Origin: Sphingomonas sp.
Lineage (GTDB): Bacteria; Pseudomonadota; Alphaproteobacteria; Sphingomonadales; Sphingomonadaceae
DNA length: 64,000 nucleotides
Reading direction: 5' to 3'
Assembly (NCBI RefSeq): GCF_019749955.1
Contig: NZ_JAIEPC010000008.1
Location: 1-64,000 of the forward strand
In this document: positions 1 through 64,000 of the stretch, piece by piece
Layout: each line of letters begins with the position of its first letter
Numbering within the stretch: position 1 is the stretch's first letter
Notes under the pieces: model-generated
The model's input: only the letters and a program-made list of their open reading frames with translations
Told to the model about the DNA's origin: nothing
Databases searched by the model: none
Translations under genes and position numbers: made by a program

Positions 1-210
1 TGTCCCCGCAACCAACGTTATCGAACCTCTGTCCGTCGCGGGCAGGGGTTCTTTTGCGTTTGGGCCTTTGCGTTTGCGGAGAATTTTCGGCTGCCCAAAA
101 GGCGCGGCATTCTTTCGGCTGCAAAGATGTCCCCCGAAAGGGATGTCTTTTGCCCAAGAAAATCATACCCAAAGACCAGAGCGTTCGACATTTAATCGGG
201 ATGCGAAGCG

Positions 211-828
211 ATGGGCATTGCGGGCAGGGCGTTCCTCCTGACGGTACCATGGGTGGTCGCCTTTGTGCTGGCGCCGCTCGCGGTGCCTGGCGACTATGTC
301 GCGGGTTTGCAGAGCTCGACGCTCGCGCACGCCGGGGCAGCGGCGGTGATGCTGGTCATGGCCGTGCTATACTTCTTCGAAAGCGCTAAACTGCCGAGAT
401 CATTTAGCTATTGGCATCCGATGGCCAGCTGGCTGGTGCTTTGCGTGGCCGAAAACCAGTATCATGGCGGCGGCGCGCGAGATCCCAAGCAGGCGACACT
501 GGATTGCTTCGTGCTCGCCGAGAATGCCGTCGCGCCGCTCTCGATTCTGACGCTGTTAGTCGTGCTGCTTTATGGGAGGAGCACCAAGCTCAATTCCTAC
601 CGCATCGGCGAGCCGGACTGGATTTATGCCGCGCTCGCTGTGGCAGCGATGGCGGCGTCGGCGAACTCTATCCTCAACATCCTTTTCAGCGATCCACGCG
701 CTTATGTCGTGGCGTTCGATCCCTATCGATTTGGGCTGAGTTGCGTGATACCGAGTTACTACGCTTATGCGCTCGTCATCCAGTTGGCGAATTCAGCCTA
801 TCGCGGGTTGCGGCGGCAACGGACTTGA
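211..828 (+). CDS. hypothetical multi-pass membrane protein
   Basis: 205-aa ORF with several hydrophobic segments; no family recognised. Confidence 0.6.
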   Translation: MGIAGRAFLLTVPWVVAFVLAPLAVPGDYVAGLQSSTLAHAGAAAVMLVMAVLYFFESAKLPRSFSYWHPMASWLVLCVAENQYHGGGARDPKQATLDCFVLAENAVAPLSILTLLVVLLYGRSTKLNSYRIGEPDWIYAALAVAAMAASANSILNILFSDPRAYVVAFDPYRFGLSCVIPSYYAYALVIQLANSAYRGLRRQRT

Positions 829-854
829 CGCTGCGCGTGTCGCGCTGCCGCCAA

Positions 855-2516
855 TCAATTCGACCAATAGACATATTCCTGGCCCTTCTTCCACGGCGCA
901 TTGAGCGGCACGTCGATGCGGATTGGTGCTTCGATCAGCGCGGGCCATAGTGGCTTCCGCTGATCGCGGTCGTGCGCGGCGATCAAGCCGCGCATCGCTT
1001 TCACGCGATCGGGCTGCGCCGTTGCCAAATCGCGGTGCTCGGTCGGATCGGCGGCAAGGTCGTAAAGCCACGCCTTATTGGGCTTGCCGGCGATTTGGAG
1101 CTTCCAATTGCCGTCGCGCACGACCTTATTGTCGCCCGATCGCCAGAACAGGATCGAGTGCGGCGCAGCGCCGGTGCCGGCCTCAGCGCTGGCGAGCAAG
1201 TTGCTGCTATCCATTGGCCGGTCGCTCGGCACCGCGACGCCCGCCGCCGCCGCTGCCGTCGCGAAAATGTCGAGGTGATGCGCCGGACCGGGCAAGGTCG
1301 TGCCCGGCTTGATCTTGCCCGGCCAGCGCACGAAGAACGGCACGCGCAGGCCGCCTTCGAAGAAAGTCGCCTTATAGCCGCGATAGGGGGCATTGGTGTC
1401 GGCAATGCCGGTGTACCACGCACCGCCATTGTCGCTGGTGAAGATGACAAGCGTATTGTCGTCGATCCCCTGATCCTTCAGCGTCTGAAGCACGCGCCCG
1501 ATGCCGCGATCGAGCTGGCGGATCATCGCGCCGTACACGCGCTGGGTATGGTCCTTGATCTGCGGCAGCGCGTCGTAATCGGCCTTGGTCGCCTGCAGCG
1601 GCGTGTGCGGCGCGTTATAGGCGAGGTACATGAAGAACGGGCGGTTGCGGTTGGCCTTGATCGCGGCGATGGCATTGTCGGTCCAATAATCGGTCAGATG
1701 GCCCTTGGGGGCAAAGCGCTGGCCGCCATTCCATTGCACGGCATAGGGCAGGTTGGGCCAGAGGAAACGATCAATCGGATCCCAGGGCAGCCGCGCATTG
1801 ACGACGCCGGGATCTTCGGGCGGCATGAACATGCCGCCGCCCGCCAGAAAGCCGAGCGCTTCATCGAAGCCTTGCCCGGTCGGCTGGAGCGGCTTGGCCT
1901 CGCCGAGGTGCCATTTGCCGAGCTGGATCGTGTGATAGCCATTGCCCTTCAGCAGATCGGCAATGGTGATCTCGTCATGCGGCACGCCCATGTCTGGATA
2001 GTCGATCAGGTCCTTGGTCAGCTCTTCGTGGAAGATGCCGTTCGGTCTGCCATCGGTGGCGTGGCCTTCGCCAGCCGAGACACCGCGCGCGAAGGCGACG
2101 GGGACAGCGGTGAATTCGAAGCCGAAGCGTGTCGGATAGCGCCCGGTCATGATCGCCGCGCGCGACGGGCTGCACGTCGCATTGGCGGCATAGCCGGTGT
2201 CGAAATTCGCGCCCTCGCGCCCGATCGAATCGATATGCGGCGTCGGCACAGCACCACCTGCGACGCCACCGCCGAAGAAGCTGATGTCGTTGTGGCCGAG
2301 ATCGTCGGCGAGGATGACGATGATATTGGGCGGGCGCGTACCAGCCACTGGGGTTGCCGGACCCTGCGCCCAGGCGACATCATGATTGGGCTGAATCGGA
2401 TCGCGCCAGCGGCTGATGATGCCGGGGATGTAGTATTTATACTGCTGGAACAGCGCATAGCCGATGCCTGCCAGCACCGCCAAAACGCCGAGCCCAATCC
2501 AAAGCCGCCGCATCAT
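855..2516 (-). CDS. sulfatase (arylsulfatase A-like), N-terminal membrane anchor/signal
   Basis: PNIIVILADDLGHND metal-binding N-terminus, CSPSRAAIMTGRYPTR sulfatase signature, GKWHLG motif; start taken at MMRRLWIG rather than the ORF maximum (2597). Confidence 0.92.
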   Translation of the reverse strand: MMRRLWIGLGVLAVLAGIGYALFQQYKYYIPGIISRWRDPIQPNHDVAWAQGPATPVAGTRPPNIIVILADDLGHNDISFFGGGVAGGAVPTPHIDSIGREGANFDTGYAANATCSPSRAAIMTGRYPTRFGFEFTAVPVAFARGVSAGEGHATDGRPNGIFHEELTKDLIDYPDMGVPHDEITIADLLKGNGYHTIQLGKWHLGEAKPLQPTGQGFDEALGFLAGGGMFMPPEDPGVVNARLPWDPIDRFLWPNLPYAVQWNGGQRFAPKGHLTDYWTDNAIAAIKANRNRPFFMYLAYNAPHTPLQATKADYDALPQIKDHTQRVYGAMIRQLDRGIGRVLQTLKDQGIDDNTLVIFTSDNGGAWYTGIADTNAPYRGYKATFFEGGLRVPFFVRWPGKIKPGTTLPGPAHHLDIFATAAAAAGVAVPSDRPMDSSNLLASAEAGTGAAPHSILFWRSGDNKVVRDGNWKLQIAGKPNKAWLYDLAADPTEHRDLATAQPDRVKAMRGLIAAHDRDQRKPLWPALIEAPIRIDVPLNAPWKKGQEYVYWSN

Positions 2517-2589
2517 CGCTCTCCCTTGGCCAGCACCTTGCCAAATGACACCGTAAACGCCAATAGTTTGTTTCAACCGAGGGGGATTT

Positions 2590-2961
2590 ATGGGCAAGAT
2601 TGTGGCGCGCGGCTTTCTCGCGCTTTGCGGTGTGATGGCACTGGGGCTGTTTGCGATGGCGTGGTTCGATCAGGAGCGCCTCGCGCGGGTGCTCGGTCCG
2701 GTCGCGCCGAGCCCGCTCGCGGCGGCGACGTTGCGCGCCGATCTGGGCGGCTTCTTCGGCGCCTGGGCGATCGGCGCGTTGCTGGCGGCGTGGCGCGATG
2801 ACAAGCAAATGGCGCTGCTGCCGATGCTGTTGCTGGCGCTCGCCTTTGCCGGGCGGCTCTACACCTACGCGCTCACCGGTGACGCCGCGATCGTCCAGCC
2901 GATGGTGGTCGAGGCGGTGCTGGCCGTGCTGATCGGCGCGGCGCGGACGCGATTGGGCTAG
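2590..2961 (+). CDS. small hypothetical membrane protein
   Basis: 123-aa ORF with hydrophobic helices, divergent from the sulfatase. Confidence 0.6.
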   Translation: MGKIVARGFLALCGVMALGLFAMAWFDQERLARVLGPVAPSPLAAATLRADLGGFFGAWAIGALLAAWRDDKQMALLPMLLLALAFAGRLYTYALTGDAAIVQPMVVEAVLAVLIGAARTRLG

Positions 2962-2993
2962 GTGGGACGATCGTGGTTTTGATTCGTACCTGA

Positions 2994-3078
2994 CCCCGTT
3001 AGTGTCGAGCGAAGTCGAGACACGGTACGCATCGCGTTTGGCCTGTTTCTCGACTTCGCTCGAAACGAACGGGTCGTG
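2994..3078. repeat. REP-like inverted repeat, family A (TCGAGCGAAGTCGAGA / TCTCGACTTCGCTCGA arms)
   Basis: arms gtcgagcgaagtcgaga and tttctcgacttcgctcgaaac; related copy at 32434-32521. Confidence 0.75.
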
Positions 3079-3094
3079 GTCTGGTGATCCGACT

Positions 3095-4168
3095 CTAAAA
3101 GGCCAGGATCAGCCCGCGGTCGGGCGGGGTCTTGCCCGCGACCATTTCGGCATAGGCAGCGGCGATCGCGTCAGCGCCCTCGGCTTCTATCACCGCCATG
3201 CGGGCGCTGAGAACGGCACAAGCGGCGATATTGGCTTCGACCGCGCGGCGCATCAGCACGCCTGCGCCCCAATCCTGGTCGCGCTTGGCGATTTGCGCGG
3301 GGGCGAAGAAAAACGCCGGGCGCGCACCGGGCAAGCCCTTGGGCGCGCGACCGGCGCCCCAATGCGTGGCGCCGACGCCGATGCTGGCTTTGACCTGATC
3401 GCCGAAATGCTGGTGCACCGAAGCGACGACCGCGCCGTCGCCCGACATGTCGACGAAGACGCTGGCCGTGGCCGGATCGAGCGTATTGATCGCGTCATAG
3501 GCAAGCACGCGGTCGTACAGCCCAAGCCCTTCGACGAACGCAATATTGCGCGGCGAGGTGAGGCCGATCACCTGCTGTTCGCCGCGCTGGCGGAGGTAAT
3601 GGGCCAGCCCGAACGCTGTCTTCGACGACGCGCTGCCGATCATCACCTGCGCCGCGCCGAAGCCGGCGTTGTCGGCGATATAATCGTCGATGACGTACGA
3701 CGTCGTCAGCAGCGGGAACATCAGGCTGCGCAGATCGGGGATCGCGGCGAGCGGCGCGGGATCGTCATTGGTCCGCGCATACATGTTATAGACATAGGGC
3801 AGTTCGCGACGGTGCGCGATGCCGTCCGTAATGCCGTTGGCGCTGATCTTTGACGGCGCCATCACGAGTTCCGACGCCATCGGGAAGAAGCCCCAATAGC
3901 AATCGCCAACCGCAATGCCCTCTGCCCGGCTCTCGACCACGTCGCCAAAGCCCCAGACGGGCACGCAGCCCCAGCCGTCCTCGGCATCGGGGAAGAAGCG
4001 CCAATAGCCGATCGCTTCGCCCGACAGCGCATAGCTGATATTGTTCGCGGTCAGCGCGAAGCGGCGCGTGGCGATGCGGATCTGGCCGTCTTCGAGCGGT
4101 GCGGAGTCGCGCTCGACGATCTTGGCCTGGTCGATCTGCGCGCGGTTGACGATCAGCTTGGTGGTCAT
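3095..4168 (-). CDS. DUF2855-like (quinone oxidoreductase/MDR-like) protein
   Basis: MTTKLIVNRAQIDQAKIV...ANNISYALSGEAIGYWRFFP...WGCVPVWGFGDVVES resembles DUF2855; start by ATGA overlap with the upstream gene. Confidence 0.75.
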   Translation of the reverse strand: MTTKLIVNRAQIDQAKIVERDSAPLEDGQIRIATRRFALTANNISYALSGEAIGYWRFFPDAEDGWGCVPVWGFGDVVESRAEGIAVGDCYWGFFPMASELVMAPSKISANGITDGIAHRRELPYVYNMYARTNDDPAPLAAIPDLRSLMFPLLTTSYVIDDYIADNAGFGAAQVMIGSASSKTAFGLAHYLRQRGEQQVIGLTSPRNIAFVEGLGLYDRVLAYDAINTLDPATASVFVDMSGDGAVVASVHQHFGDQVKASIGVGATHWGAGRAPKGLPGARPAFFFAPAQIAKRDQDWGAGVLMRRAVEANIAACAVLSARMAVIEAEGADAIAAAYAEMVAGKTPPDRGLILAF

Positions 4169-4617
4169 GACGGCAGGGCTCCACGCCAGCGCGGCTGCCG
4201 CAGCGACAGCCAGAGAAATACCGCTATTAGCGGCACCGCGACGAGGCTGCCATAATGTTCGGGCGGATGATGACCGCCGAGCGGCGGCGCTTTCCAAACC
4301 CAGCCGAAGATCGACAGCAGCGTGCGCTCAACGAGACTGATCGCGAGCAGCAGCGGTACGAGTGAGCGGTAGCGTAAGCCTACCGCAATCATCACCAGCC
4401 CGTGGGCGAATTGAGTTGCGCCCGCCCAGGCGAAAATCGCGATGATGGTGCGGGTCTGGGCGCCGAAATCGATCCCTGCGATCGATCCTGCGCCGCCATC
4501 GGGCAGGAACATATGGATCATCCCCGGCACGACCCAAAGAACCCCGAGCAGCACCAGAAACCACGCCGCCGCGAGCGACCCGCGATAGTCATCGTTGGTC
4601 GAGGGCGGGAAAAGCAT
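4165..4617 (-). CDS. hypothetical membrane protein
   Basis: in-frame MLFPPSTNDDYRGSL...; overlaps both neighbours by start/stop coupling; hydrophobic helices. Confidence 0.65.
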   Translation of the reverse strand: MLFPPSTNDDYRGSLAAAWFLVLLGVLWVVPGMIHMFLPDGGAGSIAGIDFGAQTRTIIAIFAWAGATQFAHGLVMIAVGLRYRSLVPLLLAISLVERTLLSIFGWVWKAPPLGGHHPPEHYGSLVAVPLIAVFLWLSLRQPRWRGALPS

Positions 4618-5237
4618 CAGCCGATCGCCAATTGCGTCAGCGCCGCGCCAAGCGCGAGAATGAGCGCGAGCCAGATGCGCGGGCCGACATAGAACTGGAT
4701 CATCGGCGCGGTCGGGAAGGAAAAGGTGGCAAGCGTGCCCGCCAGCTTGTCGGGATGGTGCTTGGCGAATTGCGGATCGACGACCACATTCATCATGTCG
4801 CGGCGGCTGCGGTAGCGCATCAGGCCGATGATCGTCCAACCCGGATCGGGCTCGGTCGCCCAACTGTCGAGATAGGGGCCGATCTTGCGCCGCACGATCG
4901 CGGGATGGCCGCCGTTCTTGAGCAGCACCGGCATGAAGTGCTTGGAGTAGCGTTGCAGCAGCGACACGCCGGGGACTTGTTCGCCGCTGATCGGATCGGC
5001 GACGGGTGCTTGCGTCGCCTTGACGATGTTGAACATCACGAAATCGCGCCCATCGTCGGTTTCGAGGAAGCGGCGCAGATTGGCCTTGGCTTCGGGCGGC
5101 GTATCCTCGCGGCCTTCGAGTTGCGCGAAATAGCGGTCGATTTCGGCAGGGTTCAGCTTGCCGCGCCAATTATCGTACCAGAGCCGGAAGGCACCGTAGA
5201 GCGCGGCCGCGATGCCCCAGATCATCCAGCCGCTCAT
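4617..5237 (-). CDS. hypothetical membrane-associated protein
   Basis: 206-aa ORF MSGWMIWGIAAALYGAFRLWYDNW..., coupled to its neighbours. Confidence 0.65.
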   Translation of the reverse strand: MSGWMIWGIAAALYGAFRLWYDNWRGKLNPAEIDRYFAQLEGREDTPPEAKANLRRFLETDDGRDFVMFNIVKATQAPVADPISGEQVPGVSLLQRYSKHFMPVLLKNGGHPAIVRRKIGPYLDSWATEPDPGWTIIGLMRYRSRRDMMNVVVDPQFAKHHPDKLAGTLATFSFPTAPMIQFYVGPRIWLALILALGAALTQLAIG

Positions 5238-6064
5238 CCTTGCCCCTGATTAATGACACTATACGTGTCAATAACAGCATCGGCGGCCAAGCGAAAGCCG
5301 ATATGCGCCGATGTAAAATCGGGCGCGACCGCAATGCGCGCGGCGGGGCGATAGCGCTGGCAGTATTCGGCGGCGCAGAGGAAGGAGCCGCCCTTCAGGA
5401 TGATCAGCGCGTCGGAAGATGCGGCAGGCGCGCAGCAGCCACCGGGGGGCAGCGCGGCGGCGGTCGTCGTCCTTTCCCAGACATTGCCGATCATGTCGTG
5501 GAGGCCATAGCCATTGGCGGGATAGTTGCCGGTCGCGCTGGTTCCCGCCAAATCGCGCGCGTGCCACCAGGGGAAGCTACCTTCCCAGAAATTGGCCATA
5601 AGCTGCCCACCCGGCATCAGCTCATCGCCCCAGGCGTAATCGGCGCCTGGCAGCCCGCCGCGTGCGGCGACTTCCCATTCGGTCTCGGTTGGCAGCCGCG
5701 CGCCTGCCCAATCAGCAAAGGCTTGCGCATCGGCCTGGGCGATGTGGGTGACGGGGTGGTCGGGCGCGCCGTCGCGCCAAGTTACACCGTTGGCAAAGCG
5801 CCACCATTGGCGGGGGTCGCTCAGGTCGACCGGGCCATCGGTCATCGCGAACACACTCGATCCGCCCGCGTGTTCGGCAACGGTAACATGGCCGGTGGCA
5901 GCAACGAAGGTCGCGAACGCGTCGACCGTGACGGGCGACGCTGCGATCCGGAATGCGGCCAGCGTCACCTGTCGCGCCGGGCGCTCCTCGGGATAATGGC
6001 GATCCGATCCGACCTGCCATATGCCCGCCGGAATCGTGACATTCGGGCGCCAGGCCTCAGGCAA
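5234..6064 (-). CDS. formylglycine-generating enzyme (SUMF1/FGE-sulfatase domain), predicted cytosolic
   Basis: GNVWERT...LKGGSFLCAAEYCQRYRPAAR...SAHIGFRLA with C-x4-C pair; start uncertain, TTG at 6064 overlaps the GST stop. Confidence 0.87.
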   Translation of the reverse strand: MPEAWRPNVTIPAGIWQVGSDRHYPEERPARQVTLAAFRIAASPVTVDAFATFVAATGHVTVAEHAGGSSVFAMTDGPVDLSDPRQWWRFANGVTWRDGAPDHPVTHIAQADAQAFADWAGARLPTETEWEVAARGGLPGADYAWGDELMPGGQLMANFWEGSFPWWHARDLAGTSATGNYPANGYGLHDMIGNVWERTTTAAALPPGGCCAPAASSDALIILKGGSFLCAAEYCQRYRPAARIAVAPDFTSAHIGFRLAADAVIDTYSVINQGQG

Positions 6065-7055
6065 ACAGCGCCTCGCAGCCAGTCCCCGCGAGCGCTGCGT
6101 CGACGCTGGCACGCGCGGCGCCATTGAGCGCGGCATATTGATCGCGCAGTGCCTTCAGGCATTTGGCTTGATAGGGGAAGGGTGCCTGCTCCCAAGCGCG
6201 CCCGTCGATTTCGGTCACGACCTTGTCCGCACCCGCCATCACAGCTTTCGCATTGGCGAGCAGCAGCGGGGCATAGGTCCGCCCGATTTCGCCGAGCAGC
6301 GCAGTGATCCCAGCCGGAAGGGCATCGACAGAGGCCCACTCAGTCTCGTCCTCACCCGACAAATCTTCAATGAAATTGGTCCAGGCGATCACCCTTGGCG
6401 CGATCTCGGTTGCGAGCGCCATCGGCGTCGGGTCGAACAGCGCGAGCTGAGTCAGCTGGCCGTAGAGCGCAAAGTCCGATGGCGCCGGCCGCGCGCCAAG
6501 CAGGAAGCGGTGCGCGCCGAAATGCGCGTCGAGGATCGTGAGCAGCCGGTGATAGCTCGCCTCGATCGTTGCGCCCGTCACCGCATTCGACCCGACATAG
6601 GCGAGCCGCGAAATCTGGCGATCGGCGAACGCCTTGCCCATTGTCGCGAGCGCCTCGTCGTCGAGCGGGCGCGCGTGCCAATTGGGCAGCACTTCGGCCG
6701 ACTTGCGAATGTCGGCGGCGTAGGACCAGCGATAATGGAACATCGCCTTGGTCAGCCATTCGTCGCCATAATCCTCGATCAGCGCATCGATCAGCGCGAG
6801 CGCGGGGTCGGTGGGGACGATCGAGCGGTCGGCATGCTCGGCTTCGAGCCGCCGGATGATCGGCGTCGAATCGGTCATCGGCGCGCCGTCGAAATAGAAG
6901 GTCGGCAGCAGCGCGACCTTGGGCTGCGGCAGCGTCGCGCGCGCGCGGGTGATTGGCAGGAAGACATAGGGCAAGCGCCGATAGCGCAGCACCGCGAGCA
7001 TTTTTCGCGTATAGGGCGATCCCGGTGACCCTGCGATCGTGATCGGTTCGGCCAT
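6057..7055 (-). CDS. glutathione S-transferase-like protein
   Basis: N-terminal thioredoxin-fold ITIAGSPGSPYTRKMLAVLRYRRLPY...PTFYFDGAPMTDSTPIIRRLE. Confidence 0.8.
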   Translation of the reverse strand: MAEPITIAGSPGSPYTRKMLAVLRYRRLPYVFLPITRARATLPQPKVALLPTFYFDGAPMTDSTPIIRRLEAEHADRSIVPTDPALALIDALIEDYGDEWLTKAMFHYRWSYAADIRKSAEVLPNWHARPLDDEALATMGKAFADRQISRLAYVGSNAVTGATIEASYHRLLTILDAHFGAHRFLLGARPAPSDFALYGQLTQLALFDPTPMALATEIAPRVIAWTNFIEDLSGEDETEWASVDALPAGITALLGEIGRTYAPLLLANAKAVMAGADKVVTEIDGRAWEQAPFPYQAKCLKALRDQYAALNGAARASVDAALAGTGCEALFA

Positions 7056-7144
7056 CGATGCTCTCCTTGACTTTGGCGCGGGTTCGCGCTGTTATTGACA
7101 CTGATAATGCCGATAGATGGCGGGCACAAGATAGCGGGGACAAG

Positions 7145-7453
7145 ATGGCCGACCTGAATGAAGTGACGCAGATCATGAGCGCGAACAACGCCTTTGTGCC
7201 AGGCAAGCGGATCAAATTCGACTTCGGCAGCGACGGCGTGATCCTGCTCGACGGTGTTGCCGAAACGGTCACCTCCGAAGACACTGACGCCGACACCGTC
7301 ATCAAGATGAGCTTCGACAATTTCAAGAAGATGGCGAAGGGCGAACTCAACGCTGCGGGCGCCTTCATGATGGGCAAGATCAAGATCTCGGGCGACATGG
7401 GGCTGGCGATGCAGCTCCAGTCGGTGACGTCGAAGATCAAGCTCGGTGGCTGA
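7145..7453 (+). CDS. SCP2 sterol-binding domain-like protein
   Basis: about 100-aa SCP2-like fold: DTVIKMSFDNFKKMAKGELNAAGAFMMGKIKISGDMGLAMQL. Confidence 0.82.
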   Translation: MADLNEVTQIMSANNAFVPGKRIKFDFGSDGVILLDGVAETVTSEDTDADTVIKMSFDNFKKMAKGELNAAGAFMMGKIKISGDMGLAMQLQSVTSKIKLGG

Positions 7454-9839
7454 CACGCCGAAGAAGGGCATCGACCGTCGTTCGTTGCTGATCGGTGGCG
7501 CAGCGGGCGCGGTCGGTGCGGGGGCGGTCGCGGCGGGCGGCATTTATGTGAAGGGCCAGCTCACCCCCTTCATCGCGCAGGCGCCGGTGGCCGAAGGCGC
7601 GCCGCCGCAGATCGCCGAATCCTATGCCGCCTCGCGCCCGACCGGCGACAAGCCGCCGCGCGCGCCCGAGGGAGCACCCAACATTCTCGTCATCATCCTC
7701 GACGATGTCGGGTTCGCCGATCTTGGCTGCTACGGCAGCGAAATCCCGACCCCGGCGATCGATGCGCTGGCGGGCAGGGGCCTGCGCTACGCCAATTTCC
7801 GTACCACCGCGATGTGCTCGCCGACGCGCGCGGCGTTCCTGACCGGGCTCAACCATCACAAGGCGGGGATGGGCTGGCTTGCCGATATCGATAGCGGCTT
7901 TCCGGGCTATCGGGGCGACCTGACGCGCGATGCCGCCGCCTTGCCCGAAGTGCTGCGCGATGCAGGCTATGGCACCTATCTGGTCGGCAAATGGCATGTG
8001 AACCAGTCGGCGTCGAATGGTCCGACCGGGCCGTTCTATAACTGGCCGACCAATCGCGGGTTCGATCACGCTTATTGGTTCCAGGGCCATTCGACCGATT
8101 ATTGGCGCCCCGGTGCGATTTTCGATGGGACGACGCTAGTCGACATCTCGGCGCGGCCCGATGCCGATCATTACTACGCCAGCGACGATTTCGCCGAACA
8201 GGCGGTGCGTTACATCAACACCCACCGCGCGGTGACGCCCGACAAGCCGTTCTTCGTCCAGCTCGCGTTTTCGGGTGCGCATTCGCCGCTCCACGCCAAG
8301 CCCGAAGACCGCGATGCCTTCAAGGGCAAGTATGACAAGGGCTGGGACGCGGTGCGGCGCGAGCGGCTCGCGCGCCAGCAGGCAATGGGCGTGGTCGCGC
8401 CGACCACCAAGCTGCCGCCGCTGTCGAAAGGCGCCGAGCCGTGGGACGGGCTGAGCCCGGAGCAGCGCCAAGTCTATGCGCGCTACATGGAAGTCTATGC
8501 TGGCGTCATTGCCGGGCTTGATCGCGCGATCGGTCGCGTGACGGCGGCGCTCGTCGAACTGGGCGTCGCCGATGATACGCTTGTGCTGCTCTTCTCCGAC
8601 AATGGCGGCAGCCCCGAAGGCACGCCGACGGGCACGCCCAATATCTTCGCGTCAGCGCTCGGTCGCGCGATTCTGCTGGCTGATGCGGCCAGGCTCGGCC
8701 CGGTGATGGGCGAGGCGGCGACTTTCCCGCATTATCCGATGGGCTGGGCCAATGCGTCGAACACGCCGTTCCGGCTCTACAAGCAATTCACCAATTTGGG
8801 CGGCGTCGCCGATCCGCTGATCGTCAGCTGGCCCAAGGGCATCGCCGCCAAGGGCGAAGTGCGCCAGCAATTCGTCCATGTCATCGACTTGTTTCCGACA
8901 TTGCTCGATGCGGCGAAGCTGAAGCGTCCCGAGTTGTACCAGGGTCGCCGCCAGCACCCGATCGACGGCGCCAGCTTCGCCGCGACCTTTGCCAGCCCGC
9001 AGGCCCCGACGCGGCGCGAGCAATATTATGAGCTCGGCGGCTATCGGGCTTACGAAGACGGCACGTGGCGGCTGGTGACGATCCATGAGCGCGGCGGCGA
9101 TTTCGCGGCCGATCGCTGGGCGCTCTATGATCTCGCGACCGACCCTACCGAGATGGTCGATCTCGCCGACAAGCACCCCGACATTGCGGCGGCGATGAAG
9201 GCGAAATGGGATGCGGCGGCGCGCGCAAACAACGTCTATCCGCTCGACGACCGCAACCTCATCATCAAGATGAGCCAGCAGCGCACCAAGGAAATCCGCC
9301 CGCTGTGGGAATTCCGCCCGCCCGTTCCTTACCTGCCGGTCGAGGCGTCGCCGCTCGTGTGCGGGCTCGATCACAGCTTCGATATCGTCATCGACCGCCC
9401 CGCCGATGTGCTCGACGGCGTGCTCGTCGCGCATGGCTCGGCGCCTGCGGGCTATGTCATCTATCTCAAGGGCGGGCAGCTTTTCTACGAATCGAGCCTG
9501 ATCCCGTGGAGCGAGCGGATCAGCGGTGGGCCGGTGCCGGTGGGGCGCTCGACGATCCGCTACGAACAGGTGATGAAGGTCCGCCCGTTCGAAGGCGAAG
9601 GCGCGCTGTTCGTCAATGGCCAGCCGCGTGGGCGGCATGTGTTCGACAAGATCATCGCGTCGCCCAGCTATGACGGCATGTCGATCGGCCGCGATTTCGG
9701 CGCGCCGGTCTCGACCGCTTACTCAGGGCCGAACCCGTTCGCGGGCACGATCGAGCGGGTGACGATCAAGGTCGACAAGCGCGCGCCGACCTTTCAGGAA
9801 ATGCGCCGCTTCATCCAGGCGATGCAGATTCGCGCCTGA
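7446..9839 (+). CDS. arylsulfatase with predicted Tat signal and C-terminal extension
   Basis: DRRSLLIGGAAGAVGAGAVAAGG Tat-like signal; PNILVIILDDVGFADLGCYG; MCSPTRAAFLTG signature; GTG start overlapping the SCP2-like stop. Confidence 0.92.
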   Translation: MADTPKKGIDRRSLLIGGAAGAVGAGAVAAGGIYVKGQLTPFIAQAPVAEGAPPQIAESYAASRPTGDKPPRAPEGAPNILVIILDDVGFADLGCYGSEIPTPAIDALAGRGLRYANFRTTAMCSPTRAAFLTGLNHHKAGMGWLADIDSGFPGYRGDLTRDAAALPEVLRDAGYGTYLVGKWHVNQSASNGPTGPFYNWPTNRGFDHAYWFQGHSTDYWRPGAIFDGTTLVDISARPDADHYYASDDFAEQAVRYINTHRAVTPDKPFFVQLAFSGAHSPLHAKPEDRDAFKGKYDKGWDAVRRERLARQQAMGVVAPTTKLPPLSKGAEPWDGLSPEQRQVYARYMEVYAGVIAGLDRAIGRVTAALVELGVADDTLVLLFSDNGGSPEGTPTGTPNIFASALGRAILLADAARLGPVMGEAATFPHYPMGWANASNTPFRLYKQFTNLGGVADPLIVSWPKGIAAKGEVRQQFVHVIDLFPTLLDAAKLKRPELYQGRRQHPIDGASFAATFASPQAPTRREQYYELGGYRAYEDGTWRLVTIHERGGDFAADRWALYDLATDPTEMVDLADKHPDIAAAMKAKWDAAARANNVYPLDDRNLIIKMSQQRTKEIRPLWEFRPPVPYLPVEASPLVCGLDHSFDIVIDRPADVLDGVLVAHGSAPAGYVIYLKGGQLFYESSLIPWSERISGGPVPVGRSTIRYEQVMKVRPFEGEGALFVNGQPRGRHVFDKIIASPSYDGMSIGRDFGAPVSTAYSGPNPFAGTIERVTIKVDKRAPTFQEMRRFIQAMQIRA

Positions 9840-10782
9840 CGGTGCGAAAGCCGATGTGCGAGGCGCCGGTGTCGGGCGGGCCTTCCTCGCGCGCGGCGGG
9901 GCGGTAGCGGTAGCAATAATTGTCGGCGCAGAGGTATGAGCCGCCCTTGATGACATGGCCGCCGCTGCCCATCGCGCCACTCGTCCATTCCCACACATTG
10001 CCGGCCATGTCGTAGAGGCCGAAGCCATTGGCGGGGAAGCAGGCGACGGGCGCGACCTTGGCCTTGTAGCCGTCGCCACCCTGGTCGACGACGGGGAAGG
10101 GGCCTTGCCAGACATTGACGCGCGCCGGGCTGCTGCCGTCGCCGCCGGGGGCCTGATCGCCCCAGCTATATTGCGCCGCGACCAGCCCGCCGCGCGCGGC
10201 GGCTTCCCACTCGGCTTCGCTCGGCAAGTCGCGGCCCTTCCAGCGGGCATAGGCGAGCGCGTCGGCATAGCCGATATGCACGACTGGTTCCTGCTCGTGT
10301 CCGGCGATGCTGCTGCTTGGCCCAAGCGGATGCCGCCAGTCGGCGCCGGGGATGATCTTCCACCAGCTGGCGGGGCCGGTCGGGCGCTCGCCGGGCTTGA
10401 GCGGCACGAACACCAGCGATGAGGGGACCAGCCGCTCGCGCGGCACGCCGGGGTAGAGCTTCGGGTCGGGCGCGCGTTCGGCGAGCGTGCGGTATCCGGT
10501 CGCGGCGACGAAAGCGGCGTAGTTCGCGTTGGTGACTTCGGTCTGGTCGATCCAATAGCCTTGGAGGTCGACCGGGTGCGGTGGCCCTTCCTCGCGCCGT
10601 TCGGGCCGCGCGCCGATGAGGTAACGGCCGGGGGGGACCCAGCGCATGCCCGAGTTGGTGCCGGGTTCGGCGGCGAGGGTGGCGGGGGATTTGCACGCCT
10701 GCTCGGGGACGGCGGCGGAGCAGCCTGCAAGCATGATGCAACCCAGCGCCAAAACCCGTTCGTGCTGAGCTTGTCGAAGCAC
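9811..10782 (-). CDS. SUMF1-type formylglycine-generating enzyme, predicted lipoprotein
   Basis: lipobox LALGCIMLAGC; WWKIIPGADWRHPLGP; LPSEAEWEAAARGG; HVIKGGSYLCADNYCYRYRPAAR; GASHIGFRTV. N-terminus uncertain (GTG 10782 lies in a repeat). Confidence 0.85.
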   Translation of the reverse strand: MLRQAQHERVLALGCIMLAGCSAAVPEQACKSPATLAAEPGTNSGMRWVPPGRYLIGARPERREEGPPHPVDLQGYWIDQTEVTNANYAAFVAATGYRTLAERAPDPKLYPGVPRERLVPSSLVFVPLKPGERPTGPASWWKIIPGADWRHPLGPSSSIAGHEQEPVVHIGYADALAYARWKGRDLPSEAEWEAAARGGLVAAQYSWGDQAPGGDGSSPARVNVWQGPFPVVDQGGDGYKAKVAPVACFPANGFGLYDMAGNVWEWTSGAMGSGGHVIKGGSYLCADNYCYRYRPAAREEGPPDTGASHIGFRTVRRESASPG

Positions 10783-10846
10783 CGTTCTTCTTTTTCCAAC
10801 CGCCGGAAAAGAAGTACGGCCCTTCGACGAGCTCAGGGCAAGCGGG
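10756..10846. repeat. BIME/REP-like paired hairpin, family B
   Basis: cgtgctgagcttgtcgaagcaccg ... ggcccttcgacgagctcagggcaagcggg. Confidence 0.85.
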
Positions 10847-10864
10847 ATTTTTGCATTGGCGGGC

Positions 10865-11944
10865 TCAGAACCGCCGCTCATGCCGAATCTCGTCGCTATC
10901 GGCGGGCAGCAGGATCTCATCCCCATCATGGCCGACGATCAGCTGCCCCTTGAAGCGCGCGCGCGCGTCGCCGACGAAGGGCACTTCGAGGATCGAATAA
11001 GGCAGCGGCGGCACGATGTGCGTCAGCAGCAGCACCTTGACCCCCGCGCGCTCGGCGATGTCGGCAGCTTGTTCGGGCGTCGCGTGATAGCCTTTGATGT
11101 CGTTGAAAATCTGCGCGAGATTGCCGCGGCCCGCGCGCATTGCCGCATCATGCTGCATCGCCACCATCCGCACGCTCAGCGCTTCGTGGACGAGCACATC
11201 GGCGTGGCGGGCGGCCATTTCGACCGATTTGGCGGGGGCAGTATCGCCGGTGATGACTACGCGCCGCCCTTTATAGACGAAGGCATAGCCGTAAGCGGGG
11301 GTGACCGGGCGGTGGTTGACGGCGAAGGCGAACACCTGAAGTCCGTTCGCCGCATAGATCAGCCGTTCGCCGCCATTGGCGGGCACTAGCTCGGGGTGCG
11401 GGGCGAGGCCGAAGCCGCTTGGCGGCACCACTTTCGGCCCGTGGTGCGCGATGCGATAGCCGCTGTCGAGCTTGTACGCTTCGTTGAACCCCGCCGTCAC
11501 CGTCTCGACGCCGGGCGGGCCATAGACCGGGAGCGCGGTCGCCGCCCCGCTCGACGCCCAGCGCTGGAGCATCAGCGCGCCGAGCGAGTCGATATGGTCC
11601 GAATGGAAATGCGTCAGGAACACCGCCTCGACCCGGCCCGCGCCATAGCCGATCCGCGTCAGATTGCGCACGCCGCCTTCGCCGATGTCGACGACGAACA
11701 CGTGCCGCCCGGCGGTGACGACGGTGCACGGTCCCGCGCGGTCGGGCGAGGGGATCGGCGAGCCCGATCCGCACAGCCCGACGCTCAGCCCATCGGGGCG
11801 ACCCTTGAACGGATCGGCCGTCAGCGCCGCGTCCATCCCGCGTTCGAACAGCGCGATGGCGATGCGTTCGCGGAAGATCCACGCGCTGCCTGCGACCAGC
11901 CCCGCGATCAGCGCGAGCCAGGCCAATACGCGCACGAACTTCAT
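10865..11944 (-). CDS. MBL-fold metallo-hydrolase (RNase Z/arylsulfatase-like) with N-terminal signal/anchor
   Basis: LTHFHSDHIDS metal-binding motif; hydrophobic N-terminus. Confidence 0.85.
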   Translation of the reverse strand: MKFVRVLAWLALIAGLVAGSAWIFRERIAIALFERGMDAALTADPFKGRPDGLSVGLCGSGSPIPSPDRAGPCTVVTAGRHVFVVDIGEGGVRNLTRIGYGAGRVEAVFLTHFHSDHIDSLGALMLQRWASSGAATALPVYGPPGVETVTAGFNEAYKLDSGYRIAHHGPKVVPPSGFGLAPHPELVPANGGERLIYAANGLQVFAFAVNHRPVTPAYGYAFVYKGRRVVITGDTAPAKSVEMAARHADVLVHEALSVRMVAMQHDAAMRAGRGNLAQIFNDIKGYHATPEQAADIAERAGVKVLLLTHIVPPLPYSILEVPFVGDARARFKGQLIVGHDGDEILLPADSDEIRHERRF

Positions 11945-13245
11945 GGCATTCTCCGATCGATGGGGGGCAGGCCGTTGGCGGCGCGCAGGTCATCCTCGAT
12001 CATCCAGAGACGGTCCTGCCCCCACCAGCCGGGGCGATCATCGACCTGGAAACTCGGCACGCCCCACAGCCCGAGCGCGAACATGTCGGCGCGATTGGCC
12101 TCGGCCACCGCGCGCCAGCTTTCGTCGGCGAGGCCTGCACGAACCTGATCTTGGGTCACCCCGGCGCGCGCGGCGACTTTTATCAGCCCGGGGTCGCCCG
12201 TCATGTCGATGCCGTCGGCAAAGGCGCCGCGCAGGAACGAAATCGCGAAATCGAGCCCCTTGCCGCTCGGCATGACGTGGTGCAGCACCGCCAGCCCGCG
12301 CTCAACGCCCAGCCCCACCGGGTCATGGATCGTGCCGAAGCCGATGCCGTGGCGCGCCGCCTCGCGTTTGGTATCGAGCGTGATGTACATACGCTTGGCG
12401 CGCGGCACCGGCAGGCCGCGCATCACCATCGGCAGCACGAATTTGAGGTTCAGCGTCGCGCCATAAGCCGCCGCCAGCCCGCCGATCCGTTCCGCCGCGA
12501 CGAGCGAATAGGGTGAGCGGAACGACAGATAGCAGTCGAGCCGGGGCGGCGTGGCGAGCACCGGCGGCGCAGTGGGGTAGGGGCCGGGATCGAGGCGCGG
12601 GCAGATCGGTGGCGCGTCGCTCTCGTCCTCGGCGGCGAGCCGCGCTTCGAGATAGTGGAGCCGGTCGACGCCCCAATAGAACTCGCCTTCGAATGCCGTG
12701 GTCGAGCCAAGATAATGGCCGAGCTTGGCGCGTTCGGCGCCGCCTTCAGCCAGCGTGGCTTCGGCATCGGCTTCGCCAAGCGTTGCGGCCAGCTCTTCCA
12801 GCGCGTCTCCACCGCGGAACAGCGCCCGGGTGATCGCAGCCAGCACCGCCGCTGCGTCGTCGCGCCCCATCGCCGCAGCGGCAATGCGCTGGGCGCGCGT
12901 GACTTGCTCGGGCAGGGGTTCGCGCCCTACCGAGCCATCGCCAAGCCCGAGCGCTAGTTCGATCCGTGCCGCATCGCGGCGGCTGTAGGCCGCGAGCTTT
13001 GCCGCTTCGGGCGCGGCGGCCGCATCGGGCGCGGGCACCAGGCGCAAGGCGATCGTCAGCGCGTGCCGATCAGCCAGTCGCGCGAGATAATGCAGCGCCG
13101 CCGGGCCATAAGGATCGTCGATCTGGCAGAAGAAATGCACGATCCGATCGGCGCGCTTGATCCGCCTTACCGCGCGCTGCGTCCCCCGCCGCACATCGCG
13201 AAGCGCGGGGCTGGTCAGCACCGAAGTGAGCACGCGCTGGATCAT
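11941..13245 (-). CDS. DsbA-family / 2-hydroxychromene-2-carboxylate isomerase-like protein, apparently two thioredoxin-like domains
   Basis: LDCYLSFRSPYSLVAAERI...ALGLWGVPSFQVDDRPGWWGQDRL in the second half; VHFFCQIDDPYGPAALHYL in the first. Confidence 0.78.
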   Translation of the reverse strand: MIQRVLTSVLTSPALRDVRRGTQRAVRRIKRADRIVHFFCQIDDPYGPAALHYLARLADRHALTIALRLVPAPDAAAAPEAAKLAAYSRRDAARIELALGLGDGSVGREPLPEQVTRAQRIAAAAMGRDDAAAVLAAITRALFRGGDALEELAATLGEADAEATLAEGGAERAKLGHYLGSTTAFEGEFYWGVDRLHYLEARLAAEDESDAPPICPRLDPGPYPTAPPVLATPPRLDCYLSFRSPYSLVAAERIGGLAAAYGATLNLKFVLPMVMRGLPVPRAKRMYITLDTKREAARHGIGFGTIHDPVGLGVERGLAVLHHVMPSGKGLDFAISFLRGAFADGIDMTGDPGLIKVAARAGVTQDQVRAGLADESWRAVAEANRADMFALGLWGVPSFQVDDRPGWWGQDRLWMIEDDLRAANGLPPIDRRMP

Positions 13246-13443
13246 CGCAGTGGCTTAGCCAATATTATTGCACGAGGCACGACAAATGTTTTGCGGCGTT
13301 TAAATGCCGAAAACTCACGGTAAACACGGGATAAACCCATTTTATGGCGCATATTCTGCCGAAACATGGGCAAACTGGTCCCGGTCCGGCCCGATCGCGC
13401 TGGACGGCTTTGCGCCAAGTCGGTACGGCTGGAGCCGAAAGAT

Positions 13444-14058
13444 ATGGCCACCAAAACCACCCCTCGCCCCGGCGCGACCGAGCCGCTCGACGGCCGCCAC
13501 GCCCGGAGCATCGCGACCCGCGACAAGATTGTCGCGGCCTTGCTCCAGCTCGTCCGTGAGGGCGACGTCTCGCCCAGCGCCGCGCGCGTTGCCGAAACGG
13601 CGGGCGTCGGCCTGCGCACCGTGTTTCGCCATTTCGACGAAATGGACACGCTCTATCGCGAAATGTCCGAAGTCATCGAAGCGCAAGTGATGCCGATGAT
13701 GCTCAAGCCGTTCGACGCGGGCGACTGGCGCGGGCGCGTGCGCGAAATGGCCGGGCGGCGGATTGGTATTTACGAAACGATCATGCCCTATCGCATTTCG
13801 GCGAGCGTCAAGCGCTTCCAGAGCGACTTCCTGATGCAGGGCTATCACCGCCAGCTCCAGCTCGAACGCACCTCGCTGCACGCGGTGCTGCCGCAAGCGG
13901 TGATCGACGACGCGCCGACCGCGAGCGCGATTGAAGTGACGATCAGCTTCCAATGCTGGCGCCGCCTGCGCCACGATCAGGGGCTGGCGATCGAGGACGC
14001 GCGGGCAGTGGTGGAGACGCTGCTTGAGGCAATGCTGGCGCGGATCGAGGTTGGCTAG
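13444..14058 (+). CDS. TetR-family transcriptional regulator
   Basis: N-terminal HTH: TRDKIVAALLQLVREGDVSPSAARVAETAGVGLRTVFRHFDEMDTLYREM. Confidence 0.88.
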   Translation: MATKTTPRPGATEPLDGRHARSIATRDKIVAALLQLVREGDVSPSAARVAETAGVGLRTVFRHFDEMDTLYREMSEVIEAQVMPMMLKPFDAGDWRGRVREMAGRRIGIYETIMPYRISASVKRFQSDFLMQGYHRQLQLERTSLHAVLPQAVIDDAPTASAIEVTISFQCWRRLRHDQGLAIEDARAVVETLLEAMLARIEVG

Positions 14059-14082
14059 AGCAGTTTGTGATCAAGCCAACTC

Positions 14083-14286
14083 ACCCCTCCCCTTTAGGAG
14101 CATCGGGCGAAGCGCGCCCCGCGCGCTTCAGGTCCGGCTGGGAGCCGGACCGACCCTATGCTGGACGGGGGTGGGGCCCGTCCGCAAGCGGCGCGCCAGT
14201 TGAAACGCCCCACCCCAACCCAGTTCGGGCGCTCTCGGTCCCGTCCGGGGGACGGGACTGCGACCGAACTCCTGAAGGGGAGGGGT
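14083..14286. repeat. composite inverted-repeat (MITE-like) element
   Basis: 18-bp near-perfect terminal inverted repeats acccctcccctttaggag (14083-14100) / ctcctgaaggggaggggt (14269-14286); related element at 50251-50396. Confidence 0.75.
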
Positions 14287-14451
14287 TTAAGTAAGCCCAT
14301 ATGATCACAAGCCTCTGGACCCCGCCCAAAAACGCGCGAAAGGTGTCAAAGGTTACGACCATCCCAGGGGGGGTAGCGATGCCGATGATGTCAAAGAGCC
14401 GATCAATGGGGTCGCACAGCTTTTCCGACAGTTGAAGTCAATTTTGCCCGA

Positions 14452-14877
14452 TCACACCAGCAGCAGCGCGACCGGGAGCGCGGTGCCCGCCACCAGCATC
14501 ATCAGCGACACCCGGCGGCTCGCGCGCATCGACAGCGCGATCCAGATGCCGAGCAGGGTCGACAGCATCAGCCCGACCGACATCAGCCCGGTAAAAACCT
14601 TGAGCGGGTAAGGCGAATGCGCAGGCGTTGCCGGCGGGGCTTCGCCGCCGGGCGCGCGCTTGGCCTCGGGGCGGGGTTTGCGCGGCTTGGGCAGGTCCTG
14701 CTTCTTGTGGATCTGTGCGATGACCTTGAGCCACTGCGGCGGCTTGTTCTCCGCTTCGTGGAAATCGAAGGTCTGGAGGATGCCCGAAAACGCGAAGAAC
14801 AGGATCGCCGGCGCGAACATCATGCCGAGATAGAGATGCAACTGGCGCAGACGGCGCATGGTGCTGGCGGTGTTCAC
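14452..14877 (-). CDS. PepSY-associated TM helix domain-like membrane protein
   Basis: MRRLRQLHLYLGMMFAPAILFFAFSGILQTFDFHE typical N-terminus. Confidence 0.75.
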   Translation of the reverse strand: MNTASTMRRLRQLHLYLGMMFAPAILFFAFSGILQTFDFHEAENKPPQWLKVIAQIHKKQDLPKPRKPRPEAKRAPGGEAPPATPAHSPYPLKVFTGLMSVGLMLSTLLGIWIALSMRASRRVSLMMLVAGTALPVALLLV

Positions 14878-14936
14878 ATCATTTCCCCTCGCGCTTTCGC
14901 CGGGGGGTAACCGGTCCGGGCGCCGTGCGCCAGCCG

Positions 14937-15836
14937 TCAGCGGCCAAACGCGCCCTTGCGATAGAGCAAGGTGATCGCGACGCGACGGTTGCGTGCGTCG
15001 GCGGGATTGGCGGTGATCAGCGGCTCGCGGTCGGCAACCCCCTCGATCCGTTCGAAGCGTGCATCGGGCAGGCCGCCCTGCGACAGCCGCTGGCGCGTCG
15101 CTTCGGCCCGGCTCGACGAGAGCAGCCAGTTGTTGATGCCGCTGGCGTTTCGGAACGCCAGACTGTCGGTGTGGCCGCGGATCATGATCGTGTTGTCGAG
15201 ACCGCGGATCGATTCGGCGATCAGCCCCATCAGTTTGTCGGCTTCGGGCTCGAACATCGTCGTGCCGAGCGCGAACATCGAATAATCGGCATTGTCGACC
15301 AGATCGATGCGCAGACCATCGTTCTGCGGCACGAACTTGATGTGGGTGGCAAGCTTCTGGAGCTTGGGGCTGGCCTGGATCGCGGCGGTGATCTGACGAC
15401 CGACCTTTTCGAAATTCTTCTTGTCCTCAGCGCGAACCGCCTTGTCCTTCAGCGTGCCCTTGTCGCCGGTGCCGACCTGAATGCCGCCGGTCGCCTCGAC
15501 CGGCACCGTCAACGATCTTGTGCCGGTTTGCCCGGCGCGGTTCGGGTAATTGTCCTTTTCGATGATCGACGAGCCGCCGAACAGACCGTTTGAGCCGGCG
15601 CTGTTTTGCTTGAGCTCGATCAGCGTCGGCGTGAAATAATCCGCGAGTGCCTTGCGCTGCTTCTCGGTGGTCGCGCCGAGCAGCCACATCAGCAGAAAGA
15701 ACGCCATCATTGCGGTCACGAAATCGGCATAGGCGACTTTCCACGCGCCGCCGTGATGGCCGCCATGCCCCTCGATATAGACCTTCTTGTAGATGATTTT
15801 CGGCGGCTGATTGGTACCGTGCGGGGCGCGGGCCAT
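14937..15836 (-). CDS. motB: flagellar motor protein MotB
   Basis: GAWKVAYADFVTAMMAFFLLMWLLGA TM with Asp; OmpA-like IMIRGHTDS...LSSSRAEATRQRL. Confidence 0.95.
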   Translation of the reverse strand: MARAPHGTNQPPKIIYKKVYIEGHGGHHGGAWKVAYADFVTAMMAFFLLMWLLGATTEKQRKALADYFTPTLIELKQNSAGSNGLFGGSSIIEKDNYPNRAGQTGTRSLTVPVEATGGIQVGTGDKGTLKDKAVRAEDKKNFEKVGRQITAAIQASPKLQKLATHIKFVPQNDGLRIDLVDNADYSMFALGTTMFEPEADKLMGLIAESIRGLDNTIMIRGHTDSLAFRNASGINNWLLSSSRAEATRQRLSQGGLPDARFERIEGVADREPLITANPADARNRRVAITLLYRKGAFGR

Positions 15837-16059
15837 TAGCTGGCCTCACACAAAGGCACGAAGGCACCAGGAAGAAATTTGGTTCGCGCGGAGGCGCGGA
15901 GGCGCAGAGAGCGCAGAAGATGCTGCGTCGCGGGCGACGCCCCTCGACGGCATGGCCAAAGCGGATTGACCGTCGCTGGCGCGACCGGGGGCATTGCCGC
16001 CGCGATCTCCGCGCCGCCGCGTGAACAATCTTTGGTCGTGCCGTGGGATTGCAACATGT

Positions 16060-16923
16060 TTACCGCCCGCGCAGGCCGTCGAACACTTCGGCGAAGCCCG
16101 GCTGGTTGCTGTGAGCAATGCCCGAACGCGCGGCTTCGATCACCAGCGGCTGGGGGTGGCCGTGGAGCGAGGCGATGATGATCTGCTTCACCGTGTGATA
16201 GATTGCGGCATCGGCATCGATCACTTGCTTCAGCCGGTTGGCGAGCGGTGCCACGATACCGTAGGCGAGCAACACGCCCATGAAGGTGCCGACGAGCGCC
16301 GAGCCGATCATCGCGCCGAGGATCGACGGCGGCTTGTCGATCGATCCCATCGTCTTCACGACGCCGAGCACGGCGGCGACAATGCCGAGCGCGGGCAGCG
16401 CATCGGCGAGGCTGGTGAGCGTGGTGTGCGAGCCTTCGACTTCGTGGTGGTGCGTCTTGATGCTGTTGTCCATCACCTCTTCGACCGCATGCACGTCGAG
16501 CGTGCCCGACGACACGACGACGAGCCGCAGCGTATCGGCGATCAGGTTGATCAGCGTATGATCGGCGAGCAGGCGCGGATATTCGGCGAAAACCGCGCTC
16601 GACTGCGGGTCTTCGACATGCGGTTCAAGCGCGATCGGCCCGTCGGTGCGCAGCATCTTCATCAGCTTCGACACGAGGAAAATCGTGTCGAGATAATCCT
16701 GCTTCTTGTATTTGGGGCCCTTGAAGACTTTCACCAAGCCGCCGCCGAGCGCCTTCAGCTCCTTCATCGAATTGCCGATGATGAGTGCGCCCGCCGCCGC
16801 GCCGCCGATGATCAGCATCTCATGCGGAATCGCTTCCATGACCGGGCCGAGCGCACCGCCGGTGATGGCGAAGCCGCCAAACACCATGGCAAGCAACACG
16901 ACGAGGCCGATAATTGGAAACAT
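16060..16923 (-). CDS. motA: flagellar motor stator protein MotA
   Basis: MFPIIGLVVLLAMVFGGFAITGG...; LGIVAAVLGVVKTMGSIDKPPSILGAMIGSALVGTFMGVLLAYG. Confidence 0.95.
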   Translation of the reverse strand: MFPIIGLVVLLAMVFGGFAITGGALGPVMEAIPHEMLIIGGAAAGALIIGNSMKELKALGGGLVKVFKGPKYKKQDYLDTIFLVSKLMKMLRTDGPIALEPHVEDPQSSAVFAEYPRLLADHTLINLIADTLRLVVVSSGTLDVHAVEEVMDNSIKTHHHEVEGSHTTLTSLADALPALGIVAAVLGVVKTMGSIDKPPSILGAMIGSALVGTFMGVLLAYGIVAPLANRLKQVIDADAAIYHTVKQIIIASLHGHPQPLVIEAARSGIAHSNQPGFAEVFDGLRGR

Positions 16924-16972
16924 TGGGTGTGCCTTTCCCCCGGACCGATGACGCCGATCCCCTGGTCAGGGT

Positions 16973-16999
16973 AGAACGGCCATTCTCATCCTTTATTCA
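16973..16999 (-). promoter_or_regulatory. candidate sigma28 promoter upstream of motA (TGAA-N15-GCCGTTCT)
   Basis: reverse complement reads TGAATAAAGGATGAGAATGGCCGTTCT; weaker match than the others. Confidence 0.35.
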
Positions 17000-17036
17000 C
17001 CCAATTTAGTCGCCAATCGGTTAACCAACGTGCCGA

Positions 17037-17945
17037 TCAGCGAAGATAATCGAAGAGTGATAGCTGGCTGAGCCGCGACAGGCTCGATTGCGTGGCTTGC
17101 AGGATCGTGCTCGCCTTTTGCAGATCGATGATCGCTTTGGTGATGTCGGTGTCTTGCAGACCGCCGCGTTCGGTTTCGCGCGCGGTGTCGGTGGTTTCGA
17201 TCCGCGCCGATTCGAGATCGAGCCGCGCGGCGCGTGCACCGATCGAGCCGCGCGCGGCGCTGGTCTGGTCGAGCGCGGTCGCAAGGCCCGCGATCGTGCC
17301 CGATGCGGCCGCACTGGTGGCGGCGGCGCCCGGCGTTTCGAGTGCGGTCACAAAATTGCTGAGGGTCGCAAAAATATCGCTGCCGCCGATGCCGCCGAAG
17401 ATGCGCTCGGCGCTTTCGCTCGGTTGCACGTTCAGGCCATCGCCGATCGGGATCGCGGCGGGCGTGCCAGTGCCGGTGAAGCTGACGGTGCCGCTGGCGT
17501 TACGCGTCACGGCGGTGTCGCCGGTCGCGGCGCCGAACAGCGGTTCGCCGCGCGCGTCCCTGGTATTGGCGAGACCCACAAGGTCGTCGACGATCCCGCG
17601 CAACTGCGTCGCGATGATCGCGCGGTTGGCGTCGGTCAGCGTCCCGCTATTGGCCTGGATCACCAATTCCTGCGCGCGCTGGAGCTGGCTCGTCACGTCG
17701 CCGAGCGTGGTGTCGGCCTGACCGAGCACGGTCTTGGCGAGATCGAGATTCTTCTTGTTGACGGTCGCATCGGCGCCATCGCGCGCCAGCGTCTGGAGCC
17801 GGGCAAAGGCGACGGCGTCGTCGGAGGGTGCTTCGAGCCGGATGCCGGTGCTGATCTGCGTTTGCAACCGAGTCGTCGCGCCCGACAGCGACGCGAGGCG
17901 TCCGGCGGCGCGATCGTAGAAAAGATTGGTGCCGATCGTCGTCAT
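17037..17945 (-). CDS. flgL: flagellar hook-associated protein 3
   Basis: flagellin-like N- and C-termini (TIGTNLFYDRAAGRLASLSG), position next to flgK. Confidence 0.9.
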   Translation of the reverse strand: MTTIGTNLFYDRAAGRLASLSGATTRLQTQISTGIRLEAPSDDAVAFARLQTLARDGADATVNKKNLDLAKTVLGQADTTLGDVTSQLQRAQELVIQANSGTLTDANRAIIATQLRGIVDDLVGLANTRDARGEPLFGAATGDTAVTRNASGTVSFTGTGTPAAIPIGDGLNVQPSESAERIFGGIGGSDIFATLSNFVTALETPGAAATSAAASGTIAGLATALDQTSAARGSIGARAARLDLESARIETTDTARETERGGLQDTDITKAIIDLQKASTILQATQSSLSRLSQLSLFDYLR

Positions 17946-17953
17946 GGCGGTCC

Positions 17954-19300
17954 CTAGCGGATGTCGAGCAGCGTCTGGAGCGTGTCGCGCGCGACCTGGA
18001 TCACGCGGCTCGACGCCTGATAGGCTTGCTGGAAGCGCAGCAGATCAACGGCTTCGGCATCGAGATTGACGCCGGAGACGGCATCGCGCGCGGTGACCGC
18101 GGCGTCGCGGATCGATGCTTGCGCGTCGGCGACGGTCTTGCGGCTTTGCAAGGTCGCAGCATTATCGGTGGCAAGCGCGGTGGTCGCGCTTTCAAAGCCG
18201 CCGCTGGTGCGCAGCGCAGCGAGCGCCGCGAGATTGCTGTTATCACGCGGGCCACCGCCGACGGCGGCGGCAGCGATGCCGCGCGGTCCCGACAGCGTCA
18301 CGCTGATGTCGGTCGGCGTGCTGCCCACCGCGAACAGCGCCGCGCCGGGATTGCCGTCGAGGTCGCGCCCCTGCGCCTGCACGGCGTTGACGCCGCTGAC
18401 GAAATCGCTCGCGATGCTGTTGAGCTGATTGCGCGTGTCGGTGATCCGCTGCGCGCTGTCGACGATGCCGGCGAGCGCGCCGCCGGTCGGCGTGATCGCG
18501 GTCGAACTGCCGAGCCGGTGGACCGCGAACGATGCCGCGCCGCTGCTCCCCCGCACAAAAGTGACATTTCCGGCTTCGTTGCCGCTGACGAGCACAGGGC
18601 CCGCATTGCCGCCGATCGTCACCGTCGCGCGGCCAAAGCCATCGGTGGCGACGCCGATGTCGGTGAGCTGGCTCAGCTGGTCGAGCAACTGGTCGCGCTG
18701 GTCGAGCAGGTTCGCCTGACCCGAGCTATTGGGATTGCTGCGCGCCAGCCCGTTGTTGACCCGGGCGAGCGAGGCGGCGAGCGAATCGATCGACGACACC
18801 GCGCCTTCGGCCGATGAGTCGAGATCGGTATTGGCCTGATCGAGCGCGCGGCCGGTGGTGGCAAAGGCATTGGCGGCGCTGTTCGCGGCTTCGATCGCGG
18901 CGGCACGCGGCGCGCTGGCGGTCGGATTGGCGGCGACGATATTGGCCGAATTGAAAAAGCTGGTGAGGCGCCCGGCGAGATCGCTGCTCGACAGGCTGCC
19001 TTCGATGCGGTCGAGCGCGCCGATGCTGGTTTCGGTGCGGGCGAGATCGGCGCCTGCGCTGCGTGCAGCGGCGGTTTTGAGCGGATCGGCAGCGCGACCG
19101 ACGCCGGTGACGACGACGCCATTGCCCGTCGTGCTGCGGAGCGAGGTGAGCACGCCGCTGCTCGGTGCGACCTCGGCAAGCGTCGTCGTCCGGCGCGAAT
19201 AGCCCGGCGTGCTCGCATTGGCGATGTTGTCGGAAACGGTGGTCAGCGCCGATTGATAGGCGCGCAGACCACTAGCCCCGATCGAAAGCAGGTCGCTCAT
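17954..19300 (-). CDS. flgK: flagellar hook-associated protein 1
   Basis: LSIGASGLRAYQSALTTVSDNIANASTPGYSRRT; C-terminal EAVDLLRFQQAYQASSRVIQVARDTLQTLL. Confidence 0.95.
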   Translation of the reverse strand: MSDLLSIGASGLRAYQSALTTVSDNIANASTPGYSRRTTTLAEVAPSSGVLTSLRSTTGNGVVVTGVGRAADPLKTAAARSAGADLARTETSIGALDRIEGSLSSSDLAGRLTSFFNSANIVAANPTASAPRAAAIEAANSAANAFATTGRALDQANTDLDSSAEGAVSSIDSLAASLARVNNGLARSNPNSSGQANLLDQRDQLLDQLSQLTDIGVATDGFGRATVTIGGNAGPVLVSGNEAGNVTFVRGSSGAASFAVHRLGSSTAITPTGGALAGIVDSAQRITDTRNQLNSIASDFVSGVNAVQAQGRDLDGNPGAALFAVGSTPTDISVTLSGPRGIAAAAVGGGPRDNSNLAALAALRTSGGFESATTALATDNAATLQSRKTVADAQASIRDAAVTARDAVSGVNLDAEAVDLLRFQQAYQASSRVIQVARDTLQTLLDIR

Positions 19301-19653
19301 GGCGAGCTTATGGCATTGGGAGTGTTATCAATTGGTTTCTGCAAGTCGGGATCGGACTTGGCGAGAAACGCGGTCACGGCCTTGCCGATGCCCATCGGCT
19401 TGGCCTCGGCCATCGTCGCGGCGATCTTGTCGTCCTGCATGTCGCGGAACGTCTCCATCGCCTTGTTCGAGAACAGATCCTCGGCGAGATGCGTCTGGCG
19501 CATCGATTTGAGCATCATCTTGGTGAACACGGCTTCGAACGCCTTGCCCGCCTTGTCGAGATTGGCGCGCGAGGCGAGCCGACGCGTGTCACTGCCGATC
19601 GACGAGACGTCAGTCGAGGTCGCCGGGAGCGTCGGGGCAATGGGCGCGGTCAC
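19297..19653 (-). CDS. flgJ: rod-binding protein FlgJ, N-terminal domain only
   Basis: KAFEAVFTKMMLKSMRQTHLAEDLFSNKAMETFRDMQDDKIAATMA. Confidence 0.88.
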   Translation of the reverse strand: MTAPIAPTLPATSTDVSSIGSDTRRLASRANLDKAGKAFEAVFTKMMLKSMRQTHLAEDLFSNKAMETFRDMQDDKIAATMAEAKPMGIGKAVTAFLAKSDPDLQKPIDNTPNAISSP

Positions 19654-20744
19654 AGGATGATCAACTCGGCTTTGAGCGCACCGGCTTCCTTCAGCGCCTC
19701 AAGGATCGCGACCAGATCGGCGGGTGATGCGCCGATCGCGTTCATGGCTTTCACCACATCGGCGAGCTTGGGGCCGGGTTCGATCAGGAAGATCGGCTTC
19801 ACTTCTTCGGTGATGCCGACCGCGCTTTTCTGTTCGACGGCGGTCTGGCCCTGGCTGAAGGGGGCAGGCTGGCTGATCTTTTGCGATTCATCGACGCGCA
19901 CGGTGAGCTTGCCCTGCGTCACGGCGGCAGGGCCGAGCCGGACGGCCGAATTGATCACCACCGTGCCGGTGCGGGCATTGACGATGACGCGGGCGGAAGG
20001 TTCGGCCGAGGTGACGGTGAGATTTTCGATTTCGCTCATCAAGGTTGCGCGCAGATCGGCGCCTTCGGGCGCGGCAATCGCGATCGACACGCCGTCGACT
20101 GCCTGCGCGCGGCCGGGTCCGAGCCGGGCATTGACGGCAGCGGCAATCGACTGTGCGGTGGTGAAGTCCGAGCGGGCGAGATTGAAGGTGAGGACCGGCG
20201 TCGTCGCAAAGCCGGTGTCGACCGAGCGTTCGACCGTCGCCCCTTCGGGGATGCGGCCCGACGAGGGGATGTTGACGACGATCTTCGAGCCATCGGCGCC
20301 TTCCGCGCCCAAGCCACCGACCGCGAGTGACCCCTGCGCCATCGCATAGACCTGGCCATCGGCGCCTTGCAGCGGGGTCAGGATCAGCGCCCCGCCGCGC
20401 AAGCTCTTGGCTTTGCCGAGCGCGGCGACGGTGACGTCGATCTTCTGGCCCGGCTTGGCGAACGGCGGCAGTTCGGCGGTGATCAGCACCGCAGCCGAAT
20501 TTTTGAGCGACGGGTTGATATTGGCGGGCAATTGCAGGCCAAAGCGCGATGCGACGCTTTTGAGCGACTGGACGGTATATTCCAGATTGTCGTCGCCGGT
20601 GCCCGGCAGCCCGACAACAATCCCATAGCCGGTCAACTGGTTGGTGCGGATACCCTGAAAGGCGCCAAGATCCTTGACGCGGTCGGCCTGAGCAGGCGTC
20701 GCGAGCGACAGGCTCATAAGAAAGGCGAGGAACAGGCGGAGCAT
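19650..20744 (-). CDS. flgI: flagellar P-ring protein FlgI
   Basis: RVKDLGAFQGIRTNQLTGYGIVVGLPGTGD; start chosen at MLRLFLAFLMSLSLATPAQA signal peptide. Confidence 0.95.
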   Translation of the reverse strand: MLRLFLAFLMSLSLATPAQADRVKDLGAFQGIRTNQLTGYGIVVGLPGTGDDNLEYTVQSLKSVASRFGLQLPANINPSLKNSAAVLITAELPPFAKPGQKIDVTVAALGKAKSLRGGALILTPLQGADGQVYAMAQGSLAVGGLGAEGADGSKIVVNIPSSGRIPEGATVERSVDTGFATTPVLTFNLARSDFTTAQSIAAAVNARLGPGRAQAVDGVSIAIAAPEGADLRATLMSEIENLTVTSAEPSARVIVNARTGTVVINSAVRLGPAAVTQGKLTVRVDESQKISQPAPFSQGQTAVEQKSAVGITEEVKPIFLIEPGPKLADVVKAMNAIGASPADLVAILEALKEAGALKAELIIL

Positions 20745-20755
20745 GGGGCTTCCCA

Positions 20756-21451
20756 TCAGAACGGGCTGATCACGGAGAAGAAGCGGCTGAACCACCCCTG
20801 ACGGCTGGCGCGGGCGACATCGCCCTTGCCGGTGTAAGCGATCTGTGCGTCGGCAACGCGGGTCGACAGCACGCGATTATCGGCGTCGATATCGGCCATG
20901 CGGACAATGCCCTTGATCTGGACGAATTCGTCGCCGCGATTGAGTGTCACGCGCTTCGCGCCCTGCACCAGCATCGTGCCATTGGGATAGACTTCGGATA
21001 CCGTGACCGAGAGCTCGCCCGACAGTGTGTTCGACTGGTCGGCAGTGCCCTGACCATTGAAGCCGCGATTGCCGCCGACTTTCGCCGAATTGGGATCGAA
21101 CGACAGTGGGCCGCTGGTCGGCGGGATGATGGCCGCGCTGCCGTCGCTGGCGAGCTTCGAGCTCGCCGACTTCGACGCAAGCGTGCGCTCGACAAGCGTG
21201 ATCGTCAGCGGATCGCCGACGCGACGCGCGCGCCAGCCTTCGTACAGCGGCGCATAGCCCGCCGACGCCTGATAGATCGACCCATTGGCGGGCGGCGGCG
21301 GCGGCGGCACCGGCTTCGATGCGCTGAAATCGGGTGGTGGTGGTTTCTTCTTGCCAAACAGCCCTGCGGCCGCCGGGTCCGGCAACGCGAGCACGCACGC
21401 AAGGGCGCCGACAGCCAGCAAGAGCGCGGCCTTAGATGTTCTGATTGACAT
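20756..21451 (-). CDS. flgH: flagellar L-ring protein FlgH
   Basis: GWRARRVGDPLTITLVERTLASKSASS...; order flgG-flgH-flgI. Confidence 0.93.
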   Translation of the reverse strand: MSIRTSKAALLLAVGALACVLALPDPAAAGLFGKKKPPPPDFSASKPVPPPPPPANGSIYQASAGYAPLYEGWRARRVGDPLTITLVERTLASKSASSKLASDGSAAIIPPTSGPLSFDPNSAKVGGNRGFNGQGTADQSNTLSGELSVTVSEVYPNGTMLVQGAKRVTLNRGDEFVQIKGIVRMADIDADNRVLSTRVADAQIAYTGKGDVARASRQGWFSRFFSVISPF

Positions 21452-22220
21452 ATTTCAGCATTTCATCGGTTGCGGTGATCATCTTCGAATTGACTTCATA
21501 GGCACGCTGGGTCTCGATCATGTCGACGAGTTCTTCGACGACATTGACGTTCGATCCTTCGAGCGCGCCCTGGCGGATGTTGCCGCGCCCTTCCTGGCCA
21601 GCAATGCCAAGCAGCACCGCACCCGAGGCTGCGCTTTCGGTGAGGTAATTGTCGCCGATCGACAGCAGGCCGGCGGCGTTGGGGAAGGTCGCGACTTGGA
21701 TCTGGCCGACCTGGCTTGGCTCGGTCTGGCCGGGGATCACTGCCGACACGGTGCCGTCGGTGCCGATCGTGATCGAGGTGGTGCCTTCGGGAATCGTGAT
21801 GCCCGGCTGGACCTGATAGCCCTCCGCCGTCACCAGCAAGCCTTGGGCGGAGCGGCTGAAATTGCCCGCCCGCGTGTAGCCGAGCTGCGCACCCGGCAAC
21901 TGGACCTGGAAATAGCCCTCGCCATCCAGCGCGAGATCGAGCGAATTGCCAGTCTGCGCGAGCGTGCCTTGGGTGTCGATCCGCGCGGTGCCCTGAATGC
22001 GCACGCCGGTGCCGAGATTGAGGCCGGTCGCATAGCGCGTTTCGGACGTGCTCGGCGCGCCGGGCGCGGTCACGGTCTGGTAGGCGAGTGTTTCGAACGC
22101 GGCGCGATCGCGCTTGTAGCCGGTGGTATTCACGTTGGCCAGGTTGTTCGAAATCACGCGCATGCGCATGTCCTGGGCATCGAGCCCGGTGCGTGCGATA
22201 TGGAGTGCGGCGCTGCCCAT
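21432..22220 (-). CDS. flgG: flagellar distal rod protein FlgG
   Basis: MGSAALHIARTGLDAQDMRMRVISNNLANVNTTGYKRDRAAFE. Confidence 0.95.
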   Translation of the reverse strand: MGSAALHIARTGLDAQDMRMRVISNNLANVNTTGYKRDRAAFETLAYQTVTAPGAPSTSETRYATGLNLGTGVRIQGTARIDTQGTLAQTGNSLDLALDGEGYFQVQLPGAQLGYTRAGNFSRSAQGLLVTAEGYQVQPGITIPEGTTSITIGTDGTVSAVIPGQTEPSQVGQIQVATFPNAAGLLSIGDNYLTESAASGAVLLGIAGQEGRGNIRQGALEGSNVNVVEELVDMIETQRAYEVNSKMITATDEMLKYVNQNI

Positions 22221-22233
22221 CTTCTAAATTCCT

Positions 22234-22980
22234 TCAGCCTGGCAGGCGCATGAGCTGCGCGCTGCTTTCGTCCAAATCCTTGGCCGACTTGATTAAATTT
22301 GCCTGCACTTCGTAGCTGCGCTGGTTTTCGATCATGTCGATCAGCGCTTCCGTCAGGTTCACGTTCGATTGTTCGAGCGCGCCGGTTTCGACCTTGGCGG
22401 TCAGGTCGCGCGGCAGCGTGCCGCCGCCCTCGACATGGAGCAGATTGTCATTGCCCTTGACCGTCTTGGTGCCCTTGTCGCTCGCGAGCTTGATCGTATC
22501 GATCACCTGCGCGGGTGCGCCGCTGGCGGCGCCGAGCGGGATGATCGAGACGATCCCTTCCGGGCTGATCGTCACTTTCTGCGCAGGGGGTATGGTGATC
22601 GGCCCCCCCGAGCCGATCACCGGGAAACCGTCGCCGGTCTCCAGCACGCCCGACGCCGCGACCTGAAGGTCGCCGCGCCGGGTATAGGCTTCCTGTCCGT
22701 CCTTATCCTGCACCGCGATCCACGCTTCGCCGGCCACCGCCACGTCGAGCGGGCGGCCGGTTTGGGCAATGGTCCCGGCGCGCCGATCGAAATCGGCGAG
22801 CGATTCGGAGGCAGGCTGGCGCGCGAAGGTGCTCGAATTGCTGACCTTGAGCTGATCGAACACCACGCGATCGGCGCGGAAACCCGTCGTCGATGCGTTG
22901 GCGATGTTGTTGGCGATCGCCGCCTGCGACGCGAGATGCGCCTTCAGCCCCGATGCCGCCGTGTAGATCAGCTTGTCCAT
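22234..22980 (-). CDS. flgF: flagellar proximal rod protein FlgF
   Basis: MDKLIYTAASGLKAHLASQAAIANNIANASTTGFRAD. Confidence 0.94.
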   Translation of the reverse strand: MDKLIYTAASGLKAHLASQAAIANNIANASTTGFRADRVVFDQLKVSNSSTFARQPASESLADFDRRAGTIAQTGRPLDVAVAGEAWIAVQDKDGQEAYTRRGDLQVAASGVLETGDGFPVIGSGGPITIPPAQKVTISPEGIVSIIPLGAASGAPAQVIDTIKLASDKGTKTVKGNDNLLHVEGGGTLPRDLTAKVETGALEQSNVNLTEALIDMIENQRSYEVQANLIKSAKDLDESSAQLMRLPG

Positions 22981-23014
22981 TCAATCGATTCCTTGGCGCC
23001 CGTTTCGCGCGTAA

Positions 23015-24277
23015 TTACTGGATGTTGAAGAGCGTCTGGACGACCTGCTTGTCGGTCTCGAGCGCCTTGGCATTGGCCTGAAAGCTGCGCTGCGCGGCGA
23101 TCAGCGCGACCAGTTCTTCGGTCGTGTCGACGTTCGAGCGTTCGATCGTGCCCGACAGCAGATTGCCGAAGCCATTGCTGTCAGCCGAGCCGACCACGGG
23201 CGCGCCCGACAGGCCGGTTGCCGACCAATAGCTGTTGCCAAGCTGGCGCAACGCCTGCGGATTGGTGAAATTCGCGAGCACGACCTGGCCCAGATTCTGG
23301 GTGTCGCCGTTCGAAAAGCTCGCCTTGACCAGACCCTTTTCGTCGATCGAGACGCCCTGGATCAGGCCAACCGCGGCGCCGTCTTGCGTGCGCGACGTGA
23401 TGTCGAACGGCAGAGCACGCTGGGTTGCCGTGCTGAGGTTAAACGCGATTGTCTGCGCGTTCGGGCTGCCCGTCGGCGTAAAGGCGTCAAAGCTCGTCGG
23501 TGTGGTCGGCGAGGTCAGCACGCCGGCATTGTCGAAGGTCAACGTCACGGCAGCATTGCCGCCCGCGGTCAACTGCTGGTCGCCGACGAAGCTGTAAACG
23601 CTCCACGTGCTGGTCGGCGTCGCGGCATTGGCGACGGTGTCGCGGCGGAAGTAATTGGTCAGCGTGCGCGGATTGCCCTCGGCGTCATAGATCACCGTCT
23701 GGGTCGAATTATTGTAGCTCGACGGATCGAAGCGATCGAACGCGACCGCCGTCGGCACCGAAGCGCCACCGGGCAGATTGGCCGACAGCGCGACCGTGCT
23801 GGTCGCGATCGGGTTGCCGCTGGTCGCGGGCAGGCGCAGGCTTTCTGCACCGCTGAGGCCTGAGGCGACGACCGCGCCGCTGCCGTCGACCGGATAAACC
23901 TGCAGATGGCCGCCCTGCGCATCGACGACATAGCGGTTGGCATCAACGAGGAAGGCGCCGTTGCGCGTGAAATTGGTGGCAGCAGCACCGAGCTGCGGCT
24001 TGACCGCGAAAAAGCCGTCGCCTGAAATCGCGAGGTCGAGCGACGATTGCGACTGGACCAGATTGCCCTGCGTGAATTGCTGGCGGTTGCCGGTCACGAC
24101 CACGCCCGCGCCAATCGCCGAGCTCGGCTTGGCCGACACCGATGTGGCGATGACATCGGCGAAATCGGTGCGGCTCTTCTTGAAGCCGTTGGTCGCGACA
24201 TTCGCCAGATTGTGCGAAATCACCGACAAATCGGTCTGTGCGGCCTGAATGCCGCTGAGGGACGTGTAGATCGACAT
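23015..24277 (-). CDS. flgE: flagellar hook protein FlgE
   Basis: MSIYTSLSGIQAAQTDLSVISHNLANVATNGFKKSRTDFADV; C-terminal LSGTIERSNVDTTEELVALIAAQRSFQANAKA. Confidence 0.95.
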   Translation of the reverse strand: MSIYTSLSGIQAAQTDLSVISHNLANVATNGFKKSRTDFADVIATSVSAKPSSAIGAGVVVTGNRQQFTQGNLVQSQSSLDLAISGDGFFAVKPQLGAAATNFTRNGAFLVDANRYVVDAQGGHLQVYPVDGSGAVVASGLSGAESLRLPATSGNPIATSTVALSANLPGGASVPTAVAFDRFDPSSYNNSTQTVIYDAEGNPRTLTNYFRRDTVANAATPTSTWSVYSFVGDQQLTAGGNAAVTLTFDNAGVLTSPTTPTSFDAFTPTGSPNAQTIAFNLSTATQRALPFDITSRTQDGAAVGLIQGVSIDEKGLVKASFSNGDTQNLGQVVLANFTNPQALRQLGNSYWSATGLSGAPVVGSADSNGFGNLLSGTIERSNVDTTEELVALIAAQRSFQANAKALETDKQVVQTLFNIQ

Positions 24278-24312
24278 GGTTACTCTCCTCGACGAAACAA
24301 ATTGGGGTGGGA

Positions 24313-24996
24313 TCAGCCGATCTGGCGGACCTTGCTGGCAGCCACGGTGCCGATGCCGGGCAGCGTGAGTTGCGGGCCGCCGGTTGCGGGCAGCGATACG
24401 GCGGTGACGGGCGCCCAGACGAGCGGGGTCGCCCCGACGATCCGGCCATTGCTGTTGGCGGTGACGTTGAGCGTGTAGGGGCCAGCACCGGCTTGCTCGC
24501 CGCTGTCGGTAATACCGTCCCAGTCGAATTCGGCGGTGCCCTTCGCTTGCGCACCGAGCGTCAGCGTCTTGAGCACCGAGCCGTTCGGCCCGACGATGGC
24601 GACGCGCACGTCGCTGGCGTCGCTCGCCAGATCGACCGCGCCCGCGATCCCGCCCGACTGGCGCGGGTAAGCGGTATTGCCCTCGGTGAGCACATTATGG
24701 CCGACATAAGCGAGCGCGTCGCTGGTCGAGGTGCTGCCGAGCTTGTCCTGGATCGACTTGAGCGTCGAGTTGATCTCGCTGATGCCGCTCACGGTCGAAA
24801 ATTGCGCGAGCTGAGTGAGCTGCTGCGTCGCGTCGACCGGATCGGTCGGGTCCTGATTCTTGAGCTGCGCGGTCAGGAGCTTCAGGAAATCATTCTGGCT
24901 GAGCTGGTCGGCCTGCGCCGCCGTCTTGACCGCCGGGCTGGTCGCGGTGCGGCCGATCCCCAGATTTTGCAGCGTGGTATCGAAACTCGTCGCCAT
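24313..24996 (-). CDS. flgD: flagellar hook assembly protein FlgD
   Basis: LSQNDFLKLLTAQLKNQDPTDPVDATQQLTQLAQFSTVSGI; start reset to MATSFDTTL. Confidence 0.94.
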   Translation of the reverse strand: MATSFDTTLQNLGIGRTATSPAVKTAAQADQLSQNDFLKLLTAQLKNQDPTDPVDATQQLTQLAQFSTVSGISEINSTLKSIQDKLGSTSTSDALAYVGHNVLTEGNTAYPRQSGGIAGAVDLASDASDVRVAIVGPNGSVLKTLTLGAQAKGTAEFDWDGITDSGEQAGAGPYTLNVTANSNGRIVGATPLVWAPVTAVSLPATGGPQLTLPGIGTVAASKVRQIG

Positions 24997-24998
24997 GA

Positions 24999-25409
24999 TC
25001 AGCGTCCCAGCTTGAGGGTGTCGAGGATCAGCGACTTGGCCGTCTGCATCACTTCGACGTTGTTTTGGTAACTGCGCGCGGTCTCCATCATGTCGACGAG
25101 CTCGCGGGTCTGATCGACCGCCGCTTCCCACACATTGCCGTCCTTGTCGGCGAGCGGGTTGGACGGATCGTAATTTTTGGTCGGGCGGTTGCCGGCCTGG
25201 ACGACGCTTTCGACATTGACGGTGGACAGCCCCGATGCCTTGTCGAACTCGGTGCGGAACACCGGCTTCATCGTCTTATAGGCGGCTTCTTCGCTCGACG
25301 AGACGACGCCGGCATTGGCGAGGTTCGACGCGGTCGTGTTCAGCCGGATGAGCTGCGCCGACATCGCGCGGCCCGCGACCTGGAAGATGTTGAGCGGTTG
25401 ACCGGCCAT
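24999..25409 (-). CDS. flgC: flagellar basal-body rod protein FlgC
   Basis: MSAQLIRLNTTASNLANAGVVSSSEEAAYKTMKPVF; NVVEAAVDQTRELVDMMETARSYQNNVEVM-type C-terminus. Confidence 0.94.
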   Translation of the reverse strand: MAGQPLNIFQVAGRAMSAQLIRLNTTASNLANAGVVSSSEEAAYKTMKPVFRTEFDKASGLSTVNVESVVQAGNRPTKNYDPSNPLADKDGNVWEAAVDQTRELVDMMETARSYQNNVEVMQTAKSLILDTLKLGR

Positions 25410-25410
25410 C

Positions 25411-25764
25411 TTATTCGCCTCTCAAGGCGCGGGTGAGCTGGCCGATGCGGCCGTTCAGGAACGACAGCGTCGTCTGATAGGCGACGGCATTTTCGGCAAA
25501 GGCGGTCTGTTCGGTCGCGAGTTCGACGGTGTTGCCGTCGGCCGATGCCTGGAGCGGCACGCGATATTTGGTGGCCGCATCGATCGCGCCGTCGCTCAGC
25601 CCGCGCGGGCCGCCAGCGGCCTTCATCGCTTCGCGGAAATCGACATCGCGTGCCTTGAAGCCCGGCGTCGACGCATTGGCGATGTTCGACGCGAGCAGCC
25701 CGAGGCGACGCGAACGCACCTCAAGCGCGGCACCGTGCACCCCAAAGAGAAGATCGTTGGCCAT
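25411..25764 (-). CDS. flgB: flagellar basal-body rod protein FlgB
   Basis: RSRRLGLLASNIANASTPGFKARDVDF. Confidence 0.93.
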   Translation of the reverse strand: MANDLLFGVHGAALEVRSRRLGLLASNIANASTPGFKARDVDFREAMKAAGGPRGLSDGAIDAATKYRVPLQASADGNTVELATEQTAFAENAVAYQTTLSFLNGRIGQLTRALRGE

Positions 25765-25805
25765 CGTGGCATATCCTCACGCAAAAAATCCTGCGCGAGC
25801 ATCCA

Positions 25806-25822
25806 AGCAATCACCGTGCCAA
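25806..25822 (-). promoter_or_regulatory. sigma54 (-24/-12) promoter for the flgB operon
   Basis: minus strand TTGGCACGGTGATTGCT matches TGGCACG-N4-TTGC exactly. Confidence 0.8.
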
Positions 25823-25862
25823 TTGCGTGCAGTCCCCGTGAAATCGCCGAGGGGAGGGCAGG

Positions 25863-25911
25863 CGGCAAGCCGTGCGGCAAATATTTGCCGGGGGGCGGCA
25901 AGCGGGTGCCG
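25863..25911. promoter_or_regulatory. candidate enhancer (FlbD/FleQ-type) site cluster with perfect palindrome CGGCAAATATTTGCCG (25875-25890)
   Basis: gcggcaag...gcggcaaatatttgccg...gcggcaag between two divergent sigma54 promoters. Confidence 0.55.
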
Positions 25912-25953
25912 CCGAGAGGTGGCGCGGGGCGCCCCAACCACCCGAAAACGAGT

Positions 25954-25970
25954 TGGCGCGGACCTTGCTA
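25954..25970 (+). promoter_or_regulatory. sigma54 promoter upstream of the second stator pair
   Basis: TTGGCGCGGACCTTGCT: GG-N10-GC spacing with TTGC. Confidence 0.65.
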
Positions 25971-25982
25971 ACCCAGGGACGC

Positions 25983-26675
25983 ATGAACGAGACTGACTTT
26001 ACCGTCCTGATCGCGCCCTATCTCGATCCCGCTGCGGCGGCGATTGTCGCGGGGGGCACGCTTGCCGCACTGATCCTGCGCACGCAGGCGCGCGATCTCG
26101 CGCGCGCGGTCGCGGCACTGCGCGTGCTGCCGCGCGGGCGCTTCCGGGCTGATCCGCTGATCGACCAGATTGGCGCACTGGGCCGGATCGCGCAGCGCCA
26201 CGGGGTGCTCGCGCTCGACCGCTCGGTCATTGCCGACCCCGATGTTGCCGCCGCCGTTGCCGCGATTGTCGATGGCGCCGAGGGTGACGCGGTCGCCGAC
26301 CTGCTCGAAGCCCGGCGCATGGCTCGCACCGAGCGGCATGTCGCCGCGATCGATGTCTGGGCGGCGGCTGCCGAGCTGGCACCCGCGATGGGGATGATCG
26401 GGACGCTGATTGGACTCGTCCGCGTGTTCCTGAAAATGAACGATCCCGCCGCAATCGGCGGGGCGATGGCGATTGCCTTGCTCGCGACGCTTTATGGCGC
26501 GGTGCTCGCCAGCCTGATCGCGTTGCCGGTGGCCGCGCGCCTGCGCCGGGCCGCGCGCGAGGAAGCATTCGAACGGCTCCGGCTCGAAGCGCCGCTGCGG
26601 TTGCTGGCGGTGCGCGAGGCGCCGCGTCGCCGCGTCCCGGTTATGGTCGAAGACGATATGGAGGCACTGGCATGA
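25983..26675 (+). CDS. MotA/TolQ/ExbB proton-channel family protein (second stator A subunit)
   Basis: PAMGMIGTLIGLVRVFLKMNDPAAIGGAMAIALLATLYGAVLASLIALPVAARLR. Confidence 0.85.
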   Translation: MNETDFTVLIAPYLDPAAAAIVAGGTLAALILRTQARDLARAVAALRVLPRGRFRADPLIDQIGALGRIAQRHGVLALDRSVIADPDVAAAVAAIVDGAEGDAVADLLEARRMARTERHVAAIDVWAAAAELAPAMGMIGTLIGLVRVFLKMNDPAAIGGAMAIALLATLYGAVLASLIALPVAARLRRAAREEAFERLRLEAPLRLLAVREAPRRRVPVMVEDDMEALA

Positions 26676-27205
26676 GCACGGCTTTCTTCCCCGATGCAGC
26701 ACCGTCGCGGCCGATCTGGCTGGTGACGCTGGCTGATCTCGCGCTGTTGTTGCTCGGCTTTTTCGTGCTGGTGATGGCGCATCAAGGCGCTGATCGCCGC
26801 GCAATCGTCGATGGTGTGCGTCAGGGTTTCGCGGGTACGACGACATCGCTGATGAAGGTCGCCCCCGATCCGTCGCCGGTCGCCGCCGCTGCGATGTTCG
26901 ATTTTGCCGCCGGCAGCAGTGCGTTGCCAACCGCGCCCGAGGCCGTGATCGCCTGGGCACGCGAAGCAACCCGCGACCGCCGCGTTACCGTGCGCGTCAC
27001 CGGCTATGCCGATGGCAGCCCCGCCGATGTCGATCCCGTGACCGGCAGCGCCGCCCTGCTCGCGAGCGACCGCGCGCGCGCGATTGCCGCCGCGCTCGCC
27101 GACGCCGACGCCTTGCCGCGTGGCCGGGTGACGATTGCGTCGAGCGTGATGCCCGGACGGCGCGGCGTTTACCTGACAATTGCCTTTGCCGGGGAGCGGC
27201 AATGA
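26672..27205 (+). CDS. MotB-like protein, short (second stator B subunit)
   Basis: RPIWLVTLADLALLLLGFFVLVMA TM with Asp; divergent OmpA-like VTVRVTGYADG...ASDRARAIAAAL; ATGA overlap with upstream gene. Confidence 0.8.
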   Translation: MSTAFFPDAAPSRPIWLVTLADLALLLLGFFVLVMAHQGADRRAIVDGVRQGFAGTTTSLMKVAPDPSPVAAAAMFDFAAGSSALPTAPEAVIAWAREATRDRRVTVRVTGYADGSPADVDPVTGSAALLASDRARAIAAALADADALPRGRVTIASSVMPGRRGVYLTIAFAGERQ

Positions 27206-27236
27206 TCTGCCGCCCGGCAACCCCCTTTTGCCGCCC
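27184..27236. promoter_or_regulatory. candidate GGCAA/TTGCC site cluster upstream of flgA
   Basis: tttgccggggagcggcaatgatctgccgcccggcaacccccttttgccgcc. Confidence 0.4.
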
Positions 27237-27261
27237 GCGCGCGGTCCCCACGGAGAGACAC

Positions 27262-27798
27262 ATGAAACCGATCATCGCTTGTCTGCTGCTCGGCATCGCC
27301 GCACCGGCGCTGGCTGAGACCCCGTTTCAGGATACTGCGACGCTCGACCGCGCGGTTGCCAGCTTCACCGGCAAGCCGATCGGCACCGAAGGCGGCGCGC
27401 GCACGCCGGTCGACCCCCGGTTGAAGCTCGCGTCATGCTCGACGCTGATGATGAAGTGGCGGCAGGATAATCACGATGCGGTGGTCATCACCTGCGCCGA
27501 TGCCGAATGGCGTGTTTTCGTGCCGGTGCTTATGCCGGCAGTATCCGCACCGCCGCCTGCTGCCGCTGCCGCCCCGGCGCCAGTGGTGGCGGCCAAGCCC
27601 GAAGTCGTGATCAAGCGCGGCGATCCGGTGAGCGTCGAGGTCAATAGCGGCGGTTTTTCGGTGACGCGCGACGGCATTGCGATGACCGATGCCGCTGTCG
27701 GCGCGCGGTTGCTGGTCGATGTTACTGGCCCGAAGAAGCCGATTCAGGCGATTGCGCTCGAAGCCGGACGCGCAACTTTGCCCGGTTTTTCAAGGTGA
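27262..27798 (+). CDS. flgA: flagellar P-ring assembly chaperone FlgA
   Basis: signal peptide, VDPRLKLASCSTLMM, VIKRGDPVSVEVNSGGFSVTRDGIAMTDAAVGARLLV (SAF-like). Confidence 0.92.
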   Translation: MKPIIACLLLGIAAPALAETPFQDTATLDRAVASFTGKPIGTEGGARTPVDPRLKLASCSTLMMKWRQDNHDAVVITCADAEWRVFVPVLMPAVSAPPPAAAAAPAPVVAAKPEVVIKRGDPVSVEVNSGGFSVTRDGIAMTDAAVGARLLVDVTGPKKPIQAIALEAGRATLPGFSR

Positions 27799-27832
27799 TA
27801 GTGGCCCACTAAATTTTTTGTGAATTTTTCTC

Positions 27833-27859
27833 TTAAGTTTTGTTGAAGACTGTCGTTTC
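27833..27859 (+). promoter_or_regulatory. sigma28-like promoter upstream of flgM
   Basis: TTAAG-N14-GTCGTTTC. Confidence 0.6.
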
Positions 27860-27893
27860 CCCCTTCGAAGCAGCAAAAAGCGAAGGTCGCAAT

Positions 27894-28199
27894 ATGGTCG
27901 ATCGGATCAGTGCAGCGCCAGTAACGGCAACCGAGCGGGTGACCAGCACACGCACCGCTGCGCCTGTCGCCCAGCCGGTCGTGGCTGCACCCACGCCCAG
28001 CGCCGCCGAACCCTCGACCACCGCTGCCGTGCTGCAGGGGCTGGTCGGTGAGCTCGCAGGGTCGCCGCCGGTCGACGACAATCGCGTCGCGCGCATCCGC
28101 AATGCGATTGCGACGGGCACTTACCCGCTTTCACCCGAAAACGTTGCCGATCGTCTGATCGCGCTCAAGCTGAACTGGATCCCGCATGACCCGTCGTGA
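27894..28199 (+). CDS. flgM: anti-sigma28 factor FlgM
   Basis: C-terminal VDDNRVARIRNAIATGTYPLSPENVADRLIAL. Confidence 0.92.
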   Translation: MVDRISAAPVTATERVTSTRTAAPVAQPVVAAPTPSAAEPSTTAAVLQGLVGELAGSPPVDDNRVARIRNAIATGTYPLSPENVADRLIALKLNWIPHDPS

Positions 28200-28497
28200 T
28201 GCTCTGGTCGGCGTGATCGAAGCGCTCCACGCTGAAATCGCCGCGCTGAAGGCGAATGACGTCGTCGGGCTCGAACGCGCGACGCAGACCAAGCTGGTCG
28301 CGATCGACGCGGTTGCCGCGCTCGATCACACGCCGCCGACCTCGGATTTGCGCGCGCTCGCCGAAGAAGCGCACCGGCTGAACGAAACCTGCCGGATTTA
28401 CGTCAATCTGATGAGCGCCAATGTCCGCCGCCGGCTCCAGCAGCTCGCGGGCGACGGTCGCGCCGCCTATCGCCCCGGCGGTCACGCTTTCGCCTAA
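28186..28497 (+). CDS. flgN: FlgN-like flagellar export chaperone
   Basis: small helical protein directly after and overlapping flgM. Confidence 0.72.
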   Translation: MTRRDALVGVIEALHAEIAALKANDVVGLERATQTKLVAIDAVAALDHTPPTSDLRALAEEAHRLNETCRIYVNLMSANVRRRLQQLAGDGRAAYRPGGHAFA

Positions 28498-28529
28498 CCC
28501 CCTCGTTCGATTAAGGTCCTTGCGCTTTC

Positions 28530-28624
28530 ACCGTTCGCCCTGAGCTTGTCGAAGGGCTGTTCTTCTTTTGCGAGCGGCTCGAAGCAGAAGGACGGTGCTT
28601 CGACAAGCTCAGCACGAGCGGATT
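28530..28624. repeat. BIME/REP-like paired hairpin, family B
   Basis: ttcgccctgagcttgtcgaagggctg ... acggtgcttcgacaagctcagcacgagcgg. Confidence 0.85.
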
Positions 28625-28670
28625 AAAGGTTGGACCAGACAACTGATGCCGGCCAGGGCGACGACCTCAA

Positions 28671-28687
28671 CTGGCACGAACCTTGCT
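28671..28687 (+). promoter_or_regulatory. sigma54 promoter upstream of the transglycosylase-flhA-fliA unit
   Basis: CTGGCACGAACCTTGCT exact match to TGGCACG-N4-TTGC. Confidence 0.8.
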
Positions 28688-28726
28688 GATCTATGGGCTG
28701 AATAAGGCCTAAGCAGCAGGGAAGCG

Positions 28727-29584
28727 ATGAGCGTCAATCCAATCGCCAGCGTTCAGGGGAGCGTCCAGTCGGCCATCGCGCTGGCGTCCGCCAAAACCGG
28801 AATCGATTTCAACTATTTGCTCGGGCAAGCTCAGGTCGAAAGCGGGCTGAACGCTGCGGCCAAGGCGCCGACGTCGAGCGCCAAGGGCCTTTATCAATTC
28901 ATCGAACAAAGCTGGCTGTCGGTCGTCAAGAAACACGGCGCCGAACATGGGCTGGGCTGGGCCGCCGATGCGATCCAGCCGGGCGCGAATGGCAAGCTGG
29001 CGGTCGGCGACGCGGGCATCCGCCAAGCCATCCTCAACCTGCGCAACGATCCGCAGGCATCGGCGCTGATGGCCGCCGAACATGCCGCCGACAATAAGGC
29101 CGGGATCGAAGCGAGTCTTGGCCGTCAGGCAACCGGCACCGATCTTTATATGGCGCATTTCCTCGGCTTGGGTGGCGCGCGCAAATTCCTGTCGACGCTG
29201 CAGAGCAATCCCGACCAGATCGGCGCGGCGCTGTTTCCCGCAGCCGCGCGCAGCAATCGCGGCATTTTCTATGGCGCGAACGGCCAGCCGCGCACGGTGG
29301 CTGAAATCTACGACCGCTTTGCCGCCAAGCTCGATACGGGCGCGGGGCGCGCGGGCGCGACGGGCCTCGCCTCGGCCGTCCTGGGCGAGGGGATCGCTGA
29401 TGCGGCCGAGATTATTCCCGGCAATGGCGAAAGCACGAGCGGGGCGACGCGCTGGGCGCAGGCGACGCTTGACCAGCTCAACGGCGGCGCGCGCTCGACG
29501 CAGGCGGCGACGGCGATCCTGCGCCCGTCGCCCGATAATGCGCGCCTCGCCTATCTGCTGCTCGCGCAATTGGGTGGCCTGTAA
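28727..29584 (+). CDS. lytic transglycosylase (SLT domain), flagellar-associated
   Basis: TGIDFNYLLGQAQVESGLNAAAKAPTSSAKGLYQFIEQSWLSVV. Confidence 0.88.
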   Translation: MSVNPIASVQGSVQSAIALASAKTGIDFNYLLGQAQVESGLNAAAKAPTSSAKGLYQFIEQSWLSVVKKHGAEHGLGWAADAIQPGANGKLAVGDAGIRQAILNLRNDPQASALMAAEHAADNKAGIEASLGRQATGTDLYMAHFLGLGGARKFLSTLQSNPDQIGAALFPAAARSNRGIFYGANGQPRTVAEIYDRFAAKLDTGAGRAGATGLASAVLGEGIADAAEIIPGNGESTSGATRWAQATLDQLNGGARSTQAATAILRPSPDNARLAYLLLAQLGGL

Positions 29585-31665
29585 TGGCCGGACTCGCATT
29601 GCCGCGTTTCAATGCAGGGCTGGCGGCACGCGGCGCGGCGCTGCCGGTGGCGATTCTGCTGCTGGTGCTGCTGATGGTGGTGCCGATCCCGGCGATCGCG
29701 CTCGATTTCTTCTTCATCATGAACATCACGATCAGCCTGGCGGTGCTGATGGTCGCGCTGAACGCGCAGAAACCGCTCGATTTCTCGGCCTTCCCAAGCG
29801 TGCTGCTGTTCGCGACCTTGTTCCGGCTGTCGTTGAACGTCGCCTCGACCCGCGTCGTGCTGGTGCATGGCCATGAAGGCGAAGCGGCGGCGGGCAAGGT
29901 GATCGAAGCGTTCGGCACCTTCCTGATCGGCGGCGACTATATCGTCGGGCTGTTCGTGTTCGCGATCCTCGTCATCATCAACATGATCGTCGTCACCAAG
30001 GGCGCGGGGCGTGTGTCCGAAGTGTCGGCGCGCTTCACGCTCGATGCCTTGCCGGGCAAGCAGATGGCGATCGACGCCGATCTGAACGCGGGCCTCATCA
30101 CCCCCGACGAAGCCAAGGCGCGCCGGATCGAAGTGTCGACCGAAGCCGATTTCTACGGATCGATGGACGGTTCGTCGAAGTTCGTGAAGGGCGATGCGAT
30201 CGCGGGCCTGCTGATCCTTGCCGCCAACATCATCGGCGGGATGATTTTGGGGCCGCTCAGCCACGGCATGACGATCGGTGACGCCGCGCATAATTATGTG
30301 CTGCTGGCGATTGGCGATGCGCTGGTTGCGCAGATTCCGTCGCTGATGCTGTCGATCGCCGCCGCGACGATCGTCACGCGGGTGACATCGAGCATGGATT
30401 TGGCGGGCCAGATCGGCAGCCAGTTCGGTTCGGCGCGGACGTGGACGCCGGTTGCCGCGATCCTGTTCCTGCTCGGCGTGATGCCGGGAATGCCACATGC
30501 CATCATCCTGCCTGCTGCTGCCGCTGCCGGATATCTGGCGTATCGCACCGCGCGCGCCGCTGCTCGCCCGAAAGTGGTGGAGGCAGCCCCGCCCGCCGTG
30601 GTCGATCCGTCGCAGATCGGCTGGGACGAAGTCGCCGACACGCTGCAGATCAATCTCGACATTGGTTACGGGCTGGTGCCGCTGGTTGATGAGCGGCGTG
30701 GCAGCCAGTTGATGGGCCGCATCACCGGCGTGCGCCGCCAGCTGTCGAAGGAATTGGGCTTCGTCGTGCCGCAAGTGCGCGTGCGCGACGACATCAATCT
30801 GCCGCCCTATGCCTATCGTATCGTGGTGGGCGGTGTGGTGCTCGGCGATGATGTGGTCTCGCCCGACGACATGCTCGCGCTCGATACCGGGCAGGCCTAT
30901 GGCCGCTTGCACGGCAAGGAAGCCAAGGACCCGACCTTTGGGCTCGATGCGGTGTGGATTTCGCCGGCGGACGCCGATGCAGCGACCGGCGCGGGCTATC
31001 TGGTGGTCGATGCCTCGACGGTGATCGCGACACATCTCAACCATCTGCTCAGCGCGCATGCCGCCGATCTGCTCGGCCAGGACGAAGTGCAGAATCTGCT
31101 CGACAATCTGAAGGAGCGTGCTGCCAACCTCGTCGCCGCGCTGTCGCCGCAGCCGGTGCCGTTGACGGTGCTGACGCAGGTGCTGCGCGGGCTGCTCGAA
31201 GAGGGAATTCCGCTCAAGGAATTCCGCCGGATTGCAGCGGCCATCGCGGTTGCCGCGCAAAAAACGCTCGATGCCGAGGAACTGATCGAGGCGATCCGCC
31301 CCGATCTCGGCGCGCTGATCATCCAGAAAATGTGCGGCCCGCGCGAGGCGTTGCGCGTGATGACGCTCGAAGGTCAGCTCGAAGCCTTGCTCGGGCAGGC
31401 CGTCCGCTCCGACCCGTCGCGCCGCCACGCGATCGAGCCCGATCTCGGCCGCCGCATTGTCGAAGCACTGCAACGCGCCGCGCAACCGCTGATCGACGAC
31501 GGCAAGCCGTTCGTGCTCGTCGTCCAGCCGACGATCCGGCTCGCGATCCGCAGGCTCGTCAAATCGGTGATGCCCGACACGCCGGTCATGAGCTTTTTCG
31601 AAGTGCCCGAAGAAAAATCGGTTGAAGTCGTCGCCGTCATCGGTGCGCCGGCGGCGCTTGCATGA
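29584..31665 (+). CDS. flhA: flagellar export apparatus protein FlhA
   Basis: PLDFSAFPSVLLFATLFRLSLNVASTRVVL; RFTLDALPGKQMAIDADLNAGLI. Confidence 0.98.
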   Translation: MAGLALPRFNAGLAARGAALPVAILLLVLLMVVPIPAIALDFFFIMNITISLAVLMVALNAQKPLDFSAFPSVLLFATLFRLSLNVASTRVVLVHGHEGEAAAGKVIEAFGTFLIGGDYIVGLFVFAILVIINMIVVTKGAGRVSEVSARFTLDALPGKQMAIDADLNAGLITPDEAKARRIEVSTEADFYGSMDGSSKFVKGDAIAGLLILAANIIGGMILGPLSHGMTIGDAAHNYVLLAIGDALVAQIPSLMLSIAAATIVTRVTSSMDLAGQIGSQFGSARTWTPVAAILFLLGVMPGMPHAIILPAAAAAGYLAYRTARAAARPKVVEAAPPAVVDPSQIGWDEVADTLQINLDIGYGLVPLVDERRGSQLMGRITGVRRQLSKELGFVVPQVRVRDDINLPPYAYRIVVGGVVLGDDVVSPDDMLALDTGQAYGRLHGKEAKDPTFGLDAVWISPADADAATGAGYLVVDASTVIATHLNHLLSAHAADLLGQDEVQNLLDNLKERAANLVAALSPQPVPLTVLTQVLRGLLEEGIPLKEFRRIAAAIAVAAQKTLDAEELIEAIRPDLGALIIQKMCGPREALRVMTLEGQLEALLGQAVRSDPSRRHAIEPDLGRRIVEALQRAAQPLIDDGKPFVLVVQPTIRLAIRRLVKSVMPDTPVMSFFEVPEEKSVEVVAVIGAPAALA

Positions 31666-32414
31666 CCGCGCCGCCTCTCCACCAGGCTTTCGAGGCCGCC
31701 ACGCCGCTCGTCTATGGCCGCAAGGGCAAGATGCGCCCCGATCTGGCGGCGCTCGCGAAGAAGCACGCGCCGCTCGTCCGCCGGGTCGCGTGGCACGTGC
31801 ACGGCAGCATGAGCAGCGCGATCGAGATTGAGGATCTGATCCAGATCGGCCTCGTCGCGCTGATCGAAGCCGCGTCGTCGTTCGAGGATCGCGGGCTCGT
31901 CACCTTCGAGCAATATCTGCTGACGCGGGTGCGCGGGTCGATGATCGACGAGCTGCGGCGACAGGCGACGATCACGCGCGGGGCGATGCGCCGCCGCAAA
32001 GCCTATCAGGAAACCGTCGCGGCTTTGGTTGCTGAGACCGGCAAACGGCCCGACGAAGCCGTGGTTGCCGCCAAGCTCGGCGTCGGCGTCGACAAGCTGC
32101 GCTCGGACTATGCGACTGCCGAGCCGGTGATGTTTGATTCGATCGACGATGTTTATCAGGACGAATCGGCGCTGTTCGCGAGCCACGATCCCGATGCGTT
32201 CGAGCAACTCGCCGATGCTGATCAGCGCGCGATGTTGGCCGCTGCGATTGGCGACCTGCCCGAGCGCGAGGCGCAAGTGATCCAGCTTTATTATGTCGAG
32301 GAGATGAACCTCGAGGAAATCGGCCAGGTGATCGGCGTCGGCTCGGCGCGGGTGTGCCAGATCAAAAAGGCAGCGCACGACAAGCTGCAACGGGCGCTGG
32401 TGCGCCGTTTGTAG
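31662..32414 (+). CDS. fliA: flagellar sigma factor FliA (sigma28)
   Basis: EIEDLIQIGLVALIEAA...FEQYLLTRVRGSMIDELRR; LPEREAQVIQLYYVEEMNLEEIGQVIGVGSARVCQI. Confidence 0.94.
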   Translation: MTAPPLHQAFEAATPLVYGRKGKMRPDLAALAKKHAPLVRRVAWHVHGSMSSAIEIEDLIQIGLVALIEAASSFEDRGLVTFEQYLLTRVRGSMIDELRRQATITRGAMRRRKAYQETVAALVAETGKRPDEAVVAAKLGVGVDKLRSDYATAEPVMFDSIDDVYQDESALFASHDPDAFEQLADADQRAMLAAAIGDLPEREAQVIQLYYVEEMNLEEIGQVIGVGSARVCQIKKAAHDKLQRALVRRL

Positions 32415-32433
32415 AATTCTATGCGCTTATCCT

Positions 32434-32521
32434 GACCCGTTCGTTTCGAGCGCAGTCGAGAAACAGGCCACAGGCGCTGCGCTGCGTTTCTCGACTTCGC
32501 TCGAAACGAGCGGGACGGGGG
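32434..32521. repeat. REP-like inverted repeat, family A
   Basis: cccgttcgtttcgagcgcagtcgagaaacagg ... tttctcgacttcgctcgaaacgagcggg. Confidence 0.8.
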
Positions 32522-32552
32522 TTCATAAGGGTATCGAATTCCCAAAACACAA

Positions 32553-32584
32553 AAACCCCGGTGGCGCTCAAACCACCGGGGTTT
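32553..32584 (-). terminator. rho-independent terminator of flagellin gene 1
   Basis: minus strand AAACCCCGGTGG-loop-CCACCGGGGTTTTTG. Confidence 0.85.
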
Positions 32585-32664
32585 CTGTTTCCTGCCTTTC
32601 GGCAAGGTCCGGTCCCGACGCCGGGGGGGGGGATGCGTCGGGACCGGGTACGCGGTTACGGGTC
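32585..32664 (-). promoter_or_regulatory. structured flagellin-1 3' UTR
   Basis: hairpins GGTCCCGACGC/GCGTCGGGACC and stem-GAAA-stem; closely matches 33628-33707. Confidence 0.6.
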
Positions 32665-33474
32665 TTAGCGGAGCAGCTGAAGCACGCCCTGCTGCGACTG
32701 GTTGGCCTGGCTGATGAGCGCCGTCGACGCCTGGCTGAGGATTTGGGCCTTGGCGAGGTTGGTCGTTTCCACCGAGAAGTCGACGTCTTCGATCCGGCTG
32801 CGGGCATCGGTCAGGTTGGCGACATTGGTCGTCAGCGTGTTGACGACCGATCCCAGGCGGCTCTGCTGCGCACCAAGCGTCGCGCGAAACGTCGAGATGC
32901 TCTGGAGTGCGGCGTCGGTCGTGCCGAGCAATGCGGTCGCGGTCGCGACGCTGTTATCGGGCGTGCCAAGCGTGCCGCCCAATGCAATGCCGCTGATGCT
33001 CAGCGTAATCTTGTCGCCGCTGCCCGATCCGGTCTGGATGTCCACCGTCCCGGCGGCGAAACCGGCGAGCGCTACACCGTTGAACGTCGTATTCAGCGCG
33101 ATCTTGTCGACCTGCTGCGAGATCTGCGCCACTTCGGCGAACAAATTGCCACGGTCGGCATCGCTATAGGTGCCCGATGCCGCTTGAACGGCGAGTTCGC
33201 GTGCGCGCTGATAGAGACTGGTCAGTTCCTGCGCGGCACCGTCGGCGGTCTGGATCAGCGCAATGCCGTCGTTGGCATTACGGATCGCCTGGCTTGCGCC
33301 TTTGATCTGCGCGGTGAACGATGAAGCGATCGCAAGGCCTGCGGCGTCGTCTCTGGCTGAGTTGATGCGCTTGCCCGTCGACAGGCGTTCGATGCTGCCT
33401 GACAATGCCTGCGACGCGGCGTTGTTGGCATTGGTCGCCTTCAGCGCGGCGACATTGGTTCCGATAACAGTCAT
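32665..33474 (-). CDS. fliC: flagellin (copy 1)
   Basis: [51 protein letters not shown]-terminal [25 protein letters not shown]. Confidence 0.97.
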
Positions 33475-33540
33475 ATGGTCCCCCAATTCACTCTCGGGAC
33501 CCGCGCAACCCAAGATGGGCGCGATGCAGTCCTACAATAA

Positions 33541-33567
33541 GGAACGACCGCGCAACGATCCGCTTAA
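33541..33567 (-). promoter_or_regulatory. sigma28-like promoter of flagellin gene 1
   Basis: minus strand TTAAG-N14-GTCGTTCC. Confidence 0.6.
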
Positions 33568-33594
33568 CCATCCAAAAGGATGACAAACAACGAA

Positions 33595-33627
33595 AAACCC
33601 CGGTGGCGAACGTCGCCACCGGGGTTT
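33595..33627 (-). terminator. rho-independent terminator of flagellin gene 2
   Basis: minus strand AAACCCCGGTGGCGA-CGT-TCGCCACCGGGGTTTTTCG. Confidence 0.87.
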
Positions 33628-33707
33628 CTGTTTCCTGCCTTGCGGCAAGGTCCGGTCCCGACGCTGATTGGGGGGATGCCCCGGGGCCGGTTACGCGGTT
33701 ACGTGTC
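33628..33707 (-). promoter_or_regulatory. structured flagellin-2 3' UTR
   Basis: near-identical to the flagellin-1 3' UTR; stem with GCAA tetraloop. Confidence 0.6.
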
Positions 33708-34517
33708 TTAGCGGAGCAGCTGGAGCACACCCTGCTGCGACTGGTTCGCCTGGCTGATCAGCGCGGTCGAAGCCTGGCTGAGGATCTGCGCGCGGGCGAG
33801 GTTGGTCGTTTCGGTCGAGAAGTCGACGTCTTCGATCCGGCTGCGGGCATCGGTCAGGTTCGAAACGCTGGAGGTCAGCGTGTTGACGACCGAACCCAGA
33901 CGGCTCTGGCCGGCACCCAGCGTCGCGCGCTGCGTGTTGACCGCCGCAAGTGCGGTGTCGAGCGTGGTCAGTGCTGCCGTCGCGCCGCCCGGCGTGGCGA
34001 CCGTTGCTGCAAGCGCCGCCGTCAGATCGACGCCGCCGACGTTCAGGTTGACCGTATCGGCGCCGTTTGCGCCGGTCTGGATGGCAACCGTTGCAGCCGC
34101 CGTGCCGACCAGTGCGACGCCGTTGAAGGTCGTCTTCGACTGGATGTCGGTCAGCTGACCCTGCAGCTGCGTAACTTCGGCCTGCAGGTTGGTGCGATCG
34201 GCGGCGGCATATGTGCCCGAAGCCGATTGAACCGCGAGTTCGCGAACGCGCTGCAGAATGTTGGTGACTTCGCCCAGCGCGCCATCGGCGGTCTGTGCGA
34301 GCGCAATGCCGTCGTTGGCGTTGCGGATCGCCTGGCTCTGGCCGCGGATCTGCGCGGTGAACGACGATGCGATGGCGAGGCCAGCGGCGTCGTCCTTGGC
34401 CGAGTTGATGCGCTTGCCAGTCGACAGGCGCTCGATGCTGTTCGACAGTGCCTGCGAAGCGGCGTTGTTGGCATTGGTCGCCTTCAGAGCGGCGACGTTG
34501 GTTCCGATAACGGTCAT
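33708..34517 (-). CDS. fliC: flagellin (copy 2)
   Basis: [50 protein letters not shown]; same C-terminus as copy 1. Confidence 0.97.
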
Positions 34518-34587
34518 TTCCGTGTCTCCATGTAACAGTCCGACGTCCCCACCGCCCCCCACCGGAAGAGCCGTGCCGTCGAACCAA

Positions 34588-34614
34588 CAAACGGCAGCGC
34601 GCGCGCAACATTAA
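34588..34614 (-). promoter_or_regulatory. sigma28-like promoter of flagellin gene 2
   Basis: minus strand TTAA-N15-GCCGTTTG. Confidence 0.55.
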
Positions 34615-34645
34615 GCAGATTCGCAAACTTCGTCTTTGCCGCTGA

Positions 34646-34663
34646 TTCGGCATGGGACTTGCA
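34646..34663 (+). promoter_or_regulatory. sigma54-like promoter upstream of the flagellar activator
   Basis: TTCGGCATGGGACTTGCA, GG-N10-GC. Confidence 0.5.
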
Positions 34664-34681
34664 ATTCTATTATTGACCGTG

Positions 34682-34724
34682 GGCGGCAAGCCGGCGCGGC
34701 AATGCGGAAAAAAATTGCCGGGCA
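34682..34724. promoter_or_regulatory. candidate GGCAA/TTGCC site cluster upstream of the flagellar activator
   Basis: ggcggcaagccggcgcggcaatgcggaaaaaaattgccgggcag. Confidence 0.45.
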
Positions 34725-34790
34725 GGGGCTTGGTTAACCAGTGATTTACCATCTCGCCCGCACATTGGGGGCGACCAAGGGGGCTTTTTG

Positions 34791-36068
34791 ATGCGTTCGA
34801 TTTTTCCTTCTGCCGCCGTTCTCCGGCAGAAATACGCGCTGATTTCGTCGCTGCGCGCGCAGGGCTTCCAGCTCGGCTCGTTCGAGGATGGCAAGCCCGC
34901 GCCGGGCGATCTGTTCCTGATCGCCGAGGGCGAAGTCCCGCCGGCGCCCGCCCGCACCGTCATTGTCGGCAGCGAAGGTCGCCACGTGACGCCCTCGCGC
35001 GACGGCAATCCTGCGCGGATCGCTTATGGTCCTGAGGATCAGGCGATCGGCGATGCTTTTGCCCGCGCCTTGGTGGCAGGTCCTGACCAGCCGACCGCCG
35101 CCGACCCCGAAAGCCTCGCGCTTTATGCGCTCGCCGAACGCGTTGCCGCTGCCGATATCACCGTGCTGATCAACGGCCCGACCGGCACCGGCAAGGAAGT
35201 GCTCGCGCGCGCGATCCATCTCGGCTCGACCCGCGCGGCCAAGCCCTTTGTCGCGATCAACTGCGCCGCGCTGCCTGAATCGATGCTCGAAGCCTTGCTG
35301 TTCGGCCACCAGAAAGGCGCTTTTACCGGCGCGTCGTCAGGCGGCGAGGGGTTTTTCCGCGCCGCCAATGGCGGCACGCTACTGCTCGACGAAATCGCTG
35401 AAATGCCGATCAATCTTCAGGCCAAGCTGCTGCGTGCGCTGCAGGAACGTGAAGTCGTGCCGCTGGGCGCGTCGACCCCCGAGCCGATCGACGTGCGCGT
35501 GATTGCGTGTGCCAACCGTGACTTGCAAGGCGAAGTCGCCGCCGGGCGATTCCGCGCCGATCTTTATTACCGGCTGAGCGTGTTTCCACTCAACACCAAG
35601 CCGCTGGCCGAGCGGCCGCAGGATATTCCCGCACTCGCCGCGACCTTGGTGCTGCGCCACTCGCAGGGCCGCAGCGTGATCCCGTGGCCCGATGCCTCGG
35701 CGGTCGAAGTGCTGATGGCGCATGACTGGCCGGGCAATGTCCGCGAGCTTGAAAATGTCGTCCAGCGCGCGCTGCTGTTCGCCGCGGGCGACACGATCAG
35801 CGCGGCGCATATCCTGTTCGATCGGCCCACGCCGCTCGCAGCACCGCGCCGCGACGACGCGCCCGAAACGCTCAACAACATCGTGCAGATGCGCGAATTT
35901 CAGGCGATCCGTGACACGCTCGCGGCGTGCGGCGGCAGCCGGGTCGAAACCGCGCGGCGGCTCGGGATTTCGGAGCGCACGCTGCGCTACCGCCTCGCCC
36001 GGGCGCGCGAGCAGGGCGATGACATCACGGCCGGTCTCGGCGGCAACAACAGGGCGATGTCGGCATGA
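34791..36068 (+). CDS. flbD: sigma54-dependent flagellar transcriptional activator (FlbD/FleQ-like)
   Basis: AAA+ NGPTGTGKEVLARAIH, GAFTGA loop, C-terminal Fis HTH ARRLGISERTLRYRL; flagellar context. Confidence 0.85.
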   Translation: MRSIFPSAAVLRQKYALISSLRAQGFQLGSFEDGKPAPGDLFLIAEGEVPPAPARTVIVGSEGRHVTPSRDGNPARIAYGPEDQAIGDAFARALVAGPDQPTAADPESLALYALAERVAAADITVLINGPTGTGKEVLARAIHLGSTRAAKPFVAINCAALPESMLEALLFGHQKGAFTGASSGGEGFFRAANGGTLLLDEIAEMPINLQAKLLRALQEREVVPLGASTPEPIDVRVIACANRDLQGEVAAGRFRADLYYRLSVFPLNTKPLAERPQDIPALAATLVLRHSQGRSVIPWPDASAVEVLMAHDWPGNVRELENVVQRALLFAAGDTISAAHILFDRPTPLAAPRRDDAPETLNNIVQMREFQAIRDTLAACGGSRVETARRLGISERTLRYRLARAREQGDDITAGLGGNNRAMSA

Positions 36069-36427
36069 GCGTCAACAGCATCGGTGGCGGCGGCGGTATC
36101 GACCGCGTGCTCGCGCTGCGGGCGCAAATTCTGGAGCGCAATCAGGCGCTTCAGCGCGCCAATGCGACGGTCGCCGCGACGCCAACCGCGCCGACCAGCG
36201 CCGCGCCCAAGAATTTTGCCGCCAGCCTCGAAGATGCGCTCAACAAGGTCAACGCTGGCCAGCAGCGCGCGGGCCAGGTGAGCGAAGCCTATGAACGCGG
36301 CGAAACCGTCGACATCGCGAAAGTGATGCTCGCGCGGCAGGAAGCCGCCGTTGGCTTTGAAGCGACGCTGCAAGTCCGCAACAAACTCCTGTCCGCCTAT
36401 AAGGACATTATGAGCATGCCGGTATAA
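36065..36427 (+). CDS. fliE: flagellar hook-basal body complex protein FliE
   Basis: FAASLEDALNKVNAGQQRAGQVSEAYERGETVDIAKVMLARQEAAVGFEATLQVRNKLLSAYKDIMSMPV. Confidence 0.95.
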   Translation: MSVNSIGGGGGIDRVLALRAQILERNQALQRANATVAATPTAPTSAAPKNFAASLEDALNKVNAGQQRAGQVSEAYERGETVDIAKVMLARQEAAVGFEATLQVRNKLLSAYKDIMSMPV

Positions 36428-36430
36428 TCG

Positions 36431-38158
36431 ATGGCCACGCAACTCACCCCTTCGCCCGTGCTCCCCGAGCGCTTCGCCAACCCGGTGCGGCAGATCAATG
36501 ATCTGCTCGCCCAGCCGATTGTCCGCCGTAGCCTGCCAATGGTGCTGCTGATCGGCCTGATCGCCAGTGCCGCTGCCGCCTGGCTGATGCTGGCGACGCC
36601 GCCGCAGAAGATCCTGTTCCAGGCACTGCCCGACAGCGACAAGGCGGCGGTCACGACGGCACTGCAGGCGGCCAATATCTCAAGCAAGATCGACAGCGGC
36701 ACCGGCGCGCTGACGGTTGCCGAGGATGATTATTCGCGGGCGCGGTTGTTGCTCGCGGGGCAAGGCCTGCCCAAGGCGGCACCGGGTGGTTATGCCTTGC
36801 TCGATCAACTGCCGATGGGCGTGAGCCGCGCGGTTGAAGGCGAGCGGTTGCGTCAGGCGCGCGAGACCGAGCTGGCCAAGTCGATCGAGGAAATCGACGC
36901 GGTTGCTGAAGCGCGCGTCCACCTCGCCATGCCGGAATCGAGCGTGTTCGTGCGCGACAATGCCCAACCTTCGGCCTCGGTGATCGTCAAGCTTCAGCCC
37001 GGGCGCAGCCTGTCGGATGCGCAGGTCAGCTCGATCGTCAATCTGACGGCTTCGTCGGTGCCGGGCATGAAGCCCGATATGGTGACGATCGTCGACCAGA
37101 TGGGCGCGCTGCTGACGCATGCCCCCGGCCAGGATGGCGGATCGATCGCAGGTCAGGCGCGGATCGATTTTCAGCGCCGGATCGAGGACAAATATCGCCA
37201 GCAACTCGCGCAAATGCTGACGCCGCTGGTCGGCGTGGGCAATTTTTCGGCCGAAATTCAAGCCGAGGTCAATCTCGACGAAACCCAGGCGACGCGCGAA
37301 AGCTATGACAAGTCGGGCGCGTTGCGTGCCGAGCAGGGCAATTGGACCGGCGAGACCAAGGACGGCGCGGGCGCCCAGCCCGGCGGCATCCCCGGCGCGC
37401 TGTCGAACACGCCGCCGCCGCCGAGCACGGTGACGGCGCCCAAGCCGACGCCGACGCCGACGCCTGCCGCGAGTGGGACGCCCGCTGCGACAGCGGCAGC
37501 AGCGACACCCGCAGCCCTGCCCAAGGCGGCGGAAAATTACGCGCGTGCCTATGATCTCGACAAGGAAGTCTCGGTCACGCGCGCCATTCCCGGCCAGATC
37601 AAGCGGCTGTCGGTCGCGGTGCTGCTGCGTGACCCTGAAAAGGGCAAGCCGCGCAGCCCCGTTGAAATCCAGCAGATCACGCAGCTCGTCCGTGCCGCCG
37701 TCGGCTATGACGCTGCGCGCAACGATCAGGTGATTGTGGTTGCCCGCAAATTTGCAGGCCCCACGCCGCTCGATGAAAAGGCGCCCTGGTATGATGCGAG
37801 CTGGGTCGCGGTCGCGGCGCGCAACGGGACAGCGATCATCGTCGCGCTGCTGCTCGTGCTGTTCGGCGTCCGTCCGATCGTCAAGTCGATGACGCGCAAG
37901 CGCGACGACGGCGGCCCCCGGTTGGCGCTCGCCAACAGCGGCTCGACCGAGGCGCAAGTCGCGGTCCCCAATGAGATTGCGGGCGAACCACCGATCGCGC
38001 TCAACGCGGCGGGGCAGCAAGTGCCGGTGTCGATTGACATGCTCGACCAGGCGCGCAGCTATGACGAGCGTATCGGCATGGTGCGCGGCTTCACCCGCGA
38101 CAACCCGACCCGTGCGGCGCTCGCCGTGCGCGACATGATCAAGGCGGATGCACGCTGA
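36431..38158 (+). CDS. fliF: flagellar M-ring protein FliF
   Basis: RARLLLAGQGLPKAAPGGYALLDQLPMGVSRAVEGERLRQARETELAKSIEEI; PGALSNTPP. Confidence 0.97.
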   Translation: MATQLTPSPVLPERFANPVRQINDLLAQPIVRRSLPMVLLIGLIASAAAAWLMLATPPQKILFQALPDSDKAAVTTALQAANISSKIDSGTGALTVAEDDYSRARLLLAGQGLPKAAPGGYALLDQLPMGVSRAVEGERLRQARETELAKSIEEIDAVAEARVHLAMPESSVFVRDNAQPSASVIVKLQPGRSLSDAQVSSIVNLTASSVPGMKPDMVTIVDQMGALLTHAPGQDGGSIAGQARIDFQRRIEDKYRQQLAQMLTPLVGVGNFSAEIQAEVNLDETQATRESYDKSGALRAEQGNWTGETKDGAGAQPGGIPGALSNTPPPPSTVTAPKPTPTPTPAASGTPAATAAAATPAALPKAAENYARAYDLDKEVSVTRAIPGQIKRLSVAVLLRDPEKGKPRSPVEIQQITQLVRAAVGYDAARNDQVIVVARKFAGPTPLDEKAPWYDASWVAVAARNGTAIIVALLLVLFGVRPIVKSMTRKRDDGGPRLALANSGSTEAQVAVPNEIAGEPPIALNAAGQQVPVSIDMLDQARSYDERIGMVRGFTRDNPTRAALAVRDMIKADAR

Positions 38159-39186
38159 TGGCCGATCCCGTTGCCCAGACCGACGCGACACCGCGCCAGT
38201 ATAGCGGCGTCGAACGCGCCGCCGTGCTGATGATGCTCGTCGGCGACGACGAAGCGGCGGCAATCCTGCAAAAGCTCGATCCCGAGGAAGTCCGCCAGCT
38301 TGGCAAGGCGATGTTCGCGGTTGCCGATGTCAGCGAGAATGAGGTCGAGGGCGTGCTTGACGATTTCGTCGACCGCGCGCGGGAGCGTACCGCGATCGGC
38401 TTTGACCCGCGCCCGCGGATCGAAGGGATGATGACGCGCGCGCTCGGCGCCGAAAAGGCCGAAAGCGTGCTCGCGCGGATTACACCGGCGCAGGATGCGG
38501 GCGCGATTGAACTGCTTGCCTGGCTCGATGCCAGCGACATCGCCCAGCTGATCGAGAAGGAGCATCCGCAGATCGCCGCCGTGCTGATTGCCAATCTGGA
38601 GCCTTCGGTCGGCGCACAGGTGCTCGAACTCTTGCCTGACGGAATCCAGCCCGATGTGCTCCACCGCATCGCCAAGCTGGGGCCGATCACACAGGAAGCG
38701 ATTGAGACGCTCAAGCTGGTGCTGTCGAAGCGGATTGGCCTTGGTGGTCAGGCTGCCGGTGTGGTGTTCGGCGGCACGCGCGAAGCCGCCAAGATCATGC
38801 AGTCGTCGCGCAAATCGACCGAGCAGCGCGTGATGCCCAAGCTCGCCAAGATCGACCGCGAGGTTGCGCGCGCGATCGAGGAAGCGATGTTCGTGTTCGA
38901 CAATCTGCTCGAGCTCGACGACAAGAATCTGGGCACGCTGATCCGCAACATCGACGGCGATCTGCTCGTGCGCGGGCTGAAGGGGGTCGACGAAGCTGCC
39001 CGCAACCGCTTCCTCGGCTGCATGTCGGCGCGTGCCGCTGACGGTATCCGCGACGAAATGGAAGCGCGCGGGCCGATGCGGTTGTCCGAAGTGCTCGAAG
39101 CGCAAAAGGCGATCATCCAGATCGCGCGCGCGCTCGCCAAGGACGGCACGATCATGATGGGCGGGGGCGACGACGATTATGTCTGA
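38158..39186 (+). CDS. fliG: flagellar motor switch protein FliG
   Basis: EHPQIAAVLIANLEPSVGAQVLELLPDGIQPDVLHRIAKL; MFVFDNLLELDDKNLGTLIRNIDGDLLVRGLKG. Confidence 0.97.
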   Translation: MADPVAQTDATPRQYSGVERAAVLMMLVGDDEAAAILQKLDPEEVRQLGKAMFAVADVSENEVEGVLDDFVDRARERTAIGFDPRPRIEGMMTRALGAEKAESVLARITPAQDAGAIELLAWLDASDIAQLIEKEHPQIAAVLIANLEPSVGAQVLELLPDGIQPDVLHRIAKLGPITQEAIETLKLVLSKRIGLGGQAAGVVFGGTREAAKIMQSSRKSTEQRVMPKLAKIDREVARAIEEAMFVFDNLLELDDKNLGTLIRNIDGDLLVRGLKGVDEAARNRFLGCMSARAADGIRDEMEARGPMRLSEVLEAQKAIIQIARALAKDGTIMMGGGDDDYV

Positions 39187-39916
39187 TCTGCCCGGCTTTG
39201 CCGCCGGCTTTGTCTCGCGTCACGATCCGGCGGCGCGCGCGCATCTTGCGCTCGTCGCAAGCGATCCCTTTGCGCCCGCTGATCTGAAGGCGCGCGCCAA
39301 TCACGGGCGCCGCAAGAGTGATCGGCCGGCGGGGCCGCAGTCGTTTGCGCCGCAGCCCGTTGGGCCGCGATCCTTCGCGCCGGAGGATCATGATGAGGAC
39401 GGTGCCGACACTGCGCAGGAGAATTTCGCCGACCCGATTGCGGCAGCACGCGCGCAGGCTTTTGCCGAGGGGATGGCGCATGCCCGTGCGCTCGACGATG
39501 CGGCGGGCGAGCGCGATGTGACGCTGTTTGCGACACTGGCCGCCGCGCTCAAATCATCCGAACGGATCGACCGCGACGCGCTCGCGCGCCAGTTGCGCGA
39601 GACGGTGATGTTTCTGGTCACCAAGATGATTGGCGAGGTCGGCGTGTCGGGGGACGTGCTGGCGGCGCGGATCGACGCAGCGACGGTCTTGCTCGCGGAC
39701 GCCGCCGAATCGGCGCTGCTACGCGTCCATCCCGACGATATCGATCTGCTCAAGGATCGCTTGCCGACGACGATCTTTCCGGTGGGCGACGAAAGCGTTT
39801 CGCGCGGTTCGTTCGTGCTCGAAGCTGCCTCGACGATCGTCGAGGAAGGCCCCGAATTGTGGCTCGAACAACTCGCCGCCGCGATCGAGCGCGTGGCGCT
39901 GCCGCCCTTATGCTGA
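39179..39916 (+). CDS. fliH: flagellar assembly protein FliH
   Basis: FliH-like C-terminal region, position between fliG and fliI. Confidence 0.85.
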   Translation: MSDLPGFAAGFVSRHDPAARAHLALVASDPFAPADLKARANHGRRKSDRPAGPQSFAPQPVGPRSFAPEDHDEDGADTAQENFADPIAAARAQAFAEGMAHARALDDAAGERDVTLFATLAAALKSSERIDRDALARQLRETVMFLVTKMIGEVGVSGDVLAARIDAATVLLADAAESALLRVHPDDIDLLKDRLPTTIFPVGDESVSRGSFVLEAASTIVEEGPELWLEQLAAAIERVALPPLC

Positions 39917-41238
39917 ACCGCTTCACCGGCGATTATCTCGATTCAGTGGCGCGCGCCGATTTCGCGCCTGCCCCGCGCGTGTCGGGGCGGTTGGCCTCGT
40001 TCGACGGCTTGTTGATGGAAGCGACCGGGCTGGCCCTGCCGGTCGGCACCGTCTGCTCGGTCGGTTCGGGCAAGGGCCGGGTAGAAGCCGAAGTGATCGG
40101 CTTTCGTGGCGACCGCACGCTGATGATGAACCTCGGCGGCTCGGCGCCGTTGCTGCCGCATGCGCCGGTGCGCCCGATTGGCCCGCCGGGGGAGGCCGAA
40201 GTCGGCAAGGCGCTGCTCGGGCGCGTCGTCGATGGCGCCGGCAAGCCGATCGACGGGCTGGGGCCGGTGCGCGGCGCGGGGCATTGGCCGCTCGGCGGCA
40301 AGCTGCAATCGCCGCTCGACAGGGGGCGCGTGCTCCAGCCGATGGATGTCGGCGTGCGCGCGATCAACGGCATGCTGACGATCGGCCAAGGCCAGCGTAT
40401 CGGCATCATGGCGGGATCGGGTGTCGGCAAATCGGTGCTGCTCGGCATGATTGTGCGCGCGGCCCAAGCCGATGTCATCGTCATCGGGCTGATCGGTGAG
40501 CGCTCGCGCGAAGTCGCCGACTTCCTCGAAACCAAGCTTGCAGGCGATGCGCGCGCGCGTTCGGTCGTGGTCGCAGTGCCGGCCAATCACTCGCCGGTGC
40601 TGCGCATCCGCGGCGCCTTGCGCGCCACCGCAATTGCCGAGGCTTTTCGCGCTGAGGGCAAGAATGTCCTGCTGATCATGGATTCGCTCACCCGCGTGGC
40701 GCATGCGGGCCGCGAGATCGGGCTGGCGCTTGGCGAGCCCGCGTCGGCGCGGGGCTATCCACCGAGCGCAATTGCGATGCTGCCGAACCTGATCGAGCGC
40801 GCAGGGACGTGCGTCTCGTCGGGCGGGTCGATCACCGCGATCTACACCGTGCTGGCCGATGGCGACGACGGCAATGATCCGGTCGTCGACAGCGCGCGCT
40901 CGATCCTCGACGGGCATATCGTGCTGTCGCGCCAGCTTGCCGAGCGCGGCGTCTATCCCGCGATCGACATTGGCCCCTCCGTCAGCCGCGTGATGACCGA
41001 TATCGTCGGCAAGACGCATCTGAAGGCGGCGCGGATCCTGCGCGGGCATCTCGCGACCTATGAGGAAAATCGCGATCTGGTGCTGATGGGCGCCTATCGC
41101 GGCGGGGCGGACCCGGAGATCGACGCGGCGATTGCCTATCATCCCGCGATCCTCGACTATATCCGCCAGGACCCCGATGATGTCGTGACGCTCGACGAAG
41201 CCGCGACCGAGCTGATCGGGGTGTTCGGGGATGGCTAG
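39910..41238 (+). CDS. fliI: flagellum-specific ATP synthase FliI
   Basis: GQRIGIMAGSGVGKSVLLGMI Walker A; RVAHAGREIGLALGEPASARGYPPS; start at MLNRFTGDYL. Confidence 0.97.
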   Translation: MLNRFTGDYLDSVARADFAPAPRVSGRLASFDGLLMEATGLALPVGTVCSVGSGKGRVEAEVIGFRGDRTLMMNLGGSAPLLPHAPVRPIGPPGEAEVGKALLGRVVDGAGKPIDGLGPVRGAGHWPLGGKLQSPLDRGRVLQPMDVGVRAINGMLTIGQGQRIGIMAGSGVGKSVLLGMIVRAAQADVIVIGLIGERSREVADFLETKLAGDARARSVVVAVPANHSPVLRIRGALRATAIAEAFRAEGKNVLLIMDSLTRVAHAGREIGLALGEPASARGYPPSAIAMLPNLIERAGTCVSSGGSITAIYTVLADGDDGNDPVVDSARSILDGHIVLSRQLAERGVYPAIDIGPSVSRVMTDIVGKTHLKAARILRGHLATYEENRDLVLMGAYRGGADPEIDAAIAYHPAILDYIRQDPDDVVTLDEAATELIGVFGDG

Positions 41239-41653
41239 GCGCGGCGTTCCGCTTGAGCGCATCCTGCGCGTGCGCACGCTCCAGCTCGGGCTGGTGCGCG
41301 CCGAAGAAGCGCAGGCGAACGAACGGCTCGCGAGCGAGACGGCTTTGCGCGAACGCATCGCCCAGCTAGCCGCCAATGTCGCGCCCGAGGCCGAGCGCGC
41401 CGGCGCCTTCACGCTGATGGCGGCAGCGCATTACCGCGAGCGCTTGAACCAGTCGGCGCAGGCCGCGGTCGCGCGTGAACGCCATGCCGCGCAGGGCGTC
41501 GAACAGGCGGCGCAGGCAACGCTCGAGGCCAAGCGCGACCAGACCGCCGTCGAAAAGCTGATCGCGCGGCGCGAGGCGGTGGCCGCGATCAAGGAAATGC
41601 GCGCGCTCGAAGAAGCGTCGCCCACCAAGCGGGTTCGGCACGATCCTTGCTGA
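41231..41653 (+). CDS. fliJ: flagellar export protein FliJ
   Basis: coiled-coil protein after and overlapping fliI. Confidence 0.75.
   Translation: MARRGVPLERILRVRTLQLGLVRAEEAQANERLASETALRERIAQLAANVAPEAERAGAFTLMAAAHYRERLNQSAQAAVARERHAAQGVEQAAQATLEAKRDQTAVEKLIARREAVAAIKEMRALEEASPTKRVRHDPC
41634..41651 (+). promoter_or_regulatory. sigma54 promoter upstream of fliK
   Basis: TTCGGCACGATCCTTGCT, GG-N10-GC. Confidence 0.7.
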
Positions 41654-41688
41654 ACGCCTGAGGGCGGTTGTGCCCTTGGGATATATCG

Positions 41689-42984
41689 ATGCTCGAAATT
41701 GCCCCGTCTCTATCGGCTTCATTGCCGGTACTCGCGCCGGTCGCCTCCGCCCCCGCGCCGGTCGTGGCCGTGCCTGGCGATTTTGCGCGTGCGCTCGCCG
41801 ATGCGAGCGCCGATGCGGTTCCGGCAAGCGACCGGCAAGATCTTGCCGCCCCCGGCAAAACCGCGCTTGCCGCTTTGCCGGGCACGGCGCCTGCCGATGC
41901 CAAGCCTGGATCGACGCCGGTGTCGCGTGTGCTGCCGACCAAGCCCGCCCCGGTCGATCCCGTGCTGCTCACGCCAGCGCCGGACGCTGATCGCGCGCCG
42001 ACCGGCGACGAAGCTACGACTGCCGACGACACCACGCCGGACCAGCCGCTGGGGCAGCCGGTATCGGGCTATCTGAGCGTTGTGCTGCTACCGCCGGTGG
42101 CCACTGCCGGTGGCGGTGGCGCCGCCGACGCAGCGCCCATCGTGCAGGAGATCGCGATTGCGGCGCCCGCCACGTTGCCCCGCTTGCCTTTGAAGGGCGC
42201 ACCCGCCGACGTCGATCCGGTCGCGCCAAAGCCGGTGACCCTGACCGAGCCGCCGGTGTCGCGTCGCTTGTCGCTCAAGCTTGATCCGTCGATCGAGGTG
42301 ATCGATGCCGGGCGTGCCGCGGCAACGGCGCTCGCCGACCAGCCGCCCGTCGCGCGCCCCGCGCTCAAGCTCGTCACGCGCGACTTGCCGCCGACCGTTC
42401 CCTTGTCGGCCAAGCCCGAGGGAGTGGTGGCGAGCGGCACGCCCCAGCCCGCCGTGCATGCGTTTGCCCGCGCGATTGCGTTGGCGCAGGCCAAGCCGAC
42501 CCGGATCGAAGCGCCCACCGATATCACCGACATTACGACCGCCGCGCAGGCAATCGCGGTCGGCGATGCGCGGCCCGTCGTGCTCGCACCGCGCGCGCTC
42601 GACACCACCCGCGAAGACTGGCCGCAGCGGCTGATCGACCGGGTCGACGCCGCGCGCGATGCTGCGAACGCCGCCGATACCCGCATTCGGCTGGTGCCCG
42701 AAGCGCTCGGCAAGATCGACATTGCGCTGCGCCAGAATGGCGAGACGCTTCACGTCCATTTCACCGCGGATCAGGCCGCGACGCGCGATCTGCTCAGCCA
42801 AGCGCAGCCGCGTCTCGCCGAACTCGCCGAGGCGCGCGGGCTGCGGTTGGGGCAAACCGGCGTCGATGGCGGCAGCAGCGATCAACCGCGCCGCCAACCG
42901 GTCGTCAGCGCGCCGGTCGCTAACCCTTCGGCAAGGGCGATCACGGCAGAACAAATCTCAGCGTCCGACGATCGGATCGCGTGA
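41689..42984 (+). CDS. fliK: flagellar hook-length control protein FliK
   Basis: Pro/Ala-rich N-terminus and C-terminal IRLVPEALGKIDIALRQNGETLHVHFTADQAATRDLLSQAQPRLAELAEARGL. Confidence 0.88.
   Translation: MLEIAPSLSASLPVLAPVASAPAPVVAVPGDFARALADASADAVPASDRQDLAAPGKTALAALPGTAPADAKPGSTPVSRVLPTKPAPVDPVLLTPAPDADRAPTGDEATTADDTTPDQPLGQPVSGYLSVVLLPPVATAGGGGAADAAPIVQEIAIAAPATLPRLPLKGAPADVDPVAPKPVTLTEPPVSRRLSLKLDPSIEVIDAGRAAATALADQPPVARPALKLVTRDLPPTVPLSAKPEGVVASGTPQPAVHAFARAIALAQAKPTRIEAPTDITDITTAAQAIAVGDARPVVLAPRALDTTREDWPQRLIDRVDAARDAANAADTRIRLVPEALGKIDIALRQNGETLHVHFTADQAATRDLLSQAQPRLAELAEARGLRLGQTGVDGGSSDQPRRQPVVSAPVANPSARAITAEQISASDDRIA
41821..41882. promoter_or_regulatory. candidate intragenic enhancer array (GGCAA/TTGCC half-sites; perfect palindrome CGGCAAGATCTTGCCG at 41833-41848)
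   Basis: ccggcaagcgaccggcaagatcttgccgcccccggcaaaaccgcgcttgccgctttgccggg. Confidence 0.5.
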
Positions 42985-43016
42985 CATCGACATCATAGCA
43001 TCAAGGGGAAAACAAC

Positions 43017-43655
43017 ATGGCCAAGGCAAGTGCGAAGGACGAAGTGGTTGAAGGCGAGGCGCCCAAGAAAAAGAAGGGCGGCATGATGAAGATCGTCCTG
43101 CTCGTCGTCGGTGTGCTGGTGCTCGTCGGCGGCGGCGTCGCGGGCGGGCTTTATGCCATGCAGTCGGGGCTGATCGGCGGCGGCGCGCATGCGGCTGAGC
43201 CGACCTATGACAAGCCCAAACTGGTCCCCAAGAGCGAAGAAAAGCGCGTCAGCGCGACCGGCGGCGGCGAAGGCGGCCACGGCGAAGGCGGCGGCAGCGC
43301 GAGCAGCCACGGGCCGATGGGGGCGGGCGGCGATAAATTCGCCTCGACCTATTACACGATGGAGAAGGAATTCACGTCGAACCTGAAGGACAGCGTCCAC
43401 TTCGTCCAGGTCGGGATCGCGATTTCGACGCCTTATGACGAGCGCGTCATCGAATCGCTCAAGACGCATGAAATCGCGGTGCGCTCGGCGGTGCTGCTCG
43501 CGCTCGGCGATGCGACCGAGGACCAGGTGTTCACGGTGCAGGGCAAGCGCGCGCTGCAGATCCATCTCGCCCATGCGATCAACGCCGTGCTCAAACAAAA
43601 AGAGGGCTTTGGCGGCGTTGGTAACGTCTACTTTACCAATTTCGTTGTTCAGTGA
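43017..43655 (+). CDS. fliL: flagellar basal body-associated protein FliL
   Basis: single TM, TMEKEFTSNLKDSVHFVQVGIAISTPYDERVIESLKTHEIAVRSAVLLAL. Confidence 0.92.
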   Translation: MAKASAKDEVVEGEAPKKKKGGMMKIVLLVVGVLVLVGGGVAGGLYAMQSGLIGGGAHAAEPTYDKPKLVPKSEEKRVSATGGGEGGHGEGGGSASSHGPMGAGGDKFASTYYTMEKEFTSNLKDSVHFVQVGIAISTPYDERVIESLKTHEIAVRSAVLLALGDATEDQVFTVQGKRALQIHLAHAINAVLKQKEGFGGVGNVYFTNFVVQ

Positions 43656-43658
43656 GAC

Positions 43659-44618
43659 ATGGTTAACGAGGCTTCAGATTTGGCGACCGCATCCGATCGC
43701 CGCACGCGTGACCGCGCGGGGCCGCTGATCGCGCGCACCGCTGTGCTCGGGCAGCAGAATCTGAACCCGTTCGGCGACTTGCACACGCTCCAGCATCTGT
43801 CGGCGCTGTTTGCGCGGTCGATGCGGGGCGTGTTCGAGCCGCTGCTGCGTCGCGAGCTGCGCGTCTGGGCCGAACCGCTCGTGGTCCAGCGCTTCGCCGA
43901 TTACCGTGCCGAGCGCCCCGAAGCGCTGTCCGCCTGGCTGCCGCTGGTCATGGCGCCCACCCCGGGGCGGGCGATGCTGATCGCGGACGGCAAGTTCGTG
44001 CTCGAACTGCTCGACCTGTTCTTCGGCGGCAATGGCGATGCGCCGCATCCGATGCCGAGTGAATTCTCGCCTGCAGCTGAAGCGATGATCGTTCGGCTCG
44101 GCGGCATGATCGCCCCGCCGTTGAAGGCCGCGTGGGAACCGCTCGCGCGGATCGACTTTACCCCCGGCAATCCCGAATCAAACCCGGCGATGCTGGCAAG
44201 CTTCGACGCCGATGATGCGGTGATCGTCACGCGCTTTGGCATTTCGGCGGGGACGGCCAAGCCGACTTTCCTTGATCTTATCTACCCCGTTGCAGCGCTC
44301 AAGCCGCATGCGCCGCAACTGACCGGCAAGGTCGTCAGCCGCACCGCCGAGCCCGACCCAGCGTGGCGCACCAGCCTGACCCGCGCCGTGATGGGCGTGC
44401 GCTTTCCGGTGCGCTCGGTGCTCGACGAGCCCGTCATTTCGCTCGCGCGGCTGATGGACTTGCAGGCGGGCGACGTCATCCCGATCAGCTTCGGCGTCGA
44501 TGTGCCAGTGATGGTCGGCAACGACCGGCTCGGGCTCGGCACCGTCGGCACCGCCAACGGGCGGGCCGCGATCAAGATTACGCAATTGGCATTCAAGGAC
44601 GAAGGGGATTTCGAATGA
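43659..44618 (+). CDS. fliM: flagellar motor switch protein FliM
   Basis: CheC-like middle domain and C-terminal SpoA domain: LQAGDVIPISFGVDVPVMVGNDRLGLGTVGTANGRAAIKI. Confidence 0.92.
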   Translation: MVNEASDLATASDRRTRDRAGPLIARTAVLGQQNLNPFGDLHTLQHLSALFARSMRGVFEPLLRRELRVWAEPLVVQRFADYRAERPEALSAWLPLVMAPTPGRAMLIADGKFVLELLDLFFGGNGDAPHPMPSEFSPAAEAMIVRLGGMIAPPLKAAWEPLARIDFTPGNPESNPAMLASFDADDAVIVTRFGISAGTAKPTFLDLIYPVAALKPHAPQLTGKVVSRTAEPDPAWRTSLTRAVMGVRFPVRSVLDEPVISLARLMDLQAGDVIPISFGVDVPVMVGNDRLGLGTVGTANGRAAIKITQLAFKDEGDFE

Positions 44619-44911
44619 ACGACCTGACCGGCGGATTCCCCGTCGACGGCGCGGTGGCGGCCAATTTCCGGCTGCTGCAGGACGTCGATGTCAAGCTGAC
44701 CGTCGAAATCGGATCGACCAGCCTCTCGCTGCGCGAATTGCTCGCGCTGGGCGAAGCGAGCGTGATCGAGCTCGACCGCCAAGCCAATGATCTGCTCGAT
44801 GTTTTCGTCAACGGCACGCTCATCGGGCGCGGCGAAGTGGTGACGGTCGGCGAACGTTTCGGCGTGCGCATGACCGAGCTGGTGAGCCCCGAAAAGCGCG
44901 CGAGCCGCTGA
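44615..44911 (+). CDS. fliN: flagellar motor switch protein FliN
   Basis: LLQDVDVKLTVEIGSTSLSLRELLALGEASVIELDRQANDLLDVFVNGTLIGRGEVVTVGERFGVRMTEL. Confidence 0.96.
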   Translation: MNDLTGGFPVDGAVAANFRLLQDVDVKLTVEIGSTSLSLRELLALGEASVIELDRQANDLLDVFVNGTLIGRGEVVTVGERFGVRMTELVSPEKRASR

Positions 44912-44913
44912 TC

Positions 44914-45168
44914 ATGATGTGGGAATATATCCTGAAGCTGGCAGTGATGTTGCCCTTGGTGTGCGGGCTGATGATCGGCTCGCTTTATCTGTGGCGCCGC
45001 CTCCAGGATCGCATTCCCGGCCAGTCGGGTGACCGGATGCTCGTCGTCAAGGAAACGATGATGGTATCGACGGGCGTCAAGCTCGCGGTGCTTGAGTTTG
45101 AGGGGCGCAAGCTGCTGGTTTCGGTCGGGCGTGGGGGCGTGACGCTGATCGACCGGGGGGACAAATAA
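44914..45168 (+). CDS. fliO: flagellar biosynthetic protein FliO
   Basis: small TM protein with VVKETMMVSTGVKLAVLEFEGRKLLVSVGRGGVTLI between fliN and fliP. Confidence 0.85.
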   Translation: MMWEYILKLAVMLPLVCGLMIGSLYLWRRLQDRIPGQSGDRMLVVKETMMVSTGVKLAVLEFEGRKLLVSVGRGGVTLIDRGDK

Positions 45169-46037
45169 TGGCGATCGTCCGCCGTCTGGGCGACACCGCC
45201 CGCCCGAGCCTGTTCCGTGAGGCGACACCGCCGCGCAAATCCTATCCCGGTCGCTGGGTGATCGTGCTGCTGGCGATTGTCGCCGCGCTGATCATCGCCA
45301 ATCCGGCCTTTGCCCAAGCCGTTCCCGCGCCCGCCGCCCCGGCGGCGCCCGGCGTCGGCGATGCCGTCGACCGCGCGCTGGGGGACCTTGGCGGCGGTGG
45401 CAAGGCACCGCTCGCGCTGAGCTTGCAAGTCCTCATCATCATGGGGCTGCTGTCGATCCTGCCCGGCATCCTGCTGATGATGACCAGCTTCACGCGGATC
45501 ATCATCGTGCTGTCGCTGCTGCGTCAGGCGCTGGGGCTTCAGCAGACACCGCCCAACCAGGTGCTGATCGGCCTGTCGCTGTTCCTGTCGTTTTTTGTGA
45601 TGGCACCGACAATCGACGCGATGAACAAGACCGCGATCCAGCCCTATGCCGAAGGGCGCATCGGCGCGACCGACATGATCAAGACCGCCGCCGTGCCGCT
45701 CCACAGCTTCATGCTGAAGCAGACCCGCAAGAAGGACATTGCGCTGTTCGCGCAGATCGCCAAATCGGGGCCTTATGCCAATGCGGCTGACGTGCCTTAT
45801 TCGGTGCTGCTGCCGTCCTTTGTGACCAGCGAGCTCAAGACTGCGTTCCAGATCGGGTTCCTGATTTTCCTGCCCTTCATCGTCATCGATCTGATCGTCG
45901 CGTCCGTGCTGATGTCGCTCGGCATGATGATGGTGTCGCCGACGATTATTTCGCTGCCGTTCAAGCTGTTGCTGTTCGTCCTCGTCGACGGCTGGGCATT
46001 GGCGATGGGCAGTCTTGCCAATAGTTTCATGAGGTAG
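45168..46037 (+). CDS. fliP: flagellar export protein FliP
   Basis: MMTSFTRIIIVLSLLRQALGLQQTPPNQVLIGLSLFLSFFVMAP. Confidence 0.97.
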   Translation: MAIVRRLGDTARPSLFREATPPRKSYPGRWVIVLLAIVAALIIANPAFAQAVPAPAAPAAPGVGDAVDRALGDLGGGGKAPLALSLQVLIIMGLLSILPGILLMMTSFTRIIIVLSLLRQALGLQQTPPNQVLIGLSLFLSFFVMAPTIDAMNKTAIQPYAEGRIGATDMIKTAAVPLHSFMLKQTRKKDIALFAQIAKSGPYANAADVPYSVLLPSFVTSELKTAFQIGFLIFLPFIVIDLIVASVLMSLGMMMVSPTIISLPFKLLLFVLVDGWALAMGSLANSFMR

Positions 46038-46044
46038 CGCCGCG

Positions 46045-46314
46045 ATGGACAGCCAATATTTCCTTACCGTCGCGCACGAAGCTTTGTGGGTGCTGGCACT
46101 TGCCGCCGCCCCGATCCTGATCCCGGCTTTGCTGTCGGGCCTGATCCTCGGCATGGTGCAGGCCGCCACGTCGATCAACGAGCAGACGCTGACATTCGTG
46201 CCCAAACTCGTCGTGGTCGCGGTGTCGCTGCTGATCTTCGGCGGGATGATCCTGGGCCTGCTCAGCGATTTCACGATCGGGGTGTTCGAGCGGATCCCGG
46301 ATCTGGTGAAATGA
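46045..46314 (+). CDS. fliQ: flagellar export protein FliQ
   Basis: LILGMVQAATSINEQTLTFVPKLVVVAVSLLIFGGMIL. Confidence 0.96.
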   Translation: MDSQYFLTVAHEALWVLALAAAPILIPALLSGLILGMVQAATSINEQTLTFVPKLVVVAVSLLIFGGMILGLLSDFTIGVFERIPDLVK

Positions 46315-46327
46315 TTGCGCAGTTGAA

Positions 46328-46446
46328 TCCCTCTCCCACTGGGAGAGGGAGGGAGCGCCGTAGGCGCGGAAGGGTGAGGGTGACTTCACTGCCGCAGACA
46401 CCCTCATCCGGCGCCGCGCGCCACCTTCTCCCAGAGGGAGAAGGGT
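46328..46446. repeat. inverted-repeat element between fliQ and fliR
   Basis: ctctcccactgggagaggga...agggtgagggtg...caccctcatcc...ccttctcccagagggagaaggg. Confidence 0.8.
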
Positions 46447-46448
46447 AG

Positions 46449-47222
46449 ATGTTGGGCTTCGGCCTCTCGATAGAACCGCAGCTCTGGGCTTTGCTGTTCG
46501 TGATGATCCGCGTCGGCGCGACGTTCATTGCAGCGCCCGTGTTCGGTGCGGTGTCGGTGCCGTTGCAGGTGAGGATCGCGCTATCGGGGGCTATCGGCGT
46601 GCTGGTGCTCGGCACGCATAACGTCACCCCGCCGCCGCAGATTTTTGCGCTTTCAACCTTCCTTGCCGTCGCCGCTGAAGCGCTCGTCGGGCTCGCGATC
46701 GGCTTCGTGCTCCAGATCGCCTTTGCCGCGCCTTTGCTCGCGGGCGAACTCATCGGCAATTCGATGGGGATTGGCTTTGCGTCGGCCATCGATCCACAAA
46801 ATGGCCGCTCGTCGACCGCGCTCGGCATGTTCATGTCGACCCTGCTGACGCTCCTCTTCCTGTCGGTGAACGGGCATCTGATGCTCGTCGAGCTGATCGT
46901 CAAAAGCTATGACGCGCTGCCGCCGGGTCATGCCTGGCTGGCGGCCAAGCAGTTCCGCGATATCGCGATGTTCGGCGGCTATGCCTTTTCGGCCGGGTTC
47001 CTGCTCGCGCTGCCGGTCGGCTTTCTGCTGCTGTGCCTCAACCTCGTCGTCGGCATGTTGTCGCGCTCGGCGCCCGCGCTCAACCTGTTCGCGGTTGGTT
47101 TGCCGATGAGCCTTGCGGTCGGCGTCGTCGCGCTGGCCTTCGCCTTTCCGGCAATGGGCGATTACATGATCGTCATCGTGCGCGAAGGCCTTGCGGCGGC
47201 ACAAAGCCTGGTGCTCGGCTGA
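46449..47222 (+). CDS. fliR: flagellar export protein FliR
   Basis: LLFVMIRVGATFIAAPVFG...VGLAIGFVLQIAFAAPLLAGELIGNSMGIGFASAIDPQNG. Confidence 0.95.
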   Translation: MLGFGLSIEPQLWALLFVMIRVGATFIAAPVFGAVSVPLQVRIALSGAIGVLVLGTHNVTPPPQIFALSTFLAVAAEALVGLAIGFVLQIAFAAPLLAGELIGNSMGIGFASAIDPQNGRSSTALGMFMSTLLTLLFLSVNGHLMLVELIVKSYDALPPGHAWLAAKQFRDIAMFGGYAFSAGFLLALPVGFLLLCLNLVVGMLSRSAPALNLFAVGLPMSLAVGVVALAFAFPAMGDYMIVIVREGLAAAQSLVLG

Positions 47223-48358
47223 TGGCGGAGGATTTTGGCGACAAGACAGAAGCCCCAACAGCCAAGCGCAAAAAGGACGCGTTTGACGAAGGCCAACTTC
47301 TTCGCAGCCGTGAATTCGCGACCGCGCTGACCGTGCTGGCAGGGATCGGCTGGTTCGCGTTGTTCGGGCCTGACCTGTTCAAGGCCTGCGCCGGGTTGAT
47401 GGTCGCGAGCTTCCAGTTCGGATCGGGCGATGTCGATGATTTCCAGCCGCTGCGCCCGCTCGCCGCCGCCGGATGGGCCATCGCACCGTCGGTGATCGCG
47501 CTGCTGGTGATTGCGTTCGTCGCGGCGATCCTGAGCCAGGCCGGGCTTGGCGCGATTGCCTTTAACGGCAAGCTGATCGCGCCCAAGGCGTCGCGCATCA
47601 ATCCCGGCTCGGGTCTCAAACGCATCTTCGGCCCGACGGGGTGGATCGAACTCGGCAAGTCGCTGCTCAAGGTCATTCTGCTCGGGTCGATCGGCTATTA
47701 CATGCTGACGCACATCGCCGCGCAGTCGATCGCGCTGGTGTCGACCGATGTGCGCGCGAGCGTGGCATCGCTTGGCGGGATGCTGACCGGGGTGCTGTTC
47801 GCGATGGCGGGCGGCCTCGTCATCATCGCGATGGTCGATGTGCCGGTGCAAATGATCCAGCTCTTCCAGAAATTGCGCATGTCGAAGCAGCAAGTGAAGG
47901 ACGAGCACAAGGAAACCGAAGGCAACCCGCAGGCCAAGCAAGCCCAGCGCCAGGCCCGCCACGACATCGCCAAGCGCAACATGCGCAAAGCCGTCGCGAG
48001 CGCCGATGTCGTGCTGACCAACCCGACCCACTTTTCGGTCGCGCTGCGTTATGATCGCGGCAAGGATCAGGTGCCGGTGGTCGTGGCCAAGGGGCGTGGC
48101 GAGATCGCGCTCGCGATCCGCGAACTGGCCGCTGAATCACGCGTGCCGATGCTCGAATATCCGATGCTCGCGCGCGCGCTCTACTTCACCAGCCGCGAGG
48201 GCCAAGAGATTCGCGACGACCTGTATCAGGCGATTGCGACCGTGCTGGCGTTCGTTTTCGGGCTCACCGGCACCGCTGGCGCAACGCCGCCCGCCATCGA
48301 TGTACCGCCGACCGCGCGCTTCGACGAAAATGGCGTGAAAATTGCTGAAAACGCCTAA
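47222..48358 (+). CDS. flhB: flagellar export switch protein FlhB
   Basis: MAEDFGDKTEAPTAKRKKDAFDEGQLLRSREF; VVLTNPTHFSVALRYD autocleavage motif. Confidence 0.97.
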   Translation: MAEDFGDKTEAPTAKRKKDAFDEGQLLRSREFATALTVLAGIGWFALFGPDLFKACAGLMVASFQFGSGDVDDFQPLRPLAAAGWAIAPSVIALLVIAFVAAILSQAGLGAIAFNGKLIAPKASRINPGSGLKRIFGPTGWIELGKSLLKVILLGSIGYYMLTHIAAQSIALVSTDVRASVASLGGMLTGVLFAMAGGLVIIAMVDVPVQMIQLFQKLRMSKQQVKDEHKETEGNPQAKQAQRQARHDIAKRNMRKAVASADVVLTNPTHFSVALRYDRGKDQVPVVVAKGRGEIALAIRELAAESRVPMLEYPMLARALYFTSREGQEIRDDLYQAIATVLAFVFGLTGTAGATPPAIDVPPTARFDENGVKIAENA

Positions 48359-48382
48359 GGATCGGCCGAGCGCGGTCGTTTC
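48355..48382 (+). promoter_or_regulatory. sigma28-like promoter upstream of fliD
   Basis: CTAAG-N15-GTCGTTTC, spacing one base longer than at flgM. Confidence 0.5.
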
Positions 48383-48407
48383 TTTGAGATAGGAAAAAGG
48401 GTGCGCC

Positions 48408-49829
48408 ATGGTCGATTCGATCGTCAATACGCTGGGGGCCGGCTCGGGCATCGACATCCCCAGCCTCGTCAACCAGCTGGTCACCGCCAATTTTCAGGCC
48501 AGGAACGGCGCGCTCACCCGCCAGAACAGGACGCTCAGCCAGCAGATTTCGTCGGCGAGCACGCTCAAGAGCGACATCACCAGCTTTGCCGATGGGCTGA
48601 ACACGCTTGCCAAGGGCGGGACGGTGGCGGCGCAGGCGACCAGCTCGGACAGCAGCGTCATCAAGGCGAGCGCGATTTCGGGCGTCAGGCTGTCGGGCGT
48701 GTCGACCCAGCTCGAAGTCCGCCAGCTCGCCCAGGCACAGGCCACCGCGAGCAATCCCTTTGCGAGCCGAACTGCCGCGATTGGCACCGGCACGCTGACG
48801 CTCCAGCTCGGCACCGCCACGACATCGAGCGGCGCGATCACCGGCTTCACCGCCGGGAGTGCCGCTGCCGTCAACATTACGATTGATTCATCGAATTCGA
48901 GCCTGAACAGCATTGCCGCTGCGATCAACGCCGCCAATGCGGGCGTCACCGCGAGCATCATCACCGATTCATCGGGCGCGCGGCTGGCGCTTAAAGGGCA
49001 AACGGGCGAAGCGCAGGCATTCACGCTGACCGCGACCGAAGATGTCGGTGCTGAAGGGCTCGCCGCGCTGAACGTTGGCGTTGGCTCGAGCATCGGCACG
49101 GCGGCGCAGGACGCGATCGTCGCGGTCGATGGTACCGCGCTCAAGCGCTCGACCAACTCGATCAGCGATCTGGTCGACGGGGTGAAGCTAGACTTGGTCT
49201 CCGCAAAGCCCGGCACCACCGTGTCGCTGACCAGCACCACCCCGACCGATACGCTCAAGCAAGTCGTCAACGACTATGTCGCCGCGTTCAACAATCTGCT
49301 CGCCAATGTGAAGGCGCAGACCAACGCGACCGATGGCCCGCTGCGCGGCGATGCGGCGGCGCGCAATTTCGGCGCTGCCTTCGGGCGGCTCAATCTGACG
49401 ACGCTCAGCAACCCGACGGCCAGCGGCGCGCCGCGCTCGCTCGCCGAAATCGGGATCAGCACCAACCGCGACGGCACGATTTCGGTACGTACCGCGCAGC
49501 TCGATGCCGCGCTCAAGAATTTCCCCGAAGCCGTCGAGGCGTTGTTCGCCGATGGCAGCGGCGCGACCGGCGGCGGGCTGGCGGCGGCGTTCAAGTCGAT
49601 CGCCGACAGCGCGACCAGCACGACGATTGGTCTGGGCGCGACGATCGACCGCTACACCAAGCAGCAGGGCAAAATCGCCGAGCAGCAGGACCGCGTGGCG
49701 AGCGAGACCGACAGCTATCGCACGCGGCTGACCAAGCAGTTCAGCAATTCGGACGCGCGCGTGGCGGCGTACAGGCAAACCTCGTCGTTCCTGACGCAGC
49801 AGTTCAAGACCAATACGAGCAATAACTGA
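48408..49829 (+). CDS. fliD: flagellar filament cap protein FliD
   Basis: GAGSGIDIPSLVNQLVTANFQARNGALTRQNRTLSQQISSASTLKSDI; C-terminal coiled coil. Confidence 0.95.
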   Translation: MVDSIVNTLGAGSGIDIPSLVNQLVTANFQARNGALTRQNRTLSQQISSASTLKSDITSFADGLNTLAKGGTVAAQATSSDSSVIKASAISGVRLSGVSTQLEVRQLAQAQATASNPFASRTAAIGTGTLTLQLGTATTSSGAITGFTAGSAAAVNITIDSSNSSLNSIAAAINAANAGVTASIITDSSGARLALKGQTGEAQAFTLTATEDVGAEGLAALNVGVGSSIGTAAQDAIVAVDGTALKRSTNSISDLVDGVKLDLVSAKPGTTVSLTSTTPTDTLKQVVNDYVAAFNNLLANVKAQTNATDGPLRGDAAARNFGAAFGRLNLTTLSNPTASGAPRSLAEIGISTNRDGTISVRTAQLDAALKNFPEAVEALFADGSGATGGGLAAAFKSIADSATSTTIGLGATIDRYTKQQGKIAEQQDRVASETDSYRTRLTKQFSNSDARVAAYRQTSSFLTQQFKTNTSNN

Positions 49830-50230
49830 TGCTGGCGCATGCACCCGGGCGCGCGAACCGCGCCGACAATGCCTATCGTTCGATCGACGTCGCCGGGCGC
49901 ACCGCGATGGGCGATCCGCATGCGCTGGTGTCGGTGATGTACGAAGAAGTGACGCGGGCGCTCGGCGCGGTTGCAGCGGCGATCCGCAACAATGATCAGG
50001 CGCTGAAGAGCGAGAAAATCTCGCGCGCGCTGACGATCCTGTTCGCGCTCGAAAGCGGGCTCGATTTCGAAAAGGGCGGCGATGTGTCGTATACGCTCGC
50101 GAACCTTTATCGCGGCGCGCGCAAGCAGATCATCAACGCCAGCCTGGGCAATGACCCCGCGCCGTTCCTGAGCGTCGCGCGCAATCTGGGCGAGATCGCG
50201 GCTGTCTGGCGCCAGATTCGCGCGGCGTAG
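49829..50230 (+). CDS. fliS: flagellin export chaperone FliS
   Basis: MGDPHALVSVMYEEVTRALGAVAAAI...KISRALTILFALESGLDFEKGGDVSYTLANLY. Confidence 0.93.
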   Translation: MLAHAPGRANRADNAYRSIDVAGRTAMGDPHALVSVMYEEVTRALGAVAAAIRNNDQALKSEKISRALTILFALESGLDFEKGGDVSYTLANLYRGARKQIINASLGNDPAPFLSVARNLGEIAAVWRQIRAA

Positions 50231-50250
50231 GCAAGGCTTTCAGCAAATGA

Positions 50251-50396
50251 ACCCCTCCCCTTTAGGAGTTTGGTGGTAGCCCCGTCCCCCGGACGGGACA
50301 AAGAACGACCAAACTGGGCAGGGGTGGGGGATGCCTCGCAGAGCGCATCGCCCTTCGAGAGGCCCCACCCCAACCCCTCCCCTGAAGGGGAGGGGC
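50251..50396. repeat. composite inverted-repeat (MITE-like) element, related to 14083-14286
   Basis: acccctcccctttaggag ... cctgaaggggaggggc; shared ccccgtcccccggacgggac core. Confidence 0.75.
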
Positions 50397-50424
50397 TGTA
50401 CCAACGGCTCCGGGGGAACTTGCC

Positions 50425-51978
50425 TCACCCCCGCCCCAGCATCGCCCGTGCGCAATTGCGCCCCGGCCGTCCGCTCACCCCGCCGCCGGGATGCGCGCCT
50501 GATCCGCACAGCCACAGCCCCTTGACCGGCATGCGGTGCGCGCCAAGTCCGAAGACGGGCCGCGCGGCCCAGAGCTGATCGAGCGACATGCGCCCGTGGA
50601 AAATATCGCCGCCGACTAGGCCGAAGCGCGCCTGAAGATCGGCGGGGGACAGCGCGATCTGCCCGACGATTGAGGCGCGAAAGCCCGGTGCGAAGGCCTC
50701 GACGGTGTCGAGCACGGCATTGGCAGCGGCGTCGCGGTGCTGGTCCCAGTCGGCAAGCTTGGGATCGAAATGCTGCGCGAACAGGCTCGCGACATGCGCG
50801 CCCGGTGGCGCGAGTGAATCGTCGACCATGCTCGGGATCAGCATCTCGACGATCGGCCGCCGCGACCAGCCGTGCGCGCGGGCATCGTCGAACGCGCGGT
50901 CCATGTAGTCGAGGCTGGGGGCGAGAATGATGCCGCTTTTCAGATGATCGCCCGGCTCGGGCAGCGCGGTGAAACGCGGCAGCGCCGACAGCGCGACATT
51001 CATCCGGAACGTCCCCGATCCATTGGCGTGGCGGGTCGTCCGTGCGCGCAGTTCGGGGTCGAGCAGGCCGGGATCGAGCAAGTCGAGCAGCAGCGTCTTC
51101 GGATGGCAATTGGCGGCGATCGTCTTGGCGGCAATCCGCTCGCCATCGGCCAGTTCGACGCCGTCGATCGGGCCGCTCTCGGCGAGCACACGCGCGACCG
51201 GCGCATCGGTGCGGATCGTTACCCCGGCGGCCTCGCAGGCACGCGCCATCGCTTGGGTGACGGCGCCCATGCCGCCGATGGCATGGCCCCAGGCGCCGGG
51301 TTCGCCGTTCACTTCGCCGAAGACGTGGTGGAGCAGCACATAGGCACTGCCCGGCGTGTCGGGGCTGGCATAATGGCCGACGATCGAATCAAAGCCGAAC
51401 ACGGCCTTGACCGGATCGCTGTCGAAAAAGCCGTCGAGCACTTCGCGCGCCGACCGCGTGAAAAGGTCGATCGCATCGCGCTTGGCCTGCGCCGACAGCC
51501 CGAGCAGCCGCCACCCTTGCTCGACCGCGCGGACCATGCCGCCCGCATCGCCCGACGGCGGTACGCGGTCGGCGAGCAGCCGCAGCACGCGCGCGACATC
51601 GCCCAAGCGCCGCTCATACTCGGGCAGCGCCGCCGCGTCCTTGGCCGACCAGCGTGCGACCGCTGCCGCCGATTGCCCGCCGCCCATCAGCAGATAGCGG
51701 CCATCTTCGGTCGGCAGGAAATTCGAATAGGGACGGCTGACCACGCGCAAGCCGTGCCCGGAGAGCGCCATGTCGCCCATGATCGCCGGATCGAGCAGCC
51801 CCAGCGTGTAGCTCGCGGTCGAGTTGCGGAAACCGGGCGCGAATTCTTCAGTCACCGCCGCGCCGCCAACGATGCCGCGTCGTTCGAGCACCAGCACGCG
51901 CTTGCCCGCCTTGGCCAGATACCAGGCGCAGACCAGCCCGTTATGGCCGCCGCCGATGATGATTGCGTCCCACTGCAT
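50425..51978 (-). CDS. phytoene desaturase-like NAD(P)/FAD-dependent oxidoreductase
   Basis: MQWDAIIIGGGHNGLVCAWYLAKAGKRVLVLERR...; C-terminal LWLCGSGAHPGGGVSGRPGRNCA. Confidence 0.9.
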   Translation of the reverse strand: MQWDAIIIGGGHNGLVCAWYLAKAGKRVLVLERRGIVGGAAVTEEFAPGFRNSTASYTLGLLDPAIMGDMALSGHGLRVVSRPYSNFLPTEDGRYLLMGGGQSAAAVARWSAKDAAALPEYERRLGDVARVLRLLADRVPPSGDAGGMVRAVEQGWRLLGLSAQAKRDAIDLFTRSAREVLDGFFDSDPVKAVFGFDSIVGHYASPDTPGSAYVLLHHVFGEVNGEPGAWGHAIGGMGAVTQAMARACEAAGVTIRTDAPVARVLAESGPIDGVELADGERIAAKTIAANCHPKTLLLDLLDPGLLDPELRARTTRHANGSGTFRMNVALSALPRFTALPEPGDHLKSGIILAPSLDYMDRAFDDARAHGWSRRPIVEMLIPSMVDDSLAPPGAHVASLFAQHFDPKLADWDQHRDAAANAVLDTVEAFAPGFRASIVGQIALSPADLQARFGLVGGDIFHGRMSLDQLWAARPVFGLGAHRMPVKGLWLCGSGAHPGGGVSGRPGRNCARAMLGRG

Positions 51979-52108
51979 GCGCCCTGCCTGCCCGCGCCGC
52001 GCGCCCACCGCAAGCGCGCGCTTGATGGTTGGCGCGGCGTTAACCAGATCGTGACGGTCGATGCGCTAGCATTTCCCTGAATTGACCTGAGGAGCCAAGC
52101 GACCCGCC

Positions 52109-52711
52109 ATGCAACTGCTTTCGCGCGACGACCCGAACGGCGCGTTCCGGCGTGGGCAGACGCGCACGATCCTGGCGATCGACGACAGTCGCACCAGCCT
52201 GAATGCGATCGGCCAGCAGCTTTCGCAGGCGGGCTATCTCGTGGTGCTATGTGAAAGCGGTGGCGAAGCGCTTGATCTGCTCGCGGCGCGCGGGTTCGAT
52301 CTGGTGCTGTGCGATCTGATGATGCCCGGCATGTCGGGGCTGAGCGTCCTCCACGAAATCCGCAGCGGCCGCGAAACCGCCGACCTGCCGGTGATCGTCG
52401 TCACCGGAAACAACGATGCCCATTCAGCGGTCGATGTTTTCAAGGCCGGCGCCGACGACTTTGTCGCCAAGCCCTTCACTTTTGATGTGCTGGCGGCGCG
52501 GATCGAGCGTGTGATCGCGCGGGCGCGGCGGATCGCCGAGCTGAAGCGGTCGAACGCGACGCTCGATGCGCGGATTGCGGCGCGGGCGATGGAATTGGGC
52601 GAAGCGCGCGCGGCGCTGGCCGAAACGCGCGCCGATCGGCTGCGGCTGATCGCCTCGCTTCAGACGCTCAACGACCGCGTCGACGCGCTCAGCGGAACCA
52701 GCGTCGCTTGA
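52109..52711 (+). CDS. response regulator (CheY-like receiver) with C-terminal helical tail
   Basis: TILAIDDSRTSLNAIGQQL...DLVLCDLMMPGMSGLSVL...VIVVTGNND...GADDFVAKPF. Confidence 0.9.
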   Translation: MQLLSRDDPNGAFRRGQTRTILAIDDSRTSLNAIGQQLSQAGYLVVLCESGGEALDLLAARGFDLVLCDLMMPGMSGLSVLHEIRSGRETADLPVIVVTGNNDAHSAVDVFKAGADDFVAKPFTFDVLAARIERVIARARRIAELKRSNATLDARIAARAMELGEARAALAETRADRLRLIASLQTLNDRVDALSGTSVA

Positions 52712-53639
52712 TGAAATAGGCGGCAATGGCAGCCGCCAGCACCACGCAAACGGCGACCACGCCATCGAACGCCCAGGGTTCCCTGGCATAGGGAATGCCC
52801 TCGACATTCATCCCCAAGAGCCCGGTGAGGAAGGTCAGCGGCAGGAAGATCATCGCGACGATCGCGATGATCAGCGATCGGCTGTCGATCTGCTCGGCGC
52901 GCAGGTCGGTGAGTGCTTCGTGGGTCAGCGCGGCGCGTTCGCGGATCGATTCGAGTTCTTCGGCCATGCGCGCAGACCGGTCCGCTGCCGCCGACAAATG
53001 CAGCCGGTCATCGTCCTGCAACCATTTTACCGGCAGCGCCGCGAGCTTTTCGATCGCCGCGCGCTGTGGCGACAGGAAGCGGCGGTAGCCGATTGCGGCG
53101 ACCCGGATCTGAGTGACCTTGCGGCGCAGCTCGAACACTTTGTTGGCGTCGAGATCGGCTTCGCAATCGTCGAGGTCATCGCCCAGTTCGGCGACTTCGG
53201 GATCGAGCTCGGTGGTAATCGCGGCGGCGAATTCGGCGATCAGGTCACCGGGGTCGTGGATCGTCCCCTTATTGAGTTCGGCCTCGACCAGCGTCAACGC
53301 GGTCAACGGGCGACGCGTCACCGAAATCACCCGGCCCGCGACGGCCCAGATACGCACCGACGCGAGCGGGTCCGACATCGGCATGGCGGTGTCCGACCGC
53401 CCGCGCAAATTGAGGAAAGCGCCGTCGCCGATCTGGTCACAACGCGGGCGCGTTTCGGTCGCGGTCAGCGATTCGACGATATAATCGGGCAAATCGGCCT
53501 CGCCGATCAGCCAGGCCTGCGCTTCGGTGTCGCTTTCGGTGAGGTGAATCCAGACGAGCTCGGACTGATGATCGACCGCTTCGCGCGGGGTGAGCCGCAT
53601 GACCTCATCATGCTGCACGCAGTAAGCAAAGCCGCTCAT
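52689..53639 (-). CDS. CorA/ZntB-family divalent cation transporter
   Basis: C-terminal IFLPLTFLTGLLGMNVEGIPYA (GMN motif) and TM2. Confidence 0.9.
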   Translation of the reverse strand: MSGFAYCVQHDEVMRLTPREAVDHQSELVWIHLTESDTEAQAWLIGEADLPDYIVESLTATETRPRCDQIGDGAFLNLRGRSDTAMPMSDPLASVRIWAVAGRVISVTRRPLTALTLVEAELNKGTIHDPGDLIAEFAAAITTELDPEVAELGDDLDDCEADLDANKVFELRRKVTQIRVAAIGYRRFLSPQRAAIEKLAALPVKWLQDDDRLHLSAAADRSARMAEELESIRERAALTHEALTDLRAEQIDSRSLIIAIVAMIFLPLTFLTGLLGMNVEGIPYAREPWAFDGVVAVCVVLAAAIAAYFIKRRWFR

Positions 53640-54412
53640 GCCATCACCACTTCGATCGAAATGCCCGGCGGGGGCGACGCGGGGGCGGGGGTTGCGATGC
53701 GCTCGGCATCGGCGCGCGCGCGGTCGAGGATTGCGGTTGGCGCATCGACGGCGTGATAGACCCGGTCGGCGAGCGCGAGCTGGCGCGCTTGCCGCAGTGT
53801 CAGATCATCGGGATCGGCTGAAGCGAGGGTGAGGCGATGGAGCTGGCCATCGGGCGCGTCTGCGGCGTCCAGCCAGCGACCGACGGCGTCAGGCTCGTGC
53901 GCGTGGAGCGGATCGAGCGGCCCGCCCGCGCCGAGCGCCGCCCCGATCGCGCGCCGACGCGCGCTGCCGTCAGGGAAGCGCTTGCGCAGCGCCGCGCGTG
54001 CCGCTTGCAGCCCGTCCGCCAGCGCGCCAAGTCCCGGCGGCAGCAGCGCTTCAAGCCGTTGGCGCAGCGCCGCCGCTAGCCCTGCCGACACACCGCCGGT
54101 GCCGATCGCGACCAGCACCGGCGACCGGTCAATGATCGCGGGAATCGTGAAGTCGCACAGCGTCGGCCGATCAACCGCATTGACCAGCACACCGCGTGCC
54201 TTCAGCTGCGCGACCGCCGCTTCAGCCTCGGCATCATCCTCGATCGCGACGATCGCGAGTGCGGCCTGCGCGTCCTCGCCGACAATCACCGCGCCTGCCC
54301 GCTCCAGCAAGCGCCGTTTCGGCTCGGCCTGTTCGCCGTCGCCGAGCAGGATCACCGGGCGCCCCACCAGCCGCACAAACAGCGGCAGGCTGTGCAGGCT
54401 CACGCCAGCCAT
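53636..54412 (-). CDS. siroheme synthase N-terminal domain protein (precorrin-2 dehydrogenase/ferrochelatase-like)
   Basis: LPLFVRLVGRPVILLGDGEQAEPKRRLLERAGAVI...VNAVDRPTLCDFTIPAIIDRSPVLVAIGTGGVSAGLAAALRQRLE. Confidence 0.88.
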   Translation of the reverse strand: MAGVSLHSLPLFVRLVGRPVILLGDGEQAEPKRRLLERAGAVIVGEDAQAALAIVAIEDDAEAEAAVAQLKARGVLVNAVDRPTLCDFTIPAIIDRSPVLVAIGTGGVSAGLAAALRQRLEALLPPGLGALADGLQAARAALRKRFPDGSARRRAIGAALGAGGPLDPLHAHEPDAVGRWLDAADAPDGQLHRLTLASADPDDLTLRQARQLALADRVYHAVDAPTAILDRARADAERIATPAPASPPPGISIEVVMA

Positions 54413-55659
54413 TCGGGCACGCGCTCGGCGCCGAGGATCGTTGCAGGCGCAATGCGATCGGCGACCACGGCATAGCGATCGCCGCTGACCATCACTTCAG
54501 GCACCAGCGGGCGGCTATTATAGGTGCTCGCCATCGTTGCACCATAAGCGCCCGCCGTGCGGAAGATGGCGAGATCACCGCTTTCGACCGTATCGATATC
54601 GCGCGCTGTGGCGAAGGTATCGCCGCTTTCGCACACCGGGCCGACGATGTTGGCGATCATCCGCGCGCCGGTGGGCCGTACCGCGACAAAATCATGCCAG
54701 GCGTCGTAAAGCGCGGGGCGGGCGAGGTCGTTCATTGCCGCATCGACGATGACGTGCGGATGGACGACGCCGGGCTTGACCCAAATCACTTGCGTCAGCA
54801 GCACGCCTGCATTGCCGCAGATTACGCGGCCGGGTTCGAACATCAATTCGACATCCCAGCCTTGCGTCGCGCGCGCGACCATTGCGCCATAATCGGCGGG
54901 GCTGGGGACGACCTCATCAGGGCGATAGGGCACGCCGAGCCCGCCACCGAGATCGACATGGGTGATTGTGTGCCCACTCGCGCGCAGTTCGGCGACCAGT
55001 CGCCCGATCCGCGCATATGCGGCTTCGAGCGGGGCGAGCGTGCTGAGCTGGCTGCCGATATGGATCGCGACGCCGCGCAGATTGAGTCCCGGCGTGCCCG
55101 CCAGCCGCGCGAAGATCGCGGGCGCCTGATCGATCGGCACCCCGAACTTGTTCTCGGCCTTGCCGGTCGAAATCTTGGCGTGGGTGCCGGCATCGACATC
55201 GGGATTGACGCGCAACACCGCCTGCGCCGTCTCGCCCCGTGCCGCCGCAATCGCGCCGAGCGCGCGGCCCTCTTCCTCCAGCTCGATATTGACCTGGCCG
55301 ATGCCCGCCGCGAGCGCGGCTTCGAGTTCGCCACGCGTCTTGCCGACGCCCGAAAACACGATGTCGGCGGGCGCCATCCCGGCCGCGAGCGCCCGCGCGA
55401 GTTCACCGCCCGAGACGATGTCGGCGCCATAGCCGGCGTTCGCGAGCACGCGCAGCACGGCGAGATTGGGGTTGGACTTGACCGCAAAGGCCAGGTGGAG
55501 CCGCTCGATGTCGCTCAGCCCGGCCCGAAAGACATCGGCATGGCGTTCGAGTGTCGCTTGTGAATAGACATACACCGGCGTGCCGACGTCGGCGGCGATG
55601 CGCGCGAGCGGCATGTCCTCGCAATAAAGTTCGCCGCCGCGCAGCGTGAAATGGTCCAT
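54400..55659 (-). CDS. lysA: diaminopimelate decarboxylase
   Basis: AFAVKSNPNLAVLRVLANAGYGADIVSGGEL; GAYGATMASTYNSRPLVPEVMV. Confidence 0.96.
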   Translation of the reverse strand: MDHFTLRGGELYCEDMPLARIAADVGTPVYVYSQATLERHADVFRAGLSDIERLHLAFAVKSNPNLAVLRVLANAGYGADIVSGGELARALAAGMAPADIVFSGVGKTRGELEAALAAGIGQVNIELEEEGRALGAIAAARGETAQAVLRVNPDVDAGTHAKISTGKAENKFGVPIDQAPAIFARLAGTPGLNLRGVAIHIGSQLSTLAPLEAAYARIGRLVAELRASGHTITHVDLGGGLGVPYRPDEVVPSPADYGAMVARATQGWDVELMFEPGRVICGNAGVLLTQVIWVKPGVVHPHVIVDAAMNDLARPALYDAWHDFVAVRPTGARMIANIVGPVCESGDTFATARDIDTVESGDLAIFRTAGAYGATMASTYNSRPLVPEVMVSGDRYAVVADRIAPATILGAERVPEWLA

Positions 55660-55674
55660 GATCGGGCTTGGGTC

Positions 55675-55911
55675 TCAGTTGGGCGGGGGCAGGGTGAATT
55701 CGTCGCCGCGGCGTTCTTCCGAACTTTTCAGCAATTCGTCGCTGCGTTCGGGGCGCGCCTGGCTCGACGGCGTCACGAGCAGTTTGGCGGTCGGCACGGC
55801 GGTCGCGCCATAGGGCTTGGGCGGCAGCATCTTGCTCGGGCCCGGTTTGAGCGCAGCGGCAGACCCGCATCCGGCGAGCAGGACAATTGGCGCGAGCGTG
55901 AGCAACTTCAT
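55675..55911 (-). CDS. small lipoprotein
   Basis: [24 protein letters not shown] lipobox; sits between lysA and argH. Confidence 0.75.
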
Positions 55912-57287
55912 CGACTTTCCTCCTGCCGGGCCGCGCGCGCGACCGCGATTGCTGCCCGCACACGGCTTGGCGCCGTGCCACCAAAACTGGCGCGCGCCGC
56001 CACCGACGCATCGACGCCGAGCACGCCATAGACCCGCGCGTCGATCCGCGAGTCAATGGCTTGCAGATCGGCGAGCGACAAGCGGTCGAGTGCGACGCCC
56101 TGTTCCTCGGCGAGTTTGACTGCGCGGCCCGTGATGTGATGCGCCTCGCGGAACGGGATATTACCTGCGCGCACCAGCCAATCGGCGAGATCGGTGGCGG
56201 TGGCAAAGCCCAGTTCGGCGGCGGCGCGCATGCGTGCGGTGCGGAAGGTGGCGCTCGCGACCATTCCGGTCATCGCCGCGATCGACAAGCCGAGCAGGTC
56301 GTGCGCTTCGAACACCGGCGGCTTGTCGTCCTGCATGTCCTTTGAGTAGGCCAGCGGCAGGCCCTTCATTGTCATGACGAGTGCGGTCATGCACCCGGCG
56401 ATGCGGCCCGAATGGCCGCGCACCAGCTCGGCGGCATCAGGATTGCGCTTCTGCGGCATGATCGAGCTGCCGGTCGACCATTGGTCCGACAGCGACACAA
56501 AGCCGAACGGTTGCGACGCCCAGAGGATGAATTCCTCGGCAAGGCGTGAGAGGTGGAGCGCGACTTGCGTCGTCGCCATCAGATAATCGAGCGCGAAGTC
56601 GCGGTCGCTGACGGCATCGAGCGAATTGCGCGTCGGCCCATCGAAGCCGAGCGCGACGGCTGTCATCTCGCGGTCGATCGGGAAGCCGGTGCCCGCAAGT
56701 GCCGCGCTGCCGAGCGGGCATTGGTTCAGCCGCGCACGTGCATCGGCAAAGCGGCTGCGGTCGCGCGCGATCATTTCGTGATACGCCATCAAATGATGGC
56801 CAAGCGTTACCGGCTGCGCGCTCTGGAGGTGCGTAAAGCCGGGCATCACGCTATCGGCATGCTCCTCGGCGCGGTCGATCAACGCGTCCTGAAACGCGCC
56901 GAGTGCTGCATCGACCTGATCGATCGCGTCGCGCACCCAGAGGCGGAAATCGGTCGCGACCTGATCATTGCGGCTGCGCGCGGTGTGCAACCAACCCGCG
57001 ACGGGGCCGATCTTGTCGGCGAGGCGCGCTTCGGTCTGCATATGAATGTCTTCGAGGCCCAGATCGTCGGCAACCCCGGTCGCGGCGTAATCGGCCGCCA
57101 CGGCATCGAGCCCGGCGCTGATTGCGGCGGCGTCATCGGGCGCGACAATGCCCTGCGCGCCCAGCATCGCGACATGCGCTTTCGACGCCGCGACGTCCTG
57201 CCGCCACAGTCGCTTGTCGAACGGGATCGACGCGTTTATCTCGCGCATCACCGCCGCCGGGCCTTCGGCGAAGCGCCCGCCCCACAT
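55908..57287 (-). CDS. argH: argininosuccinate lyase
   Basis: [51 protein letters not shown] signature. Confidence 0.96.
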
Positions 57288-57876
57288 GGCATTGGAGCCC
57301 CGATTGTCCCGTTCGCTGATGATGCTTCTCCTGACCACGGCGCTGGTCGCCGGCTGCGATAGGCAATCGCCGAAGCCGGAGCAAGCCGCCGCCAATGGCG
57401 CAGCACCAACACCGCCGCCTGCCGCGCCGGGCGTCGATGGCGTGATCGATCGCAGCCACAAGGGCGAAGCCGCCCCGGCCACCAGCTTTAAAGGACCCGA
57501 CGGCAAGGCGCTGACCTTGGCCGACTTCAAGGGCAAGCCGGTGCTGCTCAACCTGTGGGCAACGTGGTGCGCGCCGTGCATCGCCGAAATGCCGCAGCTC
57601 GACGCGCTCGCGGTACGCGAGGCGGGGAAGCTGCAGGTGCTGGCGGTCAGCCAGGATCTCGAGGGCGCGGCCAAGGTCATCCCGTTTTTCGCCAAGGGTG
57701 GGTATAAGGCACTGAAGCCCTATCTCGACGATCAGGCGGCGCTCAGCACGGGTTTTCAGGCCAATCTGCCGACGACGATCCTGTATGATTCGACCGGCCA
57801 CGAAGTCTGGCGCTATTCGGGCGGGCAGGACTGGACCGGGGCTGCGGCGGCGAAATTGATCGCTGAGGCGCGCTGA
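57286..57876 (+). CDS. TlpA/ResA-like thioredoxin-fold lipoprotein
   Basis: [14 protein letters not shown] lipobox; [21 protein letters not shown]; start may be 57319. Confidence 0.88.
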
Positions 57877-57908
57877 CGCGATTGTTCTGGGTTGAGCTAA
57901 ACTCTTTC

Positions 57909-58004
57909 ATCGTTCGTGCTGAGCTTGTCGAAGCACTGCCCTTCCTTTTGCGAAGCGCTCGAAGAAGAAGGACGGCCCTTCGACAAGCTCAGGGCAAACG
58001 GGTT
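57909..58004. repeat. BIME/REP-like paired hairpin, family B
   Basis: cgttcgtgctgagcttgtcgaagcactg ... acggcccttcgacaagctcagggcaaacggg. Confidence 0.85.
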
Positions 58005-58056
58005 GAGAGTCTTTCCATTGGCCCCAGTGCAGTTGTACCAAGACTAAAAAGAGGGG

Positions 58057-59808
58057 ATGCCGATGAAGAAGCTGATGATCGCCGCCGCACTGCTCGCCAC
58101 TGCCGCGTCCGCCTTGGCCGCCCCCGCCGATGATCTCGCGCGCGTGATCGACGATCATTGGGCCTGGTATCTCTCGATCAATCCCGAGACCGCGACGTCG
58201 CTTGGTGAGCGGCGCTATGATGCCAAGATCACCGACCTGAGCCTCGCGGCGAGCGACCGCATCGCGGGCGAGGCGCAAGGTTTCGCCAATCGGCTGCGCG
58301 CCATCCCCGACGCCGACCTGACCCCGAACCAGCGCGTCAACAAGGCGATCCTGCTGCGCACGTTGGTCGAGGCGGTCGAAGGCAATCGCTATGGCGAGCG
58401 GCAAATCCTGTTCACGACCTATTATGGCTGGCATCAGGGTTTTGCGGGTCTGGCCGACAATCTGCCGTTCCGCACGCGCGCCGATTACGAGAGCTATCTC
58501 ACGCGGCTCGCGCAATATCCTGCGCAGAATGGCGAGGCGCTCAAGATCACGCGGGGGGCGGTCGCGGGCGGCTATATCCAGCCATGCGATGTGCTCGGCG
58601 GCTTTGCCAAGACGATCGACGGCGTGATCGCCGCGACGCCTGAGCAATCGCGCTTTTATGCGCCGTTCACGGGCGCCAAGCCGGGCGATGTGTCGGACGC
58701 CGATTGGGCCGCGCTGAAGGCGCGCACGCGCACGCTGATCACGACCATACTCAATCCCGAATATGCCAAATTCGCCGATTATTTCCGCCGCGACTATCTG
58801 CCCAATTGCCGCAAGACCGTCGGTGCGTCGGCAATGCCCGAGGGTGCGGCCTGGTATGCATACCGCGCCCGCGTCGAGACAACGACCGACCTGACGCCCG
58901 AGGCGATCCACCAGATCGGCCTCAGCGAAGTCGCGCGGATTCGCAGCGAAATGGAAACGCTCGCCAAATCGGCGGGCTATGCCAGCCGCGAGAGCTTCAT
59001 CGCCGAACTGCGCACCAATCCCAAATATTACGCGACCAGCCCTGAGCAACTGCTGCAAGTCGCCGCGCTCGAAGCCAAGCGCCACGACGCGCTGCTGCCC
59101 AAATATTTCGGGCGCCTGCCGCGCCTCCCCTATGGCGTGAAGCCGATCCCTGCGGAGACGGCCGAGGGGACCACGACGGCCTATTATGGGGCGGGCTCAC
59201 CCCCGGCGGGGCTGGCGGGGACCTTCTACGTCAACACATCGAAGCTGCCGCAGCGCCCGTTGTGGGAACTCCCCGCGCTCACCGCGCACGAAGCGGTGCC
59301 GGGCCACCACCTCCAGATCGCGCTGCAACAAGAGCTCGACCTGCCCAATTTCCGCAAATATGCGGTCGGCTTCACCGCTTTTGTTGAGGGCTGGGCGCTC
59401 TATACCGAGCATCTCGGCATCGAAATGGGCCTCTACGACACGCCCGAGAAGAACATGGGCCGCCTGTCGTACGAAATGTGGCGCGCGTGCCGGTTGGTGG
59501 TCGATACCGGCATCCACGCCAAGGGCTGGACCAAGGCGCAGGCCGTCGCTTTCATGAAGGACAATAGCGCGCTCACCGACGCCAATATCGATGCCGAGGT
59601 CAATCGCTACATCAGCTGGCCGGGGCAAGCGCTCGGCTACAAGCTCGGCGAATTGCGCATCCGGGCGCTGCGGGCCAAGGCTGAGAAGGCGCTCGGCCCG
59701 AAATTCGATCTGCGCGGCTTCCATGATGCGGTGCTGGGGCAGGGGCCGGTGCCGCTCGACGTGCTCGACACGCAGATCGACGCGTGGATCGCGGCGCAGC
59801 AGCGCTGA
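58057..59808 (+). CDS. DUF885 family protein (HExxH-like metallopeptidase fold), secreted
   Basis: signal peptide; LTAHEAVPGHHLQIALQQEL; FVEGWALYTEHLG. Confidence 0.9.
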   Translation: MPMKKLMIAAALLATAASALAAPADDLARVIDDHWAWYLSINPETATSLGERRYDAKITDLSLAASDRIAGEAQGFANRLRAIPDADLTPNQRVNKAILLRTLVEAVEGNRYGERQILFTTYYGWHQGFAGLADNLPFRTRADYESYLTRLAQYPAQNGEALKITRGAVAGGYIQPCDVLGGFAKTIDGVIAATPEQSRFYAPFTGAKPGDVSDADWAALKARTRTLITTILNPEYAKFADYFRRDYLPNCRKTVGASAMPEGAAWYAYRARVETTTDLTPEAIHQIGLSEVARIRSEMETLAKSAGYASRESFIAELRTNPKYYATSPEQLLQVAALEAKRHDALLPKYFGRLPRLPYGVKPIPAETAEGTTTAYYGAGSPPAGLAGTFYVNTSKLPQRPLWELPALTAHEAVPGHHLQIALQQELDLPNFRKYAVGFTAFVEGWALYTEHLGIEMGLYDTPEKNMGRLSYEMWRACRLVVDTGIHAKGWTKAQAVAFMKDNSALTDANIDAEVNRYISWPGQALGYKLGELRIRALRAKAEKALGPKFDLRGFHDAVLGQGPVPLDVLDTQIDAWIAAQQR

Positions 59809-59818
59809 TCGCGCTGGC

Positions 59819-61033
59819 ATGGACGTGAAACGCCCCCCGATTCTGTTGCTCGCGTTCATCGTGTTTATCGATCTGTGCGGGATCGGGTTGATCATCCCGG
59901 TGGTGCCGTCGCTGGTGGTGCGGCTGGCGCATGTCTCGCTCGATCAGGCGGCGGGGCTGGGGAGTCTGTTGCTGCTCGCCTATGCCGCCGCGCAATTCGC
60001 ATTCGCCCCCCTGATCGGCGGCTTGAGCGATCGTTATGGGCGCCGCCCGGTGTTGATCTGGGTGATGGTCGCGCTGGGCTTCGACTATATCGTGATGGCG
60101 TTCGCGCCGACTTTCGAATGGTTGCTGATCGGGCGGCTGGTGTCGGGCATCATGGGTGCGAGCTTTGCGCCCGCCAATAGCTGCGTCGCCGACAGCGTGC
60201 CCGCCGCCGAGCGTGGCCGCGCCTTCGGCATCCTTGGCGCGGGCGGTGCCGCCGGGTTTGTCGCGGGGCCAGCGCTTGGCGGGTTTCTGGTCGGGGTCGA
60301 TCCGCGCGCGCCGTTTCTGGCGGCGGCGCTGCTCGCCTTTGTCGCGGCCGTCGCCAGCTTGTTCCTGCTGGCCGAAACGCTTCCGCCCGATCGCCGCCGC
60401 GCCTTTTCGCTCGCCCGCGCCAATCCGTTCGGCAGCCTGATCCAATTCTGGTCGTCGCCCTTGGTGCGCGGCTTCCTGCTGACGATCTTCGTGGTGCAGG
60501 TTGCCGCGCAGGTCAGCGTCGCGGTCTGGCCCTATTATGTGATCCTGCGCTTCGACTGGAGCCCGCCTGCGATTGGCGCGTCGATTGCGATGTTCGGCGT
60601 CAGCATCGCGCTCGCGCAAGGGCTGCTCGCCGGGTGGCTGTTCAAGCGCGCGGGCGAAGCGCGGGTCGGGCCTGCGGTGCTGGTGATTGGCGCGGTCGAC
60701 TATGTCCTGATCGCGCTTGCCGGGAGCACCGCGCAGTTATTCGTGCTGATCTCGATCGGCGCGCTGACTTATGTCGCCTGGCCCGCGATGCAGGCGATGA
60801 TGAGCCACGCCACCCCCGAAGACGCGCAAGGCGAGTTACAGGGCGCGATTACGTCGACGATGGCGCTGGGGTCGATCGTCGGCCCACCGGTGATGAGCTG
60901 GGTGTTCGTCGCCTTTTCCGACCGGCCGGGGATTGCCTTCCCCGGCGCGCCCTATGTCCTTGCCGCGCTGCTGCTGCTGATCGCGGCGTGGAAGTTCATC
61001 GCGACCGCGCGACTCGCCGAAGCGCCGCGCTGA
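59819..61033 (+). CDS. MFS transporter, TCR/Tet-like
   Basis: LLLAFIVFIDLCGIGLIIPVVPSL; GGLSDRYGRRPVLIWVMVAL. Confidence 0.9.
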   Translation: MDVKRPPILLLAFIVFIDLCGIGLIIPVVPSLVVRLAHVSLDQAAGLGSLLLLAYAAAQFAFAPLIGGLSDRYGRRPVLIWVMVALGFDYIVMAFAPTFEWLLIGRLVSGIMGASFAPANSCVADSVPAAERGRAFGILGAGGAAGFVAGPALGGFLVGVDPRAPFLAAALLAFVAAVASLFLLAETLPPDRRRAFSLARANPFGSLIQFWSSPLVRGFLLTIFVVQVAAQVSVAVWPYYVILRFDWSPPAIGASIAMFGVSIALAQGLLAGWLFKRAGEARVGPAVLVIGAVDYVLIALAGSTAQLFVLISIGALTYVAWPAMQAMMSHATPEDAQGELQGAITSTMALGSIVGPPVMSWVFVAFSDRPGIAFPGAPYVLAALLLLIAAWKFIATARLAEAPR

Positions 61034-61885
61034 TCAAGCGACGCCGTTCGCCTTGAAATGCCCCAGCAGCCGCGCCCAGCCGTCCCTGGCATCGGCTTCG
61101 TTGTAGCTCGGGCGGTAATCGGCGTGGAAGCCGTGTTGGGCATCGGCATAGACGTGAATGTCCGATCCCTTTTTGCCCGCAGCGGCGAGCGCGGCCTTCA
61201 TCGCCTGGACATCGGTCTGCGGAATGCCTTGGTCGAGCGCGCCATAGAGGCCCAGCACTGGCGCCTTGAGCTCGCCCGCGCGCGCGATCAGCGGCTTCAA
61301 ATTGCCGTACCAGGCAACGCCTGCCTTGATGTCCGGGTCGACCATCGCCGCGCGCCACACGACCGCACCGCCCCAGCAAAAGCCGGTGATGCCGATCTTG
61401 TCGCCCTTCGCGAACTTCTGCGCCTTCAGCCACGCCGAGGTTGCCCTTACGTCACCGTCGACCTGATCGACGCTTGCTTGGCCCACGACTTTCAAAATCT
61501 CCTTGAAGTCGGTGAGTGCGGGCAGATTGACGCCCGATCGGTAGAAAAATTCAGGCGCGACCGCGACATAGCCGAGCTTGGCGAAGCGGCGACAGATGTC
61601 CTTGATATAGGCATGCACGCCGAAAATCTCGTTGACGACGATCACGCAGGGATGCTTGCCGCTCCCCTTGGGCCGCGCGACATAAGCGGGGAGCGGCTTG
61701 TCGGCGCCGTTCGGAATGAACGTTTCCTCGATGATCAGCCCATCGTCGGGCGTCGTCACCGGCTTCGCATCGGCGGCGACGGCGGCCAGCGCATAGCCCG
61801 CGAAAAACATGCTCGCGACCGCGCCGCGCCGGGTGAGGTGAAGGTCCTGCGGTTGGGTGCCGTCGGGGCGGGTAAGCGTGACCAT
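61034..61885 (-). CDS. dienelactone hydrolase family protein
   Basis: PCVIVVNEIFGVHAYIKDICRRFAKLGYVAVAPEFFYR; GITGFCWGGAV. Confidence 0.9.
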   Translation of the reverse strand: MVTLTRPDGTQPQDLHLTRRGAVASMFFAGYALAAVAADAKPVTTPDDGLIIEETFIPNGADKPLPAYVARPKGSGKHPCVIVVNEIFGVHAYIKDICRRFAKLGYVAVAPEFFYRSGVNLPALTDFKEILKVVGQASVDQVDGDVRATSAWLKAQKFAKGDKIGITGFCWGGAVVWRAAMVDPDIKAGVAWYGNLKPLIARAGELKAPVLGLYGALDQGIPQTDVQAMKAALAAAGKKGSDIHVYADAQHGFHADYRPSYNEADARDGWARLLGHFKANGVA

Positions 61886-61949
61886 GAAATGCTCCTTCGA
61901 TGTGGCGGCGAAGGTGCCGCAGCGATGGCGCAAACACAATCCATAGGAG

Positions 61950-62597
61950 GTGCCCGAAACGCTTGTTTTACCGATTGCGCGCTATCGCGGGGGCTATGCA
62001 CCGGATCCGCGCATGAGAGTCATGATCCTGGCCGTCGCGCTCGGCTTGCTGGCGGCTGCCTGGTATCTTGGCGGCGACTTGATGGGGCCGCGCAACCTGT
62101 ACGGCATGCCGGTCGCCGTGGTGCATGAAAAGCTCGCGGCGATGGCGATTCCGACGAGCGAGGATGGCCCGCTCGGCGCGCATCCGGTGACCAAGACCGC
62201 GGACAAGCCGCTCGCGATCAGCTGGGCCGGGGGGCCGCGTGGCGCGATCAATTGCAGTGCGCAGCTCGAAGCGGTGACCGATGCCAGCACGCGCGTTGCG
62301 GTCAACTGCACCGCCGATGCCAGCGACAATCGCCCCGCGCTGGCGCTGGCGCGCATTGCGATGACCGAGCAGGTTGATTCGACGCTGCGCGGGCGCCCGT
62401 ACAACAAACAGGCCGTGGCCATTGCTGCAAGCGCGGTTGCAGCGCTGGGCGCGGTGCCGTCACCAACCCGGGGGGGCGTACCAACGGCGCCGAGTGCCGA
62501 AGCACCCGACGCGGCGCCGGTCGGCACATCGGATGCGGCGCCTTCCGGCCCACCGCCGCCGCCCGACCTTATCATCCCCGCGACCCCGGTCGGCTGA
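61950..62597 (+). CDS. hypothetical protein with N-terminal TM helix (start may be 62013)
   Basis: ORF with MILAVALGLLAAAWYLGG and Pro/Ala-rich C-terminus. Confidence 0.55.
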   Translation: MPETLVLPIARYRGGYAPDPRMRVMILAVALGLLAAAWYLGGDLMGPRNLYGMPVAVVHEKLAAMAIPTSEDGPLGAHPVTKTADKPLAISWAGGPRGAINCSAQLEAVTDASTRVAVNCTADASDNRPALALARIAMTEQVDSTLRGRPYNKQAVAIAASAVAALGAVPSPTRGGVPTAPSAEAPDAAPVGTSDAAPSGPPPPPDLIIPATPVG

Positions 62598-62700
62598 GCC
62601 GTTCCGGCCTGCGCGTTCGCGATGCAAGCGCGCTTGCCTATATTGCGGTCGCGAAGGCATAAGCCGCGCTTCGATCATCTTTGCACGAAAGTCGTTTTCC

Positions 62701-64000
62701 ATGTCCGCGATGTTCCGAATCACGCTGCCCGACGGTTCCGTCCGTGAGGTAGCGCCGGGAACCACCCCCGCGGACATTGCTGCGGCGATCGGCCCCGGCC
62801 TCGCCAAGGCGGCGATTGCCGCCCGCGTCGATGGCGAGCTACATGACATTGGTCGACCCTTTGAAGGGGACGCCGCGCTCGCGCTGATCACGTCGCGCGA
62901 CGAAGCCGATGCGCTCGAAATGGCGCGGCATGATTATGCGCATGTGCTCGCCGAAGCGGTGCAGCAGCTGTTTCCCGGCACGCAGATCACCTTCGGGCCG
63001 TCGACCGATGACGGCTTTTACTACGACTTCGCGCCCAAGGACCGACCCTTCACCGAGGAAGACCTGCCCGCGATCGAAGAAGCGATGCGCGGCATCATCC
63101 GCGCCGACAAGCCGCTGCGCCGCGAAGTGTGGGACCGTGCGACGCTGATCAGCCGCTGGAAGCAGCAGGGTGAGACGTTCAAGGCCGAATGGGCGGCCGA
63201 GTTGCCGGGCGACGAGCCGCTGACGGTCTATTGGTCGGGCGACGACTGGCTCGACATGTGCCGCGGGCCGCATCTCGCCTCGACCGGCAAGCTCGATCCC
63301 GATGCGTTCAAGCTGACGCGCGTGAGCGGTGCTTATTGGCGCGGCGACCAGAACAACCCGCAGCTAAGCCGCATCTATGGCACCGGCTGGCTCAACAAGA
63401 AGCAGCTCGCCGAGCATCTCGTCCGGCTTGAAGAGGCGGCCAAGCGCGATCACCGGCGGATCGGGCAGGACATGGACCTGTTTCACTTGCAGAGCGAAGC
63501 CCAGGGCTCGGTCTTCTGGCATCCCAAGGGCTATGTCATTTATCGCGCGCTAGAGGATTATATGCGCCGCGCCATCCATGCGGCCGGATATCTTGAGATC
63601 AAGACGCCGCAGTTGATGGACGTTCGCCAATGGGAAACCTCCGGCCATTGGGGCAAATATGCCGAAAACATGTTTGCCGTGCCCGATATCGTGCCCGATG
63701 GAGAGGGTGGCGCCCCCGCCGTTGCCGCCGATGCCGACTGGATGGCGCTCAAGCCGATGAACTGCCCGGCGCATGTGCTGGTGTTCCGCCAGGGCATTAA
63801 ATCATATCGCGATCTGCCGCTGCGGTTTTATGAAAATGGCTGTTGCCACCGCAACGAAGCGCATGGCGCGCTGCACGGCATCATGCGCGTGCGCCAGTTT
63901 ACCCAGGACGACGCGCATATCTTTTGCCGCGAAGACCAGATTGTCGAGGAAGTGCGGTCCTTTTGCGCGCTGGCCGACCGCATCTACAAGGATTTTGGCT
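62701..64000 (+). CDS. thrS: threonyl-tRNA synthetase, truncated by window end
   Basis: MSAMFRITLPDGSVREVAPGTTPADIAAAIG (TGS domain); ARHDYAHVLAEAVQQLFPGTQITFGPSTDDGFYYDF; MKPMNCPAHVLVF. Confidence 0.97.
   Translation, partial: MSAMFRITLPDGSVREVAPGTTPADIAAAIGPGLAKAAIAARVDGELHDIGRPFEGDAALALITSRDEADALEMARHDYAHVLAEAVQQLFPGTQITFGPSTDDGFYYDFAPKDRPFTEEDLPAIEEAMRGIIRADKPLRREVWDRATLISRWKQQGETFKAEWAAELPGDEPLTVYWSGDDWLDMCRGPHLASTGKLDPDAFKLTRVSGAYWRGDQNNPQLSRIYGTGWLNKKQLAEHLVRLEEAAKRDHRRIGQDMDLFHLQSEAQGSVFWHPKGYVIYRALEDYMRRAIHAAGYLEIKTPQLMDVRQWETSGHWGKYAENMFAVPDIVPDGEGGAPAVAADADWMALKPMNCPAHVLVFRQGIKSYRDLPLRFYENGCCHRNEAHGALHGIMRVRQFTQDDAHIFCREDQIVEEVRSFCALADRIYKDFG

Follow-up and report, generated by a model that had tools for sequence, protein, structure and literature searches.

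In the 64-kb stretch of Sphingomonas DNA analysed here (the window), the early codons of the flagellar gene fliK contain an array of CGGCAA/TTGCCG half-sites whose conservation points to selection on the DNA itself, beyond that on the peptide motif it encodes. It is highly probable that this array is a binding site and, in most cases, a downstream enhancer for the cluster's own FlbD/FlrC-like σ54 activator, acting on a promoter at the end of the preceding gene, fliJ. We base this assignment on the motif, its position, its rarity, its conservation beyond the protein, a two-site geometry and an association with a regulator gene. The start of fliK therefore seems, from sequence comparison, to be read as both protein code and control element, an arrangement kept across a bacterial family. 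The relevant features are listed in Table 1.

Table 1. Coordinates of the features of the window discussed in the text.
Feature	Position	Strand	Basis or detail
fliJ	41231..41653	+	Assigned by position, with fliI and fliK on either side; ORF list; orthologue adjoins fliI in relatives
fliK, hook-length control protein	41689..42984	+	ATG at 41689; Pfam PF02120 Flg_hook, E=1.3e-16
σ54-type −24/−12 promoter (putative), CGGCACGATCCTTGCT	41636..41651	+	Last five fliJ codons (RHDPC)
Candidate enhancer array, fliK codons 45-64	41822..41880	+	Sequence; conservation and synonymous-recoding tests
Primary palindrome CGGCAAGATCTTGCCG (site A register, R-Q-D-L-A)	41833..41848	+	Exact CGGCAAN4TTGCCG
Degenerate second site (site B register, +20 bp, G-K-...)	41853..41868	+	Only left half, CGGCAA, intact here
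Second array, with exact palindrome at 25875-25890	25863..25911	.	flgB side/motA-like gene; four half-sites
Third array, at flgA start, over end of motB-like gene	27186..27236	.	Four half-sites
Array upstream of flbD-like gene, with CGGAAAAAAATTGCCG at 34705-34720	34684..34720	.	Three half-sites
flbD-like gene, NtrC-family σ54 activator, candidate binder	34788..36068	+	Pfam PF00158, E=7e-65; PF02954, E=4.8e-11

The 3.22-Mb genome has its closest relatives in Sphingomonas (FliI identity of at most 93%). The flagellar genes are ordered flbD-like (34788), fliE, fliF, fliG, fliH, fliI, fliJ, fliK, fliL and fliM; the fliJ product had no match in Pfam or NCBIfam. A sequence-only reading of this DNA had placed a −24/−12 match, TTCGGCACGATCCTTGCT, at 41634-41651, overlapping the end of fliJ, and both its sequence and its coordinates were correct. 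The core of this match, CGGCACGATCCTTGCT, has one mismatch to TGGCACG-N4-TTGCW, and its GG and GC are correctly spaced for a −24/−12 element. The genome encodes one RpoN. Of 79 relatives, 76 retained CGGCAC-N5-TTGCT at the 3' end of fliJ. The bases between the two promoter elements varied over the 79 loci, for example GATCC, GATAT or GGTCC, with corresponding changes in the FliJ residues, and the Arg codon of the promoter is CGG, which has a usage of 17%. At some loci of other genera (L126, L127, L133-L135, L137, L138, L140, L141, L143, L147 and L149), the fliJ-end promoter reads TGGCACG-N4-TTGA(A/T). In these promoters, near the stop codon of fliJ, TGA consistently replaces the consensus TGC, giving a non-canonical −12 element.

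The array starts 170 bp 3' of the promoter and comprises six half-sites within 62 bp: 41822-41827; 41833-41838 and 41843-41848, these two forming the perfect palindrome; 41853-41858; 41867-41872; and 41875-41880. The palindrome CGGCAAGATCTTGCCG and additional half-sites had been reported from the sequence alone as lying about 170 bp downstream within fliK codons, and were found at those positions. The array is the densest half-site cluster of the window; order-3 Markov sequences of 64 kb yielded at most three half-sites per cluster in 60 replicates. Exact CGGCAA-N4-TTGCCG occurs twice in the 3.22 Mb (41833 and 25875), each time in a flagellar control region. According to the sequence-only reading, a motif frequent in coding DNA would speak against an enhancer; with two exact copies, the genome-wide scan found it to be infrequent.

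To evaluate the conservation of the array, we used 80 Sphingomonas-type FliI loci obtained in one scan, 75 fliK genes of which entered the recoding test. The exact palindrome was present in the 5' part of fliK in 64 of the 75 genes, and in 74 when one mismatch was allowed, in loci that are phylogenetically non-independent and with fliK start codons assigned by position. Within fliK, the exact palindrome recurred 179-365 bp after the fliJ stop and was found almost nowhere else in 21 kb. The density of exact sites was 3.05 per kb in the region 120-400 bp after fliJ. By contrast, there were no exact sites in ∼1.1 Mb of comparison DNA drawn from the same gene clusters rather than from whole genomes (flbD, fliE-H, fliI, fliJ, the rest of fliK, fliL, fliM and beyond). 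Recoding the first 150 FliK codons with pooled codon usage generated the exact palindrome in a mean of 1.0 of the 75 genes and a maximum of 5 (200 runs), as compared to the 64 observed. Synonymous codon permutation within each gene yielded a mean of 2.35 and a maximum of 7 (200 runs). The comparison of DNA and protein conservation in orthologues, suggested as a check in the sequence-only reading, thus revealed DNA conserved beyond the protein. Pure chance was ruled out by the rarity in the genome, the recoding nulls and the Markov cluster counts.

The start of FliK had been described as sequence-tolerant. This is not simply so: the peptide RQxxAxxG[KN]xLP is conserved over the site in most Sphingomonas FliK, and a protein-level explanation therefore needed testing. 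In the first G..LP peptide after codon 40, a peptide chosen blind to the DNA, Leu was encoded by TTG in 64 of 69 genes, as compared to a TTG usage of 8%, and GGC was present in 69 of 69. None of the 116 invariant Leu columns in fliI, fliG, fliM and flbD was TTG-dominated, indicating that codon inheritance is not the cause of TTG in fliK. Shared codon ancestry was rejected on these grounds. Part of the conservation of the site may nevertheless be shared with the FliK peptide, and the DNA and protein layers both look constrained over the array.

The array also has a characteristic geometry. A second palindrome lies exactly 20 bp from the first: at −20 bp, at least 9 of 12 positions matched in 53% of loci, as compared to a background of 0.08%. 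No other strong off-centre peak flanked the primary site across 79 loci. A 20-bp offset does not correspond to a whole number of codons, so the reading frame differs between the two copies. The exact palindromes were in the GKxLP frame in 53 cases and in the RQxLA frame in 11; in most relatives, site B is the one that matches exactly. This species has its exact palindrome in the RQDLA frame and retains half of the second copy. In the genus, the array is located 191-377 bp downstream of the promoter, and no helical phasing between promoter and array was evident over this range. Comparatively, the site is not tied to one distance or side, being downstream in the genus and upstream, within fliJ, in three other genera.

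To investigate the distribution of the element, we extended the comparison to the order, in which 138 of 201 genomes yielded a FliI. In other genera of the family, 20 of 30 regions had sites in fliK or fliJ with no more than one mismatch, and recoding tests on 15 fliK genes of these genera yielded a combined P of about 1e-14. Three genera (g9, g16 and g26) have their sites in fliJ, preceding the promoter by ∼200 bp, with a recoding P of at most 0.001. The palindromes in fliJ of L136, L144 and L146 are 24 bp apart as compared to 20. The arrangement was absent from the regions fetched from outside families with a distant FliI. One record titled Microvirga sp. SRT01 (L116) contains a Sphingomonas-type flagellar cluster whose FliI is 81% identical to that of the window; this genome is probably mislabelled.

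The presence of sites tracked that of the regulator gene: they were found in 20 of 26 regions with an FlbD-like gene versus 0 of 4 without. The six family regions with the regulator and no recognisable site in fliJ or fliK come from genomes in which the recognition-helix core of the regulator, SERTLRY, is unchanged, so site loss or drift is likely, rather than changed specificity. A change in the recognition helix accompanying loss of the fliK site was not seen, the core being the same with and without the site.

The candidate regulator has an AAA+ domain with GAFTGA and a Fis-type HTH, and its SERTLRY core is invariant across the family. Its best NCBIfam model was FlbD (NF050807), at 307 bits, below the 750-bit cut-off. 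There was no Pfam match to a receiver at the N-terminus. The first 100 residues (34788-35100) matched no Pfam family and were predicted with good confidence to adopt an alpha/beta fold; this region is perhaps a decayed or degenerate receiver. The closest solved AAA+ relative was FlrC (332.9 bits, ∼54% identity in the fold match). The structural model of the regulator, with a mean pLDDT of 74.5, confirmed AAA+ relatives only. FliX was not detected in the genome using PF10768, a search in which the Caulobacter control was positive. Searches with the window proteins in 12 classical-FlbD genomes detected no flagellar gene near the inspected exact palindromes; distant homologues or degenerate sites could escape such searches. 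The sequence-only reading had drawn a parallel with the FlbD-bound downstream ftr enhancers of Caulobacter. The association with a σ54 activator gene upheld one part of this parallel; another part needs correction, the regulator being only FlbD-like according to its score, the missing Pfam receiver match, its different helix and the absence of FliX. Together with the location of palindromes in classical-FlbD genomes, these data left a classical FlbD, and a strict FlbD ftr site, unsupported.

Half-sites had also been reported from the sequence alone to recur at other flagellar control regions, as borne out by the clusters at 25863, 27186 and 34684. The second array is situated between divergent σ54 promoters, 25806-25821 (−) and 25954-25969 (+), and the flgB/motA-like arrangement is the same in relatives L178, L184, L187, L189 and L192. 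The array upstream of the flbD-like gene has a σ54-like sequence, CGGCATGGGACTTGCA, nearby at 34648, and autoregulation is possible. Of 72 relatives, 34 had a palindrome with at most one mismatch in the 250 bp preceding flbD, and one-mismatch sites were enriched in these 250 bp among the Sphingomonas-type loci. Clusters of three half-sites at 1052 and 26230, in other coding DNA, look like background. Eighteen exact palindromes were inspected in 12 further genomes of the genus; 14 of them fell in flagellar loci (fliK, the region between flgB and motA, and the DNA preceding flgJ-flhA or flbD), nearly all adjoining σ54 promoters. A perfect σ54 consensus, TGGCACGAACCTTGCT, occurs at 28672-28687 (+), 5' of the flgJ-like and flhA genes, without a palindrome nearby in this species; relatives L186 and L191 have an exact palindrome beside the equivalent promoter. 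Counts of exact palindromes were 2.5 in flagellated versus 1.4 in non-flagellated genomes of the family, a weak test because a reversed control pattern differed too (0.88 versus 0.38), probably due to base composition.

The mechanism that we infer, which comprises protein binding, looping, activation rather than repression and the extent of the operon, is as follows. The activator would bind the array, its dimers docking on one face of the DNA at two palindromes separated by 20 bp, about two helical turns. Dimers on the two sites would nucleate an activator ring as the protein oligomerises. The DNA would then loop ∼180 bp back to the σ54-RNA polymerase waiting at the promoter, which the activator would open through ATP hydrolysis. 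The fliJ-end promoter is predicted to drive fliK, fliL, fliM and further downstream genes. The array also codes for FliK residues, and selection would act on both layers. Overall, recoding-proof conservation, genome-wide specificity and the activator-gene association strongly support the suggestion of the sequence-only reading, a σ54 promoter whose enhancer lies within the Pro/Ala-rich beginning of FliK.

Among other explanations, the palindrome could be a codon by-product of a protein-level motif, FliK requiring RQxxAxxGKxLP. This is consistent with the conservation of the peptide in most Sphingomonas FliK and with the excess of exact palindromes in the GKxLP frame. However, recoding of the same peptides gave exact sites in at most 7 of the 75 genes, as compared to the 64 observed, the rare codons TTG, CGG and CAA are held, and the DNA remains CGGCAA where K and N alternate. 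Moreover, this DNA word is repeated at a distance of 20 bp in a different frame, and it also occurs within the fliJ of three genera and between the divergent promoters at 25875. We consider this explanation very improbable, and as the sole cause it was rejected by the two synonymous nulls, the unbiased codon count and the invariant columns of other genes. An even slighter probability attaches to an RNA element, in which the inverted repeat would form a hairpin in the fliK mRNA with a 6-bp stem and a 4-nt loop. Across loci, it is the CGGCAA/TTGCCG bases that are retained and the four loop bases that change, and imperfect copies disrupt the stem without co-variation. In addition, the word at 25875 is upstream of both divergent promoters, and in other genera the word lies in fliJ upstream of the promoter. 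The hairpin was rejected based on this lack of covariation and on location.

The alternative that carries most weight, while still unlikely, retains the same activator and has the site act mainly as a repressor or roadblock, affecting either fliK itself or transcription that reads through from the fliE-fliJ operon. Elongation could be obstructed by a site lying in transcribed DNA, ftr sites mediate both activation and repression by Caulobacter FlbD (PMC3930126), and repression would leave a footprint identical to that of activation. Against this stand the constant pairing of the site with a σ54 promoter and the three genera whose site precedes the promoter and could not obstruct transcripts initiated from it. 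Activation from the array is the reading that we favour.

The proposed enhancer resembles the Caulobacter FlbD/ftr system, reviewed in PMC3930126, in its σ54 flagellar promoters, NtrC-family activator and enhancer that may be downstream of the promoter; titles cited in PMC3096577 place ftr2 and ftr3 downstream of the flaN/flbG promoter. It differs in that the regulator has neither a Pfam receiver nor FliX and carries the recognition helix SERTLRYRL rather than SIRTLRNKL, in that the site is fliK coding DNA, and in that the exact palindrome was not near flagellar genes in the 12 classical-FlbD genomes. Another Sphingomonas is reported to have a Caulobacter-type cluster with FlbD and FliX (PMC8921679), a system different from that of the window. 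FlgM-, FlgN- and FliA-like genes in the window (27894-28497 and 31662-32414) indicate that σ28 is used here, unlike in the Caulobacter-type system of that strain.

FleQ is likewise a flagellar σ54 activator with enhancers on either side of promoters; in the passages covered, downstream flagellar enhancers are described and its ChIP targets include fliK, and those passages report no coding-embedded, family-wide conserved fliK enhancer. The AAA+ domain of FleQ is more distant from the regulator than is that of Vibrio FlrC, the closest solved one. FlrC is a response regulator with a partner kinase, and downstream FlrC sites are known. In E. coli, σ54 promoters within coding DNA, some of them conserved, drive the next gene (PMC4591121). 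Unlike these intragenic sites, which are promoters, the locus described here also has a candidate enhancer array embedded in the next gene.

The literature searched contained no description of the fliK element in Sphingomonas. The novelty lies in the combination of promoter and coding-embedded enhancer and in its codon-level conservation. Based on the comparative data, this is probably a family-wide, deeply conserved dual-code element with a promoter in the last fliJ codons and an enhancer in the early fliK codons. The enhancer would move between neighbouring genes and across the promoter with its function kept, and would be read by a flagellar activator that lacks a recognisable receiver and has its own binding code. 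It offers a clean, testable case of coding DNA doubling as a bacterial enhancer, and the footprint at codon level can be measured across dozens of species. A further suggestion is that, over evolution, an enhancer can cross from the downstream to the upstream side of the promoter that it serves without leaving coding DNA. Finally, it provides a candidate binding motif for a little-described Sphingomonadaceae flagellar regulator, from which targets can be predicted.

Elsewhere in the window, two tandem, very similar flagellin genes were found on the minus strand (32665-33475 and 33708-34517). A close-standing group of genes at 855-2597 (−), 5234-6136 (−), 7446-9839 (+) and 9811-10929 (−), read from translations only, encodes two proteins bearing the C-S-P-S/T-R signature of sulfatases and two look-alikes of the formylglycine-generating enzyme.
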